DNA from: Paracoccus sp. SCSIO 75233
GTDB taxonomy: Bacteria > Pseudomonadota > Alphaproteobacteria > Rhodobacterales > Rhodobacteraceae
Length of the DNA: 64,000 nucleotides
Assembly: GCF_027912675.1 (NCBI RefSeq)
Contig: NZ_CP115757.1
Span: forward strand, 2,605,501-2,669,500
Reading direction: 5' to 3'
Below the pieces are notes generated by a model, which did no database searches, was not told the DNA's origin, and saw only the letters and a program-made list of their open reading frames with translations. The position numbers and the translations under genes were made by a program. This document shows positions 1-64,000 of the stretch, in pieces. Position 1 is the stretch's first letter. The number at the start of each line of letters is the position of its first letter.

Positions 1-998
1 ATCAGACCCGGTTCCAGCTGAGCCAGAATGACGGGCCCGCCGACAAGGCCCGGACTGACATCTGGAAATATCGCGCGGTCTATGGTCTCGACGGGGCATA
101 TGCGACGGCCAACCAGACGCTCGCCCTTGGGCTGGAGCAGCGCAAGGACGAAAACAGCGTCGCCACCGACCAGAACCGCCGCAGCGATTCCGCCATCCTC
201 GAATATCGCGGGGCATTCGGGAACGGGCTGGATGTTCAGCTTGGACTGCGGCGCGACAATAACGACCTGTTCAAGGACGCCACGACATGGTCGCTCGGAC
301 TGTCCTACGAATTACCGAACGCGCCGCTGCGCCTTCATGCCTCTGCCGGCACAGGTGTCGTCAACCCGAGTTATCTGGAGTTGTTCGGCGGCTATGGTTA
401 TGCTGGCAACCCCGATCTGAAACCGGAGGAGAACCGTGGCTTCGACATCGGCGTTGAGGCGACGGTCCTGGCCGGTCGCGGCACCGTCGATCTGACCTAT
501 TTCCGCGAGGATCTGGAGAATGAGATCAGCTTCAGCGGCACCGCATTGGCGAACGGAACGAACTACTACAACCAGACCGGCACCAGCGCGCGGCAGGGCG
601 TCGAAGCGTCATTCGACATTCAGGCGACGGATTCGCTGCGCATCGGCGGCAACTACACCTATCTCGACGCGAAGGACCCGGATGGACAGGTCGAAATCCG
701 CCGCCCGCGTCATACATTGGGGCTGAACGCGGCCTATCTGTTCGCGCAAGGCCGTGCGCGCCTGTCAGGCGATCTGCTTTATGTCGCGGGGAACGATGAC
801 GCCCAGTATTTCGGCAGCTACGAAACCAAAGAACTGCCGGATTACACCGTGGTCAATATCGCGGCTGGATATGATCTCACGGATAAAGTCCGCGTCACCG
901 GGCGTGTGACGAATTTGTTCGATGAGGACTACGCCGAAACATGGGGCTACGCCACGCCAGGCCGCAAAGCCTATCTGGGCCTAGAAGCCAGATGGTAA
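1..998 (+). CDS. TonB-dependent outer-membrane receptor, C-terminal part (5' end outside window)
   Basis: This is the C-terminal 331 residues of a TonB-dependent receptor, read in the frame starting at base 3; the plug and first strands lie before the window. Alternating aromatic/polar beta-strands fill the whole segment. A GNPDLKPEENRGFDIG stretch is the classic late-barrel signature of BtuB/FhuA-type receptors. VTNLFDEDYAETWGYATPGR near the end, and a terminal aromatic (ARW-stop), are typical for outer-membrane barrels. It overlaps the next gene by 7 bp, so it belongs to the BtuFCD-like importer operon. The substrate is not provable from the sequence; corrinoid is most likely, heme or siderophore possible. 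Confidence 0.9.
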   Translation, partial: QTRFQLSQNDGPADKARTDIWKYRAVYGLDGAYATANQTLALGLEQRKDENSVATDQNRRSDSAILEYRGAFGNGLDVQLGLRRDNNDLFKDATTWSLGLSYELPNAPLRLHASAGTGVVNPSYLELFGGYGYAGNPDLKPEENRGFDIGVEATVLAGRGTVDLTYFREDLENEISFSGTALANGTNYYNQTGTSARQGVEASFDIQATDSLRIGGNYTYLDAKDPDGQVEIRRPRHTLGLNAAYLFAQGRARLSGDLLYVAGNDDAQYFGSYETKELPDYTVVNIAAGYDLTDKVRVTGRVTNLFDEDYAETWGYATPGRKAYLGLEARW

Positions 999-1771
999 GA
1001 ATGCTCGCCGCGCTTGCCTTTCTGTTCGCCAGCGCGGCGAACGCGGCGCCCGGGCGGGTCGTGTCGGTCAATCTCTGCACCGATCAGCTTGCAATGCTGA
1101 TTGCCACGCCCGGTCAGCTTGTTTCAGTGTCATGGCTGGCCGCCGATCCGTCGGTCTCACTGATGGCGGAGGAGGCGCGGCAGGTCGGGCTGAACCATGC
1201 CGGGGCGGAGGAGATTTACCTCTCCCGTCCCGATCTGGTTCTGGCCGGACCCTTCGCGGCGCGGGCGACCGTGGACATGCTGACCCGGCTCGGCATCCGG
1301 GTGGAGACGGTTCCGCCCGCGAACTCCGTCGAAGATATCCGCGCCAATATCACCCTTATGGGCGAACTGCTCGGGCAGCCCGACCGCGCTGCGGGACTGC
1401 TGTCACAGTTTGACGCCGATCTGGCGGCGCTTCCGAAAGGCCGCGGCAAAGTCGCGACCACTTACGGTGCGAACAGCTTCGCGAACGGCGCGGAGTCCCT
1501 TTCCGCAGATATGATGCGCCGCGCCGGTCTGGTTCTGCTTGCCGACAGGCTGGGACATAGTGGCGGGGCGCTTGCGCTGGAACAGCTGGTCATGGCCGAG
1601 CCGGAAATGCTGATTATTGGCAGCCGATACGAGACACCTTCACGCGCCGAAGCGATCGTTGACCACCCGGCAATCGCCGCAATGACCGCTGAACGCTTCA
1701 TGACAGCCGACAGGGACTGGATGTGCGGGCTGCCCGCCGTGACCGGAACCATCGCAAGGCTCGCGCAATGA
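992..1771 (+). CDS. Periplasmic substrate-binding protein, BtuF-like
   Basis: This 259-residue protein has an N-terminal signal peptide (hydrophobic stretch ending ASAANA at about residue 18). It is followed by the VVSVNLCTDQLAMLIA opening found in class III (helical-backbone) binding proteins for vitamin B12, siderophores and heme. The chosen ATG overlaps the receptor stop; an alternative ATG lies 9 bp downstream. The stop overlaps the permease start (ATGA at 1768-1771). In context it hands the ligand from the TonB receptor to the FecCD/BtuD pair. The longer upstream open frame from 941 would overlap the receptor by 58 bp and put unlikely residues before the signal peptide. Confidence 0.87.
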   Translation: MVRMLAALAFLFASAANAAPGRVVSVNLCTDQLAMLIATPGQLVSVSWLAADPSVSLMAEEARQVGLNHAGAEEIYLSRPDLVLAGPFAARATVDMLTRLGIRVETVPPANSVEDIRANITLMGELLGQPDRAAGLLSQFDADLAALPKGRGKVATTYGANSFANGAESLSADMMRRAGLVLLADRLGHSGGALALEQLVMAEPEMLIIGSRYETPSRAEAIVDHPAIAAMTAERFMTADRDWMCGLPAVTGTIARLAQ

Positions 1772-2742
1772 AGGTCACAGTTCCGCTGGCACTTCTTTGT
1801 GCGGGGCTTTTCTGTGCCTCGCTGCTCATCGGGCCCGCCAATATTGGTATCACCGACAGCCTGCGCGCGCTTGTCAGCGGTGATGGCGCAACCGGGTTGG
1901 TCATGCGCGAAATCCGGCTGCCGCGTGCGGTTCTTGCCCTGATGATCGGCGGTTGCCTCGGCCTCTCCGGCGCGGCGATGCAGGGCTATCTGCGCAATCC
2001 GCTGGCCGAACCGGGGCTGATCGGTGTCTCCGCCTCCGCTGCCCTCGGCGCAGTCATCGCGCTGCAAACCGGCTTCGCCGCAGCTTTCGCGCTTGCGCTG
2101 CCACTCGCGGCGCTCGGGATGGCGGGGCTCGCAGTCGGGCTGGTGGTGCTGATGGCAGGGCCGGGCGGGGGATCGCTGGCGCTGATCCTCGCCGGGGTTG
2201 CAGTGTCGGCGCTTGCCGGGGCGCTCACCTCGCTGGTGCTGAGCCTGTCGCCCAACCCGTTCGCCGCCGGAGAGATCGTGTTCTGGATGATGGGCTCGCT
2301 GGCCGACAGGTCATGGCTGCATGTCGCCATTGCCGCCCCGGTCATGGCGGCGGGTGCAGCGGCATTGTTCGGTATCGGTCGCGGCCTCGATGCGCTGACA
2401 CTGGGTGAGGACGCCGCCGCCTCACTGGGCGTCAGCCTGCCGCTGCTGCGGCTGCGCATCATCTTTGGCGTCGCCGCCATGGTCGGCGCAGCAACCGCCG
2501 TCGCGGGGGCTGTGGGCTTTGTCGGACTGGTCGTGCCACATCTGCTGCGCGGCGCAGTCGGGGCAGAGCCGGGGCGGCTTCTGCCGGCATCGGCGCTTGG
2601 CGGGGCGGCAATGGTGCTGGCCGCTGACATCGCAGTTCGGGTGGTGCTGCCCGGACGCGACCTGAAGCTGGGGGTGGTGATGGCCCTGATCGGGGCGCCC
2701 ATCTTCCTGCATCTGATCTGGCGGCAAAGGCAGGCGTTCTGA
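1768..2742 (+). CDS. FecCD/BtuC-family ABC permease
   Basis: A 324-residue inner-membrane permease with many hydrophobic helices. It carries FecCD-family landmarks: REIRLPRAVLALMIGGCLGLSG near the N-terminus, GAAMQGYLRNPLAEPGLIG, and a C-terminal GFVGLVVPHLLR segment that contacts the ATPase. The ATG start overlaps the previous stop in an ATGA, and its stop overlaps the ATPase start in a TGATG, so translation is probably coupled. It forms the channel of the BtuFCD-like importer. Ligand class (corrinoid versus heme/siderophore) is inferred only from the neighbouring receptor and binding protein. Confidence 0.92.
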   Translation: MKVTVPLALLCAGLFCASLLIGPANIGITDSLRALVSGDGATGLVMREIRLPRAVLALMIGGCLGLSGAAMQGYLRNPLAEPGLIGVSASAALGAVIALQTGFAAAFALALPLAALGMAGLAVGLVVLMAGPGGGSLALILAGVAVSALAGALTSLVLSLSPNPFAAGEIVFWMMGSLADRSWLHVAIAAPVMAAGAAALFGIGRGLDALTLGEDAAASLGVSLPLLRLRIIFGVAAMVGAATAVAGAVGFVGLVVPHLLRGAVGAEPGRLLPASALGGAAMVLAADIAVRVVLPGRDLKLGVVMALIGAPIFLHLIWRQRQAF

Positions 2743-3482
2743 TGCAGCTTGTGATCACAGGCCTGACTGTCCGGCGCGGGCAGCACATCACGCTCAACGG
2801 GGCTTCGCTGACCATCAGTCCCGGCGAATGCGTAGGGCTGATCGGCCCGAACGGCGCGGGCAAGACGACATTGCTGCGCGCGGCCCTTGGGCTGATCCCG
2901 GCGGACGGGGCGTCGAACCTCACCGCCCTGCCCCCTGCCCGCCGAGCCCTTGCCGCTGCGTGGCTGCCCCAGACACGCGAGACCGCCTGGCCCGTCACCG
3001 TCGAAACACTGATCCGGCTGGGTCGCATTCCGCATCGCCGCCCGGATGCCGATCCGGCGCATATCGAAGCGGCACTGAACCGGATGAACCTCACAAAACT
3101 GCGCCACCGGAAGGTCACCGAATTATCGGGCGGCGAACAGGCCCGCACCCTGCTCGCCCGCACACTGGCGCAGGACACGCCGATCCTGATGGCCGACGAA
3201 CCCATTGCAGGGCTGGACCCGGCCTATCAGATCTCGACCATGACGCTGTTCCGCAGCCTCACCGATGAGGGGCGCGCGGTCGTCGTTTCGTTGCATGATC
3301 TCGGGCTGGCAGCGCGGCATTGCACAAGGCTGGTGCTGATGGATCAGGGCCGTATCGTCGCGGATGGCCCGCCCGCCGAGGTGCTGACGCCGGACAACCT
3401 GTCCCGTAGCTTCGGCATCGAGGGGTTCTTTGCTCAGGAAAAAGAGGGGCCGGTGTTCCAGCCCCTCCGTGTTCTGTCATAG
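2742..3482 (+). CDS. BtuD/FecE-type ABC ATPase
   Basis: A 246-residue nucleotide-binding subunit. It has Walker A GPNGAGKTT near residue 34, the signature LSGGEQ, Walker B ILMADEP with the catalytic Glu, and an H-loop (SLHDLGLAARH). It is the last gene of the receptor-F-C-D operon and ends 9 bp before the convergent katG stop. Its last ~40 bases also contain, on the other strand, the probable katG terminator hairpin. Confidence 0.92.
   Translation: MQLVITGLTVRRGQHITLNGASLTISPGECVGLIGPNGAGKTTLLRAALGLIPADGASNLTALPPARRALAAAWLPQTRETAWPVTVETLIRLGRIPHRRPDADPAHIEAALNRMNLTKLRHRKVTELSGGEQARTLLARTLAQDTPILMADEPIAGLDPAYQISTMTLFRSLTDEGRAVVVSLHDLGLAARHCTRLVLMDQGRIVADGPPAEVLTPDNLSRSFGIEGFFAQEKEGPVFQPLRVLS
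3439..3467 (-). terminator. Probable rho-independent terminator of katG, inside the upstream gene's 3' end
   Basis: On the minus strand a 7-bp stem (GAGGGGC/GCCCCTC, 3444-3450 with 3461-3467) with a 10-nt loop is followed by a run of five T (complement of 3439-3443). It lies about 25 bp past the katG stop codon but within the coding sequence of the convergent ABC ATPase. Confidence 0.7.
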
Positions 3483-3491
3483 TTCAGCCGC

Positions 3492-5810
<2,319 letters not shown>

Positions 5811-6698
5811 ATGCAAAGCCTGACGCTCAAACAGCTCCGCTATTTTGAAGCCCTCTCCCGCCACTGTCAGTTCGGTCGCGCGGCTGAGGACTGCGCGATC
5901 ACCCAGCCCGCGCTCTCCATGCAGATCAAGGAGCTCGAGGCGCAGCTTGGCGCACCCCTTGTCGAACGTGGGGCGCGACAGGTACGTCTGACGGCGCTTG
6001 GCGAGCAATTCGCCATCCGCGCCCGCGACATTCTGCATGCCGTGGACGAGCTGGGCGATCTGGCCCGCGCCGATGGCGATCAGCTTTCCGGCCCTTTGCG
6101 GATCGGGGTGATCCCGACCGTCGCGCCCTATCTGCTGCCGGGGCTGATGCACAGGCTTGCAGAGCAGTTTCCCGCCCTCGACCCCCAGCCTCGTGAAACG
6201 GTCACGGCGCGGCTGATCGAAGACCTCTTGGAATCGCGCCTCGACATTGCCATCGTCGCATTGCCGGTCTCGGAACCTGCCTTGCACGAAGAACCGCTAT
6301 TCGACGAAGAATTCATGCTCGTCCGCCCGGCCGCAGATGCCAAGAAGCCAGTTCCGAGCGCCGAGAACCTGCAGGAAATGCGCCTGCTGCTGCTGGAAGA
6401 AGGGCATTGTTTCCGCGATCAGGCCCTGTCCTTCTGCAAGCTGCCGCAAGCGCCGCGCGGGCTGATGGAGGGCAGTTCGCTCTCCACCCTCGTGCAGATG
6501 GTCGGGGCCGGGATCGGTGTGACGCTGATCCCGGAGATGGCCGTCCCGGTCGAGGCCCGCACGGCAGGCATATCGGTCGCACGGCTGCCTGCGCCCCGGC
6601 CCGGTCGGACCATTGGCATGGTGTGGTGCAAGTCCAGCCCGCTCGCCAAGCGTTTTGCCGAAATTGCCCGCCTCGTGGCGGAGCTGGGCGGGACTTAG
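5811..6698 (+). CDS. oxyR: Hydrogen-peroxide sensor regulator OxyR
   Basis: A 295-residue LysR-type regulator with an N-terminal winged helix (LKQLRYFEALSRHCQFGRAA). It retains the OxyR redox pair: Cys200 in EEGHCFRDQ and Cys209 in LSFC, equivalent to E. coli Cys199/Cys208, which form the activating disulfide. The GVIPTVAPYLLP segment and the DIAIVALP strand are also typical of OxyR. It is divergent from katG with 138 bp between starts, the common alphaproteobacterial arrangement, so katG is the likely main target and oxyR probably autoregulates. Confidence 0.95.
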   Translation: MQSLTLKQLRYFEALSRHCQFGRAAEDCAITQPALSMQIKELEAQLGAPLVERGARQVRLTALGEQFAIRARDILHAVDELGDLARADGDQLSGPLRIGVIPTVAPYLLPGLMHRLAEQFPALDPQPRETVTARLIEDLLESRLDIAIVALPVSEPALHEEPLFDEEFMLVRPAADAKKPVPSAENLQEMRLLLLEEGHCFRDQALSFCKLPQAPRGLMEGSSLSTLVQMVGAGIGVTLIPEMAVPVEARTAGISVARLPAPRPGRTIGMVWCKSSPLAKRFAEIARLVAELGGT

Positions 6699-6769
6699 GC
6701 TTGACGTGAGATACCCGCTTCGCTTTCCTCCCGCACGGTGCAGGGATGCTGCGCAGAAGGGGCATCGGT

Positions 6770-7966
6770 ATGATATATGATTTCGCCATTATCGGCGGCG
6801 GCATTGTCGGGCTCGCCACGGCGCGCGCACTGCTTGACCGTCGTCCGGGCGCGTCGCTTGTGCTGCTGGAGAAGGAGGACGGGCTGGGGCGTCACCAAAC
6901 CGGCCATAACTCCGGCGTCATCCATACCGGCATCTATTATCAGCCCGGCTCCCTCAAGGCGCGGCTCTGCCGTGAGGGGGCGCAGCGCAGCAAGGCATTT
7001 TGCGACGCGCATGGCATCGCTTATGAGCCGCGCGGCAAGCTGATCGTCGCCACTCGCCCCGACGAAGTGCCACGGCTCGATGCCCTTCATGATCGCGCCC
7101 ATGAAAACGCGATCAAGGTCGACATGATCGACGCCGCTGAAATCCATCAAAGGGAGCCCAACATTACCGGGCTTAAGGCCCTCTGGGTGCCGGACGCAGC
7201 GATTGTCAGCTACAAGGCGATCCTCGACGCGATGGCGGAAGAGCTGCGCGAGGCTGGCGCGGATATTCGCCTTGCCACCACGCCCGATGCTATCCGCGAA
7301 ACCCCAGATATGGTGGAGATCGAAACAGCAAGCGGCACCATCTCTGCCCACATGCTTGTCGCCTGCGCAGGACTGCAATCGGACCGGATCGCCCGCATGG
7401 CGGGGATGACGCTGAAACATCGCATCGTGCCGTTTCGCGGCGAGTATTACCGGCTGGCGCCGCGCTGCAACGATATCGTGGGCGCGATGATCTATCCGGT
7501 GCCGGAGCCGGGATTGCCCTTCCTCGGCACGCATCTGACGCCGATGATCGACGGATCCGTCACCGTGGGTCCGAACGCCGTTCTTGGCCTGTCGCGGGAG
7601 GGCTATCCGAAGTTCTCCACTAATTTGCGAGACGTCGCGGATATGGCACGTTTTCCGGGCTTCTGGAAATCCATCGCCGCGAACCTGCGCCCCGGCCTGA
7701 AGGAAATGGGGGATTCGCTGTTCAAGCGCCGCTATCTCGCCGCCTGCCAGCGTTACTGCCCGTCCCTGACGCTGGACGATCTGAAACCGATGGAATGCGG
7801 GATCCGGGCACAGGCGGTCATGGCGGATGGCAGCATGCAGCATGACTTCCTGTTTCTGGACAGCCCGCGCATGCTGCATGTCTGCAACGCCCCCTCGCCA
7901 GCTGCGACATCGGCCATGCCGATCGGGGATATGATCGCCGAGAAGCTGCTGGCGCGGGAGGGTTAA
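6770..7966 (+). CDS. lhgO: L-2-hydroxyglutarate oxidase (LhgO family)
   Basis: A 398-residue FAD-dependent oxidoreductase of the DAO superfamily. The N-terminal dinucleotide motif is DFAIIGGGIVGLATA. GRHQTGHNSGVIHTGIYY is the diagnostic LhgO/YgaF signature, and PFRGEYY and the C-terminal MLHVCNAPSPAATSAMPIG also match. It oxidises L-2-hydroxyglutarate, a side product of central metabolism, to 2-oxoglutarate and passes electrons to the respiratory chain. The start was chosen at 6770 because an AGAAGGGG ribosome site sits just upstream; an in-frame ATG at 6746 lacks one. Its 3' end overlaps the convergent next gene by 4 bp. Confidence 0.92.
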   Translation: MIYDFAIIGGGIVGLATARALLDRRPGASLVLLEKEDGLGRHQTGHNSGVIHTGIYYQPGSLKARLCREGAQRSKAFCDAHGIAYEPRGKLIVATRPDEVPRLDALHDRAHENAIKVDMIDAAEIHQREPNITGLKALWVPDAAIVSYKAILDAMAEELREAGADIRLATTPDAIRETPDMVEIETASGTISAHMLVACAGLQSDRIARMAGMTLKHRIVPFRGEYYRLAPRCNDIVGAMIYPVPEPGLPFLGTHLTPMIDGSVTVGPNAVLGLSREGYPKFSTNLRDVADMARFPGFWKSIAANLRPGLKEMGDSLFKRRYLAACQRYCPSLTLDDLKPMECGIRAQAVMADGSMQHDFLFLDSPRMLHVCNAPSPAATSAMPIGDMIAEKLLAREG

Positions 7967-8757
7967 TCCGACGCCTGCCCGAGCGTCCAGTAATTCGACA
8001 GCCGGACGTGATCCGGGTCCAGATCGCGGCCGTCAAGCACCTCCCGCAGGGCCGCAATGGCGCCACGCTCGCCCCCGGCCCAGACGTAGTGGTCACGCGG
8101 AATATCTGCGTCATCCACCAGCCGCGCCATGGTTTGCGGATCGGCGGGATCGTAGGAATGCCAGTGAATATGCGCCGCATCCGGCGCGCGCAGATCAAGC
8201 CGGGCTTCTTCCGCCTCGATCAGAATATGCGCTGTCACCTTTGCATCGCTTGGCAACTGCTCCAGCCAGTTCGCAATTGCGGGCAGGGCGCTTTCATCTC
8301 CGAAAAGCAAGAAGCCCGCCGCCTCCGGCAGCAATCTCGCGGCGCGCGGGCCACCGATATGCAGCACCTGCCCCGGAGCGGCCTGCGCGGCCCAGAGTCC
8401 GGCAGCACCATGCCCGTGAAGGACAAAGTCAATATCCAGCGTCTCCGCCCCGACCACGAAGCCGCGCGGCGTGTATTCCCGTGCCGTCGCCGGCGGATCA
8501 TCGGGCCAGTGCAGCCGCCCGTCGCCGCGCGTCGGCAGCACGGTTTCCCCGGTGTCAGGGTCCGGCAGGAAAATCTTCACATGCGGATCAGGTCCGGGGC
8601 TTTCAAAGGCCGGATAGCTTTGCCCGTCCAGTTCGAATGCGCCAAGCTGCGGCCCGCCGAGTGTGATACGGCGCATCCGGGGCGACAGATCGCGAACGGC
8701 GACCACCTGCAATTCACGAAGGGTAATTGGGAAACGGCGGATTTCGGGTGCTGGCAT
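7963..8757 (-). CDS. Siderophore-interacting protein (NADPH-dependent ferric-siderophore reductase, ViuB/SIP family)
   Basis: A 264-residue cytoplasmic flavoreductase. The FAD-binding motif is REYTPRGF. The NAD(P)-side motif FGDESALPAI and the later VWAGGERGAI are SIP-family hallmarks, and the sequence ends in NYWTLGQ as these proteins do. It would release iron from imported ferric siderophores. It follows the yehW-like gene by 23 bp on the same strand, so it may be read from the osmoprotectant operon. Functionally it fits the siderophore-type ABC genes at 13073-16671 better. Confidence 0.9.
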   Translation of the reverse strand: MPAPEIRRFPITLRELQVVAVRDLSPRMRRITLGGPQLGAFELDGQSYPAFESPGPDPHVKIFLPDPDTGETVLPTRGDGRLHWPDDPPATAREYTPRGFVVGAETLDIDFVLHGHGAAGLWAAQAAPGQVLHIGGPRAARLLPEAAGFLLFGDESALPAIANWLEQLPSDAKVTAHILIEAEEARLDLRAPDAAHIHWHSYDPADPQTMARLVDDADIPRDHYVWAGGERGAIAALREVLDGRDLDPDHVRLSNYWTLGQASD

Positions 8758-8780
8758 GATTTTTCACTCATCAGACGGGA

Positions 8781-9521
8781 TCAGGCCCGCGACAGGCCGA
8801 TCCGTTTCGCGGCGCGGGATTCGAGCGCCTGAAACGCCTCATAGATCATCACGGCCAGGATGCCCACCACCAGACCGCCCTGCACGACAAACGCCGTGTT
8901 GGAGGTCAGCAGCCCGGCGATGATCGTCTCACCCAGCGTCTTGGCCGCGACCGTAGAGCCAATCGTCGCCGTCCCAAGCGAGATCACCGCCGACAACCGC
9001 ACCCCGGCGAGGATCAGCGGCGTGGCCAGCGGCAGCTCGATCTGGAGCAAGCGCTGACGCTGGGTCAGCCCCATACCACGCGCCGCCTCGACAACCTGCG
9101 GGGGCAGATTGGTCAGCCCGGTCAGCGTATTCTCGAAAATCGGCAGCAGCCCGTACAGGAACAGCGCCACCAGCGTCGGCCAGGCGCCGAAACCCAAGAC
9201 CGGCACCGCAAGCGCCAGCACGGCAACGGGCGGGAAGGTCTGGCCCACGGCGGTCACGGTCCGGGCCAGCGGCAGGAACTCACGCCCGGCGGGCCGGGTC
9301 ACGAGGATCGCGAGCCCAACCGCCACGACGGTCGAGGCGACAACCGCCGCCAGCACCAGCCCGATATGGGAAACCGTCAGACGCAACAGGCTGGTCTGGG
9401 TATATATCGGCGGCGCATTGTTACTGGTCAGTGGCCTGAACAAGGCGGCGAAACTTTCCGGTCTGCTCAGAAAGGCCACCAGAAACAGCACGGCACAGGC
9501 CAAAAGCACACGACCCGTCAT
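8781..9521 (-). CDS. yehW: Osmoprotectant ABC permease, YehW-like
   Basis: A 246-residue inner-membrane permease of the glycine betaine/choline (OpuB-type) family. The EAA-type loop VEAARGMGLTQRQRLLQIELPLATPLI and the LFLYGLLPIFENTLTGL segment identify it. The ATG at 9521 overlaps the ATPase stop (ATGA); the open frame extends upstream to 9614, but that stretch is anti-register with the ATPase gene and cysteine-rich. With YehY it would form the heterodimeric channel of a YehZYXW importer. Confidence 0.88.
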   Translation of the reverse strand: MTGRVLLACAVLFLVAFLSRPESFAALFRPLTSNNAPPIYTQTSLLRLTVSHIGLVLAAVVASTVVAVGLAILVTRPAGREFLPLARTVTAVGQTFPPVAVLALAVPVLGFGAWPTLVALFLYGLLPIFENTLTGLTNLPPQVVEAARGMGLTQRQRLLQIELPLATPLILAGVRLSAVISLGTATIGSTVAAKTLGETIIAGLLTSNTAFVVQGGLVVGILAVMIYEAFQALESRAAKRIGLSRA

Positions 9522-10444
9522 GCCGCCTCGCCATCGGCATGCGCACGCAGCGCATCCAGCGTGACCACGCCACCACCCGCGACCGGCAGAGCATCCCGCC
9601 CCGACCACAGGCATTCGGCCAGCGCATCGCGCAAGCTGGCATCGGGCGAGATTTCAGCCCCCGAGGCCTCACCCGGACAGGCAACCTGCGCGACGCGGGT
9701 CAGGGACAGCAACCGGAATGGCCGCTCACCCGAACCGATCAGTTCCCGGACAAAAGGCGCGGCAGGCGCGGTCAGAATCTCGGCGGGCGGTCCATATTGC
9801 AGCAAGCGACCCTGATCCATGACCGCGATCCGGTCGCCGAGCGCCACCGCCTCTTCCATATCATGCGTCACAATGATCAGCGTGGTGCCCAGCCGGCGCT
9901 GAAGGCTGCGCAGATCCTCCTGCGCCTTGGCGCGGATCACCGGATCGAGCGCACCGAACGGCTCATCCATCAGCAGCAGCTCAGGCCGCGCGGCGAGCGC
10001 ACGCGCCACGCCGACACGTTGCTGCTGACCGCCGGACAGTTCATGCGGCAGCCTGTCGCGAAACTCGCCCGGCTCCATCTGGAACATCTCAAGCAGCTCA
10101 TCGATGCGGGACGATATCTCCGCCTCTCTCCAGCCCAGCAATTGCGGCACGGTGCCGATATTCTGCGCCACCGTCCGATGCGGAAACAGACCGTGACCCT
10201 GAATGGCATATCCGATCCGGCGGCGCAGCAGATGCGGGGCAATCGTCGCGGTATCCTCCCCCCCTATCAGTACGGTGCCGGATGTCGGCTCGACAAGGCG
10301 GTTAATCATTCGCAGCAGCGTCGTCTTGCCCGAACCCGACGTTCCGACAAGCGCCGCGATCTGCCCCTTCTCGACGGAAAAGCTGACATCGTCGACCACA
10401 GTCGTCATGTCGTAGCGCTTGGTCAGGTTCTGAATCTCGATCAT
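9518..10444 (-). CDS. yehX: Osmoprotectant ABC ATPase, YehX/OsmV-like
   Basis: A 308-residue ABC ATPase, the same length as E. coli YehX. It has Walker A GTSGSGKTT (about residues 34-42), signature LSGGQQQRVGVARAL, Walker B LLLMDEPFGALDP and H-loop IVTHDMEEA. MINRLVEPTSGTVLIGG matches OpuA/OpuC-type ATPases. The C-terminal ~60 residues form a single regulatory extension shorter than a tandem CBS pair. It overlaps both neighbours by 4 bp and energises the two flanking permeases. Confidence 0.9.
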   Translation of the reverse strand: MIEIQNLTKRYDMTTVVDDVSFSVEKGQIAALVGTSGSGKTTLLRMINRLVEPTSGTVLIGGEDTATIAPHLLRRRIGYAIQGHGLFPHRTVAQNIGTVPQLLGWREAEISSRIDELLEMFQMEPGEFRDRLPHELSGGQQQRVGVARALAARPELLLMDEPFGALDPVIRAKAQEDLRSLQRRLGTTLIIVTHDMEEAVALGDRIAVMDQGRLLQYGPPAEILTAPAAPFVRELIGSGERPFRLLSLTRVAQVACPGEASGAEISPDASLRDALAECLWSGRDALPVAGGGVVTLDALRAHADGEAA

Positions 10445-11637
10445 GCCGCGCGTCCTTTGCGGTTCCTGTGATCCAGCCCCTCGACCAGCAGATCGAGCGC
10501 GATACCCGCCACGAGCGCCAGCGCAATCGTCGGCAATGCACCCAGCAGAACAAGGTCCATTGCGTTCTGGTTGAGGCCCTGAAACACGAATGTGCCGAAA
10601 CCGCCGCCGCCGATCAGCCCGGCGATCACCGCAAGCCCGATATTCTGCACCAGCACGATCCGCACCGCCGCGAGCAGCACCGGCAAGGCAAGCGGGATCA
10701 GCACGCCCCGCATGACTTGCGCGGAGGTCATGCCGAGCCCGAACGCCGCCTCTCGCGCCGCGGGCGACACTCCGGTCAGACCGACCAGCGTGTTCGATAC
10801 CACTGGCAGCAGCGAATAGAGAAACAGCGCCACAAGGGCCGGAAACACCCCGATCCCGGCGATCCCAAGCTCCGCCGCGCCCGATATGTTCGCCGCAATC
10901 CAGCCGAAGATCGGGATCATGATCCCGAACAGGGCAAGCGACGGAATGGTTTGCAGAATATTCAGTACGCCCAGCACCGGCCTGCGCAGCCGGGGTCTGA
11001 GATAAATCAGGATCCCGGCAGGCAGCCCGATCAGCATAGCGAGCCCCAGCGACCCGAACGCCAGCAGCAGATGCCGCGACGCCTCCCTGACAAAAACCGC
11101 CTGCCTCGCGTCATATTCCCGCATCACCGACACAGCATCGAGCCAGCCCGAGGCGACCAGCAAGAGCGTCCCCGCGACTGACGCCGCGAGCATCCCCCAC
11201 TGGCCGCGCAGCGACAAATGCATCCTCGACAGCGCATCGGTCGCCATCAGCGCAAAGGCAAGAAACAGCAGCCAGAAGCCTGAGGCTGGCGCCACACGCG
11301 CCATCGTATCGCCGTCGGGCGTCAGGCTGCGCGCCGCCCCGCCGAGAGCGAGAAGCGCCGCAACCACCCCTCCGCAGCCAATTGCGAGCCGCAGCCAGCC
11401 CGGTAGTTTGCCGCTCACACCAGCCAGAAACCCCGCCGCAAGGATCGCCGCAGCAGCCCATCCCGCCGGGTCCAGTGCCGCCACAAGCCGCACCCCCTCA
11501 CCCAGAACGATCCGGTTCGCCTTGAACTGAACCAGCGGCAGCGCAAGCGCGATCAGCCCAAGCGCTGCAAACAGCACCCCCGGGCGGCTAAGATGCCAGT
11601 CACGCCGCACTGCGCCGGGAATCGGAATGTCGGTCAT
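10441..11637 (-). CDS. yehY: Osmoprotectant ABC permease with N-terminal membrane extension, YehY-like
   Basis: A 398-residue permease. The C-terminal ~210 residues are a standard OpuB-type permease (GVLNILQTIPSLALFGIMIP, then the EAA-like AAREAAFGLGMTSAQ, then NIGLAVIAGLIGGGGFG). The first ~170 residues are extra hydrophobic helices, as in E. coli YehY (385 aa) but not in other betaine permeases. This extension and the gene order Z-Y-X-W are the main reasons for choosing the Yeh/OsmF subfamily. It ends with an ATGA overlap into the ATPase gene. Confidence 0.9.
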   Translation of the reverse strand: MTDIPIPGAVRRDWHLSRPGVLFAALGLIALALPLVQFKANRIVLGEGVRLVAALDPAGWAAAAILAAGFLAGVSGKLPGWLRLAIGCGGVVAALLALGGAARSLTPDGDTMARVAPASGFWLLFLAFALMATDALSRMHLSLRGQWGMLAASVAGTLLLVASGWLDAVSVMREYDARQAVFVREASRHLLLAFGSLGLAMLIGLPAGILIYLRPRLRRPVLGVLNILQTIPSLALFGIMIPIFGWIAANISGAAELGIAGIGVFPALVALFLYSLLPVVSNTLVGLTGVSPAAREAAFGLGMTSAQVMRGVLIPLALPVLLAAVRIVLVQNIGLAVIAGLIGGGGFGTFVFQGLNQNAMDLVLLGALPTIALALVAGIALDLLVEGLDHRNRKGRAA

Positions 11638-11682
11638 TTCGGCACCTGGCTACTCGGCAAAGACAAGAGGTGGACCGCACTA

Positions 11683-12585
11683 TCAGTCCAGAACCCCCTG
11701 CTGGGTCAGGTAATCGCGGGCGACGTTTTCCGCCGGTTCGCCGCCGACCTGAATACGTCCGTTCAGCTCCTGCAGCACCTCCAGCGACAGCCCCTCGAAG
11801 ATCGGGCTCAGCACCTCCGCAATCCGGGGGTTCGCATCCAGCACTTCCTGACGGATGATCGGGGTCGGCTGATAAACCGGCTCCACCTCCTTGTCGTCAG
11901 CCATCACCACCAGCCCCGCTGGCGCAATGCCCCCGTCGGTCCCGTAAACCATCGCCGCATTCACGCCAGAGGTCTGCTGCGCCGCCGCCGCAATCGTGGC
12001 CGCCGTATCGCCGCCCGAAAGCTGCACGATCTGATCGGGGGTCAACTGGAACTCATAGGTTTCCTGAAACGCCGGAAGTGCGGCAGGCGAGGTCACGAAC
12101 TCCGTCGACGCGGCGAGCTTCACATCGCCGCCGCCGGACACATATTCCCCGAAATCGCTCATCGTCGCCAGCCCATGCGCGTCGGCCAGGTCCTGCCGGA
12201 CGGCCAGCGCCCAGGTGTTGTTCGCGGGCGACGGCGTCAACCAGACAATGCCATTTTCGGCGTCCAGTTCGGCTGCACGCGCATAACCCTCGGCGGGGTT
12301 CTTCCAGATTTCGCTGTCGGCCTCATTGTGAAAGAAGGCCGCATTGCCGGTGTATTCGGGGTAAATATCGATCTGGCCGGAGATCAGCGCATCCCGCACG
12401 ATTGGCGTCCCACCAAGCTGAAGCCGGTTTTCGACGGGCAGGCCTGCATCTTCAAGCGCGAGATAGATGATATTGCCCAAGAGCCCACCCTCCGTATCGA
12501 TCTTCGACGAGACGGTGATTTCCTGCGCGGCGGCGGTTCCTGCCACGCAGAACACAGCGGCGGCCAGAGTGGAAAAGCGGTTCAT
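11683..12585 (-). CDS. osmF: Osmoprotectant-binding periplasmic protein, YehZ/OsmF-like
   Basis: A 300-residue secreted binding protein. The signal peptide ends at GTAAAQ (about residue 21). The OpuAC-type fold follows, with TEGGLLGNIIYLALEDAGLPV and GQIDIYPEYTGNAAFF. It is the first gene of the four-gene operon and lies 45 bp ahead of yehY. E. coli YehZ is a low-affinity betaine binder; the exact ligand here is unknown. The upstream spacer of 487 bp holds its promoter. Confidence 0.9.
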   Translation of the reverse strand: MNRFSTLAAAVFCVAGTAAAQEITVSSKIDTEGGLLGNIIYLALEDAGLPVENRLQLGGTPIVRDALISGQIDIYPEYTGNAAFFHNEADSEIWKNPAEGYARAAELDAENGIVWLTPSPANNTWALAVRQDLADAHGLATMSDFGEYVSGGGDVKLAASTEFVTSPAALPAFQETYEFQLTPDQIVQLSGGDTAATIAAAAQQTSGVNAAMVYGTDGGIAPAGLVVMADDKEVEPVYQPTPIIRQEVLDANPRIAEVLSPIFEGLSLEVLQELNGRIQVGGEPAENVARDYLTQQGVLD

Positions 12586-13072
12586 GAGATCGGCTCCTGT
12601 TGAGGTCGCATTACAGCATAGCGTTCGTATTGTCCGTTATGCGCAACCCATAAACTACCCTCAAAATGGGGCATCGATGCAATGCACTATTATGTTTGTT
12701 TAAAATCGCGGTTAATTTTTGCTCTTTCCCCGCTGACCGGGAACAGCGGTCGGCAAAGCGAATCGCTGGCGCAAAGCTCGGGCCGGGCCTCCCGATCATT
12801 GCCTGCGACATAATGGGCAGATTTACCCGCTGACCGGCAGATGCCTGCACATTCTGCCGCCGGGTGTTTCGCCCATCGGATTTCTTACCTGTTTCCCCGC
12901 AAGTTACAGCTTCGGGCAGATCAGGCCGACCGACATTCCTCACGCCCAGCACTCGGCTCAAAAGCCGTAGAATTTTACTCAGTCTCTGGACGCTGCATTC
13001 CCGCAGGTCTAGATACAGCCCGTCACGTGCAGCCAGATACCAGCTACACCTGAACCGTCAGAGGATAAGAAT
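12586..13072. promoter_or_regulatory. Divergent spacer between osmF and the siderophore-type ABC operon
   Basis: I see no convincing gene in this 487-bp spacer. Next to osmF an imperfect inverted repeat (GCATAGCG at 12616-12623, CGTTATGC at 12635-12642, centres 19 bp apart) is a candidate operator. A small hairpin (CGGCT/AGCCG, 12954-12967) is followed by an AT-rich TAGAATTTTA. The 13073 gene has a good AGAGGA ribosome site. No Fur, RirA or Irr box could be aligned with confidence, although iron control of the downstream operon would be expected. Confidence 0.45.
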
Positions 13073-13963
13073 ATGCGTCGCTATATTGCGCCTGCCCTTG
13101 TTGCGTCATGTCTGGCCACCACTGCTTTCGCCGAGGATGTGACCATTGAAACCGCCCTGGGCGCGGCCACCGTCGAAGCCAATCCGGAAATTGTCGTTGC
13201 TTATGATGTCGCGGCGATTGACACGCTGGGCGCTCTGGGCGTGGAACTGGCTGGCGTGCCGGATAACCTCTACATTCCGGCCCTGCAGAACGTCGCGGGC
13301 GAAAAGGTCGGCACGCTGTTCGAGCCCGATCTGGAAGCGCTCGCCGGTCTTGGCCCGGACCTGATTATCGTCGGCAGCCGGTCCGCCGCGATGAAAGACA
13401 GCGTCGAGCAGGTCGCCCCGGCCATCGACATGACCATCGGCCCCGACCTGATCGCGGAGACCGAAGCACGGATCGACGCCTACGGAACCTTGTTCGGCAT
13501 GCCGGAAAAGGCCGCCGAACTGCGCGGCTCCATCGACGAGAAGCTGGCCGCCCTGAAAGCCGCCGCCGAGGGCAAGGGCACCGCCCTGATCGTCATGACC
13601 AATGGCCCCAAGATGGCGGCTTACGGCGCGGGTTCGCGCTTCGGCTGGCTGCATGACGCGACCGGAATGGAACCCGCAATCGAAGACCTGTCCAGCACCG
13701 AAAATCACGGCAATGTTCTGACCCATGAGGCGATTGCGGAGGCGAACCCGGACTGGCTGCTCATCCTCGACCGTGGTGCCGCCGTCGGTGACGAGGGGCA
13801 AAGCGCTGCGGAAACGCTGAAATCTCAGCTTGTCGAAAGCACGACCGCCTGGTCCAACGATCAGGTCATCTACCTGCCTGCGGCTGAGCTTTATATCGGC
13901 GGCGGCGGCTATGGCTCGCTCATCACCGTCATCGACGCCCTGACCGAGGCGCTTGGGGCGTGA
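13073..13963 (+). CDS. Siderophore-type ABC transporter substrate-binding protein (FatB/CeuE-like)
   Basis: A 296-residue class III binding protein. Its signal peptide (hydrophobic to TTAFAE) is followed by VTIETALGAATVEANPEIVVAYDVAAIDTLGALGV, the FatB/YclQ-type N-terminal lobe. LEALAGLGPDLIIVGSRSA and NPDWLLILDRGAAVGDEG are characteristic of the siderophore-binding subfamily. It leads a four-gene operon with overlapping genes (GTGA at 13960-13963). No TonB receptor accompanies this operon, so the outer-membrane partner is elsewhere or shared. Confidence 0.88.
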   Translation: MRRYIAPALVASCLATTAFAEDVTIETALGAATVEANPEIVVAYDVAAIDTLGALGVELAGVPDNLYIPALQNVAGEKVGTLFEPDLEALAGLGPDLIIVGSRSAAMKDSVEQVAPAIDMTIGPDLIAETEARIDAYGTLFGMPEKAAELRGSIDEKLAALKAAAEGKGTALIVMTNGPKMAAYGAGSRFGWLHDATGMEPAIEDLSSTENHGNVLTHEAIAEANPDWLLILDRGAAVGDEGQSAAETLKSQLVESTTAWSNDQVIYLPAAELYIGGGGYGSLITVIDALTEALGA

Positions 13964-14916
13964 CATCCCCGCTCGGCGTGACGATCGCGGCGATCCTGCC
14001 GCTGACGCTGGCCAGCCTCATGACCGGGGCAGCCAGCGTCGATATTTTCGCCGCGCTGAACGACCCCTGGGCGATGCTCGTCCTGATGGAATCCCGTCTG
14101 CCCCGGACGCTGTCCGTGCTGCTGACGGGCGCGGCACTATCAGTTGCGGGCATGCTGCTGCAATCGCTGGTGCGCAACCGCTTCGTCGGGCCGGATACGG
14201 TCGGGACCACGGAAAGCGCGGCACTCGGCCTGCTTGCCGTCACACTGCTCGCCCCCGGCATGCCGATCTGGGGCAAGATCGCCATCGCCAGCCTGTCCGC
14301 GATGGCCGGTACGGCGCTGTTCATGGCCATGATCCGCCGCCTGCCCCCGCGTGAGATCATGCTGGTTCCGATCACCGGCATCGTGCTTTCCGGCGTTATC
14401 GGCTCCGTCGTCGCCTATATCGCCTGGCAAGCGGACCTGATGCAGTTCATCACCACATGGCTGATGTCGGGCGAGTTCTCCGGCGTCATCGCCGGGCGCT
14501 ACGAAATCTTGTGGATCGCCGCCGCAGCCGCTGCGCTTGCATGGTTCGCCGCCGACCGTTTCGCCATTCTTGCACTGGGCGAGGAGGTCGCGACCGGGCT
14601 TGGCCTAGGCACCAAAGGCGTGATGCGGCTCGGGCTCGGGGTGATTGCGCTGGTGACCGCGATGGTTGTGACGACAGTCGGGATGATCCCATTTATCGGG
14701 CTGGTGGTGCCGAATATCGTGTCGCGGATCATGGGCGACAATCTTCGACGCTCGCTGCCAATGGTTGCGGCATCCGGGGCGGCGCTGCTGCTGGCCTGCG
14801 ATCTGCTGGGCCGGCTTGTCCGCTACCCGTTCGAGATCCCGGTCGGCACCGTCATGGGCTTCCTCGGCTCGGGCATCTTCCTCTGGCTCCTCTACCGGCG
14901 GCCTGCGCGTGGCTGA
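13960..14916 (+). CDS. FecCD-family siderophore ABC permease 1 (YclN/CeuB-like)
   Basis: A 318-residue polytopic permease with a GTG start overlapping the previous stop. Family landmarks are ESRLPRTLSVLLTGAALSVAGMLLQ, RNRFVGPDTVGTTESAALG and the C-terminal MIPFIGLVVPNIVSRIMGDN. Two different FecCD permeases in tandem is the pattern of FatCD/CeuBC/YclNO systems, which use a permease heterodimer, unlike the single-permease BtuC locus at 1768. Confidence 0.9.
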   Translation: MTSPLGVTIAAILPLTLASLMTGAASVDIFAALNDPWAMLVLMESRLPRTLSVLLTGAALSVAGMLLQSLVRNRFVGPDTVGTTESAALGLLAVTLLAPGMPIWGKIAIASLSAMAGTALFMAMIRRLPPREIMLVPITGIVLSGVIGSVVAYIAWQADLMQFITTWLMSGEFSGVIAGRYEILWIAAAAAALAWFAADRFAILALGEEVATGLGLGTKGVMRLGLGVIALVTAMVVTTVGMIPFIGLVVPNIVSRIMGDNLRRSLPMVAASGAALLLACDLLGRLVRYPFEIPVGTVMGFLGSGIFLWLLYRRPARG

Positions 14917-15916
14917 TACGGCGCTGCATATGTCCGCCGGGGTGAGGCCGCGCGGCATCCGCCTGCTGACTGGGCTGGGACTGCTGCTGCTGGCCGCCTC
15001 CGCATTCTGGATGTTTCAGGGCCTCGGCGACGGCAATCGCGCGTTCATCCTGCAACTGCGCGCCACCAAGCTGGTGGCATTGCTGACAGTCGGCGCGGCA
15101 GTTGGCGTTTCGACCGTCATGTTCCAGACCGTCGCCGGGAACCGGGTGCTGACGCCGTCGATCATGGGGTTCGATGCCCTCTATATCCTGCTGCAAACCG
15201 CAATGGTTGCGGGGCTTGGCACAGCCGGTTTCGCCGCCCTGCCCGATACCGCGAAGTTCTTCGCCGAAGTCGCGATCATGTGCGCCCTGTCGGTCATCCT
15301 GTTCGGCACATTGCTCGGCAGCGGCTCGCGAGATATCGGGCGGACCATCCTGACCGGGGTGATCCTCGGCGTCATGTTCCGTTCTGCAAGCACATTGCTG
15401 GCACGGCTGATCGACCCGAACGAATTCGCCGTCGTGCAGGGCGCGACCGTGGTCAACTTCACCCGCGCCGATGCGACACTGCTGCCGGTCGGAGCCGCGA
15501 TCTGCGTCGCGGTCATCCTGCTGGCGCTGCGCCTTGCCCCCCGGCTGGATGTCATGGCCCTCGGCCGCGATGCTGCCGTTTCGCTGGGGCTGCGCCATGA
15601 TCGGATGGTGATCCTGACGCTCGGCCTCGTGGCGATCCTCGTGTCGGTCTCCACGGCGCTTGTCGGCCCCCTCTCCATGTTCGGCGAGGCCGCATTCTTC
15701 GGTCTGGTCATCGCCGGTATCGCGCACGGGCTGGCCCGCACACATCGCCATCAGGTGCTGCTACCAGCCGCAGCACTGATCGCAGGGAATATCCTCGTCA
15801 TCGGGCAAACGGTGTTTGAGCGCCTGATGGGACAGCAGGCCGCGCTTTCCGTGGTGCTGCAATTCGCGGGCGGTCTGTTCTTCCTCTATTTGCTGCTCAA
15901 GGGGCGCATCCGATGA
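14909..15916 (+). CDS. FecCD-family siderophore ABC permease 2 (YclO/CeuC-like)
   Basis: A 335-residue permease if translation starts at the GTG at 14909, which overlaps the previous gene by 8 bp. An ATG at 14930 is an equally possible start; neither has a strong ribosome site. LRATKLVALLTVGAAVGVSTVMFQTVAGNRVLTPSIMGFDALYIL is the YclO/CeuC form of the FecCD signature, and VGPLSMFGEAAFFGLVIAGIAH the ATPase-contacting region. Upstream open frame to 14765 is a shadow of the first permease. Confidence 0.88.
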   Translation: MADTALHMSAGVRPRGIRLLTGLGLLLLAASAFWMFQGLGDGNRAFILQLRATKLVALLTVGAAVGVSTVMFQTVAGNRVLTPSIMGFDALYILLQTAMVAGLGTAGFAALPDTAKFFAEVAIMCALSVILFGTLLGSGSRDIGRTILTGVILGVMFRSASTLLARLIDPNEFAVVQGATVVNFTRADATLLPVGAAICVAVILLALRLAPRLDVMALGRDAAVSLGLRHDRMVILTLGLVAILVSVSTALVGPLSMFGEAAFFGLVIAGIAHGLARTHRHQVLLPAAALIAGNILVIGQTVFERLMGQQAALSVVLQFAGGLFFLYLLLKGRIR

Positions 15917-16671
15917 TCGAGCTGTCCGCCGTCCGCCACGACATTGACCGCACCCCCATCCTGCACGGCATCACGGCGCGGATCCCCAAGGGCAAGCTGA
16001 CCGCGCTGATCGGCCCGAACGGTGCTGGCAAATCGACCCTGCTGCGGCTGATCGGACGGCTGGAACCGCTGCAATCGGGTGAGATCGTCGTGGACGGGCA
16101 CGATATCAGGATCACCCCCACAGCCGAACTGGCACGGGTTCTGGCTGTTCTTGGCCAGCAGACCGTAATCGCAAGCCGCCTGCGCCTCGCTGAACTGGTC
16201 GGATTTGGCCGCTGGCCGCATCACCACGGCCACCCACGCCCGCAGGATCGTCAGGCGGTCGATGCCGCCCTGAAAGCGTTTGACCTCAGCCCGCTGTCCA
16301 GCCGCTTTCTGGACGAGGTTTCCGGCGGTCAGGCACAGCGCGCCTTCCTCGCCATGACCTTCGCGCAGGACACCGACTGGCTGCTGCTGGATGAACCGCT
16401 GAACAATCTCGACATGTCCCACGCCCGCGCGCTGATGGCACGGCTGTCTGAACTGGTGCGCGAGACCGGCAAAAGCGTCGTCGTCGTCGTGCATGAGGTC
16501 AACTACGCGGCAAGCTGGGCGGATCATATCATCGCGCTGAAGGATGGCCGCGTTGCCGCGACAGGGACACCCGATCAGGTGCTGACGACCCAGACCCTGA
16601 CCGATCTCTACAATACACCAGTCGAGATCATGCAGCACAAGGGTCGCCCGCTGGTCCTGCATCATTGCTGA
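15913..16671 (+). CDS. Siderophore ABC transporter ATPase (YclP/CeuD-like)
   Basis: A 252-residue ATPase with Walker A GPNGAGKST, a Q-loop at LGQQTVIASRLR, signature VSGGQAQRAFLAM, Walker B LLLDEPLNNLD and H-loop VVVHEVNYA. The NNLDM after Walker B is typical of the iron-siderophore importer ATPases. Its ATG overlaps the previous stop. It completes the binding protein-permease-permease-ATPase set and ends 6 bp before the convergent sdaA. Confidence 0.92.
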   Translation: MIELSAVRHDIDRTPILHGITARIPKGKLTALIGPNGAGKSTLLRLIGRLEPLQSGEIVVDGHDIRITPTAELARVLAVLGQQTVIASRLRLAELVGFGRWPHHHGHPRPQDRQAVDAALKAFDLSPLSSRFLDEVSGGQAQRAFLAMTFAQDTDWLLLDEPLNNLDMSHARALMARLSELVRETGKSVVVVVHEVNYAASWADHIIALKDGRVAATGTPDQVLTTQTLTDLYNTPVEIMQHKGRPLVLHHC

Positions 16672-16677
16672 TGCGGA

Positions 16678-18087
16678 TCAGCACTCCGGCAGATTGACGG
16701 CAATCCCGCCGGTCGATGTCTCCTTGTATTTCTCGCTCATATCCGCCCCGGTCTCCCGCATGACCCGGATGCAGTTATCCAGCGGCATGAAATGCTGCCC
16801 GTCACCACGCAGCGCCAATGACGCGGCCGAAACCGCCTTGATCGCGCCAAGCGCATTGCGTTCGATACAGGGCACCTGAACCAGACCCGCCGCCGGATCG
16901 CAGGTCATGCCCAGATGATGCTCCAGCGCCACCTCCGCTGCATTCTCCACCTGCGCATTCGTCCCGCCAAGCGCCGCGCATAACCCCGCTGCCGCCATTG
17001 CGGAGGCAGAGCCGACCTCCCCCTGACAGCCGACCTCCGCGCCGGAGATTGACGCGTTATGCTTGATCAGCCCGCCAATCGCCGCGGCCACCAGCAGCAG
17101 ATCGCGGCAGCCCTGCGTCGTCGCGCCGACACAGTGATCGCGGTAATAGCGCAGCACCGCCGGCACCACCCCAGCAGCACCATTGGTGGGCGAAGTCACA
17201 ACACGGCCTCCCGCCGCGTTCTCCTCGTTCACGGCCATGGCATAGACGCTCATCCAGTCGTTCGCCTGATGCGGCTGGGCAAGGTTCATGCCCTTCTCCG
17301 CCTGCAACTGCTCATGGATCGCCTTCGCCCGCCGCCGCACCTTCAGGCCACCGGGCAGAATGCCATCCCGGCCCAGCCCCCGTTCGATGCAATCATCCAT
17401 CGTGCTCAGGATATTGTCGATCTTCGTATCCAGCGACGCCCCATGCAGCACCGCCTCATTCGCGCGCTTCATCCGGGCGATGCTTAGACCCGATTTTTCG
17501 CCCATCTCCAGCATCTCCGCTGCAGTCCCGAAGGGATAGGGGAACGCCATCTCCTCCTGCCGCTCGCGCATGGCAGGCGCATCACTCCGCTGCGCCTCAA
17601 GCTCAGCCTCCGTGACCACGAAACCGCCGCCAACAGAATAGTAGACCTGCCGATGATAGGGATGCCCTGCCGCGTCATAGGCGGCGAGTTCCATCCCATT
17701 CGCATGGCCGGGCAGGGGCGGGCCGAAATCGAAAACCAGATCCTCCTGCGGATTGAAGCGCAATTCCCCCAGTCCGTCCGGCCGGATCAGGCCCGTCCGC
17801 CGCACCTCCGCCTCAAGCGCATCGGCCTGATCGAGATCCAGCGTCTCCGGCCTCAGCCCGCACAGGCCGAGGATCAACGCGCGGTCGGTCGCATGCCCCT
17901 TGCCCGTCCACGCCAGCGAACCATACAGCCGCGCGCCCAGACGATGGACCTGCCCGGCACCGGGTATCCGCTCCACATTGCCGCGCAGATCGTCCAGAAA
18001 CCGCGCCGCCGCGACCATCGGCCCCATCGTGTGCGAGGAGGACGGGCCGATGCCGATCTTGAACACATCGAATACGGAAAGGAACAT
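16678..18087 (-). CDS. sdaA: L-serine ammonia-lyase (single-chain, iron-sulfur)
   Basis: A 469-residue enzyme converting L-serine to pyruvate and ammonia. The beta domain starts [23 protein letters not shown]. The [4Fe-4S]-binding cysteines are in [20 protein letters not shown] and [10 protein letters not shown], the standard three-cysteine set with serine-binding [12 protein letters not shown]. It stands alone, minus strand, with a structured 130-bp leader holding nested palindromes. Serine derived from glycine by hydroxymethyltransferase links it to the nearby glycine and glyoxylate genes. Confidence 0.96.
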
Positions 18088-18104
18088 CGGGCTGTCCTGA
18101 GCTG

Positions 18105-18150
18105 GCTAGGATGGCGGTCTGCCCGTCAGACGGGCAAGTCCAATCCTAGC
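18105..18150 (-). promoter_or_regulatory. Nested palindromes in the sdaA 5' leader
   Basis: An outer perfect 8-bp inverted repeat (GCTAGGAT at 18105-18112, ATCCTAGC at 18143-18150) encloses a second perfect one (TGCCCGTC, A, GACGGGCA at 18120-18136). It lies 17 bp before the sdaA start. There is no T run, so it is not an ordinary terminator for the upstream allA. It could be an mRNA leader fold or an operator. Confidence 0.5.
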
Positions 18151-18216
18151 GATCAGTTCCGCCGGATCAACAGAGCTTTGGAAGCAATTTTACCGATCCG
18201 CGGGGCCGATCAAACC

Positions 18217-18708
18217 CTATTCCGAGCGCACCGTCACCGGCGCATCCAGATGATATTCGTCAAGATTGTTGCCGCCACCGATCCGGTCCACCACGGCATA
18301 AATGCCGGTCCCGTCCAGCGGACACAGCACCCCGTGCCAGACGTTGCGATGCAGGTTCACCCCCTGCCCCGCCCGCGCGATAAAGGCGCGGATGGTCCCC
18401 GGCACACCGTTATCATCCTCCGCCACGGTCACCAGAAACCGCGACTGCGACATCGGGATAAAAGCTTGCGAGCCGAGCGGATGCCGCTCCAGCAACTCCA
18501 GCCGATAGGGCATTTCAGCGAGTTCAGAGTTGAACAGGCTGATCCCTGCGTGACCGTCACCGAAATCCAGACGCGCCAGATCGTGATGCCGCCCGCATCT
18601 GCCCTTGTTGATCAGCTTGTCCGGCGCGCCGTCGATATGTAGCACCTCGCCAAAGGGCGCAAACGCCTCCGCCGTCAGCGCTTCGGTCACGATATCGGGC
18701 CGGGTCAT
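18217..18708 (-). CDS. allA: Ureidoglycolate lyase
   Basis: A 163-residue cupin-fold enzyme that splits (S)-ureidoglycolate into glyoxylate and urea. AFAPFGEVLHIDG at the start, MSQSRFLVTVAEDD and the VNLHRNVWHGVLCPLD motif are conserved in AllA. The start overlaps the stop of the PuuE-UraD gene (ATGA), so the two are co-translated. It is the last ureide step encoded in this block; its glyoxylate can be used by the malate synthase G at 21624-23780. Confidence 0.93.
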   Translation of the reverse strand: MTRPDIVTEALTAEAFAPFGEVLHIDGAPDKLINKGRCGRHHDLARLDFGDGHAGISLFNSELAEMPYRLELLERHPLGSQAFIPMSQSRFLVTVAEDDNGVPGTIRAFIARAGQGVNLHRNVWHGVLCPLDGTGIYAVVDRIGGGNNLDEYHLDAPVTVRSE

Positions 18709-20120
18709 GGCAGAACCTCCGTCAGGCGCAATTCGGCGATGCGTTCGACCTGCCGGCAGGCTTCGGCAAATTCGGTCGGGCGGTCATTATCGATCCGGCG
18801 GCGGAACGCGGCGAGGATGCCCGCCTTGTCATGATCACGCACCGCGATAATAAACGGGAAGCCGTGCTTTGCGACATAGTCGTCGTTCAGCCGCGTGAAC
18901 TCCTCCCGCTCGGCATCGGTCAGCGCATCCAGCCCGGCACTGGCCTGCTCAGCCGTGGATTCCGCCGTCAGCCGTTTCGCCTGCGCCAGCTTCCCCGCCA
19001 GATCGGGGTGGGCGGTCAGCACGCCCAGCCGCTCCTCCTCCGAGGCGGAACGGAAGGCGCGGCACAGCGCATTATGCAGCCCAACCGCAGAGTCATGCGC
19101 CGGTCCCAGTTCAAACCCATAGGCCCGCTCCGCGATCCACGGCGAATGCTCGAAAATCCCGCCATATTTCGCCACGAAGCTGCTGCGGTCCATCTCGCTC
19201 GGGCGATCATGCTGCTGCGGCGGATGCGTCGCCGCCCAGTGCCGCGCAATGTCGATGCGGCGCGGCGTCCAGACACCGTCGAAGCCCTGAATATACTCAA
19301 TGAAGCGCTTCAACCCCGCCAGCTTGCCCGGACGCCCGATCAGGCGGCAATGCAGGCCCACGCTCATCATCTTGGGCGCACCGGCCTCCCCTTCGGCATA
19401 AAGCACGTCGAAAGCATCTTTCAGATACTGGAAGAACTGCTCGCCCGTGATGTAGCCCGGCGCGGTCGCAAAACGCATATCGTTGGCTTCCAGCGTATAG
19501 GGAATAATCAACTGATCCCGCCCGCCGATGCGCTTCCAATAGGGAAGATCGTCGTCATATGTGTCGGAGATATAGGCGAACTGCCCGGTTTCCGCCGTCA
19601 ACTCGACCGTATTGCAGCTACACCGCCCGGTATACCAGCCCTCCGGCGGCGCGCCGACGACCTCTGTGTGCAGGCGGATCGCCTCGGCAATCGCGTCACG
19701 CTCCTCCTCGGCGGGCATATCCTTGTGTTCGACCCATTTCAGCCCGTGGCTGGCGATCTCCCACCCGGCGGATTTCATCGCCGCGACCTGCTCCGGGCTT
19801 CGGGCGAGCGCGGTTGCGACGCCGTATATCGTCACTGGAATATCCGCGCCGGTGAACAGACGATGCAAGCGCCAGAACCCGGCCCGCGCGCCATATTCGT
19901 AAATCGACTCCATGTTCCAGTGCCGCTGCCCCGGCCACATGGCGGCCCCGGCGATGTCGGACAAAAATGCCTCCGACGCCATATCGCCGTGCAGGATCGA
20001 GTTCTCCCCGCCCTCTTCATAGTTCAGCACGAACTGCACCGCGACTTTCGCCCCGCCCGGCCATTTCGGATCCGGCGGGTTCGCCCCATAGCCACGCATG
20101 TCCCGAGGATAACGATTCAT
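18705..20120 (-). CDS. Allantoinase (PuuE type) fused to OHCU decarboxylase (UraD)
   Basis: A 471-residue fusion. Residues 1 to about 310 form a polysaccharide-deacetylase-type, metal-independent allantoinase ([32 protein letters not shown], then EIASHGLKW and [12 protein letters not shown]). Residues from about 315 are 2-oxo-4-hydroxy-4-carboxy-5-ureidoimidazoline decarboxylase ([12 protein letters not shown] with the catalytic His, [22 protein letters not shown]). The protein therefore makes (S)-allantoin and opens it to allantoate. The fusion is known in alphaproteobacteria. It starts divergently from hiuH, which produces its substrate. Confidence 0.94.
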
Positions 20121-20265
20121 GAAACTCTCCCGTAAAGCTCAGAGTGTTCTAGCCCAGCCCGGCCCGCAGGACTTTCGCATTATTCCAGAAGCAGCTTCGC
20201 GTTGCGAGTCGCAGGGCGGCGTGGTCTCATCAACACATCATATCGTCACGGACAAGGAAACGCAT
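20121..20265. promoter_or_regulatory. Divergent promoter region of the PuuE-UraD and HiuH genes
   Basis: A 145-bp spacer between two divergently transcribed genes of consecutive pathway steps. The hiuH ribosome site (AAGGAAA) is at its right end. No sharp operator could be picked out by eye. The LysR regulator encoded at 20583-21506 is the obvious candidate to act here. Confidence 0.4.
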
Positions 20266-20598
20266 ATGGCTGGCTATCTGACGACGCATGTTCTGGACAC
20301 GGCGAAAGGCACGCCCGCGCAAGGGCTGAAGATCGAGCTTTACCGGCTCGACGGCGAAACCCGCAGCCATCTGAAAACCCTCACCACCAATGATGACGGC
20401 CGCACGGACGAACAGATCCTGCCCGAGGCCGAATTCGCAACCGGCAGCTATGAGCTGGTGTTTCATGCCGGGGATTACCTTGGCAAACGCGATTTCCTAG
20501 ACGTGATCCCGCTGCGCTTCACCATGTCAGAGCAGAGCCATTATCACGTCCCCCTGCTGCTATCGCCCTACAGCTATTCGACCTATCGCGGAAGCTGA
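20266..20598 (+). CDS. hiuH: 5-Hydroxyisourate hydrolase (transthyretin-like)
   Basis: A 110-residue enzyme converting 5-hydroxyisourate, the urate oxidase product, to OHCU. It opens with [18 protein letters not shown], holding the catalytic His8, and ends in the family-defining YRGS tetrapeptide, preceded by [16 protein letters not shown]. The start at 20266 follows an AAGGAAA ribosome site; the open frame continues upstream to 20119 without one. It overlaps the convergent LysR gene by 16 bp. Confidence 0.95.
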
Positions 20599-21506
20599 CC
20601 GGCCTCTTTGACCGCCGTCTGAATGTGATCGACCATGAAGTCGATGAAAAGCCGCGTCTTCGGGTCCTGACGGCGCCGATGCGTGTACAGACACGCCATC
20701 TGCACCGGCAAAGGTGGTTGATGCGGCAGCACGGCAACCAGACGGCCGTCGCGCAGGTGATCGACCACCTCGAACACCGGCTTCAGCACGATCCCCAGAC
20801 CGGCCAATGCCCAGCCGGTCAGAACCTCGCCGTGATCGCATTCCAGCGGCCCCTCCACCGGAACCCGCTCGATCCCGTCATCGGTCTGTAAGGGCCACTG
20901 AAATTCCGGCGCACCGGGAAAGCGCAAATTCAGGCAGTCATGCTTGCTTTTGACCAGATCGGCGGTACTGGCCGGCACGCCGCGCTGCGCCAGATAGTCC
21001 GGTGACGCGCAAAGCACCCGCGGGCAATCCGCGATCTTTCTGATCCGCATCGAGGAATCCTCGGGGTGGCCAAGGAAAAACGCCGCATCCAGACCCTCCG
21101 CCGCAATATCCAGCCGCCGGTCGGACAGGCGCAACCTGATGTTGATTTCCGGATATGTCTCGCGAAACGCAGGCACGGCGGGCGCGATCAGCCGCTGCCC
21201 GACGCCCAGAGGTGCTGCAACATATAACGTGCCGCGCGGATTGGCGGTGACATCGCTGATCTCCGCCTCCGCCTCGTCCACGGCCTCCAGAATCTTGACG
21301 GCACCGGGATAGAAAATCTGCCCCTGCTCCGTCGGGTTCAGCATCCGCGTGGTGCGCTGAAACAGCCTTACACCCAGATGTTCCTCAAGCTGCGAGATCC
21401 GCGACGACGCCACAGCCGCCGAAATCCGCAGATCCCGCGCCGCCGCCGACATCGACCCAAGGTCATAGACGCGAATGAATGTGCGGATGTTATCCAGATA
21501 GGCCAT
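20583..21506 (-). CDS. LysR-family transcriptional regulator
   Basis: A 307-residue regulator with the helix-turn-helix at residues 1-60 ([26 protein letters not shown], then [21 protein letters not shown]). The rest is a type 2 periplasmic-binding-like effector domain ([19 protein letters not shown]). Start chosen at 21506; the frame stays open 29 codons further but those residues precede the conserved HTH. Position between hiuH and the malate synthase gene suggests it controls ureide/glyoxylate use. That is inference; the effector is unknown. Confidence 0.88.
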
Positions 21507-21558
21507 GCGAAATCTTCGGCAAAATTTGAAATGATTCACCGTTTTTCGCATAAAGCCG

Positions 21559-21586
21559 AACGCCGCGCCAGATGCGGCGCGGCGTT
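21559..21586 (-). terminator. Strong hairpin after the malate synthase gene
   Basis: A perfect 11-bp stem (AACGCCGCGCC, 21559-21569, with GGCGCGGCGTT, 21576-21586) and a 6-nt loop lie 38 bp past the glcB stop codon. On the minus strand no long T run follows (CGGCTTTATG), so efficiency as an intrinsic terminator is uncertain. It separates glcB from the downstream LysR gene. Confidence 0.55.
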
Positions 21587-21623
21587 TGGACATATTGCAA
21601 TCGCCAATGGCAGACGGTCCCGG

Positions 21624-23780
21624 TCACGCGACCCCGTGCTTTTCCTTGAATTTCAGCCGGTATTCATGAAGCAGCGGCTCCGTATAGCCCGAGGGCTGCG
21701 CGCGACCCTTGAACACCAGATCGCAGGCCGCCTGAAACGCGAGCGAATTCGACCCGTCACCCATCGGCAGATAGGCCGGATCGCCCTCATTCTGCCGGTC
21801 GACGATGGCGGCGGCCTTCTTCATCGCCTCCATCACACGATCCTCGCTGACCACACCATGATGCAGCCAGTTGGCGAGCATCTGGGAGCTGATCCGGCAG
21901 GTCGCCCGGTCCTCCATCTGGCCGACATCGTTGATGTCCGGCACCTTCGAGCAACCGACGCCCTGATCGACCCAGCGGACCACATAGCCCAGAATACCCT
22001 GTGCGTTGTTCAGGATTTCCGCGTCGATCTCGTCATCCGGATAGAGGTTCGACGGCGCCAGCGGGATCTCCAGCAGCTCATCCAGCGTCCGGCGCGGCAC
22101 CTGTTTCAGGATCTCGTCCTGACGCTCATGCACATTCACCTGATGGTAATGCGTCGCGTGCAGCGTGGCGGCGGTCGGCGACGGCACCCAGGCACAGTTC
22201 GCACCGGATTTCGGGTGGCCGATCTTGGCCTCCAGCATCGCTTCCATCCGGTCGGGCATGGCCCACATGCCCTTGCCGATCTGACCCTTGCCCTGGAAAC
22301 CGCAGGCCAGCGCGATATCGACATTGCGGTCCTCATAGGCGGACAGCCATGTCTCATCCTTCATCTGCGCCTTGCGCTTCATCACCCCCGCTTCCATCGA
22401 GGTATGAATTTCATCCCCCGTCCGGTCGAGGAAGCCCGTATTCACGAAGGCGACCCGATGTTTCGCGGCGCGGATGCACTCCTTGAGATTGGCGGAGGTA
22501 CGCCGCTCCTCATCCATGATGCCCAGCTTCACGGTGTGGCGCGGCAGGCCCAGAATATCCTCGACCGCCCCGAAAATATCGTCCGCCAGCGCAACCTCAT
22601 CCGGCCCGTGCATCTTCGGCTTCACCACATAGACCGACGCGGCCGAATTCGCCTGCTTCCCCTTCAGATCGTGGATCGCCGCGGCCACGGTGAACAGCGC
22701 GTCCAAGAGCCCCTCCGGCGCTTCCTTGCCGTCTGCGGTCAGCACGGCCGGGTTGGTCATCAGATGGCCGACATTGCGCACGAACATCAGCGCCCGGCCC
22801 TTGAGGCTCGCCGCTTGCCCATCCGCGCCGGTATAGGCGATGTCATCGGCAAGCCGGCGGGTCATCTGCTTGCCGCCTTTCTCGAAGCTCTCCTGCAACG
22901 TGCCCTTCATCAGGCCCAGCCAGTTGCCGTAAGCCAGAACCTTGTCGGTCGCATCGACGGCGGCCACCGAATCCTCGCAATCCATGATCGCGGTCAGCGC
23001 CGATTCCAGCCGCACATCAGCGACGCCTGCCTTGTCGGTCTTGCCGATGGCGTGATCGCGGTTGATGTCGATGATGATGTGCAGCCCGTTATGAACCAGC
23101 ACGATCCCCTTGGGCGCATCCGCCGCACCGATATAGCCCGCCAATGCCGTCGGATCGGCCAGCCCGACCTCGCCGCTGCCGGTCGCAACCACCAGCTTGC
23201 CACCCTTCACGACATATCCCGTCGCATCAGCATGGCTCGCCCCGTCCAGCGGGACCGCGCCGTCCAGAAAATCCTTCGCCCAGGCGATCACCTGCGCGCC
23301 GCGCGCCGGATCGTAGCCCTTGCCCTCCGGCAGGCTGCCCATAGCGTCAGAGCCATAAAGCGCATCGTAAAGACTGCCCCACCTTGCATTCGCCGCATTC
23401 AGCGCAAACCGCGCGTTCATCACCGGCACCACAAGCTGCGGGCCGCATACCGTGGCGATCTCAGGATCGACATTCGCCGTCTCGATGACGAAATCACCGC
23501 CCTCCGGCACCAGATAGCCGATCTCTTCCAGAAACGCGCGATAGGCCGACGCATCATGCGCCGCACTCCGGTGATCCAGATGCCAGCGGTCGACCTTGGC
23601 CTGCAGATCCTCACGGCGGGCCAGCGCGTCAGCATTCAGCGGCCCGAAACGCCCGACCAGATCGGAAAGCCCCTTCCAGAAATCTTCGGCAGAGACGCCC
23701 GTTCCCGGCAGCAATTCACCCTCAGCGAATTTCGCCAGCTCATCGGCCACCTGCAACCCGGATTTCTGAACATATGCCAT
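21624..23780 (-). CDS. glcB: Malate synthase G
   Basis: A 718-residue monomeric malate synthase (isoform G length), condensing glyoxylate with acetyl-CoA to malate. It opens [42 protein letters not shown]-equivalent [14 protein letters not shown], and [17 protein letters not shown] are family landmarks. Within a ureide-degradation block its likely role is to assimilate the glyoxylate released by AllA. It can also serve glycolate or C2 metabolism. No isocitrate lyase gene is in the window. Confidence 0.96.
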
Positions 23781-23879
23781 ATCGTCGCTTCCCCATATTA
23801 TTAATCGGCAGGCATTCCGCCCGCCGACCTGTTTTCAACATATCGCTGTGTCAGGGCAAGCCCTGTTAGCACAAACGCA

Positions 23880-23904
23880 GCGGCGCGACCTCCCTTCGCG
23901 CCGC
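23880..23904 (-). terminator. Hairpin after the NCS2 permease gene
   Basis: A perfect 9-bp stem (GCGGCGCGA, 23880-23888, with TCGCGCCGC, 23896-23904) with a 7-nt loop begins 11 bp after the permease stop codon on the minus strand and is followed by TGCGTTTGTG. Position and symmetry fit a terminator, though the T content is modest. Confidence 0.55.
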
Positions 23905-23914
23905 CATATGCGGC

Positions 23915-25408
23915 TCAGTGCCCGCCGTCGGACTGCATCGCCGCCTCGCGCAGATCGTCATCCGAGACCGACTCGGCCCCGTTGAAGATCATGTTCAGGA
24001 TCAGCGCCGTCAGCGATGCCAGCAGAATGCCGGAATCGATCAGCGGGTGAATCGCATGCGGGATGTGCATCTTGAAGTCAGGCGCGATCAGCGGGATCAT
24101 CCCCATCCCAAGCGACACCGCCACGATAAAGGCGTTGGAGCGGTTATCCTTGAAATCCACCGCTGTAAGGATGCGGATACCCGTCGCGGCAACCATGCCG
24201 AACATGACCAGCCCGGCCCCGCCCAGCACAACCGTCGGCAGCGCCTCGACCAGCGCACCCATCTTCGGCACCAGCCCCAGAAAGATCATGATGACCCCAC
24301 CCGCGACGCACACAAAGCGGGAGCGCACGCCGGTCACACCGACCAGCCCGACATTCTGGCTGAACGAAGTGTAGGGGAAGGTGTTGAACAACCCGCCGAT
24401 AAACGTGCCCAGACCATCGGTGCGCAGACCTGCCGCAAGCTGGGCCTGCGTCGGTCGGCGGTTACACATCTCGCCCAGTGCAAGGAACATGCCCAGCGAT
24501 TCGATCATCACCACGATCATCACCAGCGTCATGGTCAGGATCATGATCGGATCGAAAATCGGCATCCCGAAATGCAGGGGCGTAATCAGCGCGAACCAGT
24601 CCGCCGTCGCGACCCGGTCGAAATGCATCAACCCGATGGCGGCAGCGACGACTGCGCCGATGATAATACCGATCAGAACCGCGACATTGGCGAAAAAGCC
24701 GCGCGCATATTTCATCACCAGAATAATCGCGCCCAGCACGACTGCCGCGATCAGCATGTTCTGCGGGGCGGCATAGGCCGGGTTGTCCATCGTCGGCGCA
24801 AGCGCGAAGCCCTGCGGCAATTCCGGGACACCGTTCAGACCCTGCACCGTATTCACCCATGCCTGCGCATCCGGGTTCACCGTGCGCGGCGCGGTCGGCC
24901 CGACCGGCAGCCCGAATATCCAGTTGATCCCGATCCGCATCAGGCTGACCCCGATGACAAGGATGATCGACCCCGTCACGACCGGCGGGAAAAACCGGAT
25001 CAGCCGCGACATCAGGGGCGCGATGAGCATCGAAATCACCCCGGCGGCCATGATCGCGCCGAACAGCATCCGCGCACCCTCGGTCCCCGGATTGGCCAGC
25101 GCGATCGACACCATCGGCCCAACAGAGGCAAAGGTAACGCCCATCATCACCGGCAGCTTGACGCCGAAAAGCGGCCCCATGCCATAGGACTGCACGATTG
25201 TGATCACACCGCAGACGAACAGGTCGGCGGAGATCAGGAACGCCACCTGCTCCGGCTCCAGCCCAAGCGCGCGGCCCACGATCAAGGGCACCGCAATGGC
25301 ACCTGCATACATCACCAGCACATGCTGCAAACCAAGCGTGAACAGCTTCGCCGGTGGCAAAATCTGATCCACGTTATTTTCCGGTAAATCCGTTATATCT
25401 GAGGCCAT
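23915..25408 (-). CDS. Purine (xanthine/urate-type) permease, NCS2 family
   Basis: A 497-residue polytopic transporter with the NCS2 fold. LGLQHVLVMYAGAIAVPLIVGRALGL covers the first helix. The motif SLGMFLALGEMCNRRPT holds the conserved Glu, and FPYTSFSQNVGLVGVTGVRSR holds the QNVGLV stretch seen in xanthine and uric acid carriers. The start is fixed by a GGGAGGGGGAG ribosome site ending 6 nt before the ATG at 25408; an in-frame ATG 30 bp upstream is inside that leader. The catabolic neighbours suggest urate, xanthine or allantoin-related purines as substrate. Confidence 0.93.
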   Translation of the reverse strand: MASDITDLPENNVDQILPPAKLFTLGLQHVLVMYAGAIAVPLIVGRALGLEPEQVAFLISADLFVCGVITIVQSYGMGPLFGVKLPVMMGVTFASVGPMVSIALANPGTEGARMLFGAIMAAGVISMLIAPLMSRLIRFFPPVVTGSIILVIGVSLMRIGINWIFGLPVGPTAPRTVNPDAQAWVNTVQGLNGVPELPQGFALAPTMDNPAYAAPQNMLIAAVVLGAIILVMKYARGFFANVAVLIGIIIGAVVAAAIGLMHFDRVATADWFALITPLHFGMPIFDPIMILTMTLVMIVVMIESLGMFLALGEMCNRRPTQAQLAAGLRTDGLGTFIGGLFNTFPYTSFSQNVGLVGVTGVRSRFVCVAGGVIMIFLGLVPKMGALVEALPTVVLGGAGLVMFGMVAATGIRILTAVDFKDNRSNAFIVAVSLGMGMIPLIAPDFKMHIPHAIHPLIDSGILLASLTALILNMIFNGAESVSDDDLREAAMQSDGGH

Positions 25409-25524
25409 TGCGGTCTCCCCCTCCCTGATAAACTTCATAACTCACGATCAGGCCACGGTGCTTTTTTCCGTTTTTCTTTGCCCGACCCGGACATGATGTC
25501 CGAAAATGAAAACTCGTTTCCGCG

Positions 25525-26349
25525 TCAGCGGCCCAGCGTCATATGCCGGTTGACATCCTTATAGAGCAGATAGCGGAACGGCCCCGGCCCGCCCGCATAG
25601 CAGGCCTGCGGGCAGAAGGCGCGCAGCCACATGAAATCGCCCGCCTCGACCTCCACCCAGTCCTGATTGAGCCGGTAGACCGCCTTGCCCTCCAGCACAT
25701 AAAGACCGTGCTCCATCACATGCGTCTCGGCAAACGGGATCACCCCGCCCGGCTGGAAGGTCACGATGGTGACATGCATATCGTGGCGCAGGTCATTGGG
25801 ATCGACGAACCGCGTCGTCGCCCATGCGCCATTCGTGTCCGGCATCGGCGTCGGCGCGATATCGCGCTCATTGGTGACGAAGGCGTCGGGCGCGTCCAGC
25901 CCCTCGACCGGCTGATAGGCCTTGCGGACCCAGTGAAACCGCGCCGGAACGCCACCGTCATTCATCAGCGCCCAGTCGCTGCCCGGCGGGATATAGGCGT
26001 AACCGCCCGGCCCCATCTCATGCTCATTGCCAGCAAGTGTCAGGGTAACCGTCCCCTCGACGACGAACAGAACCGCCTCCGCCGCCGGATCGCTCTCCGG
26101 ACGTGAAGAACCGCCCCCCGGCGAAACCTCCGCGATATATTGCGAAAACGTCTCCGCGAAGCCGGACAGCGGCCGCGCAATCACCCAGAACCGCGACTTC
26201 TCCCAGAACGGCAGGAACGACGTCACAATATCGCTGAACGTCCCTTTCGGGATCACCGCATAAGCATCGGTGAACATCGCCCGGTCGGTCAGAAGCTGCG
26301 TCTGCGGCGGCAGCCCGCCGGTCGGTGCGTAATACTGTCTGTCCGTCAT
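25525..26349 (-). CDS. allE: (S)-Ureidoglycine aminohydrolase
   Basis: A 274-residue bicupin converting (S)-ureidoglycine to (S)-ureidoglycolate with ammonia release. It opens RQYYAPTGGLPPQTQLLTDRA. The C-terminal cupin carries the Mn-binding set: Glu, His and His in AETHVMEHGLYVLEGKAVY, and Gln in CPQACYAGG, followed by FRYLLYKDVNRH. The start at 26349 has a GGAGGAC ribosome site 4 nt upstream. It is the step between allantoate amidohydrolase, not found here, and AllA. Confidence 0.93.
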   Translation of the reverse strand: MTDRQYYAPTGGLPPQTQLLTDRAMFTDAYAVIPKGTFSDIVTSFLPFWEKSRFWVIARPLSGFAETFSQYIAEVSPGGGSSRPESDPAAEAVLFVVEGTVTLTLAGNEHEMGPGGYAYIPPGSDWALMNDGGVPARFHWVRKAYQPVEGLDAPDAFVTNERDIAPTPMPDTNGAWATTRFVDPNDLRHDMHVTIVTFQPGGVIPFAETHVMEHGLYVLEGKAVYRLNQDWVEVEAGDFMWLRAFCPQACYAGGPGPFRYLLYKDVNRHMTLGR

Positions 26350-26536
26350 GCCGGTCCTCCATCGGTTCGGTCCATGAAACAGCGCAGCCCCGCAATTGCC
26401 AAGAATTATGGCGCACGGCCGAGCCTGAAGCATTCATAGGCAGATTTTGACAATCGCACCGCCCGGCCTATTTCTCCGCTTCCATTCAGGGCGTTATGCG
26501 CTCAGAATAACCGCGCATCATCAGAAAGGCCCCGCC

Positions 26537-27070
26537 ATGTCCCGCCCTGCCCGCATCGCCATCCTCACCGTCTCCGACCGCGCCGCCATCGGCGAATATG
26601 AGGATAAGGGCAGCCCCGGCGCAGAGGCCTGGCTGCGCTCCACCATCACCTCCCCGATGGAGATCGCCCGCCATATCGTCCCCGACGGGCGCGAAACCGT
26701 CGCCACCAAACTCCGCGAGCTTTGCGATAACGGCGCCGATCTGATCCTCGTCACCGGCGGCACCGGCCCCGCCCCCCGCGACCTGACACCGGAGGCGGTC
26801 ATGGACATCGCGGAACGCGAATATCCCGGCTTCGGAGAGGAAATGCGCCGCGCCTCCCTCCGCGAGGTGCCGACCGCCATCCTCTCGCGCCAGACCGCCG
26901 TCAGCCGGGGGCGGACGCTGATCATCACCATCCCCGGCAAACCCTCGGCCATCGCCACCTGCCTGAACGCGGTCTTTGCCGCCGTGCCCTACTGCCTCGA
27001 CCTCATGGGTGCCGCCCGGATCGAGACCGACCCGGCCAAGATCGCAGCCTTCCGGCCCAAAGGAAAATGA
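26537..27070 (+). CDS. mogA: Molybdopterin adenylyltransferase (MogA-type)
   Basis: A 177-residue MoCF-biosynthesis protein that adenylates molybdopterin before metal insertion. The family motifs are ILTVSDRAAIGEYEDKGSP, LILVTGGTGPAPRDLTPEA and LIITIPGKPSAIATCLNAVF. GTGPAPRD is the Mog/MoaB nucleotide loop, with PAPRD favouring MogA. Start at 26537, with an AAAGG sequence 8 nt upstream. A molybdenum-dependent xanthine dehydrogenase would need this cofactor, so its place next to purine genes may be meaningful. Confidence 0.9.
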   Translation: MSRPARIAILTVSDRAAIGEYEDKGSPGAEAWLRSTITSPMEIARHIVPDGRETVATKLRELCDNGADLILVTGGTGPAPRDLTPEAVMDIAEREYPGFGEEMRRASLREVPTAILSRQTAVSRGRTLIITIPGKPSAIATCLNAVFAAVPYCLDLMGAARIETDPAKIAAFRPKGK

Positions 27071-27095
27071 CCCGCCCGACGCTGCACCGGACGGG
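27071..27095. terminator. Hairpin between convergent mogA and membrane-protein genes
   Basis: CCCGCCCG and CGGACGGG (27071-27078 and 27088-27095) pair with one mismatch across a 9-nt loop, directly after the mogA stop. There is no clear T run on either side. It may act as a weak bidirectional terminator. Confidence 0.35.
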
Positions 27096-27103
27096 ACAAC
27101 ACC

Positions 27104-27676
27104 TCAGGCGATTTCCGGCTGTGCCGCGACAACGCCGCCGCGCAGCATCGTCACACCCCAGATCAGCAACCCGGCCCCGACCGCCACGGCCCCTGCATCC
27201 TGCATGAAAGCGGGCATCAGCGGCGGCAACGACAGCGGGATCGCACCAAGCGCATAAATGATCGCCCCCTGCCGGACCCGGCCACCTGTGGGCCACGCCA
27301 CGACAGCCAGCACCAGTGCTGACAGCAGGAACGTCACACCGATCACCGCCAGATGCGGGCCGATCACCGTGACCACGCCGCCCACCTCATCCATCATCAG
27401 GGACGGGAACAGGAAATTCATCAGGAAGGTCACCACCACCAACCCGGCCAGCCCCAGAACGGTCAGCACAAAGCCCAGCACCGCCAGCGCCTCATGATCC
27501 CGGCGCAGGGTCAGCCAGAACCCCGGAAACCCGATCAGACCCAGCACCGGCACAAAACCCCCGATCCCCGGATTGCGCCCCGCGGCGACAAGGTCGACCA
27601 GCGTATCCGCGATATAAGCTGCACCCGCCAGACAAAGCGCCACAGCGGAAACCCTTAGAAACAGTCTCGAAATCAT
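27104..27676 (-). CDS. Uncharacterised integral membrane protein (PadR-linked)
   Basis: A 190-residue protein I do not recognise. It has about six hydrophobic segments and resembles DUF4386-type multi-pass proteins in outline, without a motif I can name. The ATG at 27676 follows a GGTGAG ribosome site; a GTG three codons upstream is possible. It is divergent from a PadR regulator, and a two-turn inverted repeat lies immediately before its start. That suggests the PadR protein represses it, a common arrangement for PadR-controlled membrane proteins and efflux systems. Confidence 0.72.
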   Translation of the reverse strand: MISRLFLRVSAVALCLAGAAYIADTLVDLVAAGRNPGIGGFVPVLGLIGFPGFWLTLRRDHEALAVLGFVLTVLGLAGLVVVTFLMNFLFPSLMMDEVGGVVTVIGPHLAVIGVTFLLSALVLAVVAWPTGGRVRQGAIIYALGAIPLSLPPLMPAFMQDAGAVAVGAGLLIWGVTMLRGGVVAAQPEIA

Positions 27677-27684
27677 GATACTCA

Positions 27685-27717
27685 CCCATATTGGAAACCC
27701 GTCGAATCCAATATAGG
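27685..27717. promoter_or_regulatory. Inverted repeat, candidate PadR operator
   Basis: CCCATATTGGA (27685-27695) and TCCAATATAGG (27707-27717) are inverted repeats matching at 10 of 11 positions, with centres 22 bp apart, two helical turns. The repeat lies between the divergent membrane-protein and PadR genes and 9 bp from the former's ATG, a good position for repression. Confidence 0.6.
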
Positions 27718-27755
27718 ACTACGCATATATGATTCGTCTACTATAAACCGGTCTC

Positions 27756-28307
27756 ATGTCGCTGAATTTTGCCATTCTCGGGCTGCTCACCTTCCAGCCA
27801 ATGTCGGGCTACACGCTCAAAACCCGCTATTTCGACAAATCCATCGCGCATTTCTGGCCCGCCGATCAGGCCCAGATCTACCGCACGCTCGGCAGACTGG
27901 ACAGCGACGGGCTGGTCAGCGGCGAAACCATCGCCAGCGACAGCCGCCCCAATCAGCGCGTCTTCTCCATCACCGATCAGGGCCGCGCGGCGCTGACCGG
28001 CTGGCTCGGCACCGACCAGCCGCCCGCGATTGCCAAGGACCCGTTCCTCGTCCAGCTCTATTTCGGTCGCCTGCTCAGCCGCGACCAGATGCTGCGCGTC
28101 CTGCACGCCCGCCGCGCCGAACACGAAAAACTCCGCCAATATTTCGACGAGCTCCATCTCCCCGAGGCCAGCAGCGCAGAGATGCGCCGCCAGATCATCT
28201 TCGGCGGCATGACCCTCGATTTCGCCCGCAGGCGCGAACGCATGATGACCGAATGGCTGGACGCCTGCATCGCCACCGTCTCGGCCCTGCCAGCGGCGGG
28301 CGACTAG
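27756..28307 (+). CDS. PadR-family transcriptional regulator
   Basis: A 183-residue regulator. Residues 1-90 are the PadR winged helix (NFAILGLLTFQPMSGYTLKTRYFDKS, then QIYRTLGRLDSDGLVSGE and RVFSITDQGRAALTGWL). The remaining ~90 residues are the helical dimerisation domain of the VirR/PadR C-terminal type. It is divergent from the membrane-protein gene at 27104-27676 across an 79-bp spacer holding a matching inverted repeat. The effector is unknown. Confidence 0.9.
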   Translation: MSLNFAILGLLTFQPMSGYTLKTRYFDKSIAHFWPADQAQIYRTLGRLDSDGLVSGETIASDSRPNQRVFSITDQGRAALTGWLGTDQPPAIAKDPFLVQLYFGRLLSRDQMLRVLHARRAEHEKLRQYFDELHLPEASSAEMRRQIIFGGMTLDFARRRERMMTEWLDACIATVSALPAAGD

Positions 28308-28316
28308 CCCCGCCCC

Positions 28317-28826
28317 TCAGTCAATCGGTGCGGGCGGATAGGGCTGCGTGACCAGATGGCTCTTGCGCTTCTCGTAGAAGGTGTTGCCGCCGGCGGTCAG
28401 CACATAATGCATATTGTTGTAGGGGAAACGGTATCCGTAGGTGTGGAAGAACCGTGCCTTCTCAACCCCCCGCTGCCGCTCACCGCGCAGAACGGCAATC
28501 GCCGCTTCCCGCACATCCGGCAGGGCTTTGGAGTTCATGGGACGCGTCATCACCCCCGGCGCGAATTGCCCCTTCTGCGACACCACCCCGCAGACGGTAT
28601 TCGGAAAATCGTCCGAGGCGACGCGGTTCATCACCACATTGCCGACCGCGATCATGCCCGCGCGGCTGGACCTGTTCGCCTCGAAAAAGATCACCCGTTC
28701 CATGCAGTTCAGATCGTTCTTGGACCCCCGGCGCATGGGCGAGGAATCCCCGCCGCATCCTGCCAGAACAAACGCTGCGATAAGACCGGCCACGGAAAAC
28801 CGGGCCTTTGCTGTGTTGATTTTCAT
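28317..28826 (-). CDS. SleB-type cell wall hydrolase, predicted lipoprotein
   Basis: A 169-residue protein with a lipobox signal (FVLAGC, cysteine near residue 24), so it should be a membrane-anchored lipoprotein. The rest is a Hydrolase_2/SleB catalytic domain. CMERVIFFEANRSSRAGMIAVGNVVMNRV contains the catalytic Glu, and GQFAPG and FHTYGYRFPYNN follow. Such enzymes cleave peptidoglycan glycan strands. It is monocistronic; one of the 11-bp repeat arrays lies 192 bp upstream of its start. Confidence 0.88.
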   Translation of the reverse strand: MKINTAKARFSVAGLIAAFVLAGCGGDSSPMRRGSKNDLNCMERVIFFEANRSSRAGMIAVGNVVMNRVASDDFPNTVCGVVSQKGQFAPGVMTRPMNSKALPDVREAAIAVLRGERQRGVEKARFFHTYGYRFPYNNMHYVLTAGGNTFYEKRKSHLVTQPYPPAPID

Positions 28827-29017
28827 CTGCCTGTTTTTTTCACTGTTGCCTCACCCACCACTGTGCCAGCCAAATCGGGCAAGACAATAAAAAATGGCTG
28901 TGGCACCGTGCCGGGCCGGTCACGTTTGCGGCAAAAATCCTAACCAGTCGGACATATTTCAGTTTCCGTAGGGGCGACGCGGTTTTGGGCAGGCCAGACC
29001 GGACTTGTCATCTGCCG
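28827..29017 (-). promoter_or_regulatory. Leader/promoter region of the SleB-type gene
   Basis: With the repeat array beyond it, this is part of a 343-bp gene-free stretch between the SleB-type gene and gcvP. It is less GC-rich near the SleB start, with an AAAAAA-containing tract around 28890. I see no further gene in it. Confidence 0.4.
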
Positions 29018-29072
29018 GTGTACAGGCTGTGTACGTTCTGTGTACGCCCGGTGTACGCGCTGTGCAGCGGGT
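29018..29072. repeat. 11-bp-periodic direct repeat array A (GTGTAC core)
   Basis: Five consecutive 11-nt units: four start with a perfect GTGTAC (29018, 29029, 29040, 29051), the fifth with GTGCAG (29062). Unit spacers are 5 nt. The remaining bases to 29169 hold no gene that I can see. The array matches array B (42619-42673) unit by unit. It lies 98 bp past the gcvP stop and 192 bp before the SleB-type start codon. Confidence 0.85.
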
Positions 29073-29169
29073 TTTCCGGGCTTTTCAGCATAAGCCGCGC
29101 CACATCAGGCGGGGGCAGATTTGTAAAAACCGCCCTCCGCTTCGTGCCGGATCGCCGCTGCGGGCCGCG

Positions 29170-32019
29170 TTATTCAGCCGCCTCGGCATAGTCCTCCAGC
29201 GGCGGGCAGGTGCAGATCAGATTGCGGTCGCCGTGGACGTTATCCACCCGCCCGACCGGCGGCCAGTATTTGTCCACCCGGAACGCCCCCGCCGGAAAAC
29301 AGCCCTGCTCGCGGCTATAGGGCCGGTCCCATTCCGCCACCAGATCCTCAACCGTATGCGGCGCATGACGCAGCGGGCTGGCCTCGACGTCGATATCACC
29401 ATCGGCAACCGACTGGATCTCGTCACGGATGGCCAGCATCGCGGCGATGAAACGGTCGATCTCCGCCTTGGTTTCGGATTCCGTCGGCTCCACCATCAGC
29501 GTGCCCGAAACGGGCCAGCTCATTGTCGGCGCATGGAAGCCGTTATCGATCAGACGCTTGGCGATGTCGTCCACGGTCACGCCATGCTCTGCAAAGTGTC
29601 GGGTGTCGATGATGCATTCATGCGCGACACGGCCCCGGTTGCCCATGAACAGGATCGGATAGGCCCCGGCCAGCTTGGCTGCGATATAGTTGGCGTTCAG
29701 GATCGCCGCCCGCGTAGCCTGCGTCAGCCCCGCCCCGCCCATCATCAGGATATAGGCCCATGAGATCAGCAGTATCGAGGCCGAACCATATTGCGCCGCA
29801 CTCACCGCGCCCTCGCCGCTGCGCGGATCGCCCGGCAGATGCGGCGCCAGATGCGCCTTCACGCCAATCGGCCCCATGCCGGGACCGCCGCCGCCATGCG
29901 GAATGGCAAAGGTCTTGTGCAGGTTCAGGTGGCTGACATCGCCCCCGATCTCTCCCGGCTTCACCAGCCCGACCAGCGCGTTCATATTAGCGCCGTCTAT
30001 ATAGACCTGCCCGCCACGATCATGGGTGATCTTGCAAACCTCACGCACGGTGTCCTCGAAAACCCCATGCGTCGACGGATAGGTAATCATCACCGCCGCC
30101 AGCCTGTCACCCGCAGCCCTGGCCTTGTCAGCAAAGTCCTCAAGATCAATGTCACCATTCGGCGCGGATTTTACCACCACGACCTTCATGCCGCACATCT
30201 GGGCCGAGGCCGGGTTGGTCCCATGCGCGCTTGACGGCACGAGGCACACATCGCGCTGATCGTCGCCATTCGCCCGGTGATAGGCCTGAATCGTCAGCAG
30301 ACCCGCATATTCCCCCTGCGCACCACTGTTGGGTTGCATCGAAAACGCATCATAGCCAGTGATCGTGCACAGCTTCTGCGTCAGATCCTCCAGCATCTCG
30401 GCATAGCCCGCCGCCTGATCCGCCGGTGCAAACGGGTGCAGCGCCCCGAATTCCGGCCATGTGATCGGCATCATCTCCGCCGCCGCGTTCAGCTTCATCG
30501 TGCAGGAGCCGAGCGGGATCATCGCCCGGTCCAGCGCCAGATCTCGGTCCGAGAGACGCCGCATATAGCGCATCATCTCCGACTCGGCCCGGTTCATGTG
30601 GAACACCGGATGCGTCAGATAATCGCTCTCGCGCAGCAGCGCCTCGGGGATGGCGGGCGCAACCGCTGGCGTGGCCGGGTCTGTGATCCCGAACGCATCC
30701 AGCAGCCGCGCGATGACGCTGGCATCCGTGGTCTCATCGACCGAAATGCCGACGCGATCCCGCCCGATCTTGCGCAGGTTGATCCCGTGGTTCCGTGCCG
30801 CGGCCAGAATACCCAACTGGCCCACACCGACCCGCACGGTGATCGTGTCGAAAAACGCCTCCGGCTCGACCTCGGCCCCGGCAGCACGCAGCGCATCGGC
30901 CACCGTCACCGCGTTCAGATGCACCCGCTGCGCAATCGCCCGCAGGCCGACCGGCCCGTGGAACACGGCATAGAACGAGGCCATCACCGCCAGCAGAGCC
31001 TGCGCCGTGCAGACATTGCTGGTCGCCTTCTCGCGCCTTATATGCTGTTCCCGCGTCTGCAAGGCCAGCCGATACGCCTTGTTCCCCTTGGCGTCGATGG
31101 AAACACCGACGATCCGCCCCGGCATGGCCCGCTTGAACTCATCCCGGCAGGACATGAAGGCCGCATGTGGACCGCCATACCCCATCGGAACCCCGAACCG
31201 CTGGGACGAGCCCACGCAGATATCCGCGCCCATACCCCCCGGTTCACGCAGCAGACACAGCGCCAGCAGATCGGTTGCCACGACCGCCACGGCCTTGGCC
31301 GCATGCAACGCCTCGCACTCCGCCGTAAGGTCGCGGATATGGCCGAAAGTGCCGGGATACTGGAAGATCGCGCCGAACACGGCCTCCGGCTCCAGATCCT
31401 CGGGCTTGCCGACAATCAGCTCAATCCCAAGCGGCTGCGCCCGCGTCTCGATCACGGCGATCGTCTGCGGGTGCAAATTCTCGCTGACGAAAAACCCCTT
31501 GGCCTTCGACTTCGCCACACGCTGTGCCATCGCCATCGCCTCAGCCGCCGCCGTCGCCTCATCCAGAAGCGAGGCGTTCGCCACCGGCAACCCGGTCAGG
31601 TCGCTGACCATCGTCTGATAATTCAAGAGGGCCTCAAGCCGACCCTGCGCAATCTCCGGCTGATAGGGTGTATACGCCGTGTACCAGGCCGGATTCTCAA
31701 GAATATTCCGCTGGATCGCGGGCGGCGTGACAGTGCCGTAATAGCCCTGCCCGATCAGGCTGGTCATGACCTCGTTCTTGGCCGCGACCGCACGCATCTT
31801 GTCCAGCAAAGCCGCCTCCGACAGCGGCGCCCAGCCCAAAGCCTCGCCCTGCCGGATCGAGCCGGGCACGGTCTGTTCGATCAACGCATCAAGGCTGTCG
31901 GCCCCGACAGCGGCCAGCATCTCCTCCATCTCGGCGGGAGACGGCCCGATATGGCGGCGGTTGGCGAAATCGTCGGGATTATACTCGGTCGGGTTCCAGC
32001 GGGTCATCTGTCCATCCAT
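29170..32019 (-). CDS. gcvP: Glycine dehydrogenase (decarboxylating), P-protein
   Basis: A 949-residue single-chain P-protein of the glycine cleavage complex. It decarboxylates glycine on PLP and passes the aminomethyl group to GcvH. The N-terminal signature is [20 protein letters not shown]; the PLP-binding Lys lies near residue 700 in [20 protein letters not shown]. Both halves of the internally duplicated fold are present ([19 protein letters not shown] and [19 protein letters not shown]). The ATG at 32019 is used; another in-frame ATG lies 12 bp downstream. It is the third gene after gcvT and gcvH. Confidence 0.97.
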
Positions 32020-32023
32020 GCCA

Positions 32024-32089
32024 GAATGCGCATTTCATCCTGGCTCAAATATCCTCGGGGCCCGGGGGCAGACAGCCCCCGGCGTGGCC
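32024..32089 (-). repeat. GC-rich REP-like hairpin element between gcvH and gcvP
   Basis: A perfect 8-bp stem (CCGGGGGC, 32062-32069, with GCCCCCGG, 32075-32082) with a 5-nt loop. On the minus strand it is followed by a GGGCCCCGAGGATATTTG tail and GCCAGGATGAA. From memory this stem-plus-tail resembles a dispersed intergenic element common in Rhodobacter and Paracoccus genomes. It fills the whole gcvH-gcvP gap, so it probably sits inside the operon mRNA. It is the only copy I see in the window. Confidence 0.55.
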
Positions 32090-32449
32090 TCAGCCAATCA
32101 GCTCTTTATAGGCCGCCTCGTCCATGAAGCCGTCAATCGCCTCGCCCTCGGCGGGCTTGATGCGAAAGAACCACGCCGCCATCGCGTCGTCATTCACCGC
32201 ACCGGGATTGTCGGCCAGATCGTCATTCACAGCCACGATCTCGCCCGAGATCGGCGCGACGATGTCCGACGCCGCCTTGACCGATTCGATCACCACGATC
32301 TCCTCGCCCTTCTCGACCTCGCGGCCGACCTCGGGCAGTTCGACAAACACGACATCGCCAAGCTGTTCGCTGGCATGCGCGGTAATGCCGACGGTGACCT
32401 CGTCGCCGTCCTGCTTCAGCCATTCGTGATCTTCGGTGTATTTCAGCAT
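32090..32449 (-). CDS. gcvH: Glycine cleavage system H protein
   Basis: A 119-residue lipoyl carrier. The opening LKYTEDHEWLK and the lipoylation motif VVIESVKAASDI (Lys58) are those of GcvH, and the length is normal. It shuttles the aminomethyl and reducing equivalents between P, T and L proteins. It sits 13 bp after gcvT and 70 bp before gcvP on the same strand; the gap to gcvP is filled by the REP-like hairpin. Confidence 0.97.
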   Translation of the reverse strand: MLKYTEDHEWLKQDGDEVTVGITAHASEQLGDVVFVELPEVGREVEKGEEIVVIESVKAASDIVAPISGEIVAVNDDLADNPGAVNDDAMAAWFFRIKPAEGEAIDGFMDEAAYKELIG

Positions 32450-32462
32450 TGGGTCGCGCTCC

Positions 32463-33584
32463 TCAGCGTTTGTAATCGGGTTTGATGAAGGGCAGGTCAG
32501 TCACGGTGACCGGCAGCCGCTTGCCTCGCAATTCAGCATAGACCGTATCGCCGCCAGAAAGAGAAGCTGGCAGAATCGCCATCGCGACCGGCCCGCCGAC
32601 CGAGGGGCCGAAGCCGCCCGAACAGACCGTGCCGATCTGCGCGCCACCTGTCGGCTCGTCGAAAATCGCCACGCCTTCGCGGATCGGCGCGCGACCCTCC
32701 GGGCGCAGGCCAATGCGCTTGGTCGCGGCACCCGCCGCCAGTTCGGGCAGGATCACATCCGCGCCGGGAAAACCGCCTTCGCGCGCGCCGCCTGCCCGCC
32801 GAATTTTCGGGATCGACCAGCCAAGCGCCGCAGCACCCGGCGTGACGGTTGCATCCATGTCGTGACCGTAAAGCGGCATCCCCGCCTCCAGCCGCAGCGA
32901 ATCCCGCGCGCCAAGCCCGATTGGCGCAACCGCCTCATCCGCGAGCAGCGCCTCGGCAAATGCCCCGGCCAGGTCGGCGGGCAGGGAAATCTCGAACCCG
33001 TCCTCGCCGGTATAGCCGGAGCGCGAGAGCCATATCTCCGCCCCGTCCCAGTCCAACACGGCGACATCCATGAATTTCATCTCCGCAGCAGCCGGGATCA
33101 GCCCGGAGAGCACGCGCACCGCCTCCGGCCCCTGAAGCGCCAGCAGCGCGCGGTCGGTGATCGGCTCGACGCTGACGCCGTCGAGCTTTTGCAGCAGCGC
33201 AATATCCTGATCGGCGCAGGCGGCATTCACCACAAGGAACAGGTGGTCGCCCCGGTTCGCGATCATCAGATCGTCCAGAATCCCGCCCTGATCGTTGGTG
33301 AAGATTCCGTAGCGCTGCCGCCCCTCACCCAACCCGACGATATTGGCGGGGACAGCGGTTTCCAGCACTGCCGCCGCATCGGTCGCCTGACCGGAGGGCG
33401 CGCGCAGGATCACCTGACCCATATGGCTGACATCGAACAGCCCGGCCTTCTCGCGAGTATGCAGATGCTCGCCCATGACCCCCATCGGATACTGCACCGG
33501 CATTTCCCAGCCAGCAAAAGGCATCATCTTAGCGCCCAGAGAAATATGCAGATCGTAAAGCGGCGTTCGTTTCAGTTCGCTCAA
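32463..33584 (-). CDS. gcvT: Aminomethyltransferase, glycine cleavage T protein
   Basis: A 373-residue folate-dependent aminomethyltransferase. TPLYDLHISLGAKMMPFAGWEMPVQYPMGV is the GcvT N-terminus; LFDVSHMGQV, SGYTGEDGFEISLP and GLGARDSLRLEAGMPLYGHDMD follow. The start is a TTG at 33584 preceded by GGAGGATGCC, an excellent ribosome site; no better ATG is near. It is the first gene after the tandem glycine riboswitch. Confidence 0.96.
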   Translation of the reverse strand: MSELKRTPLYDLHISLGAKMMPFAGWEMPVQYPMGVMGEHLHTREKAGLFDVSHMGQVILRAPSGQATDAAAVLETAVPANIVGLGEGRQRYGIFTNDQGGILDDLMIANRGDHLFLVVNAACADQDIALLQKLDGVSVEPITDRALLALQGPEAVRVLSGLIPAAAEMKFMDVAVLDWDGAEIWLSRSGYTGEDGFEISLPADLAGAFAEALLADEAVAPIGLGARDSLRLEAGMPLYGHDMDATVTPGAAALGWSIPKIRRAGGAREGGFPGADVILPELAAGAATKRIGLRPEGRAPIREGVAIFDEPTGGAQIGTVCSGGFGPSVGGPVAMAILPASLSGGDTVYAELRGKRLPVTVTDLPFIKPDYKR

Positions 33585-33619
33585 GGCATCCTCCTTGCAC
33601 CGGTTCGGCGCGGTTGGCT

Positions 33620-33785
33620 GCCCCCTCTGTCCCTGCCGGTTCCGGCGCCTGAGATCGTTATCCTTCGGCGGGCCCTCACGGACCTCTCTTCAGAGTTTAT
33701 GCGGAAACGGTCCCTTTGCCTGAGAGATTACCGGGGCGGTTGCTCCTTCGGCCCTGACCTGCGTCAGCGTCTCCCGTTTTCCGCA
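33620..33785 (-). promoter_or_regulatory. Tandem glycine riboswitch upstream of gcvT
   Basis: On the minus strand the region reads as two glycine aptamers in tandem. The first has the conserved GGGAGA start, CCGAAGGAGCAA and CTCTCAGGCAAAGGGACCG. The second has ACTCTGAAGAGAGGTCC, CCGAAGGATAACGATCTCAGG and GGACAGAGG. The order and spacing are those of the glycine riboswitch that turns on gcv operons when glycine is abundant. It ends about 35 nt before the gcvT start codon. The boundary is approximate. No other gene is in 33585-33855. Confidence 0.93.
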
Positions 33786-33933
33786 TTTACGCCTAGCGGC
33801 GGCAGAGACGGCAGGCAAGCAGAATCTGGGCCGCGGGTTAATCATGGAGAAGTGAGTGACCGGGCCGGCAAAACCGCGATCTGGCCTCGCGAAAGGCTTG
33901 CAGCGGCCACGCGCCGATTGTCTAATCGAGCTT

Positions 33934-35274
33934 ATGGAGAATATCGCACCACCAGACGCGATCATTGACGCCGCAGGGGGGTTCTGGGACCAGCTGGACC
34001 TGTTCGGGCGCAACCTGCTTATGCCGCACCGGCTGAATCAGGTCGGCGCGGTGCTGGTCATCATGCTGATCGCGCATCTTCTGGCACGCTTCCTGTCGCC
34101 ACGGCTGCGCGACTGGCTGCGCGCGCGCGAAGGCTGGCCGAAATACCGGCTGCGGGTCGGGCTGATGATCGACCGGCGGTTGCGGCTGATCCTGTTTGCC
34201 CTCATCTCCTGGGCCGTCGTGCTGGTCATGCAGCAGATCACCTGGCCGTCGCTGAGCAATGTCATCAAGCTGGCTGCCTCCATCGCGACGGCGGTCCTTG
34301 CCATCGCCTTCCTGTCACGGCTGATCGGTAACTCGCTGGCGCGGCGCATCGCGAAATGGGCGGCGTGGATCTGGGCGGTGCTGTATCTGCTGGACCTGAC
34401 GCCCGCTGCGGCAGAGCTGCTGGACAGTATCGCCATCGGCATCGGCACGTTCCGTCTGTCGCTTCTGACGATGATTCAGGCCCTCGCCGTCATGACCGCA
34501 CTGCTGGCCGGGGCACGGCTGCTGTCGCGGGGGTTGTCGCAGCGTCTGTCGGAATCGGCGGATCTGTCGCCGACGATGCGGGTGCTGACGGCGAAAATCC
34601 TCCAGATCGGATTGTTCACCCTGGCGATCATCGTCGGGCTGAAGGCCATCGGCGTGGACCTGACGGGGCTTGCTGTCTTCTCCGGCGCGGTTGGTGTCGG
34701 GCTCGGCTTCGGGTTGCAGAAGGTGGTCTCTAATCTTGTCTCCGGTGTCATCATCCTGCTCGACAAGTCGATCAAGCCCGGCGATGTCATCAGCCTGGGC
34801 GAGACCTTCGGCTGGATCGACGCGCTCGGCGCGCGCTATGTTTCGGTCGTAACGCGCGACGGCAAGGAATATCTGATCCCGAACGAAGATCTCGTCACCA
34901 ATCAGGTTGTAAACTGGTCACACACAAACAACTTCGTCCGCCTCGATGTCCATTTCGGCACCGCATATGAGGACGACCCCCACAAGGTCAGCAAGGTCGC
35001 GATCAACGCCGCCATGTCGGTCAAGCGGGTGCTCGCACAGCGCACCCCGGTCTGCTGGATCACGGGTTTCGGTGACAGTTCAGTCAATTACGTCCTCCGC
35101 TTCTGGATCTCGGACGCGCAAGGCGGGCTGACCAATGTTCGCGGTCAGGTTTTCCTGGCCCTCTGGGACGCATTCAAGGAAAACGATATCTCCATCCCCT
35201 TCCCACAACGTGAGGTTCGCATGCTCGGCGATCAGGACGGCATGACCCCGCCGAAATTCATCTCCGGTGATTGA
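33934..35274 (+). CDS. Mechanosensitive ion channel, MscS family
   Basis: A 446-residue membrane protein with several N-terminal hydrophobic helices before the MscS core. The pore helix is in GLAVFSGAVGVGLGFGLQKVVSNLVSGVIILLDKSIKPGDVI, and the beta domain has RYVSVVTRDGKEYLIPNEDLVTNQVVNWS. It opens on membrane stretch to release solutes at hypo-osmotic shock. The start is uncertain. ATG 33934 begins the family-like sequence; a GTG at 33856 has a good GGAG 6 nt before it but adds an unconvincing arginine/proline-rich extension. Confidence 0.92.
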   Translation: MENIAPPDAIIDAAGGFWDQLDLFGRNLLMPHRLNQVGAVLVIMLIAHLLARFLSPRLRDWLRAREGWPKYRLRVGLMIDRRLRLILFALISWAVVLVMQQITWPSLSNVIKLAASIATAVLAIAFLSRLIGNSLARRIAKWAAWIWAVLYLLDLTPAAAELLDSIAIGIGTFRLSLLTMIQALAVMTALLAGARLLSRGLSQRLSESADLSPTMRVLTAKILQIGLFTLAIIVGLKAIGVDLTGLAVFSGAVGVGLGFGLQKVVSNLVSGVIILLDKSIKPGDVISLGETFGWIDALGARYVSVVTRDGKEYLIPNEDLVTNQVVNWSHTNNFVRLDVHFGTAYEDDPHKVSKVAINAAMSVKRVLAQRTPVCWITGFGDSSVNYVLRFWISDAQGGLTNVRGQVFLALWDAFKENDISIPFPQREVRMLGDQDGMTPPKFISGD

Positions 35275-35298
35275 GAAAAAATCTGTCGGTGTTATATT
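35271..35298 (+). promoter_or_regulatory. Sigma-70-like promoter for rsfS
   Basis: TTGAGA (35271-35276) and TATATT (35293-35298) are separated by 16 bp; the -35 box overlaps the MscS stop codon. The expected transcript starts just before a perfect 12-bp palindrome CCCGGCGCCGGG (35307-35318). Confidence 0.55.
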
Positions 35299-35386
35299 AC
35301 AATTATCCCGGCGCCGGGGAGATCAGGCGCGATGACCGGAGGATGTACCCCTGTCCACTCACGTCCAATCGGCAGAACAGCCGAAT

Positions 35387-35770
35387 GTGACCGCCGCGCC
35401 GCGCGATCTCAGCAGCGACGAGATCTTGCAGCGTATTCTCACTTCTCTTGACGATGACAAGGCCGAGGATGTCGTGACAATCGATCTTCGCGGCCGGTCG
35501 GCCATGGCCGATCACATGGTTATCGCGTCGGGCCGCAACGCCCGTCAGGTCGCCACAATTGCGGAAAAACTGGCTCAGCGCGTCAAGGACGCCACCGGTC
35601 GCTCCGCCCGGATCGAGGGCAAGGATGCCGGCGACTGGGTGTTGATCGACACGGATGATGTCGTGGTCCATGTCTTCCGCCCCGAAGTTCGCGACTTCTA
35701 TCAACTGGAAAAAATGTGGATGCCCGCAGATCAGCTCAAAGCGCTGCGTGGCGAGGTACCAACGAACTAG
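35387..35770 (+). CDS. rsfS: Ribosomal silencing factor RsfS
   Basis: A 127-residue DUF143/RsfS protein that binds uL14 on the 50S subunit and blocks joining during starvation. ILTSLDDDKAEDVVTIDLRGRSAMADHMVIASGRNARQVATIAE and DWVLIDTDDVVVHVFRPEVRDFYQLEKMW are family-typical. The GTG at 35387 has no ribosome site. A CTG at 35351, 8 nt after a perfect GGAGG, would add 12 residues and may be the true start. It lies upstream of rlmH, the usual pairing. Confidence 0.93.
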   Translation: MTAAPRDLSSDEILQRILTSLDDDKAEDVVTIDLRGRSAMADHMVIASGRNARQVATIAEKLAQRVKDATGRSARIEGKDAGDWVLIDTDDVVVHVFRPEVRDFYQLEKMWMPADQLKALRGEVPTN

Positions 35771-36013
35771 TTCTTGAGTTTGGTCATGTCGCGCTATTAG
35801 CGGATGTGGCCAATTTGCCGCCAGGCGGCAAGAAGCACAGAGGGCAGCGTTTGCTTTGGCAACAAGGTAGCGCGACTGCACATTAGCCTGCGACCGGACG
35901 CACCCCCGCGTCGCAGGTGCCCACCCTTCCCCAGGGTTGGGCCATCGCCGCGAAGTCGTACTGACGTCTCTCTCTGTGCTTCACTTCCGACCGGGGCTTT
36001 GCGACAAGGGCCC
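35771..36013 (+). other. Structured intergenic region between rsfS and rlmH
   Basis: This 243-bp gene-free stretch is rich in inverted repeats. A 9-bp perfect pair GTCGCGCTA/TAGCGCGAC (35788-35796, 35868-35876) encloses TTGCCGCC-A-GGCGGCAA (35815-35831) and a bulged GTTTGC/GCAAC hairpin. Further on are CCTGCGAC/GTCGCAGG (35887-35894, 35910-35917) and CCCACCCT/AGGGTTGGG (about 35920-35941). The frame is open from 35804 into rlmH but encodes an arginine/proline-rich sequence with no ribosome site. It may be an mRNA leader or a small RNA. I do not recognise the family. Confidence 0.5.
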
Positions 36014-36481
36014 ATGCGCATCACCCTTCTCGCCGTCGGACGGCTCAGAAAATCGCCCGAACTCGCTCTGATCGACGATTATCTCGACCGTTTCGCGAAA
36101 ACCGGGCGCCAGCTTGGCCTGCCACCGGTTCAGATCACCGAGATCGACGACCGCCGTGCCTCGGGCATGGCCGCCGAGGCGCCGCTGATCGAACGCGCGA
36201 TCCCGCAAGGGGCCTATGTCATCATGATGGATGAGCGCGGCGAACAGCCCGCCTCTCCCGACTTCGCGGCGCGGATCGGAGAACTGCGCGATCAGGGGCG
36301 CGACATCTGCCTGATTATCGGCGGGGCGGACGGGCTGGATCCCGGCTTGCGCGCCCGCGCCGACTGGCAGATCAGCTTCGGACGCATGGTCTGGCCGCAT
36401 ATGCTGGTCCGCGTCATGCTGGCCGAACAGCTATACCGCGCGGCCTCCATCCTTGCCGGGCAGCCCTATCACCGGGTCTGA
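36014..36481 (+). CDS. rlmH: 23S rRNA (pseudouridine-1915-N3)-methyltransferase RlmH
   Basis: A 155-residue SPOUT methyltransferase that methylates pseudouridine 1915 on assembled 70S ribosomes. MRITLLAVGRLRKSPE is the expected start. The trefoil-knot cofactor site is CLIIGGADGLDP, and the C-terminus is VWPHMLVRVMLAEQLYRAASILAGQPYHR. Start at 36014 with AAGGG upstream; the longer frame from 35804 is not supported. Its end overlaps the convergent MliC-like gene by 13 bp. Confidence 0.95.
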   Translation: MRITLLAVGRLRKSPELALIDDYLDRFAKTGRQLGLPPVQITEIDDRRASGMAAEAPLIERAIPQGAYVIMMDERGEQPASPDFAARIGELRDQGRDICLIIGGADGLDPGLRARADWQISFGRMVWPHMLVRVMLAEQLYRAASILAGQPYHRV

Positions 36482-36798
36482 GCCGCCTCGACACAGTCAC
36501 GGTAGAGCGGGATATCCGCATCGCCCTTCAGCGTCAGCATCGCCTCCGGCCCCTTCGTCCACAGCTCCAGCCGGTCATCCGCCGACAGATACCGTGCGCC
36601 GGAGCCGGACATGGCGATTTTCATCGGAACGATATGCCCGGCTTCCTGCACCACGGCAAAGCTCTCTTCCCCGGCATTGATATAGGCAACCGACAGCGCG
36701 CGATTGTCAGCGCAGTCATAGTCGACCGCAGCCATATTGGATTGCGCCATCGCCATCGCCGGAAACATCGCGGCTACACCGCATAACCAGAATCGCAT
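36469..36798 (-). CDS. MliC-family lysozyme-inhibitor-like periplasmic protein
   Basis: A 109-residue secreted protein. The signal peptide ends AMAMAQ. The mature part has the MliC/PliC pattern: VDYDCADNRALSVAYIN, a SGSGARYLSADDRLELWTKGPEAML block, and a C-terminal Cys (YRDC) likely disulfide-bonded to the first one. In MliC the SGxxY and YxxxxKG stretches bind the lysozyme active site. The ATG at 36798 has a GGGAGGGG ribosome site 7 nt upstream; the frame from 36822 lacks one. Family assignment is good, inhibitor activity is inferred. Confidence 0.82.
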   Translation of the reverse strand: MRFWLCGVAAMFPAMAMAQSNMAAVDYDCADNRALSVAYINAGEESFAVVQEAGHIVPMKIAMSGSGARYLSADDRLELWTKGPEAMLTLKGDADIPLYRDCVEAAQTR

Positions 36799-36825
36799 CA
36801 CTAACCCCTCCCAAAGCCTCACTCT

Positions 36826-37173
36826 TTACTGTTCCGGTGTCAGATCCGCCTGCCAGATCATGTATTTCAGGCTGAACGCCCCGGCATCCGGGTGCGGCAG
36901 CATCTTCAGGCAGATCGGCTTGTCACCCGGTTCATCGACCAGGCAAAGCAGCCCGTCCCGGTTGAACCATGTCCCCTTCTGCTCAAGCTCCGGTTCGCGC
37001 GACCGCTGCGCAATGACCCGGCCATCGTCCAGAAACGCCACGCGCCCGCTCAGCATGCCCGGAACCACGACCTTGTAGAACCGATTGGGCACCATCTCCG
37101 CCGCAACCGCATTGCCCGCAACCGGGGCCAACAACAAACCAACCGCCATTGATAAAAGCCATTCACGCTTCAT
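36826..37173 (-). CDS. Small secreted protein of unknown function
   Basis: A 115-residue protein with a signal peptide ending at GNAVAAE (about residue 25). The mature part (VPNRFYKVVVPGMLSGRVAFLDDGRVIAQRS, then DGLLCLVDEPGDKPICLKML) has two cysteines that could pair. I do not recognise the family. It ends 27 bp before the MliC-like start on the same strand, so the two are likely co-transcribed. The ATG at 37173 has GGAG upstream; a GTG just before it is possible. Confidence 0.7.
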   Translation of the reverse strand: MKREWLLSMAVGLLLAPVAGNAVAAEMVPNRFYKVVVPGMLSGRVAFLDDGRVIAQRSREPELEQKGTWFNRDGLLCLVDEPGDKPICLKMLPHPDAGAFSLKYMIWQADLTPEQ

Positions 37174-37233
37174 CACGCCGCTCCCGTCGTTTCGCAGCCT
37201 CTCATATCACGCCGGGATATGACAGAATATGAA

Positions 37234-37257
37234 AACGGGGGCTACCAGACCCCCGTT
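37234..37257 (-). terminator. Rho-independent terminator of gltB
   Basis: A perfect 8-bp stem (AACGGGGG, 37234-37241, with CCCCCGTT, 37250-37257) with an 8-nt loop. On the minus strand the stem ends in a TTTT run (CGTTTTCATATT), 18 bp after the gltB stop. Confidence 0.7.
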
Positions 37258-37275
37258 AAATTGATGGTGATTGAC

Positions 37276-40200
37276 CTATTCTGCCGGCACCGCCGCCAGA
37301 TCGCCCGATTCGGCAATCGGATGCTCAAGGATCGCCAGCATTTCCTTCGGACAGACCTGCAGGAAATTCGCCTTCTCGATATCCCAGTTATCCAGAATTT
37401 CGCGCGCTTTGACGGAGTTGGTTTCCTCCGCATGACGCTCGATCAGGGTTTTCAACTGGTTCTCCCAATGGGCGACCGTGACCGGGCAGGTCACCAGCGA
37501 TTCCATGTTCATGTAGTTCGGCGCGACACCCTCCGGGTCATAAAGATAGGCCATGCCGCCGGTCATGCCCGCACCGAAATTGGCCCCGATCCGGCCAAGG
37601 ATCACCGCGACACCGCCGGTCATGTATTCGCAACCATTGGTCCCGCAGCCCTCGATCACGACCGAGGCACCGGAGTTCCTGACCGCGAAACGCTCACCAG
37701 CGCGGCCTGCGGCGAACAGATACCCGTTGGTCGCGCCATACAGCACCGTATTGCCGATGATGACGTTATCCCCCGCAACCAGTGGTGAGGCCATCGGCGG
37801 GCGCACCACAATCGTGCCGCCCGACAGGCCCTTGCCGACATAATCATTGGCATCGCCTGACACCTCGATCTTAAGCCCCGGTGCAGCATAAGCGCCAAGC
37901 GACTGGCCCGCGCTGCCGGTCAGGCGCACGGTCAGGTGATCCGGCTGCAAATCGTTGCGCATCCCGAAGGTCTGCACAATCATGCTCGACGTCCGCGTGC
38001 CGATCGTGCGCAGCGTGTTGCGCACCGCGTAATGCAGCTGCATCTTCTCGCCCGCACTGAAGAACCGCTCCGCATCGCGGATGATTTCCGCATCCAGCGT
38101 GTCCATGACGGCATTGCGCGGCTTGGTGCGATCATAGACGATCTTGTCCGCGCCATCGACGGTAATCAGCAGCGGATTCAGGTCCAGATCGTCCAGATTG
38201 GCGGCCCCGCGGCTGACCTGCGTCAGCAGATCCGCCCGCCCGATCACCTCGTCAAGAGAGCGCGCCCCGATGGAGGCCAGAACCTCCCGCACCTCGGTCG
38301 CATAGAAGGTGATCAGGTTCACCACCTTGTCCGCCGAGCCATTGAACATCGCCCGCAGCTTTTCATCCTGCGTGCAGACCCCGACCGGGCAGGTATTGGA
38401 CTGGCACTGGCGCACCATGATACAGCCCATTGCAATCAGGGCAGCCGTGCCGATGCCGTATTCCTCGGCCCCCATCATCGCCGCCATGACGATGTCGCGC
38501 CCCGTTCGCAGCCCGCCATCGGTCCGCAAGGTCACCCGCTCGCGCAGGTTGTTCATCGCCAGAACCTGATGCGCCTCGGTCAGGCCCATCTCCCACGGCA
38601 GACCGGCAAACTTGATGCTGGTCGCGGGCGACGCGCCGGTCCCGCCATTATGGCCGGAGATCAGGATGACATCGGCCTTCGCCTTCGCCACACCCGCCGC
38701 AATCGTACCCACGCCGCTTGAGGCCACCAGCTTCACGGTGATCTTCGCACGCGGGTTGATCTGTTTCAGGTCATAGATAAGCTGCGCCAGATCCTCGATA
38801 CTGTAGATATCGTGATGCGGCGGCGGCGAGATCAGCGTGACACCCGGCGTCGAATGCCGCAGCCGCGCGATCAGCTTGGTCACCTTCATACCCGGCAATT
38901 GCCCGCCCTCGCCGGGCTTCGCACCTTGCGCAACCTTGATCTCAAGTTCCTCGCAAGAGTTCAGATATTCCGCCGTCACCCCGAACCGGCCCGACGCAAC
39001 CTGCTTGATCTTCGCACACGGGTTGTCGCCATTCGGCAGCGGATGGCTATGCGCCGGGTCCTCGCCGCCCTCGCCGCTGTCGGACTTCGCCCCGATCCGG
39101 TTCATGGCAATGTTCAGCGTCATATGCGCCTCGGGGCTGAGCGCGCCCAGCGACATCCCCGGCGTCACGAAACGCTTGCGGATGGAGGTGATCGACTCCA
39201 CCTCCTCAATCGGAACCGGCCGGCCAATCGGCTTGATGTCCAGCAAATCGCGGATATGGATCGGCGGATTTGCCCGCATGGTCTTGGAATACTGCTTCCA
39301 GACGTCATAGCTCGCCTTCTCGCAGGCAAGCTGCAACAGCCGCATGGTGTTGGCCTCCCAGGCGTGCTTCTCACCCGAACGCCGCAGCTTGTAGAACCCG
39401 CCAACCGGCAACAGATCGGCATCGCCCGCAAAGCCACGCGCGTGGATTTCCTCGATCTTGTTCTGAATACCATGCAGCCCGATCCCCGAAATCCGGCTGT
39501 GCATGCCCGGAAAATACTCGTTGACCAGCGCACGGGACAGACCGACCGCCTCGAAATTCAGCCCACCACGATAGGACGACAGAACCGAAATCCCCATCTT
39601 CGCCATGATCTTCAGCAGGCCCGCATCCACGGCATCGCGATACCGGCGCATATTCTCGATCAGGCTGCCTTCCAGCAGCCCCCGGTCTATCCGGTCAGCG
39701 ACGCTGTCCTGCGCCAGATACGGGTTCACCGTCGTCGCACCGCAACCGATCAGCACGGCAAAATAATGCGGATCGACGCATTCCGCCGAACGTACATTCA
39801 GCGAACAGAAGGTCCGCAGCCCCTTGCGTGTCAGCCAGCTATGCACCGCACTGGTCGCAAGGATCATCGGCATCCCGACGCGATCCGCCCCGATCTGCTC
39901 GTCACTCAGCACCAGATGACCCGCGCCGGAGCGGACAGCATCCTCCGCCTCGACCCGGATCCGCGCCAGCGCCTCGCCCAGGGCCTCCGCCCCCGCCCCG
40001 TTCGGGAAGGTGCAGTCGATCCGCGTCACCGAACTGCCGAACAGTTTCATCATCTCCGCGAATTCGCCATTGGCGACGAAGGGCGTTTCCAGCAGCAGTA
40101 TCTCGGTCTGGCTGGAGCTTTCATCCAGCACGTTCTTGAGGTTCCCGAACCGGGTCTTGAGGCTCATCACCCGCTGTTCGCGCAAGCTGTCAATCGGCGG

Positions 40201-41820
40201 GTTGGTCACCTGGCTGAAATTCTGCCGGAAGAAATGGCTCAGCGGGCGGTATTGCTTCGACAGCACCGCGGGCGGGGTGTCGTCGCCCATGCTGGCAATC
40301 GCTTCCTTGCCGTCCTCCGCCATCGGGGACAGCACGTTTTCAAGCTCCTCGATCGTGTAGCCCGCAGCGGTCTGGCGCCTGCGCAACTCCTCGCCCTTGA
40401 AGACAAGCTCTTCGGGCAGATCGCGCATCTCCTCGGAAAGCTGAACGACCTTCTCGATCCACTCGCCAAAGGGCTGCGATGCCGCCAGCCGGTCCTTGAT
40501 CTCCGAATCGTGGTAGAGCCTGCCATCCTCCATATCGACACAGATCATCTGACCGGGGCCAAGCGCGCCCTTCTCCAGCACGCTCGCCTCATCCGTCGGA
40601 ACCATCCCCACCTCGGAGCCAGCAATCAGCAGATTATCCCCGGTCACGACATAGCGCATCGGCCGCAAACCATTGCGGTCCAGCCCGCCGCAAACCCAGC
40701 GGCCATCGGTCATCGCCAGCGCCGCCGGCCCGTCCCACGGCTCCATGATCGCATTGCAATAGGCATACATATCCGCCCAGGCCTTCGGCATGTCGGTGAC
40801 CGCCTTGGACCAGCTTTCCGGCACAAGGATGGTCTTGGTCATCGGGGCGGAGCGGCCCGAACGAACCATCACCTCGAACACCGCATCAAGCGCCGCCGAA
40901 TCCGAAGACCCGCCCGGCACAATCGGCTTGATGTCCCCGGCCATGTCACCGAAGGCGCTCGACGCCATGCGGATCTCATGGCTGCGCATCCAGTTCATAT
41001 TGCCCTTCAGCGTGTTGATCTCGCCATTATGGGCCAGCATGCGGAAGGGCTGGGCCAGCCACCATTGCGGGAAGGTGTTGGTCGAATAGCGCTGGTGATA
41101 GATCGCAAATGCGCTTTCAAAACGCGGGTCTTTCAGATCGGGATAGAACTCCGCCACCTGTTCGGCCAGCATCATGCCCTTGTAGATCACACTGCGGCAG
41201 GACAGCGAACAGAAGTAAAGCTGCGTGATCTGCGCCGCCGCCGCCGCCTTCTCGATCCGGCGGCGGATGATATAAAGCTCACGCTCGAACTCGACAGCGC
41301 TCAGCCCCTTTTCGTTGCGGATCAGGATCTGCTCGATCTCCGGGCGCGTCGCATTGGCCTTTTCACCCAGGACAGAAATATCCACCGGAACATGACGCCA
41401 GCCATAAATATAATGGCCCATGCGGATCACTTCGGTCTCAACAATCGTCCGGCAGCGTTCCTGCGCGCCGAAATCGGTGCGCGGCAGGAAGACCTGACCG
41501 ACGGCGATCAGCTTGTCGGCATCCGGCTCATGCCCGGTGCGGCGGATCTGGTCATAGAAGAACGGCACTGGGATCTGCACATGAATACCCGCCCCGTCGC
41601 CGGTCTTGCCATCCGCGTCGACCGCGCCGCGATGCCAGATCGCCTTCAGCGCGTCGATCCCGCTCTGCACCACCTGCCGCGAAGGCGTCCCGTCAATGCT
41701 GACCACAAGCCCCACCCCGCAGGAGGAATGTTCGTCATCCTCGCGGTAAAGACCGTTCTCCGCCATCCAGTTGCGGCGGGCTTCTTCATTGGCTTGCCAG
41801 TTTTGCGCGAGTTCAGTCAT
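37276..41820 (-). CDS. gltB: Glutamate synthase (NADPH) large subunit
   Basis: A 1514-residue alpha subunit that makes glutamate from glutamine and 2-oxoglutarate. The N-terminal class II amidotransferase has its nucleophile at Cys34 (EHSSCGVGL) after a removable propeptide. The central FMN domain has GEGGEDPAHSHPLPNGDN and HNGGTGASPATSIKFAGLPWE. The 3Fe-4S site is CIMVRQCQSNTCPVGVCTQ. The C-terminal beta-helix has the repeated G-rich turns (GGTIVVRPP, GANFGAGMTGGMAYLYD). GGAGG precedes the ATG. It follows a secreted protein gene and gltD on the same strand. Confidence 0.98.
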   Translation of the reverse strand: MTELAQNWQANEEARRNWMAENGLYREDDEHSSCGVGLVVSIDGTPSRQVVQSGIDALKAIWHRGAVDADGKTGDGAGIHVQIPVPFFYDQIRRTGHEPDADKLIAVGQVFLPRTDFGAQERCRTIVETEVIRMGHYIYGWRHVPVDISVLGEKANATRPEIEQILIRNEKGLSAVEFERELYIIRRRIEKAAAAAQITQLYFCSLSCRSVIYKGMMLAEQVAEFYPDLKDPRFESAFAIYHQRYSTNTFPQWWLAQPFRMLAHNGEINTLKGNMNWMRSHEIRMASSAFGDMAGDIKPIVPGGSSDSAALDAVFEVMVRSGRSAPMTKTILVPESWSKAVTDMPKAWADMYAYCNAIMEPWDGPAALAMTDGRWVCGGLDRNGLRPMRYVVTGDNLLIAGSEVGMVPTDEASVLEKGALGPGQMICVDMEDGRLYHDSEIKDRLAASQPFGEWIEKVVQLSEEMRDLPEELVFKGEELRRRQTAAGYTIEELENVLSPMAEDGKEAIASMGDDTPPAVLSKQYRPLSHFFRQNFSQVTNPPIDSLREQRVMSLKTRFGNLKNVLDESSSQTEILLLETPFVANGEFAEMMKLFGSSVTRIDCTFPNGAGAEALGEALARIRVEAEDAVRSGAGHLVLSDEQIGADRVGMPMILATSAVHSWLTRKGLRTFCSLNVRSAECVDPHYFAVLIGCGATTVNPYLAQDSVADRIDRGLLEGSLIENMRRYRDAVDAGLLKIMAKMGISVLSSYRGGLNFEAVGLSRALVNEYFPGMHSRISGIGLHGIQNKIEEIHARGFAGDADLLPVGGFYKLRRSGEKHAWEANTMRLLQLACEKASYDVWKQYSKTMRANPPIHIRDLLDIKPIGRPVPIEEVESITSIRKRFVTPGMSLGALSPEAHMTLNIAMNRIGAKSDSGEGGEDPAHSHPLPNGDNPCAKIKQVASGRFGVTAEYLNSCEELEIKVAQGAKPGEGGQLPGMKVTKLIARLRHSTPGVTLISPPPHHDIYSIEDLAQLIYDLKQINPRAKITVKLVASSGVGTIAAGVAKAKADVILISGHNGGTGASPATSIKFAGLPWEMGLTEAHQVLAMNNLRERVTLRTDGGLRTGRDIVMAAMMGAEEYGIGTAALIAMGCIMVRQCQSNTCPVGVCTQDEKLRAMFNGSADKVVNLITFYATEVREVLASIGARSLDEVIGRADLLTQVSRGAANLDDLDLNPLLITVDGADKIVYDRTKPRNAVMDTLDAEIIRDAERFFSAGEKMQLHYAVRNTLRTIGTRTSSMIVQTFGMRNDLQPDHLTVRLTGSAGQSLGAYAAPGLKIEVSGDANDYVGKGLSGGTIVVRPPMASPLVAGDNVIIGNTVLYGATNGYLFAAGRAGERFAVRNSGASVVIEGCGTNGCEYMTGGVAVILGRIGANFGAGMTGGMAYLYDPEGVAPNYMNMESLVTCPVTVAHWENQLKTLIERHAEETNSVKAREILDNWDIEKANFLQVCPKEMLAILEHPIAESGDLAAVPAE

Positions 41821-41889
41821 TGGACAACCTCCTGACCAGAGACATTATTGGCGGCAGGCCGAAAGACCGTCCGCAGAATAGGTTGAGTT

Positions 41890-42681
41890 TCAGCCGTCAT
41901 TCACGGGGCGGGACGCTGCCTGCACCATCTGCATGCTGCAATCGTAAAGCGGGGTGGTCGAACCGAAACCGGGGTCGCCCGGCATGGCAAAGCTGATCGG
42001 CGAATTGTCGACATCGCTGACCTCGCCGGTCCAGTCCGCCCAGGTCTCGATACCGCCGTAGAACCGGCCATGCTCACGGCTGATGAATTGCTGCCCCTTG
42101 GCATCGAAAAGCTGCTCGCCACCGGAACCGAAAATGCGCAGCCGGAATTCGGTCAGCTCCAGCTCGACGCCGTCGATCACCTGCGTCTCGCCGGTCAGCA
42201 CGTCCTCACCGATATTGCGCAACCGCTGACCGCGATCGTCGAGCGTCCAGAAATCGAAATTGTCACGCCCGGTCTCGATCAGCGTCGCGAAAGAGGCGTG
42301 ATCGGCTGCCAGCGGGACCAGCTTGTCAATGATGCCATTGGTAAGATCGCGGGTCTCCATCCAGCGCGTCTCCGCGTCGATCCGGGTCATCGAGACCGGC
42401 CCTTCCGCGTCGAAGGTGGTCGAGCGCTGATCGCCTGCCGGATCGGCGTCGCAGATATAATACTGCGTCACCCGGCAACCCCGGTTCTGAACCGTCATCG
42501 TCAGATCGCATCCGGCAGGCGGCGCGAAGACGGCGGATTGCGCGGGCAAAAGGGTCAGTATCAATGCCGTAATGGCGATCAGCCAGAAACCGGCGAATTT
42601 CCAGCCGTTAACCTCTCGGTGTACAGCCTGTATACGGGCTGTGTACGCGCGGTGTACGCCCTGTGCGCCGCGATATCTCAT
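41890..42681 (-). CDS. Secreted protein of unknown function between gltD and gltB
   Basis: A 263-residue protein with a hydrophobic segment (FAGFWLIAITALILTLL) followed by PAQSAVFA, so it is probably exported. The mature part has four or more cysteines (CDLTMTVQNRGCRVTQYYICDA, and a C-terminal LYDCSMQ) and no domain I can name. The ATG overlaps the gltD stop (ATGA), implying coupled translation. Residues 8-23 are encoded by repeat array B, giving an unusually long N-region before the signal helix. It is 69 bp before gltB. Confidence 0.72.
   Translation of the reverse strand: MRYRGAQGVHRAYTARIQAVHREVNGWKFAGFWLIAITALILTLLPAQSAVFAPPAGCDLTMTVQNRGCRVTQYYICDADPAGDQRSTTFDAEGPVSMTRIDAETRWMETRDLTNGIIDKLVPLAADHASFATLIETGRDNFDFWTLDDRGQRLRNIGEDVLTGETQVIDGVELELTEFRLRIFGSGGEQLFDAKGQQFISREHGRFYGGIETWADWTGEVSDVDNSPISFAMPGDPGFGSTTPLYDCSMQMVQAASRPVNDG
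42619..42673. repeat. 11-bp-periodic direct repeat array B (GTGTAC core), inside the 5' end of the secreted-protein gene
   Basis: Five consecutive 11-nt units, cores at 42619 (GTGTAC), 42630 (GTATAC), 42641 (GTGTAC), 42652 (GTGTAC) and 42663 (GTGCGC). Spacers are 5 nt. Each unit resembles the unit of the same rank in array A (for example the first reads GTGTACAGCCT against GTGTACAGGCT). Because 11 is not a multiple of three, the array cannot be a peptide repeat. Confidence 0.85.
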
Positions 42682-44159
42682 TCCGCCGCGACCGCTTCGC
42701 TGCCGGCAAGGAAAGCCGCGATGCTGTCCGCCGCCTCCCGCCCGTCACGGATCGCCCACACCACAAGCGAGGCACCGCGCACAATATCGCCAACCGCGAA
42801 AACCCCGTCCAGACTGGTCTGGTGGCTGCGGAAATCGGCCTTGATCGTCCCCCATCGGGTGACCTCCAGCCCGTCCACACCCCAGAGCCGCGGCAGCTCC
42901 TCCGGCTCGAAACCAAGCGCCTTGATGACCATATCCGCAGGCTCGTCGTAATCCGCGCCCTCGATCAGTTCCGGGCTTTGCCGCCCCGAAACATCGGGCT
43001 TGCCGAGCCGCATTTTCTGCACGCGAAGCGCAGCGATAGCTGCATGTTCGGCGTTGATATTGCTGTGCGGCCCGCTTTCGCCCTCAGCCGCGCCGACGAA
43101 AGCGCCGGGTGCCGAAAGCCAGACGAATTCGACGCCTTCCTCCTCCGCGTTCTGCACCTCACGCTGCGAGCCGGGCATATTCGCCCGGTCCCGGCGATAA
43201 AGACACTTCACCGATTCAGCACCCTGCCGGATCGCCGTGCGGACACAGTCCATCGCCGTGTCGCCGCCGCCGATAACCAGCACACGCTTGCCTTTCGCGT
43301 CCAGCTCGCCGTCGGCGTAATCGGGGATCTCATCCCCCAGATCGATCCGGTTCGACGCTGTCAGATAGTCGAGCGCGCGGATAACACCATGCGCATTCGC
43401 GTTGTCGAGATCCAGATCGCGGGTCTTGTAAACGCCGGTCGCGATCAGCACCGCATCGTGTTTTCCCCGGATCGCATCGAAGCTGATATCCTCGCCCACA
43501 TTGGCGTTCAGCACGAATTCAACCCCGCCTTCCTCAAGCTGGCGATTGCGGCGCTCGACGATCTCCTTTTCCAGCTTGAAGCCCGGAATGCCGTAGATCA
43601 TCAGCCCGCCCGCGCGGTCGTGGCGGTCATACACGGTGACCTGAAATCCCATCCGCCGCAGCCGGTCCGCCGCTGCCAGCCCGCCGGGACCGGCACCAAT
43701 GATGCCGATGGATTCGCTGCGCTCCTGCACGGGCCGGATCGGCTGAACCCAGCCTTCCTCCCACGCGGTATCGGTGATGTATTTCTCGATCGCGCCAATC
43801 GTGACCGTGCCGTGGCCCGACTGCTCGATCACGCAATTCCCCTCGCACAGACGGTCCTGCGGGCAGATGCGACCGCAGATTTCCGGGAAAGTGTTGGTTT
43901 CCTGACTGCGCAGATAGGCTTCCTGCGTCCGCCCCTCGGCGGTCAGGCGCAGCCAGTCGGGGATATTGTTGTGCAGCGGGCAATGGCTCTGACAATAGGG
44001 CACGCCGCATTGGCTGCACCGGCTGGCCTGCTCCTTCGCCTTGGCGTCTGCGAATTCGCGGTAAATCTCGTGAAAATCATCGCTACGCTCGTCCGCCGCG
44101 CGTTTTTCGGGCATTTCGCGCCCGATATTGACGAATTTCAGCATTTTCTGCGTGGCCAT
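42678..44159 (-). CDS. gltD: Glutamate synthase small subunit
   Basis: A 493-residue beta subunit that takes electrons from NADPH. N-terminal cysteines for 4Fe-4S clusters are in RCSQCGVPYCQSHCPLHNNIPDW and ICGRICPQDRLCEGNC. The FAD site is IGIIGAGPGGLAAADRL and the NADPH site VLVIGGGDTAMDCVRTA. The start at 44159 (MATQKMLKFVNIGRE) matches the usual GltD N-terminus; an ATG 27 bp upstream is less likely. It is the first gene of the gltD-secreted protein-gltB group. The 144 bp before it hold its promoter. Confidence 0.96.
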   Translation of the reverse strand: MATQKMLKFVNIGREMPEKRAADERSDDFHEIYREFADAKAKEQASRCSQCGVPYCQSHCPLHNNIPDWLRLTAEGRTQEAYLRSQETNTFPEICGRICPQDRLCEGNCVIEQSGHGTVTIGAIEKYITDTAWEEGWVQPIRPVQERSESIGIIGAGPGGLAAADRLRRMGFQVTVYDRHDRAGGLMIYGIPGFKLEKEIVERRNRQLEEGGVEFVLNANVGEDISFDAIRGKHDAVLIATGVYKTRDLDLDNANAHGVIRALDYLTASNRIDLGDEIPDYADGELDAKGKRVLVIGGGDTAMDCVRTAIRQGAESVKCLYRRDRANMPGSQREVQNAEEEGVEFVWLSAPGAFVGAAEGESGPHSNINAEHAAIAALRVQKMRLGKPDVSGRQSPELIEGADYDEPADMVIKALGFEPEELPRLWGVDGLEVTRWGTIKADFRSHQTSLDGVFAVGDIVRGASLVVWAIRDGREAADSIAAFLAGSEAVAAE

Positions 44160-44303
44160 ATCGCTGCGCCCCCAAATATTACGCATTCCCCACTATACAA
44201 GGACGAACACGAATAAAAGGCAGCAAAGCTTACCTATTGGCGATATTTTATGCGGCGCTTCTGCCACCCTGCCCGCATTCTTGGGATATTAGGTCAGTAA
44301 TCG

Positions 44304-45104
44304 TTACCCGCCGACCGCCAAGGCCAGCAAAACAAGGCTTCCGACGATAATGCGCCACCAGCCGAACAGGGCATATCCGTGGCGAGACACATAGCCGAGC
44401 AGCCAGCGCACAACGATGACCGCCGAGATAAAGGCGCAGATAAAACCGATGGCGATATTGCCGAAGGCCTCCGCATCCAGAATATCGCGATTCTTCATCA
44501 GGTCATAGGCAAATGCGCCCGCCATCGTCGGCATGGACAGGAAAAACGAGAACTCGGCGGCGGCCCGCTTGCCAACCCCCAGCAACATCGCCCCGACAAT
44601 CGTCGCACCAGAGCGCGAGACGCCGGGAATCATCGCCAGACACTGAATGATGCCGATATAGAACGCCTTCTTCAGACCGATCTTCTCAGCCTCCATCACC
44701 GTCGGCGTCGGCGGGTTGCGGTCGACGATCAACAGGATAACCCCACCAATCACCAGCATCGTCGCAATCAGGGCTGGCGTTTCAAACAGCACCGTCTTGA
44801 TGATGCCATGCGCCAGCACACCCACCACGACCGCTGGCAGAAACGCCAGCAGAACCGCGAGGATAAATCGCCGCGCCTCCGGGTCATGCGGCGCGGAGGA
44901 GAAAATCTGCCACAGCCGCGACGCATAGACACCCAGAATCGCCAGGATCGCGCCAAGCTGGATCAGCACTTCAAAGGCACGGCCGGGGCTTTCGAAACCG
45001 AGAAAATATCCGGCCAGCAAGACATGGCCGGTCGAGGAAACCGGAATGAACTCGGTCAGCCCTTCCAGCAGGCCGAGAAGGGCGGCAACAATCGTATTAT
45101 CCAT
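44304..45104 (-). CDS. uppP: Undecaprenyl-diphosphatase UppP (BacA)
   Basis: A 266-residue polytopic phosphatase that recycles the undecaprenyl carrier used for peptidoglycan and other envelope polymers. The two signature regions are [18 protein letters not shown], with the conserved Glu and Ser residues, and [21 protein letters not shown]. It begins 1 bp after the stop of the upstream NDUFA9-like gene, so the two are probably one transcript. Confidence 0.95.
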
Positions 45105-45105
45105 C

Positions 45106-46092
45106 TCAGCGCGGTCGCAGGTTCTTCGCCGAGGCGGTCATTTCCGCATATTGCCCGCTCGGCCGGAAACGCCAGAGATAGTCGTCCACCACGGCACCGG
45201 GCGAGGTCGGCACGATCCCCAGATCGGACAGGCCCCTTGCCCCTTCCGCGACAACATTGTCGCTGCGCAGCAGACGGACCTGATCGCGGGTCAGAATGCG
45301 GTTGGTGAACAGCCCGAAGGTGATCCAGGACGCAATATCCAGCGCGCCAGCCACAATGCCAGAGATCCAGAACGGCAGATTGACGATCGCACGACGGCGA
45401 TAGATGGCGGCGAGCGTCTGCTCCACGATCTCCCGCAGCGTCATCACGTCGGGCCCGCCGAGTTCGTATATCCCGGCCTCAGCCTGCCCGAGCACCGCCT
45501 TTTCGGCGGCAGCAGCCACATCCTCGACATAGACCGGCTGCATCTTCGCGTCGCCGCCGGTGATCGGCATGATCGGCCCCCAGCCCGCCATCGCGGCGAA
45601 GCGGTCATAGATGCCGCCGTCCGGCCCGAAAATCACCGAAGGCCGCAGGATCACAGCCGCGAGGAAATGCTCCTGCACCGCCTGCTCCCCCTGTGCCTTG
45701 GTGGCGGCATAATCGCTTTCCGATGCGGCGTCGGCACCGATGGCGGAAATATGCACCATCCGCGCCACCCCGGTTTCCGAGGCGATGCGGGCGATGCGGC
45801 CCGCGCCCTCGGCCTGAACGGCATCGAACCGGTTCTTGCCTTCATTCACCAGAATGCCGACACAGTTCACCACAACCTCGGCATCCGCCATTGCGGCGCG
45901 GACGGACATATCGTCGCGGATATTGCATGGCACAGGCTCCACCTGACCGACGGCACCATAAGTGCGCACGAACAGCGCCTCGCTCGGGCGGCGGACGGCA
46001 ACGCGGACGCGCCAGCCCTGCTTCGCCATCCGGCGCGCGATCTGACGCCCGACAAACCCCGACCCACCATAAATCGTAACGATTCTGGACAT
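45106..46092 (-). CDS. Complex I NDUFA9-subunit-like NAD(P)-binding protein
   Basis: A 328-residue atypical short-chain dehydrogenase. The nucleotide motif is [77 protein letters not shown] and [11 protein letters not shown] are typical of the NDUFA9-like family linked to NADH dehydrogenase assembly or stability in alphaproteobacteria. The start at 46092 has GGGG upstream; the frame to 46218 is not protein-like. Catalytic substrate unknown. Confidence 0.88.
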
Positions 46093-46253
46093 GATCTGCC
46101 CCTTTCCAAATGGCTGTTCCCCCGCTGATACCGCGCCCCGTAGAGGCGGGCAAGCACAGCCCGACAGCCAAGACCATGTGACCGGCCAAGTTTTTGCGAG
46201 AATCACGTTGACACCCACGCAACGGCGGACTAATCACCCGCCTCACGACACCT

Positions 46254-46338
46254 GCCCAGGTGGCGGAATTGGTAGACGCGCACGGTTCAGGTCCGTGTGC
46301 CGCAAGGCGTGGAAGTTCGAGTCTTCTCCTGGGCACCA
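46254..46338 (+). tRNA. tRNA-Leu (anticodon CAG)
   Basis: An 85-nt tRNA. The acceptor stem GCCCAGG pairs with CCTGGGC, followed by an A and an encoded CCA. The D-arm is TGGCGGAATTGGTAGACGC; the anticodon stem CACGG/CCGTG holds a loop with CAG at positions 34-36. A long variable arm (TGCCGCAAGGCG) gives class II shape, and the T-loop is TTCGAGT. It reads CUG leucine codons. A strong terminator follows at once. Confidence 0.95.
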
Positions 46339-46346
46339 TTAAAGAG

Positions 46347-46376
46347 CGGCCTTTCCGAAGGCCGTTTTTTTATTTT
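46347..46376 (+). terminator. Rho-independent terminator of tRNA-Leu
   Basis: A perfect 7-bp stem (CGGCCTT, 46347-46353, with AAGGCCG, 46358-46364), a TCCG tetraloop and a run of seven T, then ATTTT. It lies 8 nt after the tRNA CCA. Confidence 0.92.
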
Positions 46377-46427
46377 CCGCACAAACGCTTTCCGCACGGT
46401 ATCGCGGATCAGGGTTGTGATCTCAGC

Positions 46428-46471
46428 ATGTATGTTCGATGTATGCATCTCGTATCACATCTGTAGTGCGC
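46428..46471. repeat. 11-bp-periodic direct repeat array C (TGTA core), upstream of the AbrB-family gene
   Basis: Four 11-nt units beginning ATGTAT (46428), ATGTAT (46439), TCGTAT (46450) and CTGTAG (46461). The period and the TGTA core at the same phase are those of arrays A and B, but the flanking bases are AT-richer. The array ends 27 bp before the AbrB-family start codon. Confidence 0.6.
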
Positions 46472-46498
46472 CGGTTTCGCGAGGACTGACCCCCGGAA

Positions 46499-47566
46499 AT
46501 GCCTCGATCAGCAGTTTTCAGCGGCATCGCCACCCTCGGGATTGGCACGCTCGGGGGGCTTTGTTTCTTCTGGCTGAACCTGCCGCTGCCGTGGATTCTG
46601 GGCAGCCTTTCCGCGACGGCGCTGATCAGCCTGACGACAGAGTTCAGGCCTGCATTGCCAGCGGGATGGCGTAATGTCGCGCATATCATCATCGGCACGA
46701 TGCTGGGGGCGGGCTTTACGCCAGAGGTCATTTCCGGCGCGGCCAACTGGGCGATCAGCATTCTGGCGATGCTGCTGTTGTCCGCGGTCTTTTTCGCGGT
46801 CAATTACTGGGCCTTCCGCCGCCTGGGCCGGATGGACCGGACGACAGCGCTGTTTGCGGCCATGCCGGGCGGGATGGCGGTAATGACGTTGCTGGCGGAA
46901 GAATATGGTGCGGATGCTGGGAAGGTCGCGCTGAGCCATATTTCGCGCGTCATGGTGCTGCTGATAACCGCGCCCTTCGTCATTCAGGCGATTTCCGGGA
47001 TCGACGTGGCCGATGCCAATCAGGCGGCGTTCACGAATGCGGAGAGCATCATTCCCCGGCAACACGGGATACTCGCCCTTGCGGCAGTGCTGTCGTGGTT
47101 CGTGGCCAGACGTATCCCGATCCCCTCGGCCATGCTGCTGGTTCCGCTTTTCATCTCGGCGGCGCTGCATATGACCGGAACGATCTATGCCCATGTGCCG
47201 CCACATCTGTCCAACCTTGCCCAGATCGCCGTCGGTGCCAGTGTCGGAACCCGTTTCGGCGGATACCGGCTGCTGGATATTGTCCGGCATGGCTGGATGG
47301 GCGCAGTTGTCGCGGTCTTCATGGCCGCCGGTGCGTTGCTGGCCGCGCTCATCCTGGCGCCGTTGCTGGGTTACGGGTCGGCGGCGCTGTATATTTCCTA
47401 CCTTCCCGGCGGCGCGCCCGAATTGAGCGTCGTGGCGCTTGCCCTGATGATCCAGCCGGCGATGGTCGCGGCCCATCACGTCATCAGGATCTTCGCGATT
47501 GTGCTGGCGCTTCCATTGGCCGCACGCATCGTCAAGCGACAGGATCGGCAAGGCCCTGATGGCTGA
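46499..47566 (+). CDS. AbrB-family membrane protein (putative regulator/transporter)
   Basis: A 355-residue polytopic protein made of two homologous halves. Each half has the AbrB/duplication signature: LPLPWILGSLSATALISL and MPGGMAVMTLLAEEYGAD in the first, IPIPSAMLLVPLFISA and LPGGAPELSVVALALM in the second. Despite the family name it is unrelated to the AbrB DNA-binding regulator; E. coli AbrB is a member of unknown substrate. The array of TGTA repeats directly upstream suggests specific control. Confidence 0.87.
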   Translation: MPRSAVFSGIATLGIGTLGGLCFFWLNLPLPWILGSLSATALISLTTEFRPALPAGWRNVAHIIIGTMLGAGFTPEVISGAANWAISILAMLLLSAVFFAVNYWAFRRLGRMDRTTALFAAMPGGMAVMTLLAEEYGADAGKVALSHISRVMVLLITAPFVIQAISGIDVADANQAAFTNAESIIPRQHGILALAAVLSWFVARRIPIPSAMLLVPLFISAALHMTGTIYAHVPPHLSNLAQIAVGASVGTRFGGYRLLDIVRHGWMGAVVAVFMAAGALLAALILAPLLGYGSAALYISYLPGGAPELSVVALALMIQPAMVAAHHVIRIFAIVLALPLAARIVKRQDRQGPDG

Positions 47567-47673
47567 ACGCCCACAGCCCGCCAGCGTCCCGCCAACGCGC
47601 CCGAAAGAGGACGGGCACAGGGGGCTGACGCGACCGGAAATGCGGCCTATAGAAAGCGCAAACGGGAGTTTTC

Positions 47674-48288
47674 ATGGCCATTCATCTCTATCAGAACGAT
47701 TTGCCCGATGGGCTGGATCTCGGCCCGGTGGTGGCCATCGACACGGAAACGATGGGGCTCGACCCGCGCCGCGACCGGCTTTGCGTCGTGCAGCTGTCAT
47801 CGGGCGACGGAAATGCGCATCTTGTCCAGATTGCACAGGGGCAAAGCACGGCACCCAACCTGACACGGCTGCTGGCCGATCCGGGCGTCATCAAGCTGTT
47901 TCACTTCGGACGGTTCGACATCGCGGCGCTGTACAACGCGTTCGGCGTGCTGACGGCCCCGGTCTGGTGCACGAAAATCGCCTCCAAGCTGATCCGCACC
48001 TATACCGACCGGCACGGGCTGAAATATCTGCTGAGTTCGCTTCTGGATATCGACGTATCCAAGCAGCAGCAGACCTCCGACTGGGGCAGCGAGGTGCTGA
48101 GCGAGGCGCAACTGGAATATGCCGCGTCCGATGTGCTGTATCTGCACCAGCTCAAACATGCGCTGGAAGACCTGCTGATCCGCGAAGGGCGGCTGGAACT
48201 GGCGCAGAGCTGCTTCGACTTTCTGCCCACCCGTTCCCGGCTGGATCTGCTGGGCTGGGGGGATGACAACGACATCTATCATCACTAG
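47674..48288 (+). CDS. RNase D-like 3'-5' exonuclease (DEDDy)
   Basis: A 204-residue protein that consists of the DEDDy exonuclease domain alone, without the HRDC domains of full RNase D. Acidic metal ligands are in VVAIDTETMGLDP (DxE), HFGRFDIAAL (D), and YAASDVLYLHQL (the YxxxD pair). Typical of alphaproteobacterial short RNase D. A GGGAG ribosome site precedes the ATG. It is immediately followed by kdsD, the ATG abutting its TAG stop. Confidence 0.92.
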   Translation: MAIHLYQNDLPDGLDLGPVVAIDTETMGLDPRRDRLCVVQLSSGDGNAHLVQIAQGQSTAPNLTRLLADPGVIKLFHFGRFDIAALYNAFGVLTAPVWCTKIASKLIRTYTDRHGLKYLLSSLLDIDVSKQQQTSDWGSEVLSEAQLEYAASDVLYLHQLKHALEDLLIREGRLELAQSCFDFLPTRSRLDLLGWGDDNDIYHH

Positions 48289-49242
48289 ATGCCAGCAATG
48301 AGCAGATATCTCGATACAGCCCGCCGCGTCATCGCCACCGAGAATGCGGGGCTTGCGGCGCTTTCCGACAGCCTTGGCGCGTCTTTCGATCAGGCGGTCG
48401 AGACGATCCTTGCGGCAACGGGGCGTGTTGTCGTCTCCGGCATGGGGAAATCCGGGCATATCGGGCGGAAAATTGCGGCCACGCTGGCCTCTACCGGGAC
48501 GCCGGCGCAGTTCGTCCACCCGGCGGAGGCGAGCCACGGCGATCTGGGCATGGTGGCAAAGGGCGATGTGGCCATCGTGATTTCCAATTCCGGCGAGACA
48601 CCTGAAATTGCCGACATCGTGGCCCATACGCGGCGTTTCGACATTCCGCTGATCGGCATTGCCAGCCGGGAGAATTCCACGCTGATCCGGCAAAGCGACG
48701 TGGCCCTGTTGCTGCCCACGGCAGAGGAAGCCTGCGGCAAGGGGATCGTGCCGACCACCTCGACCACGATGACGCTGGCGCTTGGCGATGCGCTCGCCGT
48801 TGCGTTGATGGAGCATCGCCGGTTCACACCGGAGCATTTCCGCACCTTCCATCCCGGCGGCAAGCTGGGCGCGCAGCTGTCGCGGGTCGGCGATCTGATG
48901 CACGAAGACATGCCGCTCGTCGCCGAGGACACGCCGATGACCGACGCGCTGCTGACCATCAGCCAGAAGGGCTATGGTGTGACCGGCGTGACCGGCGCGG
49001 ACGGGCGTCTGGTCGGGATCATTACCGACGGTGACTTGCGGCGGCACATGGATGGGCTGCTGGACCGGCGGGCGGCGGATGTGATGACCGCCTCGCCCCG
49101 CACGATCCGCGCCGATCAGCTTGCCGAGGCAGCGCTCGCGGAGATGCAGTCGCGCAAGATCACCTGCCTGTTCGCCGTCGATGAAGGCGTGCCGCGCGGC
49201 ATTCTGCATATCCATGACTGCCTGCGCGCCGGGATGGTCTGA
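48289..49242 (+). CDS. kdsD: Arabinose-5-phosphate isomerase (KdsD/KpsF)
   Basis: A 317-residue enzyme converting ribulose 5-phosphate to arabinose 5-phosphate for KDO synthesis. Residues about 35-175 are a SIS domain (VVVSGMGKSGHIGRKIAATLASTGTPAQFVHPAEASHGDLGM, IVISNSGETPEI). Two CBS motifs follow (VAEDTPMTDALLTIS, IITDGDLRRHMD, ASPRTIRADQLAEAAL). Its stop overlaps the lptC start in TGATG. It leads the LPS-transport group. Confidence 0.95.
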   Translation: MPAMSRYLDTARRVIATENAGLAALSDSLGASFDQAVETILAATGRVVVSGMGKSGHIGRKIAATLASTGTPAQFVHPAEASHGDLGMVAKGDVAIVISNSGETPEIADIVAHTRRFDIPLIGIASRENSTLIRQSDVALLLPTAEEACGKGIVPTTSTTMTLALGDALAVALMEHRRFTPEHFRTFHPGGKLGAQLSRVGDLMHEDMPLVAEDTPMTDALLTISQKGYGVTGVTGADGRLVGIITDGDLRRHMDGLLDRRAADVMTASPRTIRADQLAEAALAEMQSRKITCLFAVDEGVPRGILHIHDCLRAGMV

Positions 49243-49808
49243 TGCGTTCGCGGCTGGTGGCATGGCTGCGCGTGGCGTTGCCGCTGGCGGCGCTGGCGAT
49301 CCTGTCGACGCTGTTCCTGTTCGGCAGCAAACCGGACCCCGACAATGCGATTCCCTATGCCGAGGTCGATGCCGAGGAACTGGCCCGCGATCCGCGCATG
49401 ACACGCCCGCAGTTTTCCGGCGTCACCGATAGCGGCTCGGAAATCACGCTGACTGCCAGCCGCGCCACGCCGGGCAGCACCGAACGGGCGGAGGCCGAAT
49501 CGCTGCGTCTCACCTATCGCGCGCCGGACGGGATCGCTGCCGATCTGACCGCGCCGCGCGCGCAGGTCGAGGATACGCTGATCCGGCTGGAGGGTGGGGT
49601 CTACATGACCACCTCCGACGGATGGGCGCTGACCATGCCCAGCATCGACACCGATCTTGAGGCAGGCCGGCTGGAGGGCGGCAACGGGCTGACTGCCTTC
49701 GCCCCGATGGGCAGGCTGGATGCGGATAAGCTGTCGGTTGAACGCAACGCAGACGGCGAGCATGTTCTGAATTTAACCGGCAATGTTCGTCTGATATACG
49801 AACCCTGA
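49242..49808 (+). CDS. lptC: LPS export component LptC
   Basis: A 188-residue bitopic inner-membrane protein that links the LptBFG extractor to LptA. It has one N-terminal helix (LRVALPLAALAILSTLFLF) and a periplasmic beta-jellyroll (RPQFSGVTDSGSEITLTASRA, GGVYMTTSDGW). Sequence conservation in LptC is low; the assignment leans on gene order kdsD-lptC-lptA-lptB and on the fold. Confidence 0.9.
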   Translation: MRSRLVAWLRVALPLAALAILSTLFLFGSKPDPDNAIPYAEVDAEELARDPRMTRPQFSGVTDSGSEITLTASRATPGSTERAEAESLRLTYRAPDGIAADLTAPRAQVEDTLIRLEGGVYMTTSDGWALTMPSIDTDLEAGRLEGGNGLTAFAPMGRLDADKLSVERNADGEHVLNLTGNVRLIYEP

Positions 49809-49830
49809 CCTTTCCCCGGAAGGAATGCAG

Positions 49831-50322
49831 ATGCTCCGCGCCCTGAGACTAGCCCTTGCGATAACCGCCCTGCCCCTCATCACCTCCGCAGCGATGGCGC
49901 AGAGCGTCGCTTTCGGTGCCATGAAGGCCGATGTGTCCCTGCCGGTCGAGGTGGCGGCGGATAATTTCAGCATAAACCAGAGCACCGGCATGGCCGAGTT
50001 CTCCGGCAATGTGCTGATCGGTCAGGGCGAGATGAAGCTGTCCGCCGATCAGGTCGTGGTGGAATATGCCGAGGGTGGCGAGAGCCGTATCCGGAACCTG
50101 CGGGCGACCGGCAATGTCACGCTTGTCAACGGACCCGGCGCGGCGGAGGCGCAGGAGGCGGTCTACGAGGTTTCCACCGGCGATATCACGCTGATCGGGG
50201 ATGTGTTGCTGACGCAGGGCGATAACGTCATGTCCGGCGAGCGGCTGACGGTCAATCTGGCCAATGGCACCGCGCAGGCCTCGGGCCGTGTGCGCACCGT
50301 CTTGCAGCCCGGAAGCAACTGA
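49831..50322 (+). CDS. lptA: Periplasmic LPS bridge protein LptA
   Basis: A 163-residue secreted OstA-type protein. The signal peptide ends TSAAMAQ. The jellyroll repeats are [43 protein letters not shown] and [24 protein letters not shown]. The second of two close ATG codons (49831) is preferred because GGAAGG lies 7 nt before it. It polymerises between LptC and the LptDE translocon. Its stop overlaps lptB in TGATG. Confidence 0.93.
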
Positions 50323-51071
50323 TGCGCGGCGACGAGATCGGGCTGCATGAGGGGCTGTCGGTCCGCAATCTGCGCAAATCCTATCGCAAGCGGCTGGTCA
50401 TCCGCGATATGTCGATGGATCTGGCACAGGGCGAGGTCGTGGCGCTGCTTGGCCCGAACGGGTCCGGCAAGACGACGTGTTTTTATTGCATCGCAGGCCT
50501 CGTCGCGCCCGATTCCGGTCAGGTCATGATCGATTCGCAAGATGCCACCGGCCTGCCGATGTATCGCCGCGCGCGCATGGGGATCGGCTATCTGCCGCAG
50601 GAAATGTCGATTTTCCGTGGTCTTTCGGTCGAGGATAATATCATGGCCGTGCTGGAAGTCACCGAACCCAGCCCCCATCACCGGCGGGAGCGGCTGGAGG
50701 AGTTGCTGGGCGAGTTTTCCATCGGTCATATCCGCAACGCCTCCGCGATGGCCCTGTCAGGCGGGGAGCGGCGGCGCGCGGAAATCGCCCGCTGTCTGGC
50801 GTCGGACCCGAAATATCTGCTGCTGGACGAACCCTTTGCCGGGGTCGATCCGATCGCCGTGAACGATATTCGCGGGCTGGTGCAGGACCTCAAGCAGCGC
50901 GGCATCGGGGTTCTGATCACCGATCACAATGTCCGCGAAACGCTGGGCATCGTGGATCGCGCCTATATCCTGCATGACGGGCATGTGCTGATGTCGGGCA
51001 CGACAGATGACATCGTTGCCGACCCGCGTGTGCGTGAGGTTTATCTGGGCGACAGCTTCTCGCTCAACTGA
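50322..51071 (+). CDS. lptB: LPS export ATPase LptB
   Basis: A 249-residue ATPase. Walker A is GPNGSGKTT, the Q-loop [19 protein letters not shown] is characteristic of LptB, signature [17 protein letters not shown], Walker [18 protein letters not shown]-loop [11 protein letters not shown]. It powers LPS extraction with LptF/LptG, which are not in the window. In many proteobacteria rpoN follows; here hpf follows instead after 146 bp. Confidence 0.96.
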
Positions 51072-51217
51072 CGCTGCGTTGCGTGCGCGCCGGACAAATT
51101 GGGCGATTTCCGCTGCACCCGCATCGTTGACAGAAACGCGGCCCTCTTCCAGACTGAATCAGCCCGGTTTGGCCTCGCCCCGTTCAGGTGAGGGCCGGGC
51201 AAAGAAAGGAAAAAACA

Positions 51218-51796
51218 ATGCGCTATCAGATCAGTGGTAAACAGATAGACGTGGGTGAGGCACTGACCCAGCATGTTCAGGATGAGCTGGGTGAAACGAT
51301 CGGTAAATATTCCCAGAGGCCGACCGAAGCCATCGTCACCTTCTCCAAGAAGGCGCATATGCTGGTCTGCGATGCACTTGTTCATCTGTCCACTGGCTTG
51401 ACCGTGCAGGCAAAAGGCGAGGCGAACGAAATTTACGCAGCGTTCGAGGCCGCGCGCGAGAAGATGGACAAGCAGCTTCGCCGTTACAAACGCAGGCTGA
51501 AAGATCATCACAAAGACCGTTCTTCCCCGGTTGAATACGGTGCGGCCGGGTTGTATGTCCTGCCCGCCGACGAGGAAGAGTGGGAATCACAGGACGAGAC
51601 CGGCCTGCAACCCATTATCGTCGCAGAAATGGAATCGCGCGTGCCGACGCTTTCGGTTGGCGACGCAGTTATGCAAATGGAACTGGCGGGGGCACCCCTT
51701 TTGGTATTCCGTAACGAGAAACACGGGGGTGTGAATGTCGTGCACCGCCGCGATGACGGCAATATCGGCTGGATCGACCCGCGCAATATCAGGTAA
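51218..51796 (+). CDS. hpf: Ribosome hibernation promoting factor, long form
   Basis: A 192-residue protein. The N-terminal ~100 residues are the RaiA/HPF ribosome-binding domain (MRYQISGKQIDVGEALTQHVQDELGE). The C-terminal ~60 residues (AEMESRVPTLSVGDAVMQMELAGAPLLVFRNEKHGG) are the dimerisation domain of long HPF, which forms 100S ribosomes on its own. Start at 51218 follows AAAGGAAA. A TTGACA at 51127-51132 may be its -35 box. It precedes ptsN. Confidence 0.94.
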   Translation: MRYQISGKQIDVGEALTQHVQDELGETIGKYSQRPTEAIVTFSKKAHMLVCDALVHLSTGLTVQAKGEANEIYAAFEAAREKMDKQLRRYKRRLKDHHKDRSSPVEYGAAGLYVLPADEEEWESQDETGLQPIIVAEMESRVPTLSVGDAVMQMELAGAPLLVFRNEKHGGVNVVHRRDDGNIGWIDPRNIR

Positions 51797-51859
51797 CCGC
51801 ATCTGGCGGAATACTGTCCCGGATCAGGACGGTCCGGGGCAGTAAGAGGACGCGCAACA

Positions 51860-52324
51860 ATGCAGATCAGCAACATCGTCAAACCTGCCGCCGTGAGGGC
51901 ATTTCCGCAGGTTGGATCGAAGAAGCGACTATTTCAGGACATGGCGGAGCTTGCCGGGCAAGCCTACGGGGTCGACCCGAGCGTGACGCTCGACGCGTTG
52001 CAGGAACGCGAGAGCCTTGGCCCGACCGGCGTCGGCAACGGCGTCGCCCTGCCTCATGCGCGGCTGCACGGGCTGCCCTCGGTTGCGGGGGTTTTCGTAA
52101 AGCTGGAAAAACCGCTGGATTTCGACGCGGTCGACCGGCAGCCCGTCGATCTGGTCTTTGCCCTGCTGGCGCCCAAGGGCAGCGGCGTGGACCATCTGAA
52201 GGCACTTGCACTGGTGTCCCGGACGCTCAGGGACGCGGATCTGCGCGATAAGCTGCGGGCGAATAACGACGCGGCGGCGCTGCATGCCATTCTGTCCTCG
52301 GGTCCGGGGGTACAGGCGGCGTGA
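51860..52324 (+). CDS. ptsN: PTS IIA-Ntr regulatory protein PtsN
   Basis: A 154-residue EIIA-Ntr protein. The phosphorylated His66 is in GVALPHARLHGL; KLEKPLDFDAVDRQPVDLVFALLAPKGSGVDHLKALALVSR is the family's conserved core. It takes phosphate from NPr and controls potassium and nitrogen/carbon balance. It follows hpf, as in the common lptB-rpoN-hpf-ptsN order, but without rpoN. Confidence 0.95.
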   Translation: MQISNIVKPAAVRAFPQVGSKKRLFQDMAELAGQAYGVDPSVTLDALQERESLGPTGVGNGVALPHARLHGLPSVAGVFVKLEKPLDFDAVDRQPVDLVFALLAPKGSGVDHLKALALVSRTLRDADLRDKLRANNDAAALHAILSSGPGVQAA

Positions 52325-52381
52325 TTTGGCGTTAAGCCGATTCGCCCCTATATTCGTCAGATACAGCAGGAGGACTGTTCA

Positions 52382-52573
52382 ATGACGAAAACCTTGACCG
52401 ATCACGAGCGCAGCACCGGTAATGGCCGCGTGCGTTCTTATGTGACGCAGGAACGGAAATCGGGCATCCACCCCTCAATTGCAGCGCTACACCGCCGCCC
52501 GCATGGCCGCGATGGCGATGACAGCCGCAAAACCAGCGAATACGCCCGGATCGAGCGCGGCCGCGAGACCTGA
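52382..52573 (+). CDS. Small basic protein of unknown function
   Basis: A 63-residue ORF, rich in Arg, His, Asp and Glu, with no hydrophobic segment. Two facts support it: a textbook AGGAGG ribosome site 8 nt before its ATG, and strong G/C preference at third codon positions. It lies 57 bp after ptsN on the same strand and its stop abuts the convergent mutY stop. I do not recognise the family. A TTG-started overlapping frame is likely a shadow. Confidence 0.55.
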   Translation: MTKTLTDHERSTGNGRVRSYVTQERKSGIHPSIAALHRRPHGRDGDDSRKTSEYARIERGRET

Positions 52574-53599
52574 TCAAGGCAGCGCCGTTTTCGCGCGTTT
52601 CCACACTTTCCGCATCAGCCCCGGCAGGTCGCTGGGGCTGAAATCGTTCAGATCGACCCATTCCTGTGCAGAACCCGTCCGCAATTGCTCGCCGATGCGC
52701 GCCACCCGCACCTCCATATCCAGCGAGAAATGGGTGAAGACATGGTTAACCGGATCGAGCCGCTGCCAATCCGCCTTCACCGGAGGGGCCGCCTCCGTCC
52801 CGTCCCAACCGGCTGACGGGAAAGCCAGCGTTCCGCCCAGCAGACCCTTTGGCGGGCGGCGTTCCAGCAGGATACGCTCCCCGCTCAGCACAACCCAGGC
52901 CACGCCCTCGCGCCGGGGCTTGGCGGGTTTCGCCGCACGGCGGGGCAGGTCTGCGGCGATCCCTTGGGCACGGGCGTCGCATTTCTGGACAAGCGGGCAG
53001 ATCGCACAGGCCGGATTGCGCGGCGTGCAGATCGTCGCGCCGAGATCCATCATCGCCTGCGCGAAATCGCCGGGCCTCTGCTGCGGGGTCAGGGTCTCCG
53101 CCAGCTTCACAAGCTCGGGCTTGGCGGCGGGCAAGGGCGTCTGCACAGCAAAGAGGCGCGCGACCACCCGTTCGACATTGCCATCCACGACCGTTTCCGG
53201 CTGATCATAGGCAATCGCCGCAATCGCAGCCGAGGTGTAAGGGCCGATCCCCGGCAGCGCCTGCAGGCCCGCCCGCGTGGCAGGGAACGCCCCGCCCGAA
53301 GCCACCACCTGCCGCGCGCAGGCCAGCAGATTGCGGGCGCGGGCGTAGTAGCCAAGCCCGGCCCATTCCGCCATCACCTGCTCGTCACGCGCGGCGGCAA
53401 GATCGCCCACGCCGGGCCAGAGCGTCGTGAAACGCTCGTAATACGCCTTGACCGCTGCAACCGTCGTCTGCTGCAACATGATCTCTGACAGCCACACCCG
53501 ATACGGATCGGCCCGCCCCTGCCCGGGCGGCACCCGCCACGGAAGCTGGCGCGCATGGCGGTCATACCAGGCCAGAAGCTCGGGCGCGATTTCACGCAT
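52574..53599 (-). CDS. mutY: A/G-specific adenine glycosylase MutY
   Basis: A 341-residue base-excision repair enzyme removing A opposite 8-oxoG. The catalytic Glu39 is in VWLSEIMLQQTTV, the helix-hairpin-helix is LPGIGPYTSAAIAAIAY, and the catalytic Asp is in VVDGNVERV. The 4Fe-4S loop is CTPRNPACAICPLVQKC, the C-X6-C-X2-C-X5-C pattern. The C-terminal NUDIX-like domain (LLERRPPKGLLGGTLAFPSAGW) reads the 8-oxoG. It is divergent from the DciA-like gene. Confidence 0.97.
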   Translation of the reverse strand: MREIAPELLAWYDRHARQLPWRVPPGQGRADPYRVWLSEIMLQQTTVAAVKAYYERFTTLWPGVGDLAAARDEQVMAEWAGLGYYARARNLLACARQVVASGGAFPATRAGLQALPGIGPYTSAAIAAIAYDQPETVVDGNVERVVARLFAVQTPLPAAKPELVKLAETLTPQQRPGDFAQAMMDLGATICTPRNPACAICPLVQKCDARAQGIAADLPRRAAKPAKPRREGVAWVVLSGERILLERRPPKGLLGGTLAFPSAGWDGTEAAPPVKADWQRLDPVNHVFTHFSLDMEVRVARIGEQLRTGSAQEWVDLNDFSPSDLPGLMRKVWKRAKTALP

Positions 53600-53683
53600 G
53601 GTTCACGGTTTTTTTGATCTGGCTCACTGGCATCCCGGTCGCGGCTTGATACTATGCACATGTTTTTAACTGCGGAGCGCCGC

Positions 53684-54208
53684 ATGTCACAGCCCCCTCG
53701 CAGATCGCGCGGGTTCCGGCAGGCCGCCAGCCTTGTCGCCGCACCGATCCGAAGCGCCGCCGAGGGGCGGGGTTTCGCCGTGGCGCGGTTGCTGACCCAT
53801 TGGGAGGAAACCGTCGGGCCGGAAACCGCAGCCCGCGCGCGCCCGGTGAAGATATCGCATTCCCGTGGCAGCTTCGGCGCGACCCTGACCCTGCTGACGA
53901 CCGGGGCCCATGCGCCGCTGCTGGAAATGCAGCTTCCCCAGATCCGTGACCGGGTGAACGCCTGTTACGGTTATAACGCCGTGTCCCGGGTCAAGCTGAC
54001 CCAGACCGCGCCAACCGGCTTTGCGCAAGGTCACGCACAACTCGGACAGCCCCGTCAGGCACCATCCGCCCCGGACCCGGAAACCCGCCGTGCCGCCGCT
54101 GCCCTGGCCGCAGGAATAGACGACCCCGATCTGCAAGCCGCCCTGACGCGTCTGGCAGAGCTCAAACTGGCCCGCGAGGGCCGAAAAAACCGAAAGGCCT
54201 GTTTATGA
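53684..54208 (+). CDS. DUF721 / DciA-like protein
   Basis: A 174-residue protein. Residues 1-110 match DUF721: RSRGFRQAASLVAAPIRSAAEGRGFAVARLLTHWEETVGPETAARARPVKI, then LTLLTTGAHAPLLEMQLPQIRDRVNACYGY. DciA proteins help load replicative helicase in bacteria lacking DnaC. The C-terminal ~60 residues are Ala/Pro-rich and probably flexible. ATG at 53684 has GGAG 8 nt upstream. It overlaps the dsbA-like gene by 4 bp (ATGA). Confidence 0.85.
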   Translation: MSQPPRRSRGFRQAASLVAAPIRSAAEGRGFAVARLLTHWEETVGPETAARARPVKISHSRGSFGATLTLLTTGAHAPLLEMQLPQIRDRVNACYGYNAVSRVKLTQTAPTGFAQGHAQLGQPRQAPSAPDPETRRAAAALAAGIDDPDLQAALTRLAELKLAREGRKNRKACL

Positions 54209-54918
54209 GCTTCGAACTTCGTTACCTTCTGTCCGTCTCGATTTTCTCGGCGGCGCTCGCAATGCCCGCATTGGCGCAAGACAGCGCGGCGGAGGCAGAC
54301 AATGCCGAAGCGCAGGCAACCGAAACCGCGCCGGCAGAAGCCGCCGAGGCGGAAGCCGTGGAGCCGGTGATCCTCGACGATCTGTTTCTGGGCGAAGAAA
54401 CCGCGCCGCTGACGATCTATGAATATGCCAGCTTCACCTGCCCGCATTGCGCGAATTTCCATGTCGAGAGCTTTCCGAAGCTGAAGGCCGAATATATCGA
54501 CACCGGCAAGGTCCGCTTTGCGCAGCGGGACGTGTATTTCGATCAGGTCGGGCTGTGGGCCGGTATCCTCGCCCGCTGTGAGGAGGACAAGTTCTACCCG
54601 ATCGCCGACATGCTGCTCAGCGAGCAGAACGACTGGATGAGTGCCGCGAATGGCGAGGAGCTGGTCGGCTCACTGCGCAAGATCGGCGCGAAGGCGGGGA
54701 TGACGCCCGAGCAGATCGATGCCTGCTGGGCCGATGAGACCCGCGTCGAAAACCTTGTCGCGACGTTCCAGAAAAACGCGACCGAAGACAATATCGAAGG
54801 CACCCCGACCTTCGTCATCGGTGGCGAGCTGGTCCAGAACCAGCCTTGGGAAGACCTCAAGGCCGTCATCGACGAGAAGCTGGCCGAGGCTGATACCGGC
54901 GAAGCTGCGGCGGAATAA
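54205..54918 (+). CDS. DsbA-family periplasmic thiol:disulfide oxidoreductase
   Basis: A 237-residue exported thioredoxin-fold protein. The signal peptide ends MPALAQ; an Ala/Glu-rich linker of about 30 residues follows. The active site is CPHC at residues 79-82, in YEYASFTCPHCANFHVES, and the cis-Pro loop is GTPTFVIGG. It belongs to the BdbD/DsbA-like branch common in alphaproteobacteria. It follows the DciA-like gene in an operon. Confidence 0.92.
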   Translation: MSFELRYLLSVSIFSAALAMPALAQDSAAEADNAEAQATETAPAEAAEAEAVEPVILDDLFLGEETAPLTIYEYASFTCPHCANFHVESFPKLKAEYIDTGKVRFAQRDVYFDQVGLWAGILARCEEDKFYPIADMLLSEQNDWMSAANGEELVGSLRKIGAKAGMTPEQIDACWADETRVENLVATFQKNATEDNIEGTPTFVIGGELVQNQPWEDLKAVIDEKLAEADTGEAAAE

Positions 54919-54968
54919 ACTGCCATATCAGGCGATCACGCGATCCGGGCGGTTTCGTATCGGCCGGA

Positions 54969-55979
54969 TCAGCCGGCTTCGCGGGCGTCTTTCATCAGCG
55001 GTTGCAGCAACGCGTCCAGCCCCGCCCAATCGTCAAGCTCAAGCCGGACCGGAACCGCCAGAACATGCCGCCGGAAATCTGGTGGCAGACGAACGGCGTC
55101 CTTCTCTGTCGTGACAAGCTGTGCGCCGGTCAGATGCGATTCCGTGGCCAGGCGCTGGATCAGGGCGGTTGTGAAGGGCTGGTGATCCTCAAGCGCCTCC
55201 GCCCTTACGACATCCGCGCCGAGGTCGCGCAGCGTGGCGAAGAATTTCTCCGGATGGCCGATCCCGGCGAAGGCCAGCACCCGCTGATCCGCCCAGTCGA
55301 TGCCGGTCTGAAGCGGCCGCAATGCGCCGCGAAAATGCGGCAAATCGATCGCATCGCCCCAAGCCTTGTCGAACCGCGCCTGCATTGCGTCCGGCCCGAT
55401 GGAGATGACCGCATCGGCGCGTGACAGCCCTTTGGACACCGGCTCCCGCAGCGGACCCGCAGGAAGGCAAAGCCCGTTGCCGAACCCCTTCGCCGCGTCA
55501 ACGACGACAAGCGAAATATCATGATGAAGCGCCGGGTCCTGAAACCCGTCATCGAGAAGGATGATCTGCGCGCCATCCGCGACGGCGGCCTGCGCACCGG
55601 CCTTCCGGTCATCCGCAACCCAGACCGGCGCGAAGGCCGACATCAGCAGCGGCTCATCACCCACCTGATCGGCAGTATGTTCCCGCTCGCTGACGCGCGT
55701 CGGTGCCTTGATCGTTCCGCCAAAACCCCGGCTGACAATCTGAACTGCGATATCTTTCGCCAGAAGATGCTGGGCCAGCGCGATCACGGTCGGGGTCTTG
55801 CCGGTCCCGCCAGCATTGATATTACCCACGCAGATCACCGGAACACCGACACGCGCCCGCGCGCCCTTGCCAAGCCGCCGCGCCGTCCCGGCAGCGTAAA
55901 TCCCGCCGAGAGGTCGCAGCAATTGCGCCGACAGCGATGCCGGACGACGAAACCAGAAGGCGGGGGCGCGACGGCTCAT
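54969..55979 (-). CDS. lpxK: Tetraacyldisaccharide 4'-kinase LpxK
   Basis: A 336-residue membrane-associated kinase that adds the 4'-phosphate to lipid A precursor. The P-loop is [14 protein letters not shown] (residues 51-64), followed by [10 protein letters not shown], the DEPLLMSAF region and [15 protein letters not shown]. Its start overlaps the KDO-transferase-like stop by 4 bp, so both act in lipid A-KDO assembly. Confidence 0.95.
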
Positions 55980-57226
55980 TCAAATTCTCCTTCCACAGCA
56001 TCGCGCACGGCATGCGCGATCCGGCTGGCAACCCCGGCACCACCCGTCGCCAGCTCCCACCCATTTGTCGCCAGAATTGCCGCCTGATCCGGGGCGAGCA
56101 GTCTGACGACCGCTTCGGCAAGCTGTTGCGGTCGCTCGATCCGGCAGGCGGCACCGGCAGCGTCGATCTGGGTCCATTCCGGTGCATAGATACCAAGCTG
56201 CGGGCCATGAATCGCCGCGGAGCCGAGCGAAGCCGCCTCGAACGGATTACGCTGGGCGTTGAGCGGGCCTTCAAGGGTTGTGCCCATGAAGCAGACCGGC
56301 GCCATGCGATACCACAGCCCGATCTCGAAGACATCGTCGACGAGGTAGACATTTACTTCCTCGGTCGGGTCTTCATCTTCCGCACGCTGCGCCACGATCA
56401 GCCCGGCTTCGGTCATCCGGGCCGCCATTCCGGCAGAGCGGCGTGGATCGGCGGGCAGCGCAATCAACAAGGCCCGGTGGCTATAGCGCAGCAGGGTAAG
56501 CTGCGCCTCGATGATGGCATGTTCCTCCGCCTCATTCACACATGCGGCAAGCCAAAGCTGGCGGCCAGCGAACGCCTCGGCCAGTGAATTCCGTTCGACT
56601 TCGTTATGCGGCAGCGGCGTATGTGCGGCGGTCAGGGGGCCGACCATTTCCAGCCGCTCGGACGGGATACCACGCTGCAATGCGGCGTCGAGACTACCGC
56701 GATCAGGCAGCAACAACCGGGTGACCCGGCTGAGACCCGTCCGCTGCGAAAAGGGTTTGAAGACATCGCCAAATGTCCGGGGCCGGATGCGTGCCTCGGC
56801 TAGGATCACGGGAATATCCTCCGCCTCCGCGACCTCGATCAGCATATTGGGCAATTCCGCACCGATCAGAAGAATGACGTCCGGTTGCAGCAGCTTCAGA
56901 TATCCCTCGATCTGGCTGCGTGTCGATGCAGGCTCCGGGATCGCGGCATCCGTCTTCGCAACCTTTGGCACACTGCCTTCGGCACGGCTGACGACGACAC
57001 GCAATCCCAACTGGTGAAGCTGATCCAGAAGCTGACCCATGACCGGCGAAAGCGCCGCCTCCGCCGGGTTGTCATGATCGTAACCCGCCCCGATCCGCAT
57101 CCAGACCAGATCACCGTCGCCCGGGGGCAAGCTCAGCTCGGGCAGGGGCCGGGCAGCCGTTGGTGCCGCAGGGCCGAGAACGCGGCGAAGCCAGCCACTG
57201 CCCCCACTGCCCGAGCCGGTTGTCAT
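55976..57226 (-). CDS. KDO-transferase-like glycosyltransferase (WaaA/KdtA family, divergent)
   Basis: A 416-residue GT-B glycosyltransferase. [38 protein letters not shown] and the C-terminal [32 protein letters not shown] correspond to WaaA landmarks (ELWPN, GGHNPLEP). The N-terminal membrane anchor and the ASVGE motif with the catalytic Glu of canonical WaaA are not visible; the equivalent stretch reads [14 protein letters not shown]. It could be a derived KDO transferase or a paralog. It lies between DUF4170 and lpxK in one operon. Confidence 0.7.
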
Positions 57227-57471
57227 CAGCTGCCCAGCTCTGCCGTCGGGCTGGTTTCACGCTCCTCATCCATCAGCCTGTGAAGATGCGCGATGAAATA
57301 GCGGGTCTGGGCACTGTCCACGGTGCGTTGCGCGGCAGCTTTCCACGCGGCTTGTGCCGAGGCGAAATCGGGAAATACGCCGACCACATCGATGGCTGAG
57401 GTGTCGCGGAATTCGGTGCCATCAAGTTCGGTCAGTTCGCCGCCGAACACGAGATGAAGCCGCTGGGTCAT
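57226..57471 (-). CDS. DUF4170-family small protein
   Basis: An 81-residue protein (MTQRLHLVFGGELTELD, IDVVGVFPDFASAQAAWKAAAQRTVDSAQTRYFIAHLHRLMD) matching the DUF4170 pattern, found next to lipid A genes in Rhodobacterales and related bacteria. The ATG at 57471 has AGGAGAG upstream. The open frame reaches 57918 but that part is a shadow of the CbiX-like gene. Its stop overlaps the KDO-transferase-like start by 1 bp. Function unknown. Confidence 0.83.
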   Translation of the reverse strand: MTQRLHLVFGGELTELDGTEFRDTSAIDVVGVFPDFASAQAAWKAAAQRTVDSAQTRYFIAHLHRLMDEERETSPTAELGS

Positions 57472-57506
57472 GAAAATCTCTCCTGCTGAATTTCGATGCG
57501 CGGACC

Positions 57507-58226
57507 CTAAGCGCCCCGACCGGCTGACGCAATCGCGACATCCCCTCGCAGAAGCGCTGCGGCGATCAGCGCAGGAACCTCTGGCGCCAGCCCTATGGGC
57601 GGCAGGCAGGGACCGTCGAACCCGGCCTCCGTCAGCGCCGTGGGAATATCGTCCGTGACATGCTCCGCCCGGGTGGCGAAGAACGGCAACGCAATCGCCT
57701 GCGGCCCGAGATCGCGCGCGGCGTCGGCCAGAAACGGTGCTTCCTCGATATAGGCAGTCACCACCTTGCCGATGCGGGGACGCAGCTTCTCCGCCATCGC
57801 CTCGTTGCCGTTGGCCGAACCACGCGCCCGTTGCGAGCCGTGGGCGATCAGCAGCAGCGTCGTATCCCGCGCCTGCCAGCCTCGCCGCGCCATCTCCCCC
57901 GCCAGCTTTGCCGCGCAAAGGTCAGGCAGCGCCGGATCGGTGCCGAAGGGGCGCAGGACCGTCGCCGTTGCCCCGCCAGCCCCCGCCAGACGACGCGGCA
58001 ATTCAGTGCCGGTGAACCAACCTTCCGCCATGAACATCGGATAGACCAGCGCGCCCGGTGCCGCCTGAACCGCCCGCGCCAGCGCATCCGGTGCGGCCAG
58101 TGTCGCCCCAATAACCTGCCGGTCGGCACAGTCGGCGACCTGCGCCGCCAGCGCCTCGATCGCCTGTTGCTGGGGGCCGGGGTCCGAGGGCTGACCATGT
58201 GCGACGATGATAACAGGGCGCGGCAT
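57507..58226 (-). CDS. CbiX/SirB-type chelatase-like protein
   Basis: A 239-residue protein with two chelatase half-domains. PVIIVAHGQPSD at the N-terminus and LLIAHGSQRARGSANG at about residue 125 each carry the metal-binding His. Sirohydrochlorin cobalt- or ferrochelatases have this build, so siroheme or cobalamin synthesis is possible. The ATG at 58226 was chosen; ATGs 36 and 60 bp upstream lack ribosome sites. It ends 35 bp before DUF4170. Confidence 0.8.
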   Translation of the reverse strand: MPRPVIIVAHGQPSDPGPQQQAIEALAAQVADCADRQVIGATLAAPDALARAVQAAPGALVYPMFMAEGWFTGTELPRRLAGAGGATATVLRPFGTDPALPDLCAAKLAGEMARRGWQARDTTLLLIAHGSQRARGSANGNEAMAEKLRPRIGKVVTAYIEEAPFLADAARDLGPQAIALPFFATRAEHVTDDIPTALTEAGFDGPCLPPIGLAPEVPALIAAALLRGDVAIASAGRGA

Positions 58227-58305
58227 GCTGGTGTCCGTTTCTGGATTTGGATAAGGCTGCATCAGCCAAACACGCGCCACGCGCAATCACAAGACGGGGG
58301 ACAAA

Positions 58306-58986
58306 ATGTCCGGCTGGGCAGAGTTCATCGCCGCGTTCATCGCCTTCCTTGCGGCGCATATCATTCCGATGCACCCGAAGCTGAAAGCCGCGATCACCTC
58401 CGCACTCGGCAGGCGGGGCTATATCGTCCTGTTCAGCCTGCTGTCGCTCGGCCTGCTCTACTGGCTGCTGATGGCCGCCGGGCGCGCGCCTTATGTCGAG
58501 ATCTGGCCGCAGGCGGTCTGGCAACGCTGGCTGGTCAATATCGCCATGCCGGTCGCGATCCTGCTGACCGTCTTCGCTGTCGGTGCGAAGAACCCGTTTG
58601 CATTTGGCGGACATGCCGAGGGGTTCGACCCCGAGCGTCCGGGCATTGTCGGGCTGACCCGGCATCCGCTGATGTGGGCCTTCGCGATCTGGGCCGGAGC
58701 GCATTTGCTGGCGAATGGCGATCTGGCGCATGTGCTGCTGTTCGGCCCGCTTCTGGCGTTCGCTTTGTCGGGCGTCTTTGCCGCCGAGAGACGGGCGCGG
58801 CGCGCATTGCCGGACTTCGACCGTCTCGCCGCACATAGCTCGCTCTGGCCCGGGGCGGCGTTGCTGTCAGGCCACTGGCGTCCGCGCCGCTGGCCCTCCC
58901 TCATCCGGCTGTTGATCGCCGCCGTTATCTGGGCGGCGCTGCTGCATCTTCATCCCGCCGTGATCGGTGTGTCGCCGCTGCCCTGA
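58306..58986 (+). CDS. NnrU-family membrane protein
   Basis: A 226-residue polytopic protein. EFIAAFIAFLAAHIIPMHPKLKAAITSALGRRGYIVLFSLLSL and IVGLTRHPLMWAFAIWAGAHLLANGDLAHVLLFG are NnrU-family motifs; relatives include 15-cis-zeta-carotene isomerase, with His residues that could bind heme. NnrU was named in denitrifiers for nitrite/nitric oxide metabolism, but its role here is not shown by the context. Its end overlaps the convergent FAD protein by 37 bp. Confidence 0.87.
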   Translation: MSGWAEFIAAFIAFLAAHIIPMHPKLKAAITSALGRRGYIVLFSLLSLGLLYWLLMAAGRAPYVEIWPQAVWQRWLVNIAMPVAILLTVFAVGAKNPFAFGGHAEGFDPERPGIVGLTRHPLMWAFAIWAGAHLLANGDLAHVLLFGPLLAFALSGVFAAERRARRALPDFDRLAAHSSLWPGAALLSGHWRPRRWPSLIRLLIAAVIWAALLHLHPAVIGVSPLP

Positions 58987-60011
58987 AGCCGGAACAGATC
59001 GGGGATCGTGTCACGCCCCTCCAACACCAGATCCGCCGTCATCCGCGCCATGACCGGGGCCATGCCGAAGCCGATCTTGAAGCCGCCATTCGCGACAAAA
59101 TGCCCCGCCCGCCCCGGCCATGCACCCAGCAACGGCGCACGGGACCGGGCGCGCGGGCGTATTCCAGCCCAGCAAGACAGCACCTCTGCGTCCTTCAGCT
59201 CCGGGCAGGTGGCACGGGCATTTGTGATCACATCATCAAGCAGGGTATCGACGCCCGTATGCTCGTATTGGTTTTCGGAGGTTGAACCGACCCCGACCGT
59301 ACCATCGGCATGGGGCACGATATGCAGCCCCTCGGCATAGACCTGCGGCGTATCGGGTGCCGGGAACCGCAGCGAAGCGCTTTGGCCCTTCACCCCCTGC
59401 CCGATTTTGCGCCCGAGATCGCAGCTCAGCATCTCCAGCCCCGGCGTGCCGGTTGCCCAGATCGCCGGTGTCGCGACAGCATCAGGTGTCGCGTGCTGGC
59501 CGGTCGCGATCTCCCCACCCTTGGCACGGATTGCAGCGGCAAGCGCCGCGCCCGCTTGCCTTGGTGACAGGCGGGCGGTCAGGTCATCCATCAGCCACCA
59601 GCCATCCTCGCTTCGCGGGATCAATGCCGCTTCGGGTGCCTGAGTCAGCCACATCCGCGCCGCGCCCTGCCAGTGCCGCGCCGCGCCATCGACACGCGCG
59701 CGCAGCTTGTCGAGATCCGCCAAAGCTACGGCCTGAATGCGCCCCGTGCGGGCATAGCCGGGATCGACCCCGCCTGCCTGCGCCACCTCATCCCAGAACG
59801 AAGCCGCGCCGAGCAGGCTGTCGAGCTGCAGCTGCTTCTTCAGGTTCCAGCTTTCCGGCGCATGCGGGGCGAGCGCGCCGACCGTCCCCCCAGAGGAACC
59901 TGCACCGATGCGATCCGCCTCCACCACCCGGACGGATGCGCCGCGCCGGGTCAGTTCCCACGCGACGCTCAGCCCCGCGATGCCCGCTCCGATCACCGTG
60001 ATGCTTGCCAT
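58950..60011 (-). CDS. FAD-dependent oxidoreductase, probable MnmC C-domain equivalent
   Basis: A 353-residue DAO-family flavoprotein. The FAD motif is ITVIGAGIAGLSVAWELTRRGASVRVVEAD, followed by GAGSSGGTVGALAPHAPESWN and the C-terminal CWAGIRPRARSRAPLLG and HFVANGGFKIGFGMAPVMA. It starts 44 bp from, and divergent to, mnmD. In E. coli the MnmC oxidase and methyltransferase are one chain; here the two halves appear as separate, divergent genes. A glycine/D-amino acid oxidase role is the alternative. Confidence 0.8.
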   Translation of the reverse strand: MASITVIGAGIAGLSVAWELTRRGASVRVVEADRIGAGSSGGTVGALAPHAPESWNLKKQLQLDSLLGAASFWDEVAQAGGVDPGYARTGRIQAVALADLDKLRARVDGAARHWQGAARMWLTQAPEAALIPRSEDGWWLMDDLTARLSPRQAGAALAAAIRAKGGEIATGQHATPDAVATPAIWATGTPGLEMLSCDLGRKIGQGVKGQSASLRFPAPDTPQVYAEGLHIVPHADGTVGVGSTSENQYEHTGVDTLLDDVITNARATCPELKDAEVLSCWAGIRPRARSRAPLLGAWPGRAGHFVANGGFKIGFGMAPVMARMTADLVLEGRDTIPDLFRLQGSGDTPITAG

Positions 60012-60055
60012 TGCTGCGCCCTTTCGTCATTCCGCTGGTGAAGGAGTTACCCGCG

Positions 60056-60712
60056 ATGCGCGATCAGGACCAGACGCCCGAGTTGAACTGGCGTGACGGC
60101 AATGTGCCCGTCTCGACCCGTTTCGACGATCCTTATTTCAGCCTCGCAGGCGGGCTGGACGAGACGCGGCATGTGTTTCTGCGCGGCAATGATCTGCCCG
60201 AACGGTTGCAACCGGGGTTTCATGTTGCGGAACTGGGTTTCGGCACCGGGCTGAACCTGCTGGCACTTGCGGAGATCGCGGATCAGCCGACGCGCTTCAC
60301 AAGCTTCGAGGCGTTTCCGATGGATGCCGCCCAGATGGAGCGCGCGCATGAGGCGTTTCCCGAACTCGCCACACTGTCGCGGGAGTTGCGCGACGGTTAT
60401 CCGGCGCGGCGCTTTATGGTTGGCACGGTCGAGGTGGACATCATCGTCGGGGACGCCCGCGAGACGCTGCCGGTCTGGGACGGGCTGGCGGATGCGTGGT
60501 TTCTGGACGGGTTTTCACCGGCGAAGAACCCGGAACTCTGGTCGGATGATCTGCTGGCGCAGGTCGGGGCACACACAGCTCCGGGCGGAACTTTCGCCAC
60601 CTATTCCGCTGCGGGCCATGTCCGCCGTGCCTTGGAAGCCGCGGGTTTCGAGGTGGCGCGCGCACCGGGTTATGCGGGCAAGCGCCATATGAGCCGCGGG
60701 CGACTGCGCTGA
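60056..60712 (+). CDS. mnmD: tRNA 5-methylaminomethyl-2-thiouridine methyltransferase domain protein (MnmD)
   Basis: A 218-residue methyltransferase equal to the N-terminal half of MnmC. The AdoMet site is ELGFGTGLN (residues 59-67); the DUF752 motif is DAWFLDGFSPAKNPELW. It methylates nm5s2U to mnm5s2U at wobble U34 of certain tRNAs. The ATG at 60056 follows AAGGAG; the frame from 60005 overlaps the divergent gene's start. Stand-alone MnmD is known from other bacteria. Confidence 0.92.
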   Translation: MRDQDQTPELNWRDGNVPVSTRFDDPYFSLAGGLDETRHVFLRGNDLPERLQPGFHVAELGFGTGLNLLALAEIADQPTRFTSFEAFPMDAAQMERAHEAFPELATLSRELRDGYPARRFMVGTVEVDIIVGDARETLPVWDGLADAWFLDGFSPAKNPELWSDDLLAQVGAHTAPGGTFATYSAAGHVRRALEAAGFEVARAPGYAGKRHMSRGRLR

Positions 60713-60779
60713 GGTCAAATGCGACGACATCAGGGCCAGCGTCCGACCGCAGGCTGCACACTTGATTGCAGGCCGATCC

Positions 60780-62900
60780 CTATCCGCTCGTCGGTCGCGG
60801 AACAGGGCGGATGGCAGCGGGTGGCGGGGGCGTCTCCGGCTCCTCGAATGCCGCCGCTTCGGGCGACATGGCATCGCCCTCCTGCGGCGGTCGACGGGAC
60901 TGGGTCAGCACCTCGGCCAGCGTCTGCCGCGCTTTCGGCGGGGGCGGGATGATGCCGCCGCCTGTCAGATCCTGCGTCGGCGTCAGCGGCACCGGCTGAC
61001 CTGCGATACGGGACCGGTAGATCGGCAGCGCCTCCGTCACCCGCATGACGTAGTTGCGGGTTTCGTCAAACGGGATCATCTCCACCCAATCGACCGGATC
61101 GGCACCGTTGCGAATATCCCCGAACCGTTCCGTCCACTGGCGCGAGCGGCCCGGCCCGGCGTTATACCCCGCTGCGACCAGTGCCGAAGACGGCCCGAAA
61201 CTGTCGCGCAGCCCGGACAGATAGGCCGCGCCGAGCATGGCGTTGTAATAGGGATCCTCGGTCAGCCGCGCGCGGTCATATTCGACGCCGACCCGCTCTG
61301 CCATCATCTGCGCCGTCGCGGGCATGAGCTGCATCAGACCTTGCGCACCGACATGGGAGGATACGGTATGGTTGAACTCCGACTCCTGCCGTGAGATCGC
61401 CATGACCAGTTCCGGCGGCAGATCCAGCGGCTCCGCCTCCAGCCCGGTCAGCGGATAATAGGCCGCCGGATAAGCCACCCCCCGAGAGGCCGCCCGCTTG
61501 GCAAGGCGGAGCGCGTACCACGGATAGCGCATCTCCAGCGTCAGGCGGGCCATGCGCGCAATATCATCGGGCGCGGCTGTTTCCGAGAGTTGCAGGAAAA
61601 ACCGCTGGCCGAGATCGGGATGGCCGGCGGCGAAGGCGTAGACACCGGCCTGAAACACCTCGTTCTCGCGAAGATCGGTGCGGCGCCATTGCGGCAAGGC
61701 AGCCTCCGCACGTCCGGGAACCGAAAGGGCCGGATCTGTCGGCGCACCGATACGCTCGGCGGCGAGTTGCCCGTAATAGGCGGATTGCATCGTCGCGGCG
61801 CGTTCAAAGGCCGCCTGTGCGGCTTCGGCATTGCCTGCGGCTTCCTGCGCGCGGCCTTGCCAATAATACGCGCGGGACTGGCTGATGACGCTGGTGGTCT
61901 TCTCACCCAGATTTTCAAAATGCTGCAAGGCGCGATCCGCAGCACCGCCACGCAGGGCGGCATAACCGGCAAGGAACTCCATCTCCGCATAAGCATCGGT
62001 TCCGGGTTCGAGGAAATGCGGCGCGGCAATGTCCTCCGCCGCCTGCCAGTCCCCGGCCCGGAGCGAGGCGCGCGCATAATCGGCCCGCATCGACGCCCAG
62101 ATCTCCGGCCGCCGCAGCGCCTCGGCAGAGGTGGATTGCTGCGACATCAAGTCGCGCGCGAGGTCGTTCAGCCGCGAATCCACGCGCCAGCGGAAGCGAT
62201 CCATTGCGAGGCCGGGATCGGCCTGCTGATCGGCGGGCAGCGACAGGATCAGGTCGTCCACCCCACTGCGGCGCGCCTGCGTGGCGATGCGCGCCTCCGC
62301 CAGCGGCCGGGCGGCGTCGGTCATCCGTGCCAGATTCTGCTCAGCCGCCTGCCACTCAAACTGGTCGAGCAGCGCAAAGACGCGCACGTCATGCAGGTCG
62401 TCCACCAGATCGCCATGCGCGGCGAGGAACGCGGTCTCATCAGCTTCCGTCATCGGCAGAGTGGTCCAGATCCGCCGCGCCTCGGCCTTCGCCGCGTCGG
62501 CATCCTCAACCCGCAGGGCCGCGACGAGCGCGGTTGCCCCCCTGCCCGTCCGGGGCGAATGGGTCGAGAACCACGCGATCACATCCGTCGCCGCGGCACC
62601 ATCGGGGATCACGGCTTCACCCCGATTATAAAGCAGCTCCATCCCCGGCCAATCCGCATGATCGCGCGCAAAGCCGAGATAATCCGCAAAGCTGCCGCGC
62701 CCGGCACGCAATTCATGCCACTGAACCAGCGCTTCCGCCAACGGACCGGACTGCGCCGCTGCCGCCTCAGCAGCCAGCCAGTTCCCCGAACCCGCCGCCG
62801 TCAGCGCCGTCGACATATCCGACACCGATTCGGCCTGCACCATCAACGGCATCGCCAAAGCGAACAGCCCGGCGCGTATCATGTCACGAAAAGGATACAT
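60780..62900 (-). CDS. Soluble lytic murein transglycosylase (Slt type)
   Basis: A 706-residue periplasmic enzyme. The signal peptide runs to LMVQAES. A long alpha-superhelical U-domain of TPR-like helices (residues about 30-470) precedes the catalytic LT domain: [41 protein letters not shown], with the catalytic Glu near residue 500. [32 protein letters not shown] follows. The C-terminus is Pro-rich. ATG 62900 is best placed after GAGG; two other starts are close. It is divergent from dapA. Confidence 0.92.
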
Positions 62901-63015
62901 CATTGGCCTCAATCTGCGGCGATCCTCCGCTGGCTGCAATTCACAAGCTTGGCAATCGACGCGCCTGCGTCTAGTGTCCCGCTACTTTTTCAACCTCATG
63001 CAACAGGAGCGTGTC

Positions 63016-63891
63016 ATGTTCAAAGGGTCAATGCCCGCACTGATCACCCCGTTCGACCAGGACGGAGAGCTGGATCTGGACACGCTGAAGAAGATTGTCG
63101 AATGGCAGATCGAACAGGGCAGCAACGGTCTGGTCCCGACGGGCACCACGGGCGAATCCCCGACGCTCAGCCATGACGAGCATCGCCGCGTTGTCGAAGA
63201 GGTCGTGCGGACAGCCAATGGCCGGGTTCCGGTGATCGCGGGGGCCGGGTCCAACTCCACGCGCGAGGCGATCGGGCTGGCGCAGCACGCGGAAAGCGTC
63301 GGCGCGGACGGTGTGCTGGTGGTGACGCCCTATTACAACAAGCCGACACAGGCCGGGATGATCGCGCATTTTACCGCCGTTCACGACGCCACAAATATTC
63401 CGATCATCATCTACAACATCCCGGGCCGCTCGGTCGTCGACATGACGCCGGAAACAATGGGAGAGCTGGCGCAGCTTCCCCGCATCGTCGGCGTCAAGGA
63501 CGCCACCGGTAAGCTGGAGCGGGTCAGCCAGCAGCGGATCACCTGCGGCAAGGATTTCATCCAGCTTTCGGGCGAAGACGCAACCGCGCATGGCTTCAAC
63601 GCACATGGCGGGGTCGGCTGCATCAGCGTGACGGCCAATGTCGCGCCGCGCCTTTGCGCGGAGATGCAGGCGGCGACGCTTGCGGGCGATTACAAGCAGG
63701 CGCTCGAATTGCAGGACCGGCTGATGCCGCTGCATATCGCGATCTTCCTGGAACCGGGGCTGGCGGGCGCGAAATTCGCCCTGTCTCAGCTTGGCATGTG
63801 CGATGAGCGGGTGCGCCTGCCGCTGGTCAGCCTGACCCGGCCGACCAAGAAGCGGATCGACGAAGCAATGCGTTTCGCCGGGCTTTACTGA
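63016..63891 (+). CDS. dapA: 4-Hydroxy-tetrahydrodipicolinate synthase
   Basis: A 291-residue lysine/diaminopimelate enzyme condensing pyruvate with aspartate semialdehyde. Lys161 in GVKDATGK forms the Schiff base, with Tyr133 in IIYNIPGRS and Tyr107 in [23 protein letters not shown] is the substrate-loop motif. The start at 63016 has AGGAG 6 nt upstream; the frame is open to 62881 but overlaps the divergent transglycosylase. It feeds peptidoglycan, like its divergent neighbour. Confidence 0.97.
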
Positions 63892-63897
63892 CCGCGA

Positions 63898-64000
63898 TCA
63901 GTCACCCTCATGCGTTAATCGCTCGTCCGCCCCGTCATCCATCAGGCTGGGGCGGTCGGACTGTGTTGACCAGCTTGTCCCGGTGCCGGTCGGCGGCAGT
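63898..64000 (-). CDS. C-terminus of an unidentified gene cut by the window edge
   Basis: On the minus strand one frame stays open from the edge to a TGA at 63898-63900, giving 33 polar residues ending MDDGADERLTHEGD. It would be convergent with dapA, 6 bp from its stop. The tail is too short and unspecific to name a family. Confidence 0.4.
   Translation of the reverse strand, partial: LPPTGTGTSWSTQSDRPSLMDDGADERLTHEGD

Follow-up and report, generated by a model that had tools for sequence, protein, structure and literature searches.

Dispersed arrays of 11-bp direct repeats in Paracoccus and related genera often keep place and orientation while their core word is replaced

The parC locus of plasmid R1 contains clusters of about five 11-bp direct repeats, which are bound by an assembling ParR. 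The sites for MatP (matS), SlmA, and Noc, as well as parS, are found as tens of specific sites per chromosome and are not bound to promoters. MraZ boxes are short direct repeats with 5-bp spacers at a single promoter target, LexA boxes are pairs of half-sites in SOS promoters, and DNA uptake words occur singly and in much larger numbers. The alphaproteobacterial LexA box has the consensus GTTC-N7-GTTC (PMC3091678), the CenR boxes of Rhodobacter sphaeroides read TGA-N8-TGA (PMC9275681), and the DNA uptake sequences of the Neisseriaceae are a repeated chromosomal word with lineage-specific dialects (PMC3630211).

The arrays that we describe resemble parC in being clusters of about five 11-bp direct repeats, but parC is one plasmid locus beside parMR, whereas the arrays lie at 34 or more dispersed chromosomal loci. 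They share with matS, SlmA and Noc sites, and parS the occurrence of tens of dispersed, promoter-independent sites over one chromosome, but those sites are palindromes and the arrays are tandem. MraZ boxes are alike in their 5-bp-spaced direct repeats and differ in their core, as the initial annotation of this DNA had noted, and in their single promoter target. The LexA box also has direct repeats in an 11-bp register; we reject LexA by the core, because the arrays read GTAC-N7-GTAC within GTGTAC, or TATATAC in the relative G008. CenR boxes and other OmpR/PhoB-type operators are alike in their 11-bp head-to-tail direct repeats and many chromosomal sites, but relative to CenR boxes the arrays have TAC instead of TGA, comprise four to five units, lie at gene ends and inside genes, and have lineage-specific cores. 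As the array cores are GTGTAC or other TAC-ending words rather than TGA-N8-TGA, we reject a CenR regulon. Finally, the uptake sequences are alike in having dialects, but the arrays are present as tens of multi-unit copies. A literature search that covered few subscription papers found no description of such repeats.

The window (the whole stretch of 64,000 nucleotides of Paracoccus sp. SCSIO 75233 that was analysed) contains two arrays, A and B (Table 1). The units of array A start at 29018, 29029, 29040, and 29051, with the partial fifth core at 29062-29067; array B starts 13,601 bases past the start of array A and has its partial fifth core at 42663-42668. Their joint unit consensus is GTGTAC-RSSCK. 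The repeats are real: GTGTAC-N5-GTGTAC occurs 11 times in the window with up to two mismatches, versus a mean of 0.82 in shuffled sequence (n = 100, sd 1.02, largest 5). The initial annotation had counted five units in array A, with a fifth core degenerated to GTGC; four are full 11-bp units and the fifth is a partial core, in agreement with that description. It had also taken A and B for a special homologous pair, perhaps linked as a duplicated or mobile cassette. We reject this, because their likeness (15 of 20 spacer bases identical) is ordinary, being equalled or exceeded by 40 of the 496 array pairs in the same genome (8.1%), and the flanks of the 34 arrays are unrelated. The alternative that it had offered, a multi-site element for a multimeric protein on direct repeats, fits the observed set.

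Table 1. Features of the window, in window coordinates
Feature	Coordinates	Strand	Description
SleB-type-domain ORF	28317..28826	-	TIGR02869, 44.2 bits, below cut-off 236.5; other neighbour of array A
Array A	29018..29067	+	Four 11-bp GTGTAC-N5 units, then partial fifth core GTGCAG
gcvP	29170..32019	-	TIGR00461, 1377.5 bits; neighbour of array A
Glycine riboswitch aptamer	33698-33786	-	RF00504, 64.4 bits; ahead of gcv genes
ORF after gltD	41890..42681	-	From the ORF list; listed start overlaps gltD stop
Array B	42619..42668	+	Four units (second core GTATAC), then partial fifth core GTGCGC
gltD	42678..44186	-	TIGR01318, 524.2 bits; neighbour of array B
Third array, weak	46430..46465	-	Four TAC at 11-bp spacing, without GTGTAC core; assignment uncertain

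Array A lies in the gap bounded by the end of gcvP (29170) and the start of the SleB-type-domain ORF (28826). The edge of array B is 10 bp past the stop codon of gltD, in the reading direction of gltD, and this array falls within the first codons of the next ORF as listed. The true start of that ORF, for which a profile search gave no NCBIfam match, may be later than listed (a simple gene caller starts it past array B). In several species (at L274 and other loci), the array behind gltD could be translated as the opening codons of the ORF that follows, with a signal-peptide-like stretch after them. The glycine riboswitch is the sole Rfam match in the window at the gathering threshold and lies away from the arrays.

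A genome-wide scan for further copies found many. Exact paired cores occur 73 times (33 forward and 40 reverse, against 2 in the reversed control), all on C1, the chromosome-sized contig of 3.27 Mb. If one mismatch is allowed then there are 103 paired cores, and the 100 among the matches listed are all on C1; because these are 100 of 103, a few weak arrays may be missed. We read 36 loci and left out two (L050 and L058) as weak pairs, which gives at least 34 arrays in this genome, all on C1. If arrays were as dense in the other 0.63 Mb as on C1, 6.5 would be expected, and none was found there. The 32 best arrays are conserved between about base −2 and +51 but no further, so that the build is a sharp 54 bp. 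The genome-wide unit is GTGTAC-R-S-S-C-K, and the last unit mostly has GCGCT, followed by GTGC. Outside the array, the flanks have nothing common to the copies within this genome.

With genes assigned by a simple gene caller, the arrays of this genome in gaps of up to 1 kb divide as follows: 18 are in tandem, 9 in convergent, and 3 in divergent gaps; four further arrays are in gaps above 1 kb. As a baseline we used gaps of 100-1000 bp in array-free stretches (72 tandem, 11 convergent, and 31 divergent). Convergent gaps are enriched for arrays (9/30 vs. 11/114, p = 0.008), and a depletion in divergent gaps is suggestive (3/30 vs. 31/114, p = 0.055); when every species is counted, divergent gaps account for 23 of 136 arrays, a figure that stands without a baseline. 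For 10 of the 34 arrays, a gene running towards the array has its stop codon within 15 bp of it. Some arrays have a start codon 90-230 bp downstream of them, some (in three species each) lie inside ORFs, and one pair lies inside smc of P. limosus. The neighbours include rpsO, chorismate mutase, prfC, and gltD, which were identified by profile scan, as well as rpoA-rplQ, pheT, metG, and acpS, which were assigned from sequence reading alone. Among the 20 neighbouring proteins scanned by profile, no common function was evident; beyond these 20, a DNA-binding neighbour that recurs may exist. The arrays do not show a domain restriction of the matS, SlmA, or Noc type: their distances to parS are compatible with a uniform distribution (KS p = 0.26), with 21 of 34 in the origin half.

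Paired GTGTAC cores were found in 9 of 37 genomes drawn from the genus Paracoccus, a patchy distribution. In a scan of GTDB, the GTGTAC form appears among the matches listed (80 of 116 stretches, seven of them left out) in several Paracoccus species and also in records of Roseicyclus, Roseovarius, Roseibacterium, Yoonia, Palleronia, Litoreibacter, Cognatiyoonia, and Planktomarina. (The seven, L090, L093, L096, L101, L133, L138, and L145, are simple tandem repeats or strays from other phyla, Burkholderiales, and unplaced MAGs.) We also dropped L111 and L217 of other genomes as too weak, and removal of duplicates reduced 149 arrays to 139. When their neighbours are compared, these fall into groups of orthologous arrays, the largest of which spans seven species. 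In 67 of 78 GTGTAC array pairs, which are not independent of each other, both arrays point the same way relative to the shared gene; the 11 exceptions are at the pheT place, in pairs with L114, and in one P. albicereus pair. Across twelve groups of orthologous arrays, spacer identity is 0.65 and core identity is 0.92 (inflated, because the loci were chosen by their cores), compared to 0.58 and 0.89 for non-orthologous arrays. The spacers are near saturation while the cores persist. Place and direction are kept between species, and for some arrays between genera, which suggests that many of the arrays are old. The copies in P. albicereus share long flanks (about −50 to +135), unlike the copies of other species. 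At L081, L085, L112, L117, and other loci of this species, these flanks include GTTGCGC words and, 3' of the array, a hairpin-like CCCAGCAAATGCTGG.

The 3' end of gltD was read in the best 30 of 58 gltD genomes, which were sampled regardless of arrays. Of these 30 Paracoccus genomes, at least 11 have a GTGTAC array there, G008 has an 11-bp array with a TATATAC core, and 18 have scores no better than chance-like matches. As the GTGTAC form is patchy and many relatives show no trace of it at gltD, the system is dispensable or easily lost. The initial annotation had let its case depend on conservation at orthologous positions: this holds for array B but, strictly taken, fails for array A. The SleB-type ORF is absent within 1.5 kb downstream of gcvP in all 29 other genomes read, and G008 is the sole case among the 29 with an array in that stretch (in the same orientation, 1.2 kb from gcvP).

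In this nearest relative seen (95% in GcvP), an exact search gives a single GTGTAC array. A core-blind scan of 400 kb of G008 gave five clusters with a period of 11 bp, and 0-1 clusters at periods of 7, 8, 10, 13, and 14. One of the five is a GTGTAC array, and the other four have TATATAC or near cores, in four to five units. Paired TATATAC cores were found in 2 of 111 Paracoccus genomes, namely G008 (14) and G523 (5); in G523, TATATAC accounts for part of the arrays only. We tested 20 TATATAC arrays (15 from G008 and 5 from G523). Sixteen of them, at 13 distinct places, adjoin a gene whose orthologue in another species is next to a GTGTAC array, while the same is true for 214 of 4,233 random points in G008 (5.1%; binomial p = 7e-18, uncorrected for shared places). 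All 25 TATATAC/GTGTAC pairs, which are again non-independent, have matching orientations with respect to the gene in common. In other words, the core word is lineage-specific, which the initial annotation did not mention, and it has been replaced at shared places with the orientation kept.

More generally, four TAC at 11-bp spacing match in 34 of 295 genomes of the family Rhodobacteraceae, and 17 of these have at least four matches. Among the matches listed, the cores are GTCATAC (G206 and G131), RCCATAC (G165, G195, and G205), ATACCGACG (G302, G321, and G329), RATTACC (G308), ATGTACG (G191), and GTGTAC (G246, G309, G316, and G344), and GCCATAC is also among the cores of other genera. The arrays in G205 (13) and G302 (7) match the Paracoccus arrays in build. 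Of the genes near them, 7 of 39 match neighbours of Paracoccus arrays, at 5 of 20 loci, vs. 1 of 69 far genes (p = 0.003); rpoA-rplQ is one such common place. The reversed control is unclean for this pattern, because it reads CAT at 11-bp spacing and is matched by CAT-containing cores. For example, G200 has 50 CAT matches in the control and 0 forward, and genomes like it probably carry CAT-type arrays. High CAT/11-bp control counts in G200, G292, G092, and others suggest more dialects. The dispersed array set is absent, by the TAC pattern, from 113 alphaproteobacterial genomes outside the family; 9 of these match the pattern, either in isolation or in a local tandem satellite.

The DNA around the arrays is C-rich in array orientation. 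The skew in this orientation is negative at 99 of 108 loci in six Paracoccus genomes, 23 of 26 other loci, 16 of 20 TATATAC loci, 9 of 11 further GTGTAC loci (from 12, one of which was left out for having no pair), 13 of 13 loci in G205, and 7 of 7 in G302, although these counts are not independent across loci, owing to orthologues. At pooled third codon positions, genes on both strands follow the skew near the arrays, and the effect fades after a few kilobases; between positions 16000 and 48000 of the window, it amounts to about −0.1 around both arrays and dies away near 46-48 kb. The array-free stretches of this genome show an ordinary two-replichore skew around parS, near 2.88 Mb. With regard to an orientation of the Tus-Ter type, fixed relative to the replication fork, most loci follow the local GC skew, yet just 20 of 34 sites match the present replichore. 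The link between array orientation and skew is real. It may be that the arrays were placed relative to replication and then moved in inversions, or that they are kept where the local polarity suits. We reject the arrays as the cause of the local skew at gltD, where third-position skew shows no difference with or without a GTGTAC array (11 vs. 19 genomes, the latter including G008 with its TATATAC array; Mann-Whitney test, p = 0.75 over the final 744 bases and 0.61 over the first 744).

We propose that each array is a docking platform for a putative cooperatively binding protein. On each, four to five recognition sites would follow one another head to tail every 11 bp, hence all on about the same face of the helix, and this chromosome would have at least 34 such platforms. 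The recognised core would change as a set, with the specificity of the protein and its sites evolving together. The replacement of the core at fixed places points to a reader that acts in trans; the 11-bp register and the four to five units point to cooperative head-to-tail binding; and the restriction to the chromosome, the gene-end and intragenic placement, and the mixed neighbours point to a chromosome-scale role. We infer that this role is in nucleoid organisation, segregation, or replication, rather than in control of the neighbouring genes. Several results weigh against this reading: the GTGTAC form is patchy and leaves no trace at gltD in many relatives, orientation does not follow the present replichores, the arrays are not confined to one part of the chromosome, and the depletion in divergent gaps is no more than suggestive. 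From sequence comparison, we would put it at close to an even bet that the arrays are multi-site targets of a fast-evolving, cooperatively binding putative protein with a chromosome-scale role. A more specific and more tentative version is that this is a Rhodobacteraceae-specific chromosome maintenance system, with a putative fast-evolving cooperative binder at about 35 polar places per chromosome, lineage dialects of one 11-bp code, and many places fixed across genera. With the same reserve, such a system could be analogous but unrelated to matS/MatP or parS/ParB.

A second possibility is that the arrays are operators of a transcription factor, such as an OmpR/PhoB-type response regulator, with the 34 sites as its regulon and a core that changed when the factor changed. 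The 11-bp direct-repeat register would suit such factors: the R. sphaeroides CenR site given above is an example, and factors of the OmpR family often bind direct repeats as oligomers, according to the authors of the CenR study (PMC9275681). Also, the arrays upstream of start codons are where operators might be, and central-metabolism genes such as gltD and gcvP are among the neighbours. This nevertheless seems unlikely because of the arrays that abut the stop codons of genes running towards them, because convergent rather than divergent gaps are enriched, which is not a promoter-like placement, because some arrays are inside ORFs in several species, and because the scanned neighbours share no evident function.

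Third, the arrays could be a dispersed repeat of the REP/MITE type, spread by an enzyme that reads the core, in several waves of amplification that each had its own core type. Gene-end placement is typical of REP/MITE-type repeats, and IS200/IS605 elements insert into one strand at replication forks, which would suit an orientation that is tied to strand composition. The patchy distribution fits as well, and the P. albicereus copies with their long shared flanks look as if they had spread recently. Many places are common to several species and others, such as that of array A, are not. However, the copies in this genome have nothing in common beyond the array, place and orientation are kept between species while the core is replaced in place, and no linked transposase was seen at the loci that were read, so we consider such spread to be quite improbable. 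Finally, it is very hard to believe that the arrays act as RNA or single-stranded DNA through G-U self-pairing of GUGUAC on the array strand: array B does give a good fold on the + strand (z = −3.35, equalled by 0 of 200 shuffles), but array A does not (z = −1.08), the cores of the other dialects imply that self-pairing is not kept as a rule, and we reject RNA structure because exchanging the spacers of 112 arrays in four groups left folding unweakened on either strand (z = −1.4 to +1.5), with no support for pairing.

The place and direction of a site set have been kept while its word was replaced at many sites, which, if the docking-platform reading is true, would be a rare natural record of coevolution between a protein and its chromosomal sites. 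The dialects should bring the putative binder within reach of comparative analysis and of a simple pull-down, and could give insight into how chromosomes are organised across a large family of bacteria.

Two minor observations concern other 11-bp repeats in this genome. The core-blind scan found a short 11-bp tandem repeat at G000:C1:1430065 with the core GGGTTTCG, which is not of the array type. Also, four TAC at 11-bp spacing with non-GTGTAC cores occur at three places, namely the weak third array of the window (Table 1), G000:C1:174595, and G000:C1:2057512. The local skew at the first of these is +0.038 in its own orientation, opposite to the trend of the other arrays, which also speaks against the arrays as a cause of the skew. 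The three places are perhaps remnants of another dialect.
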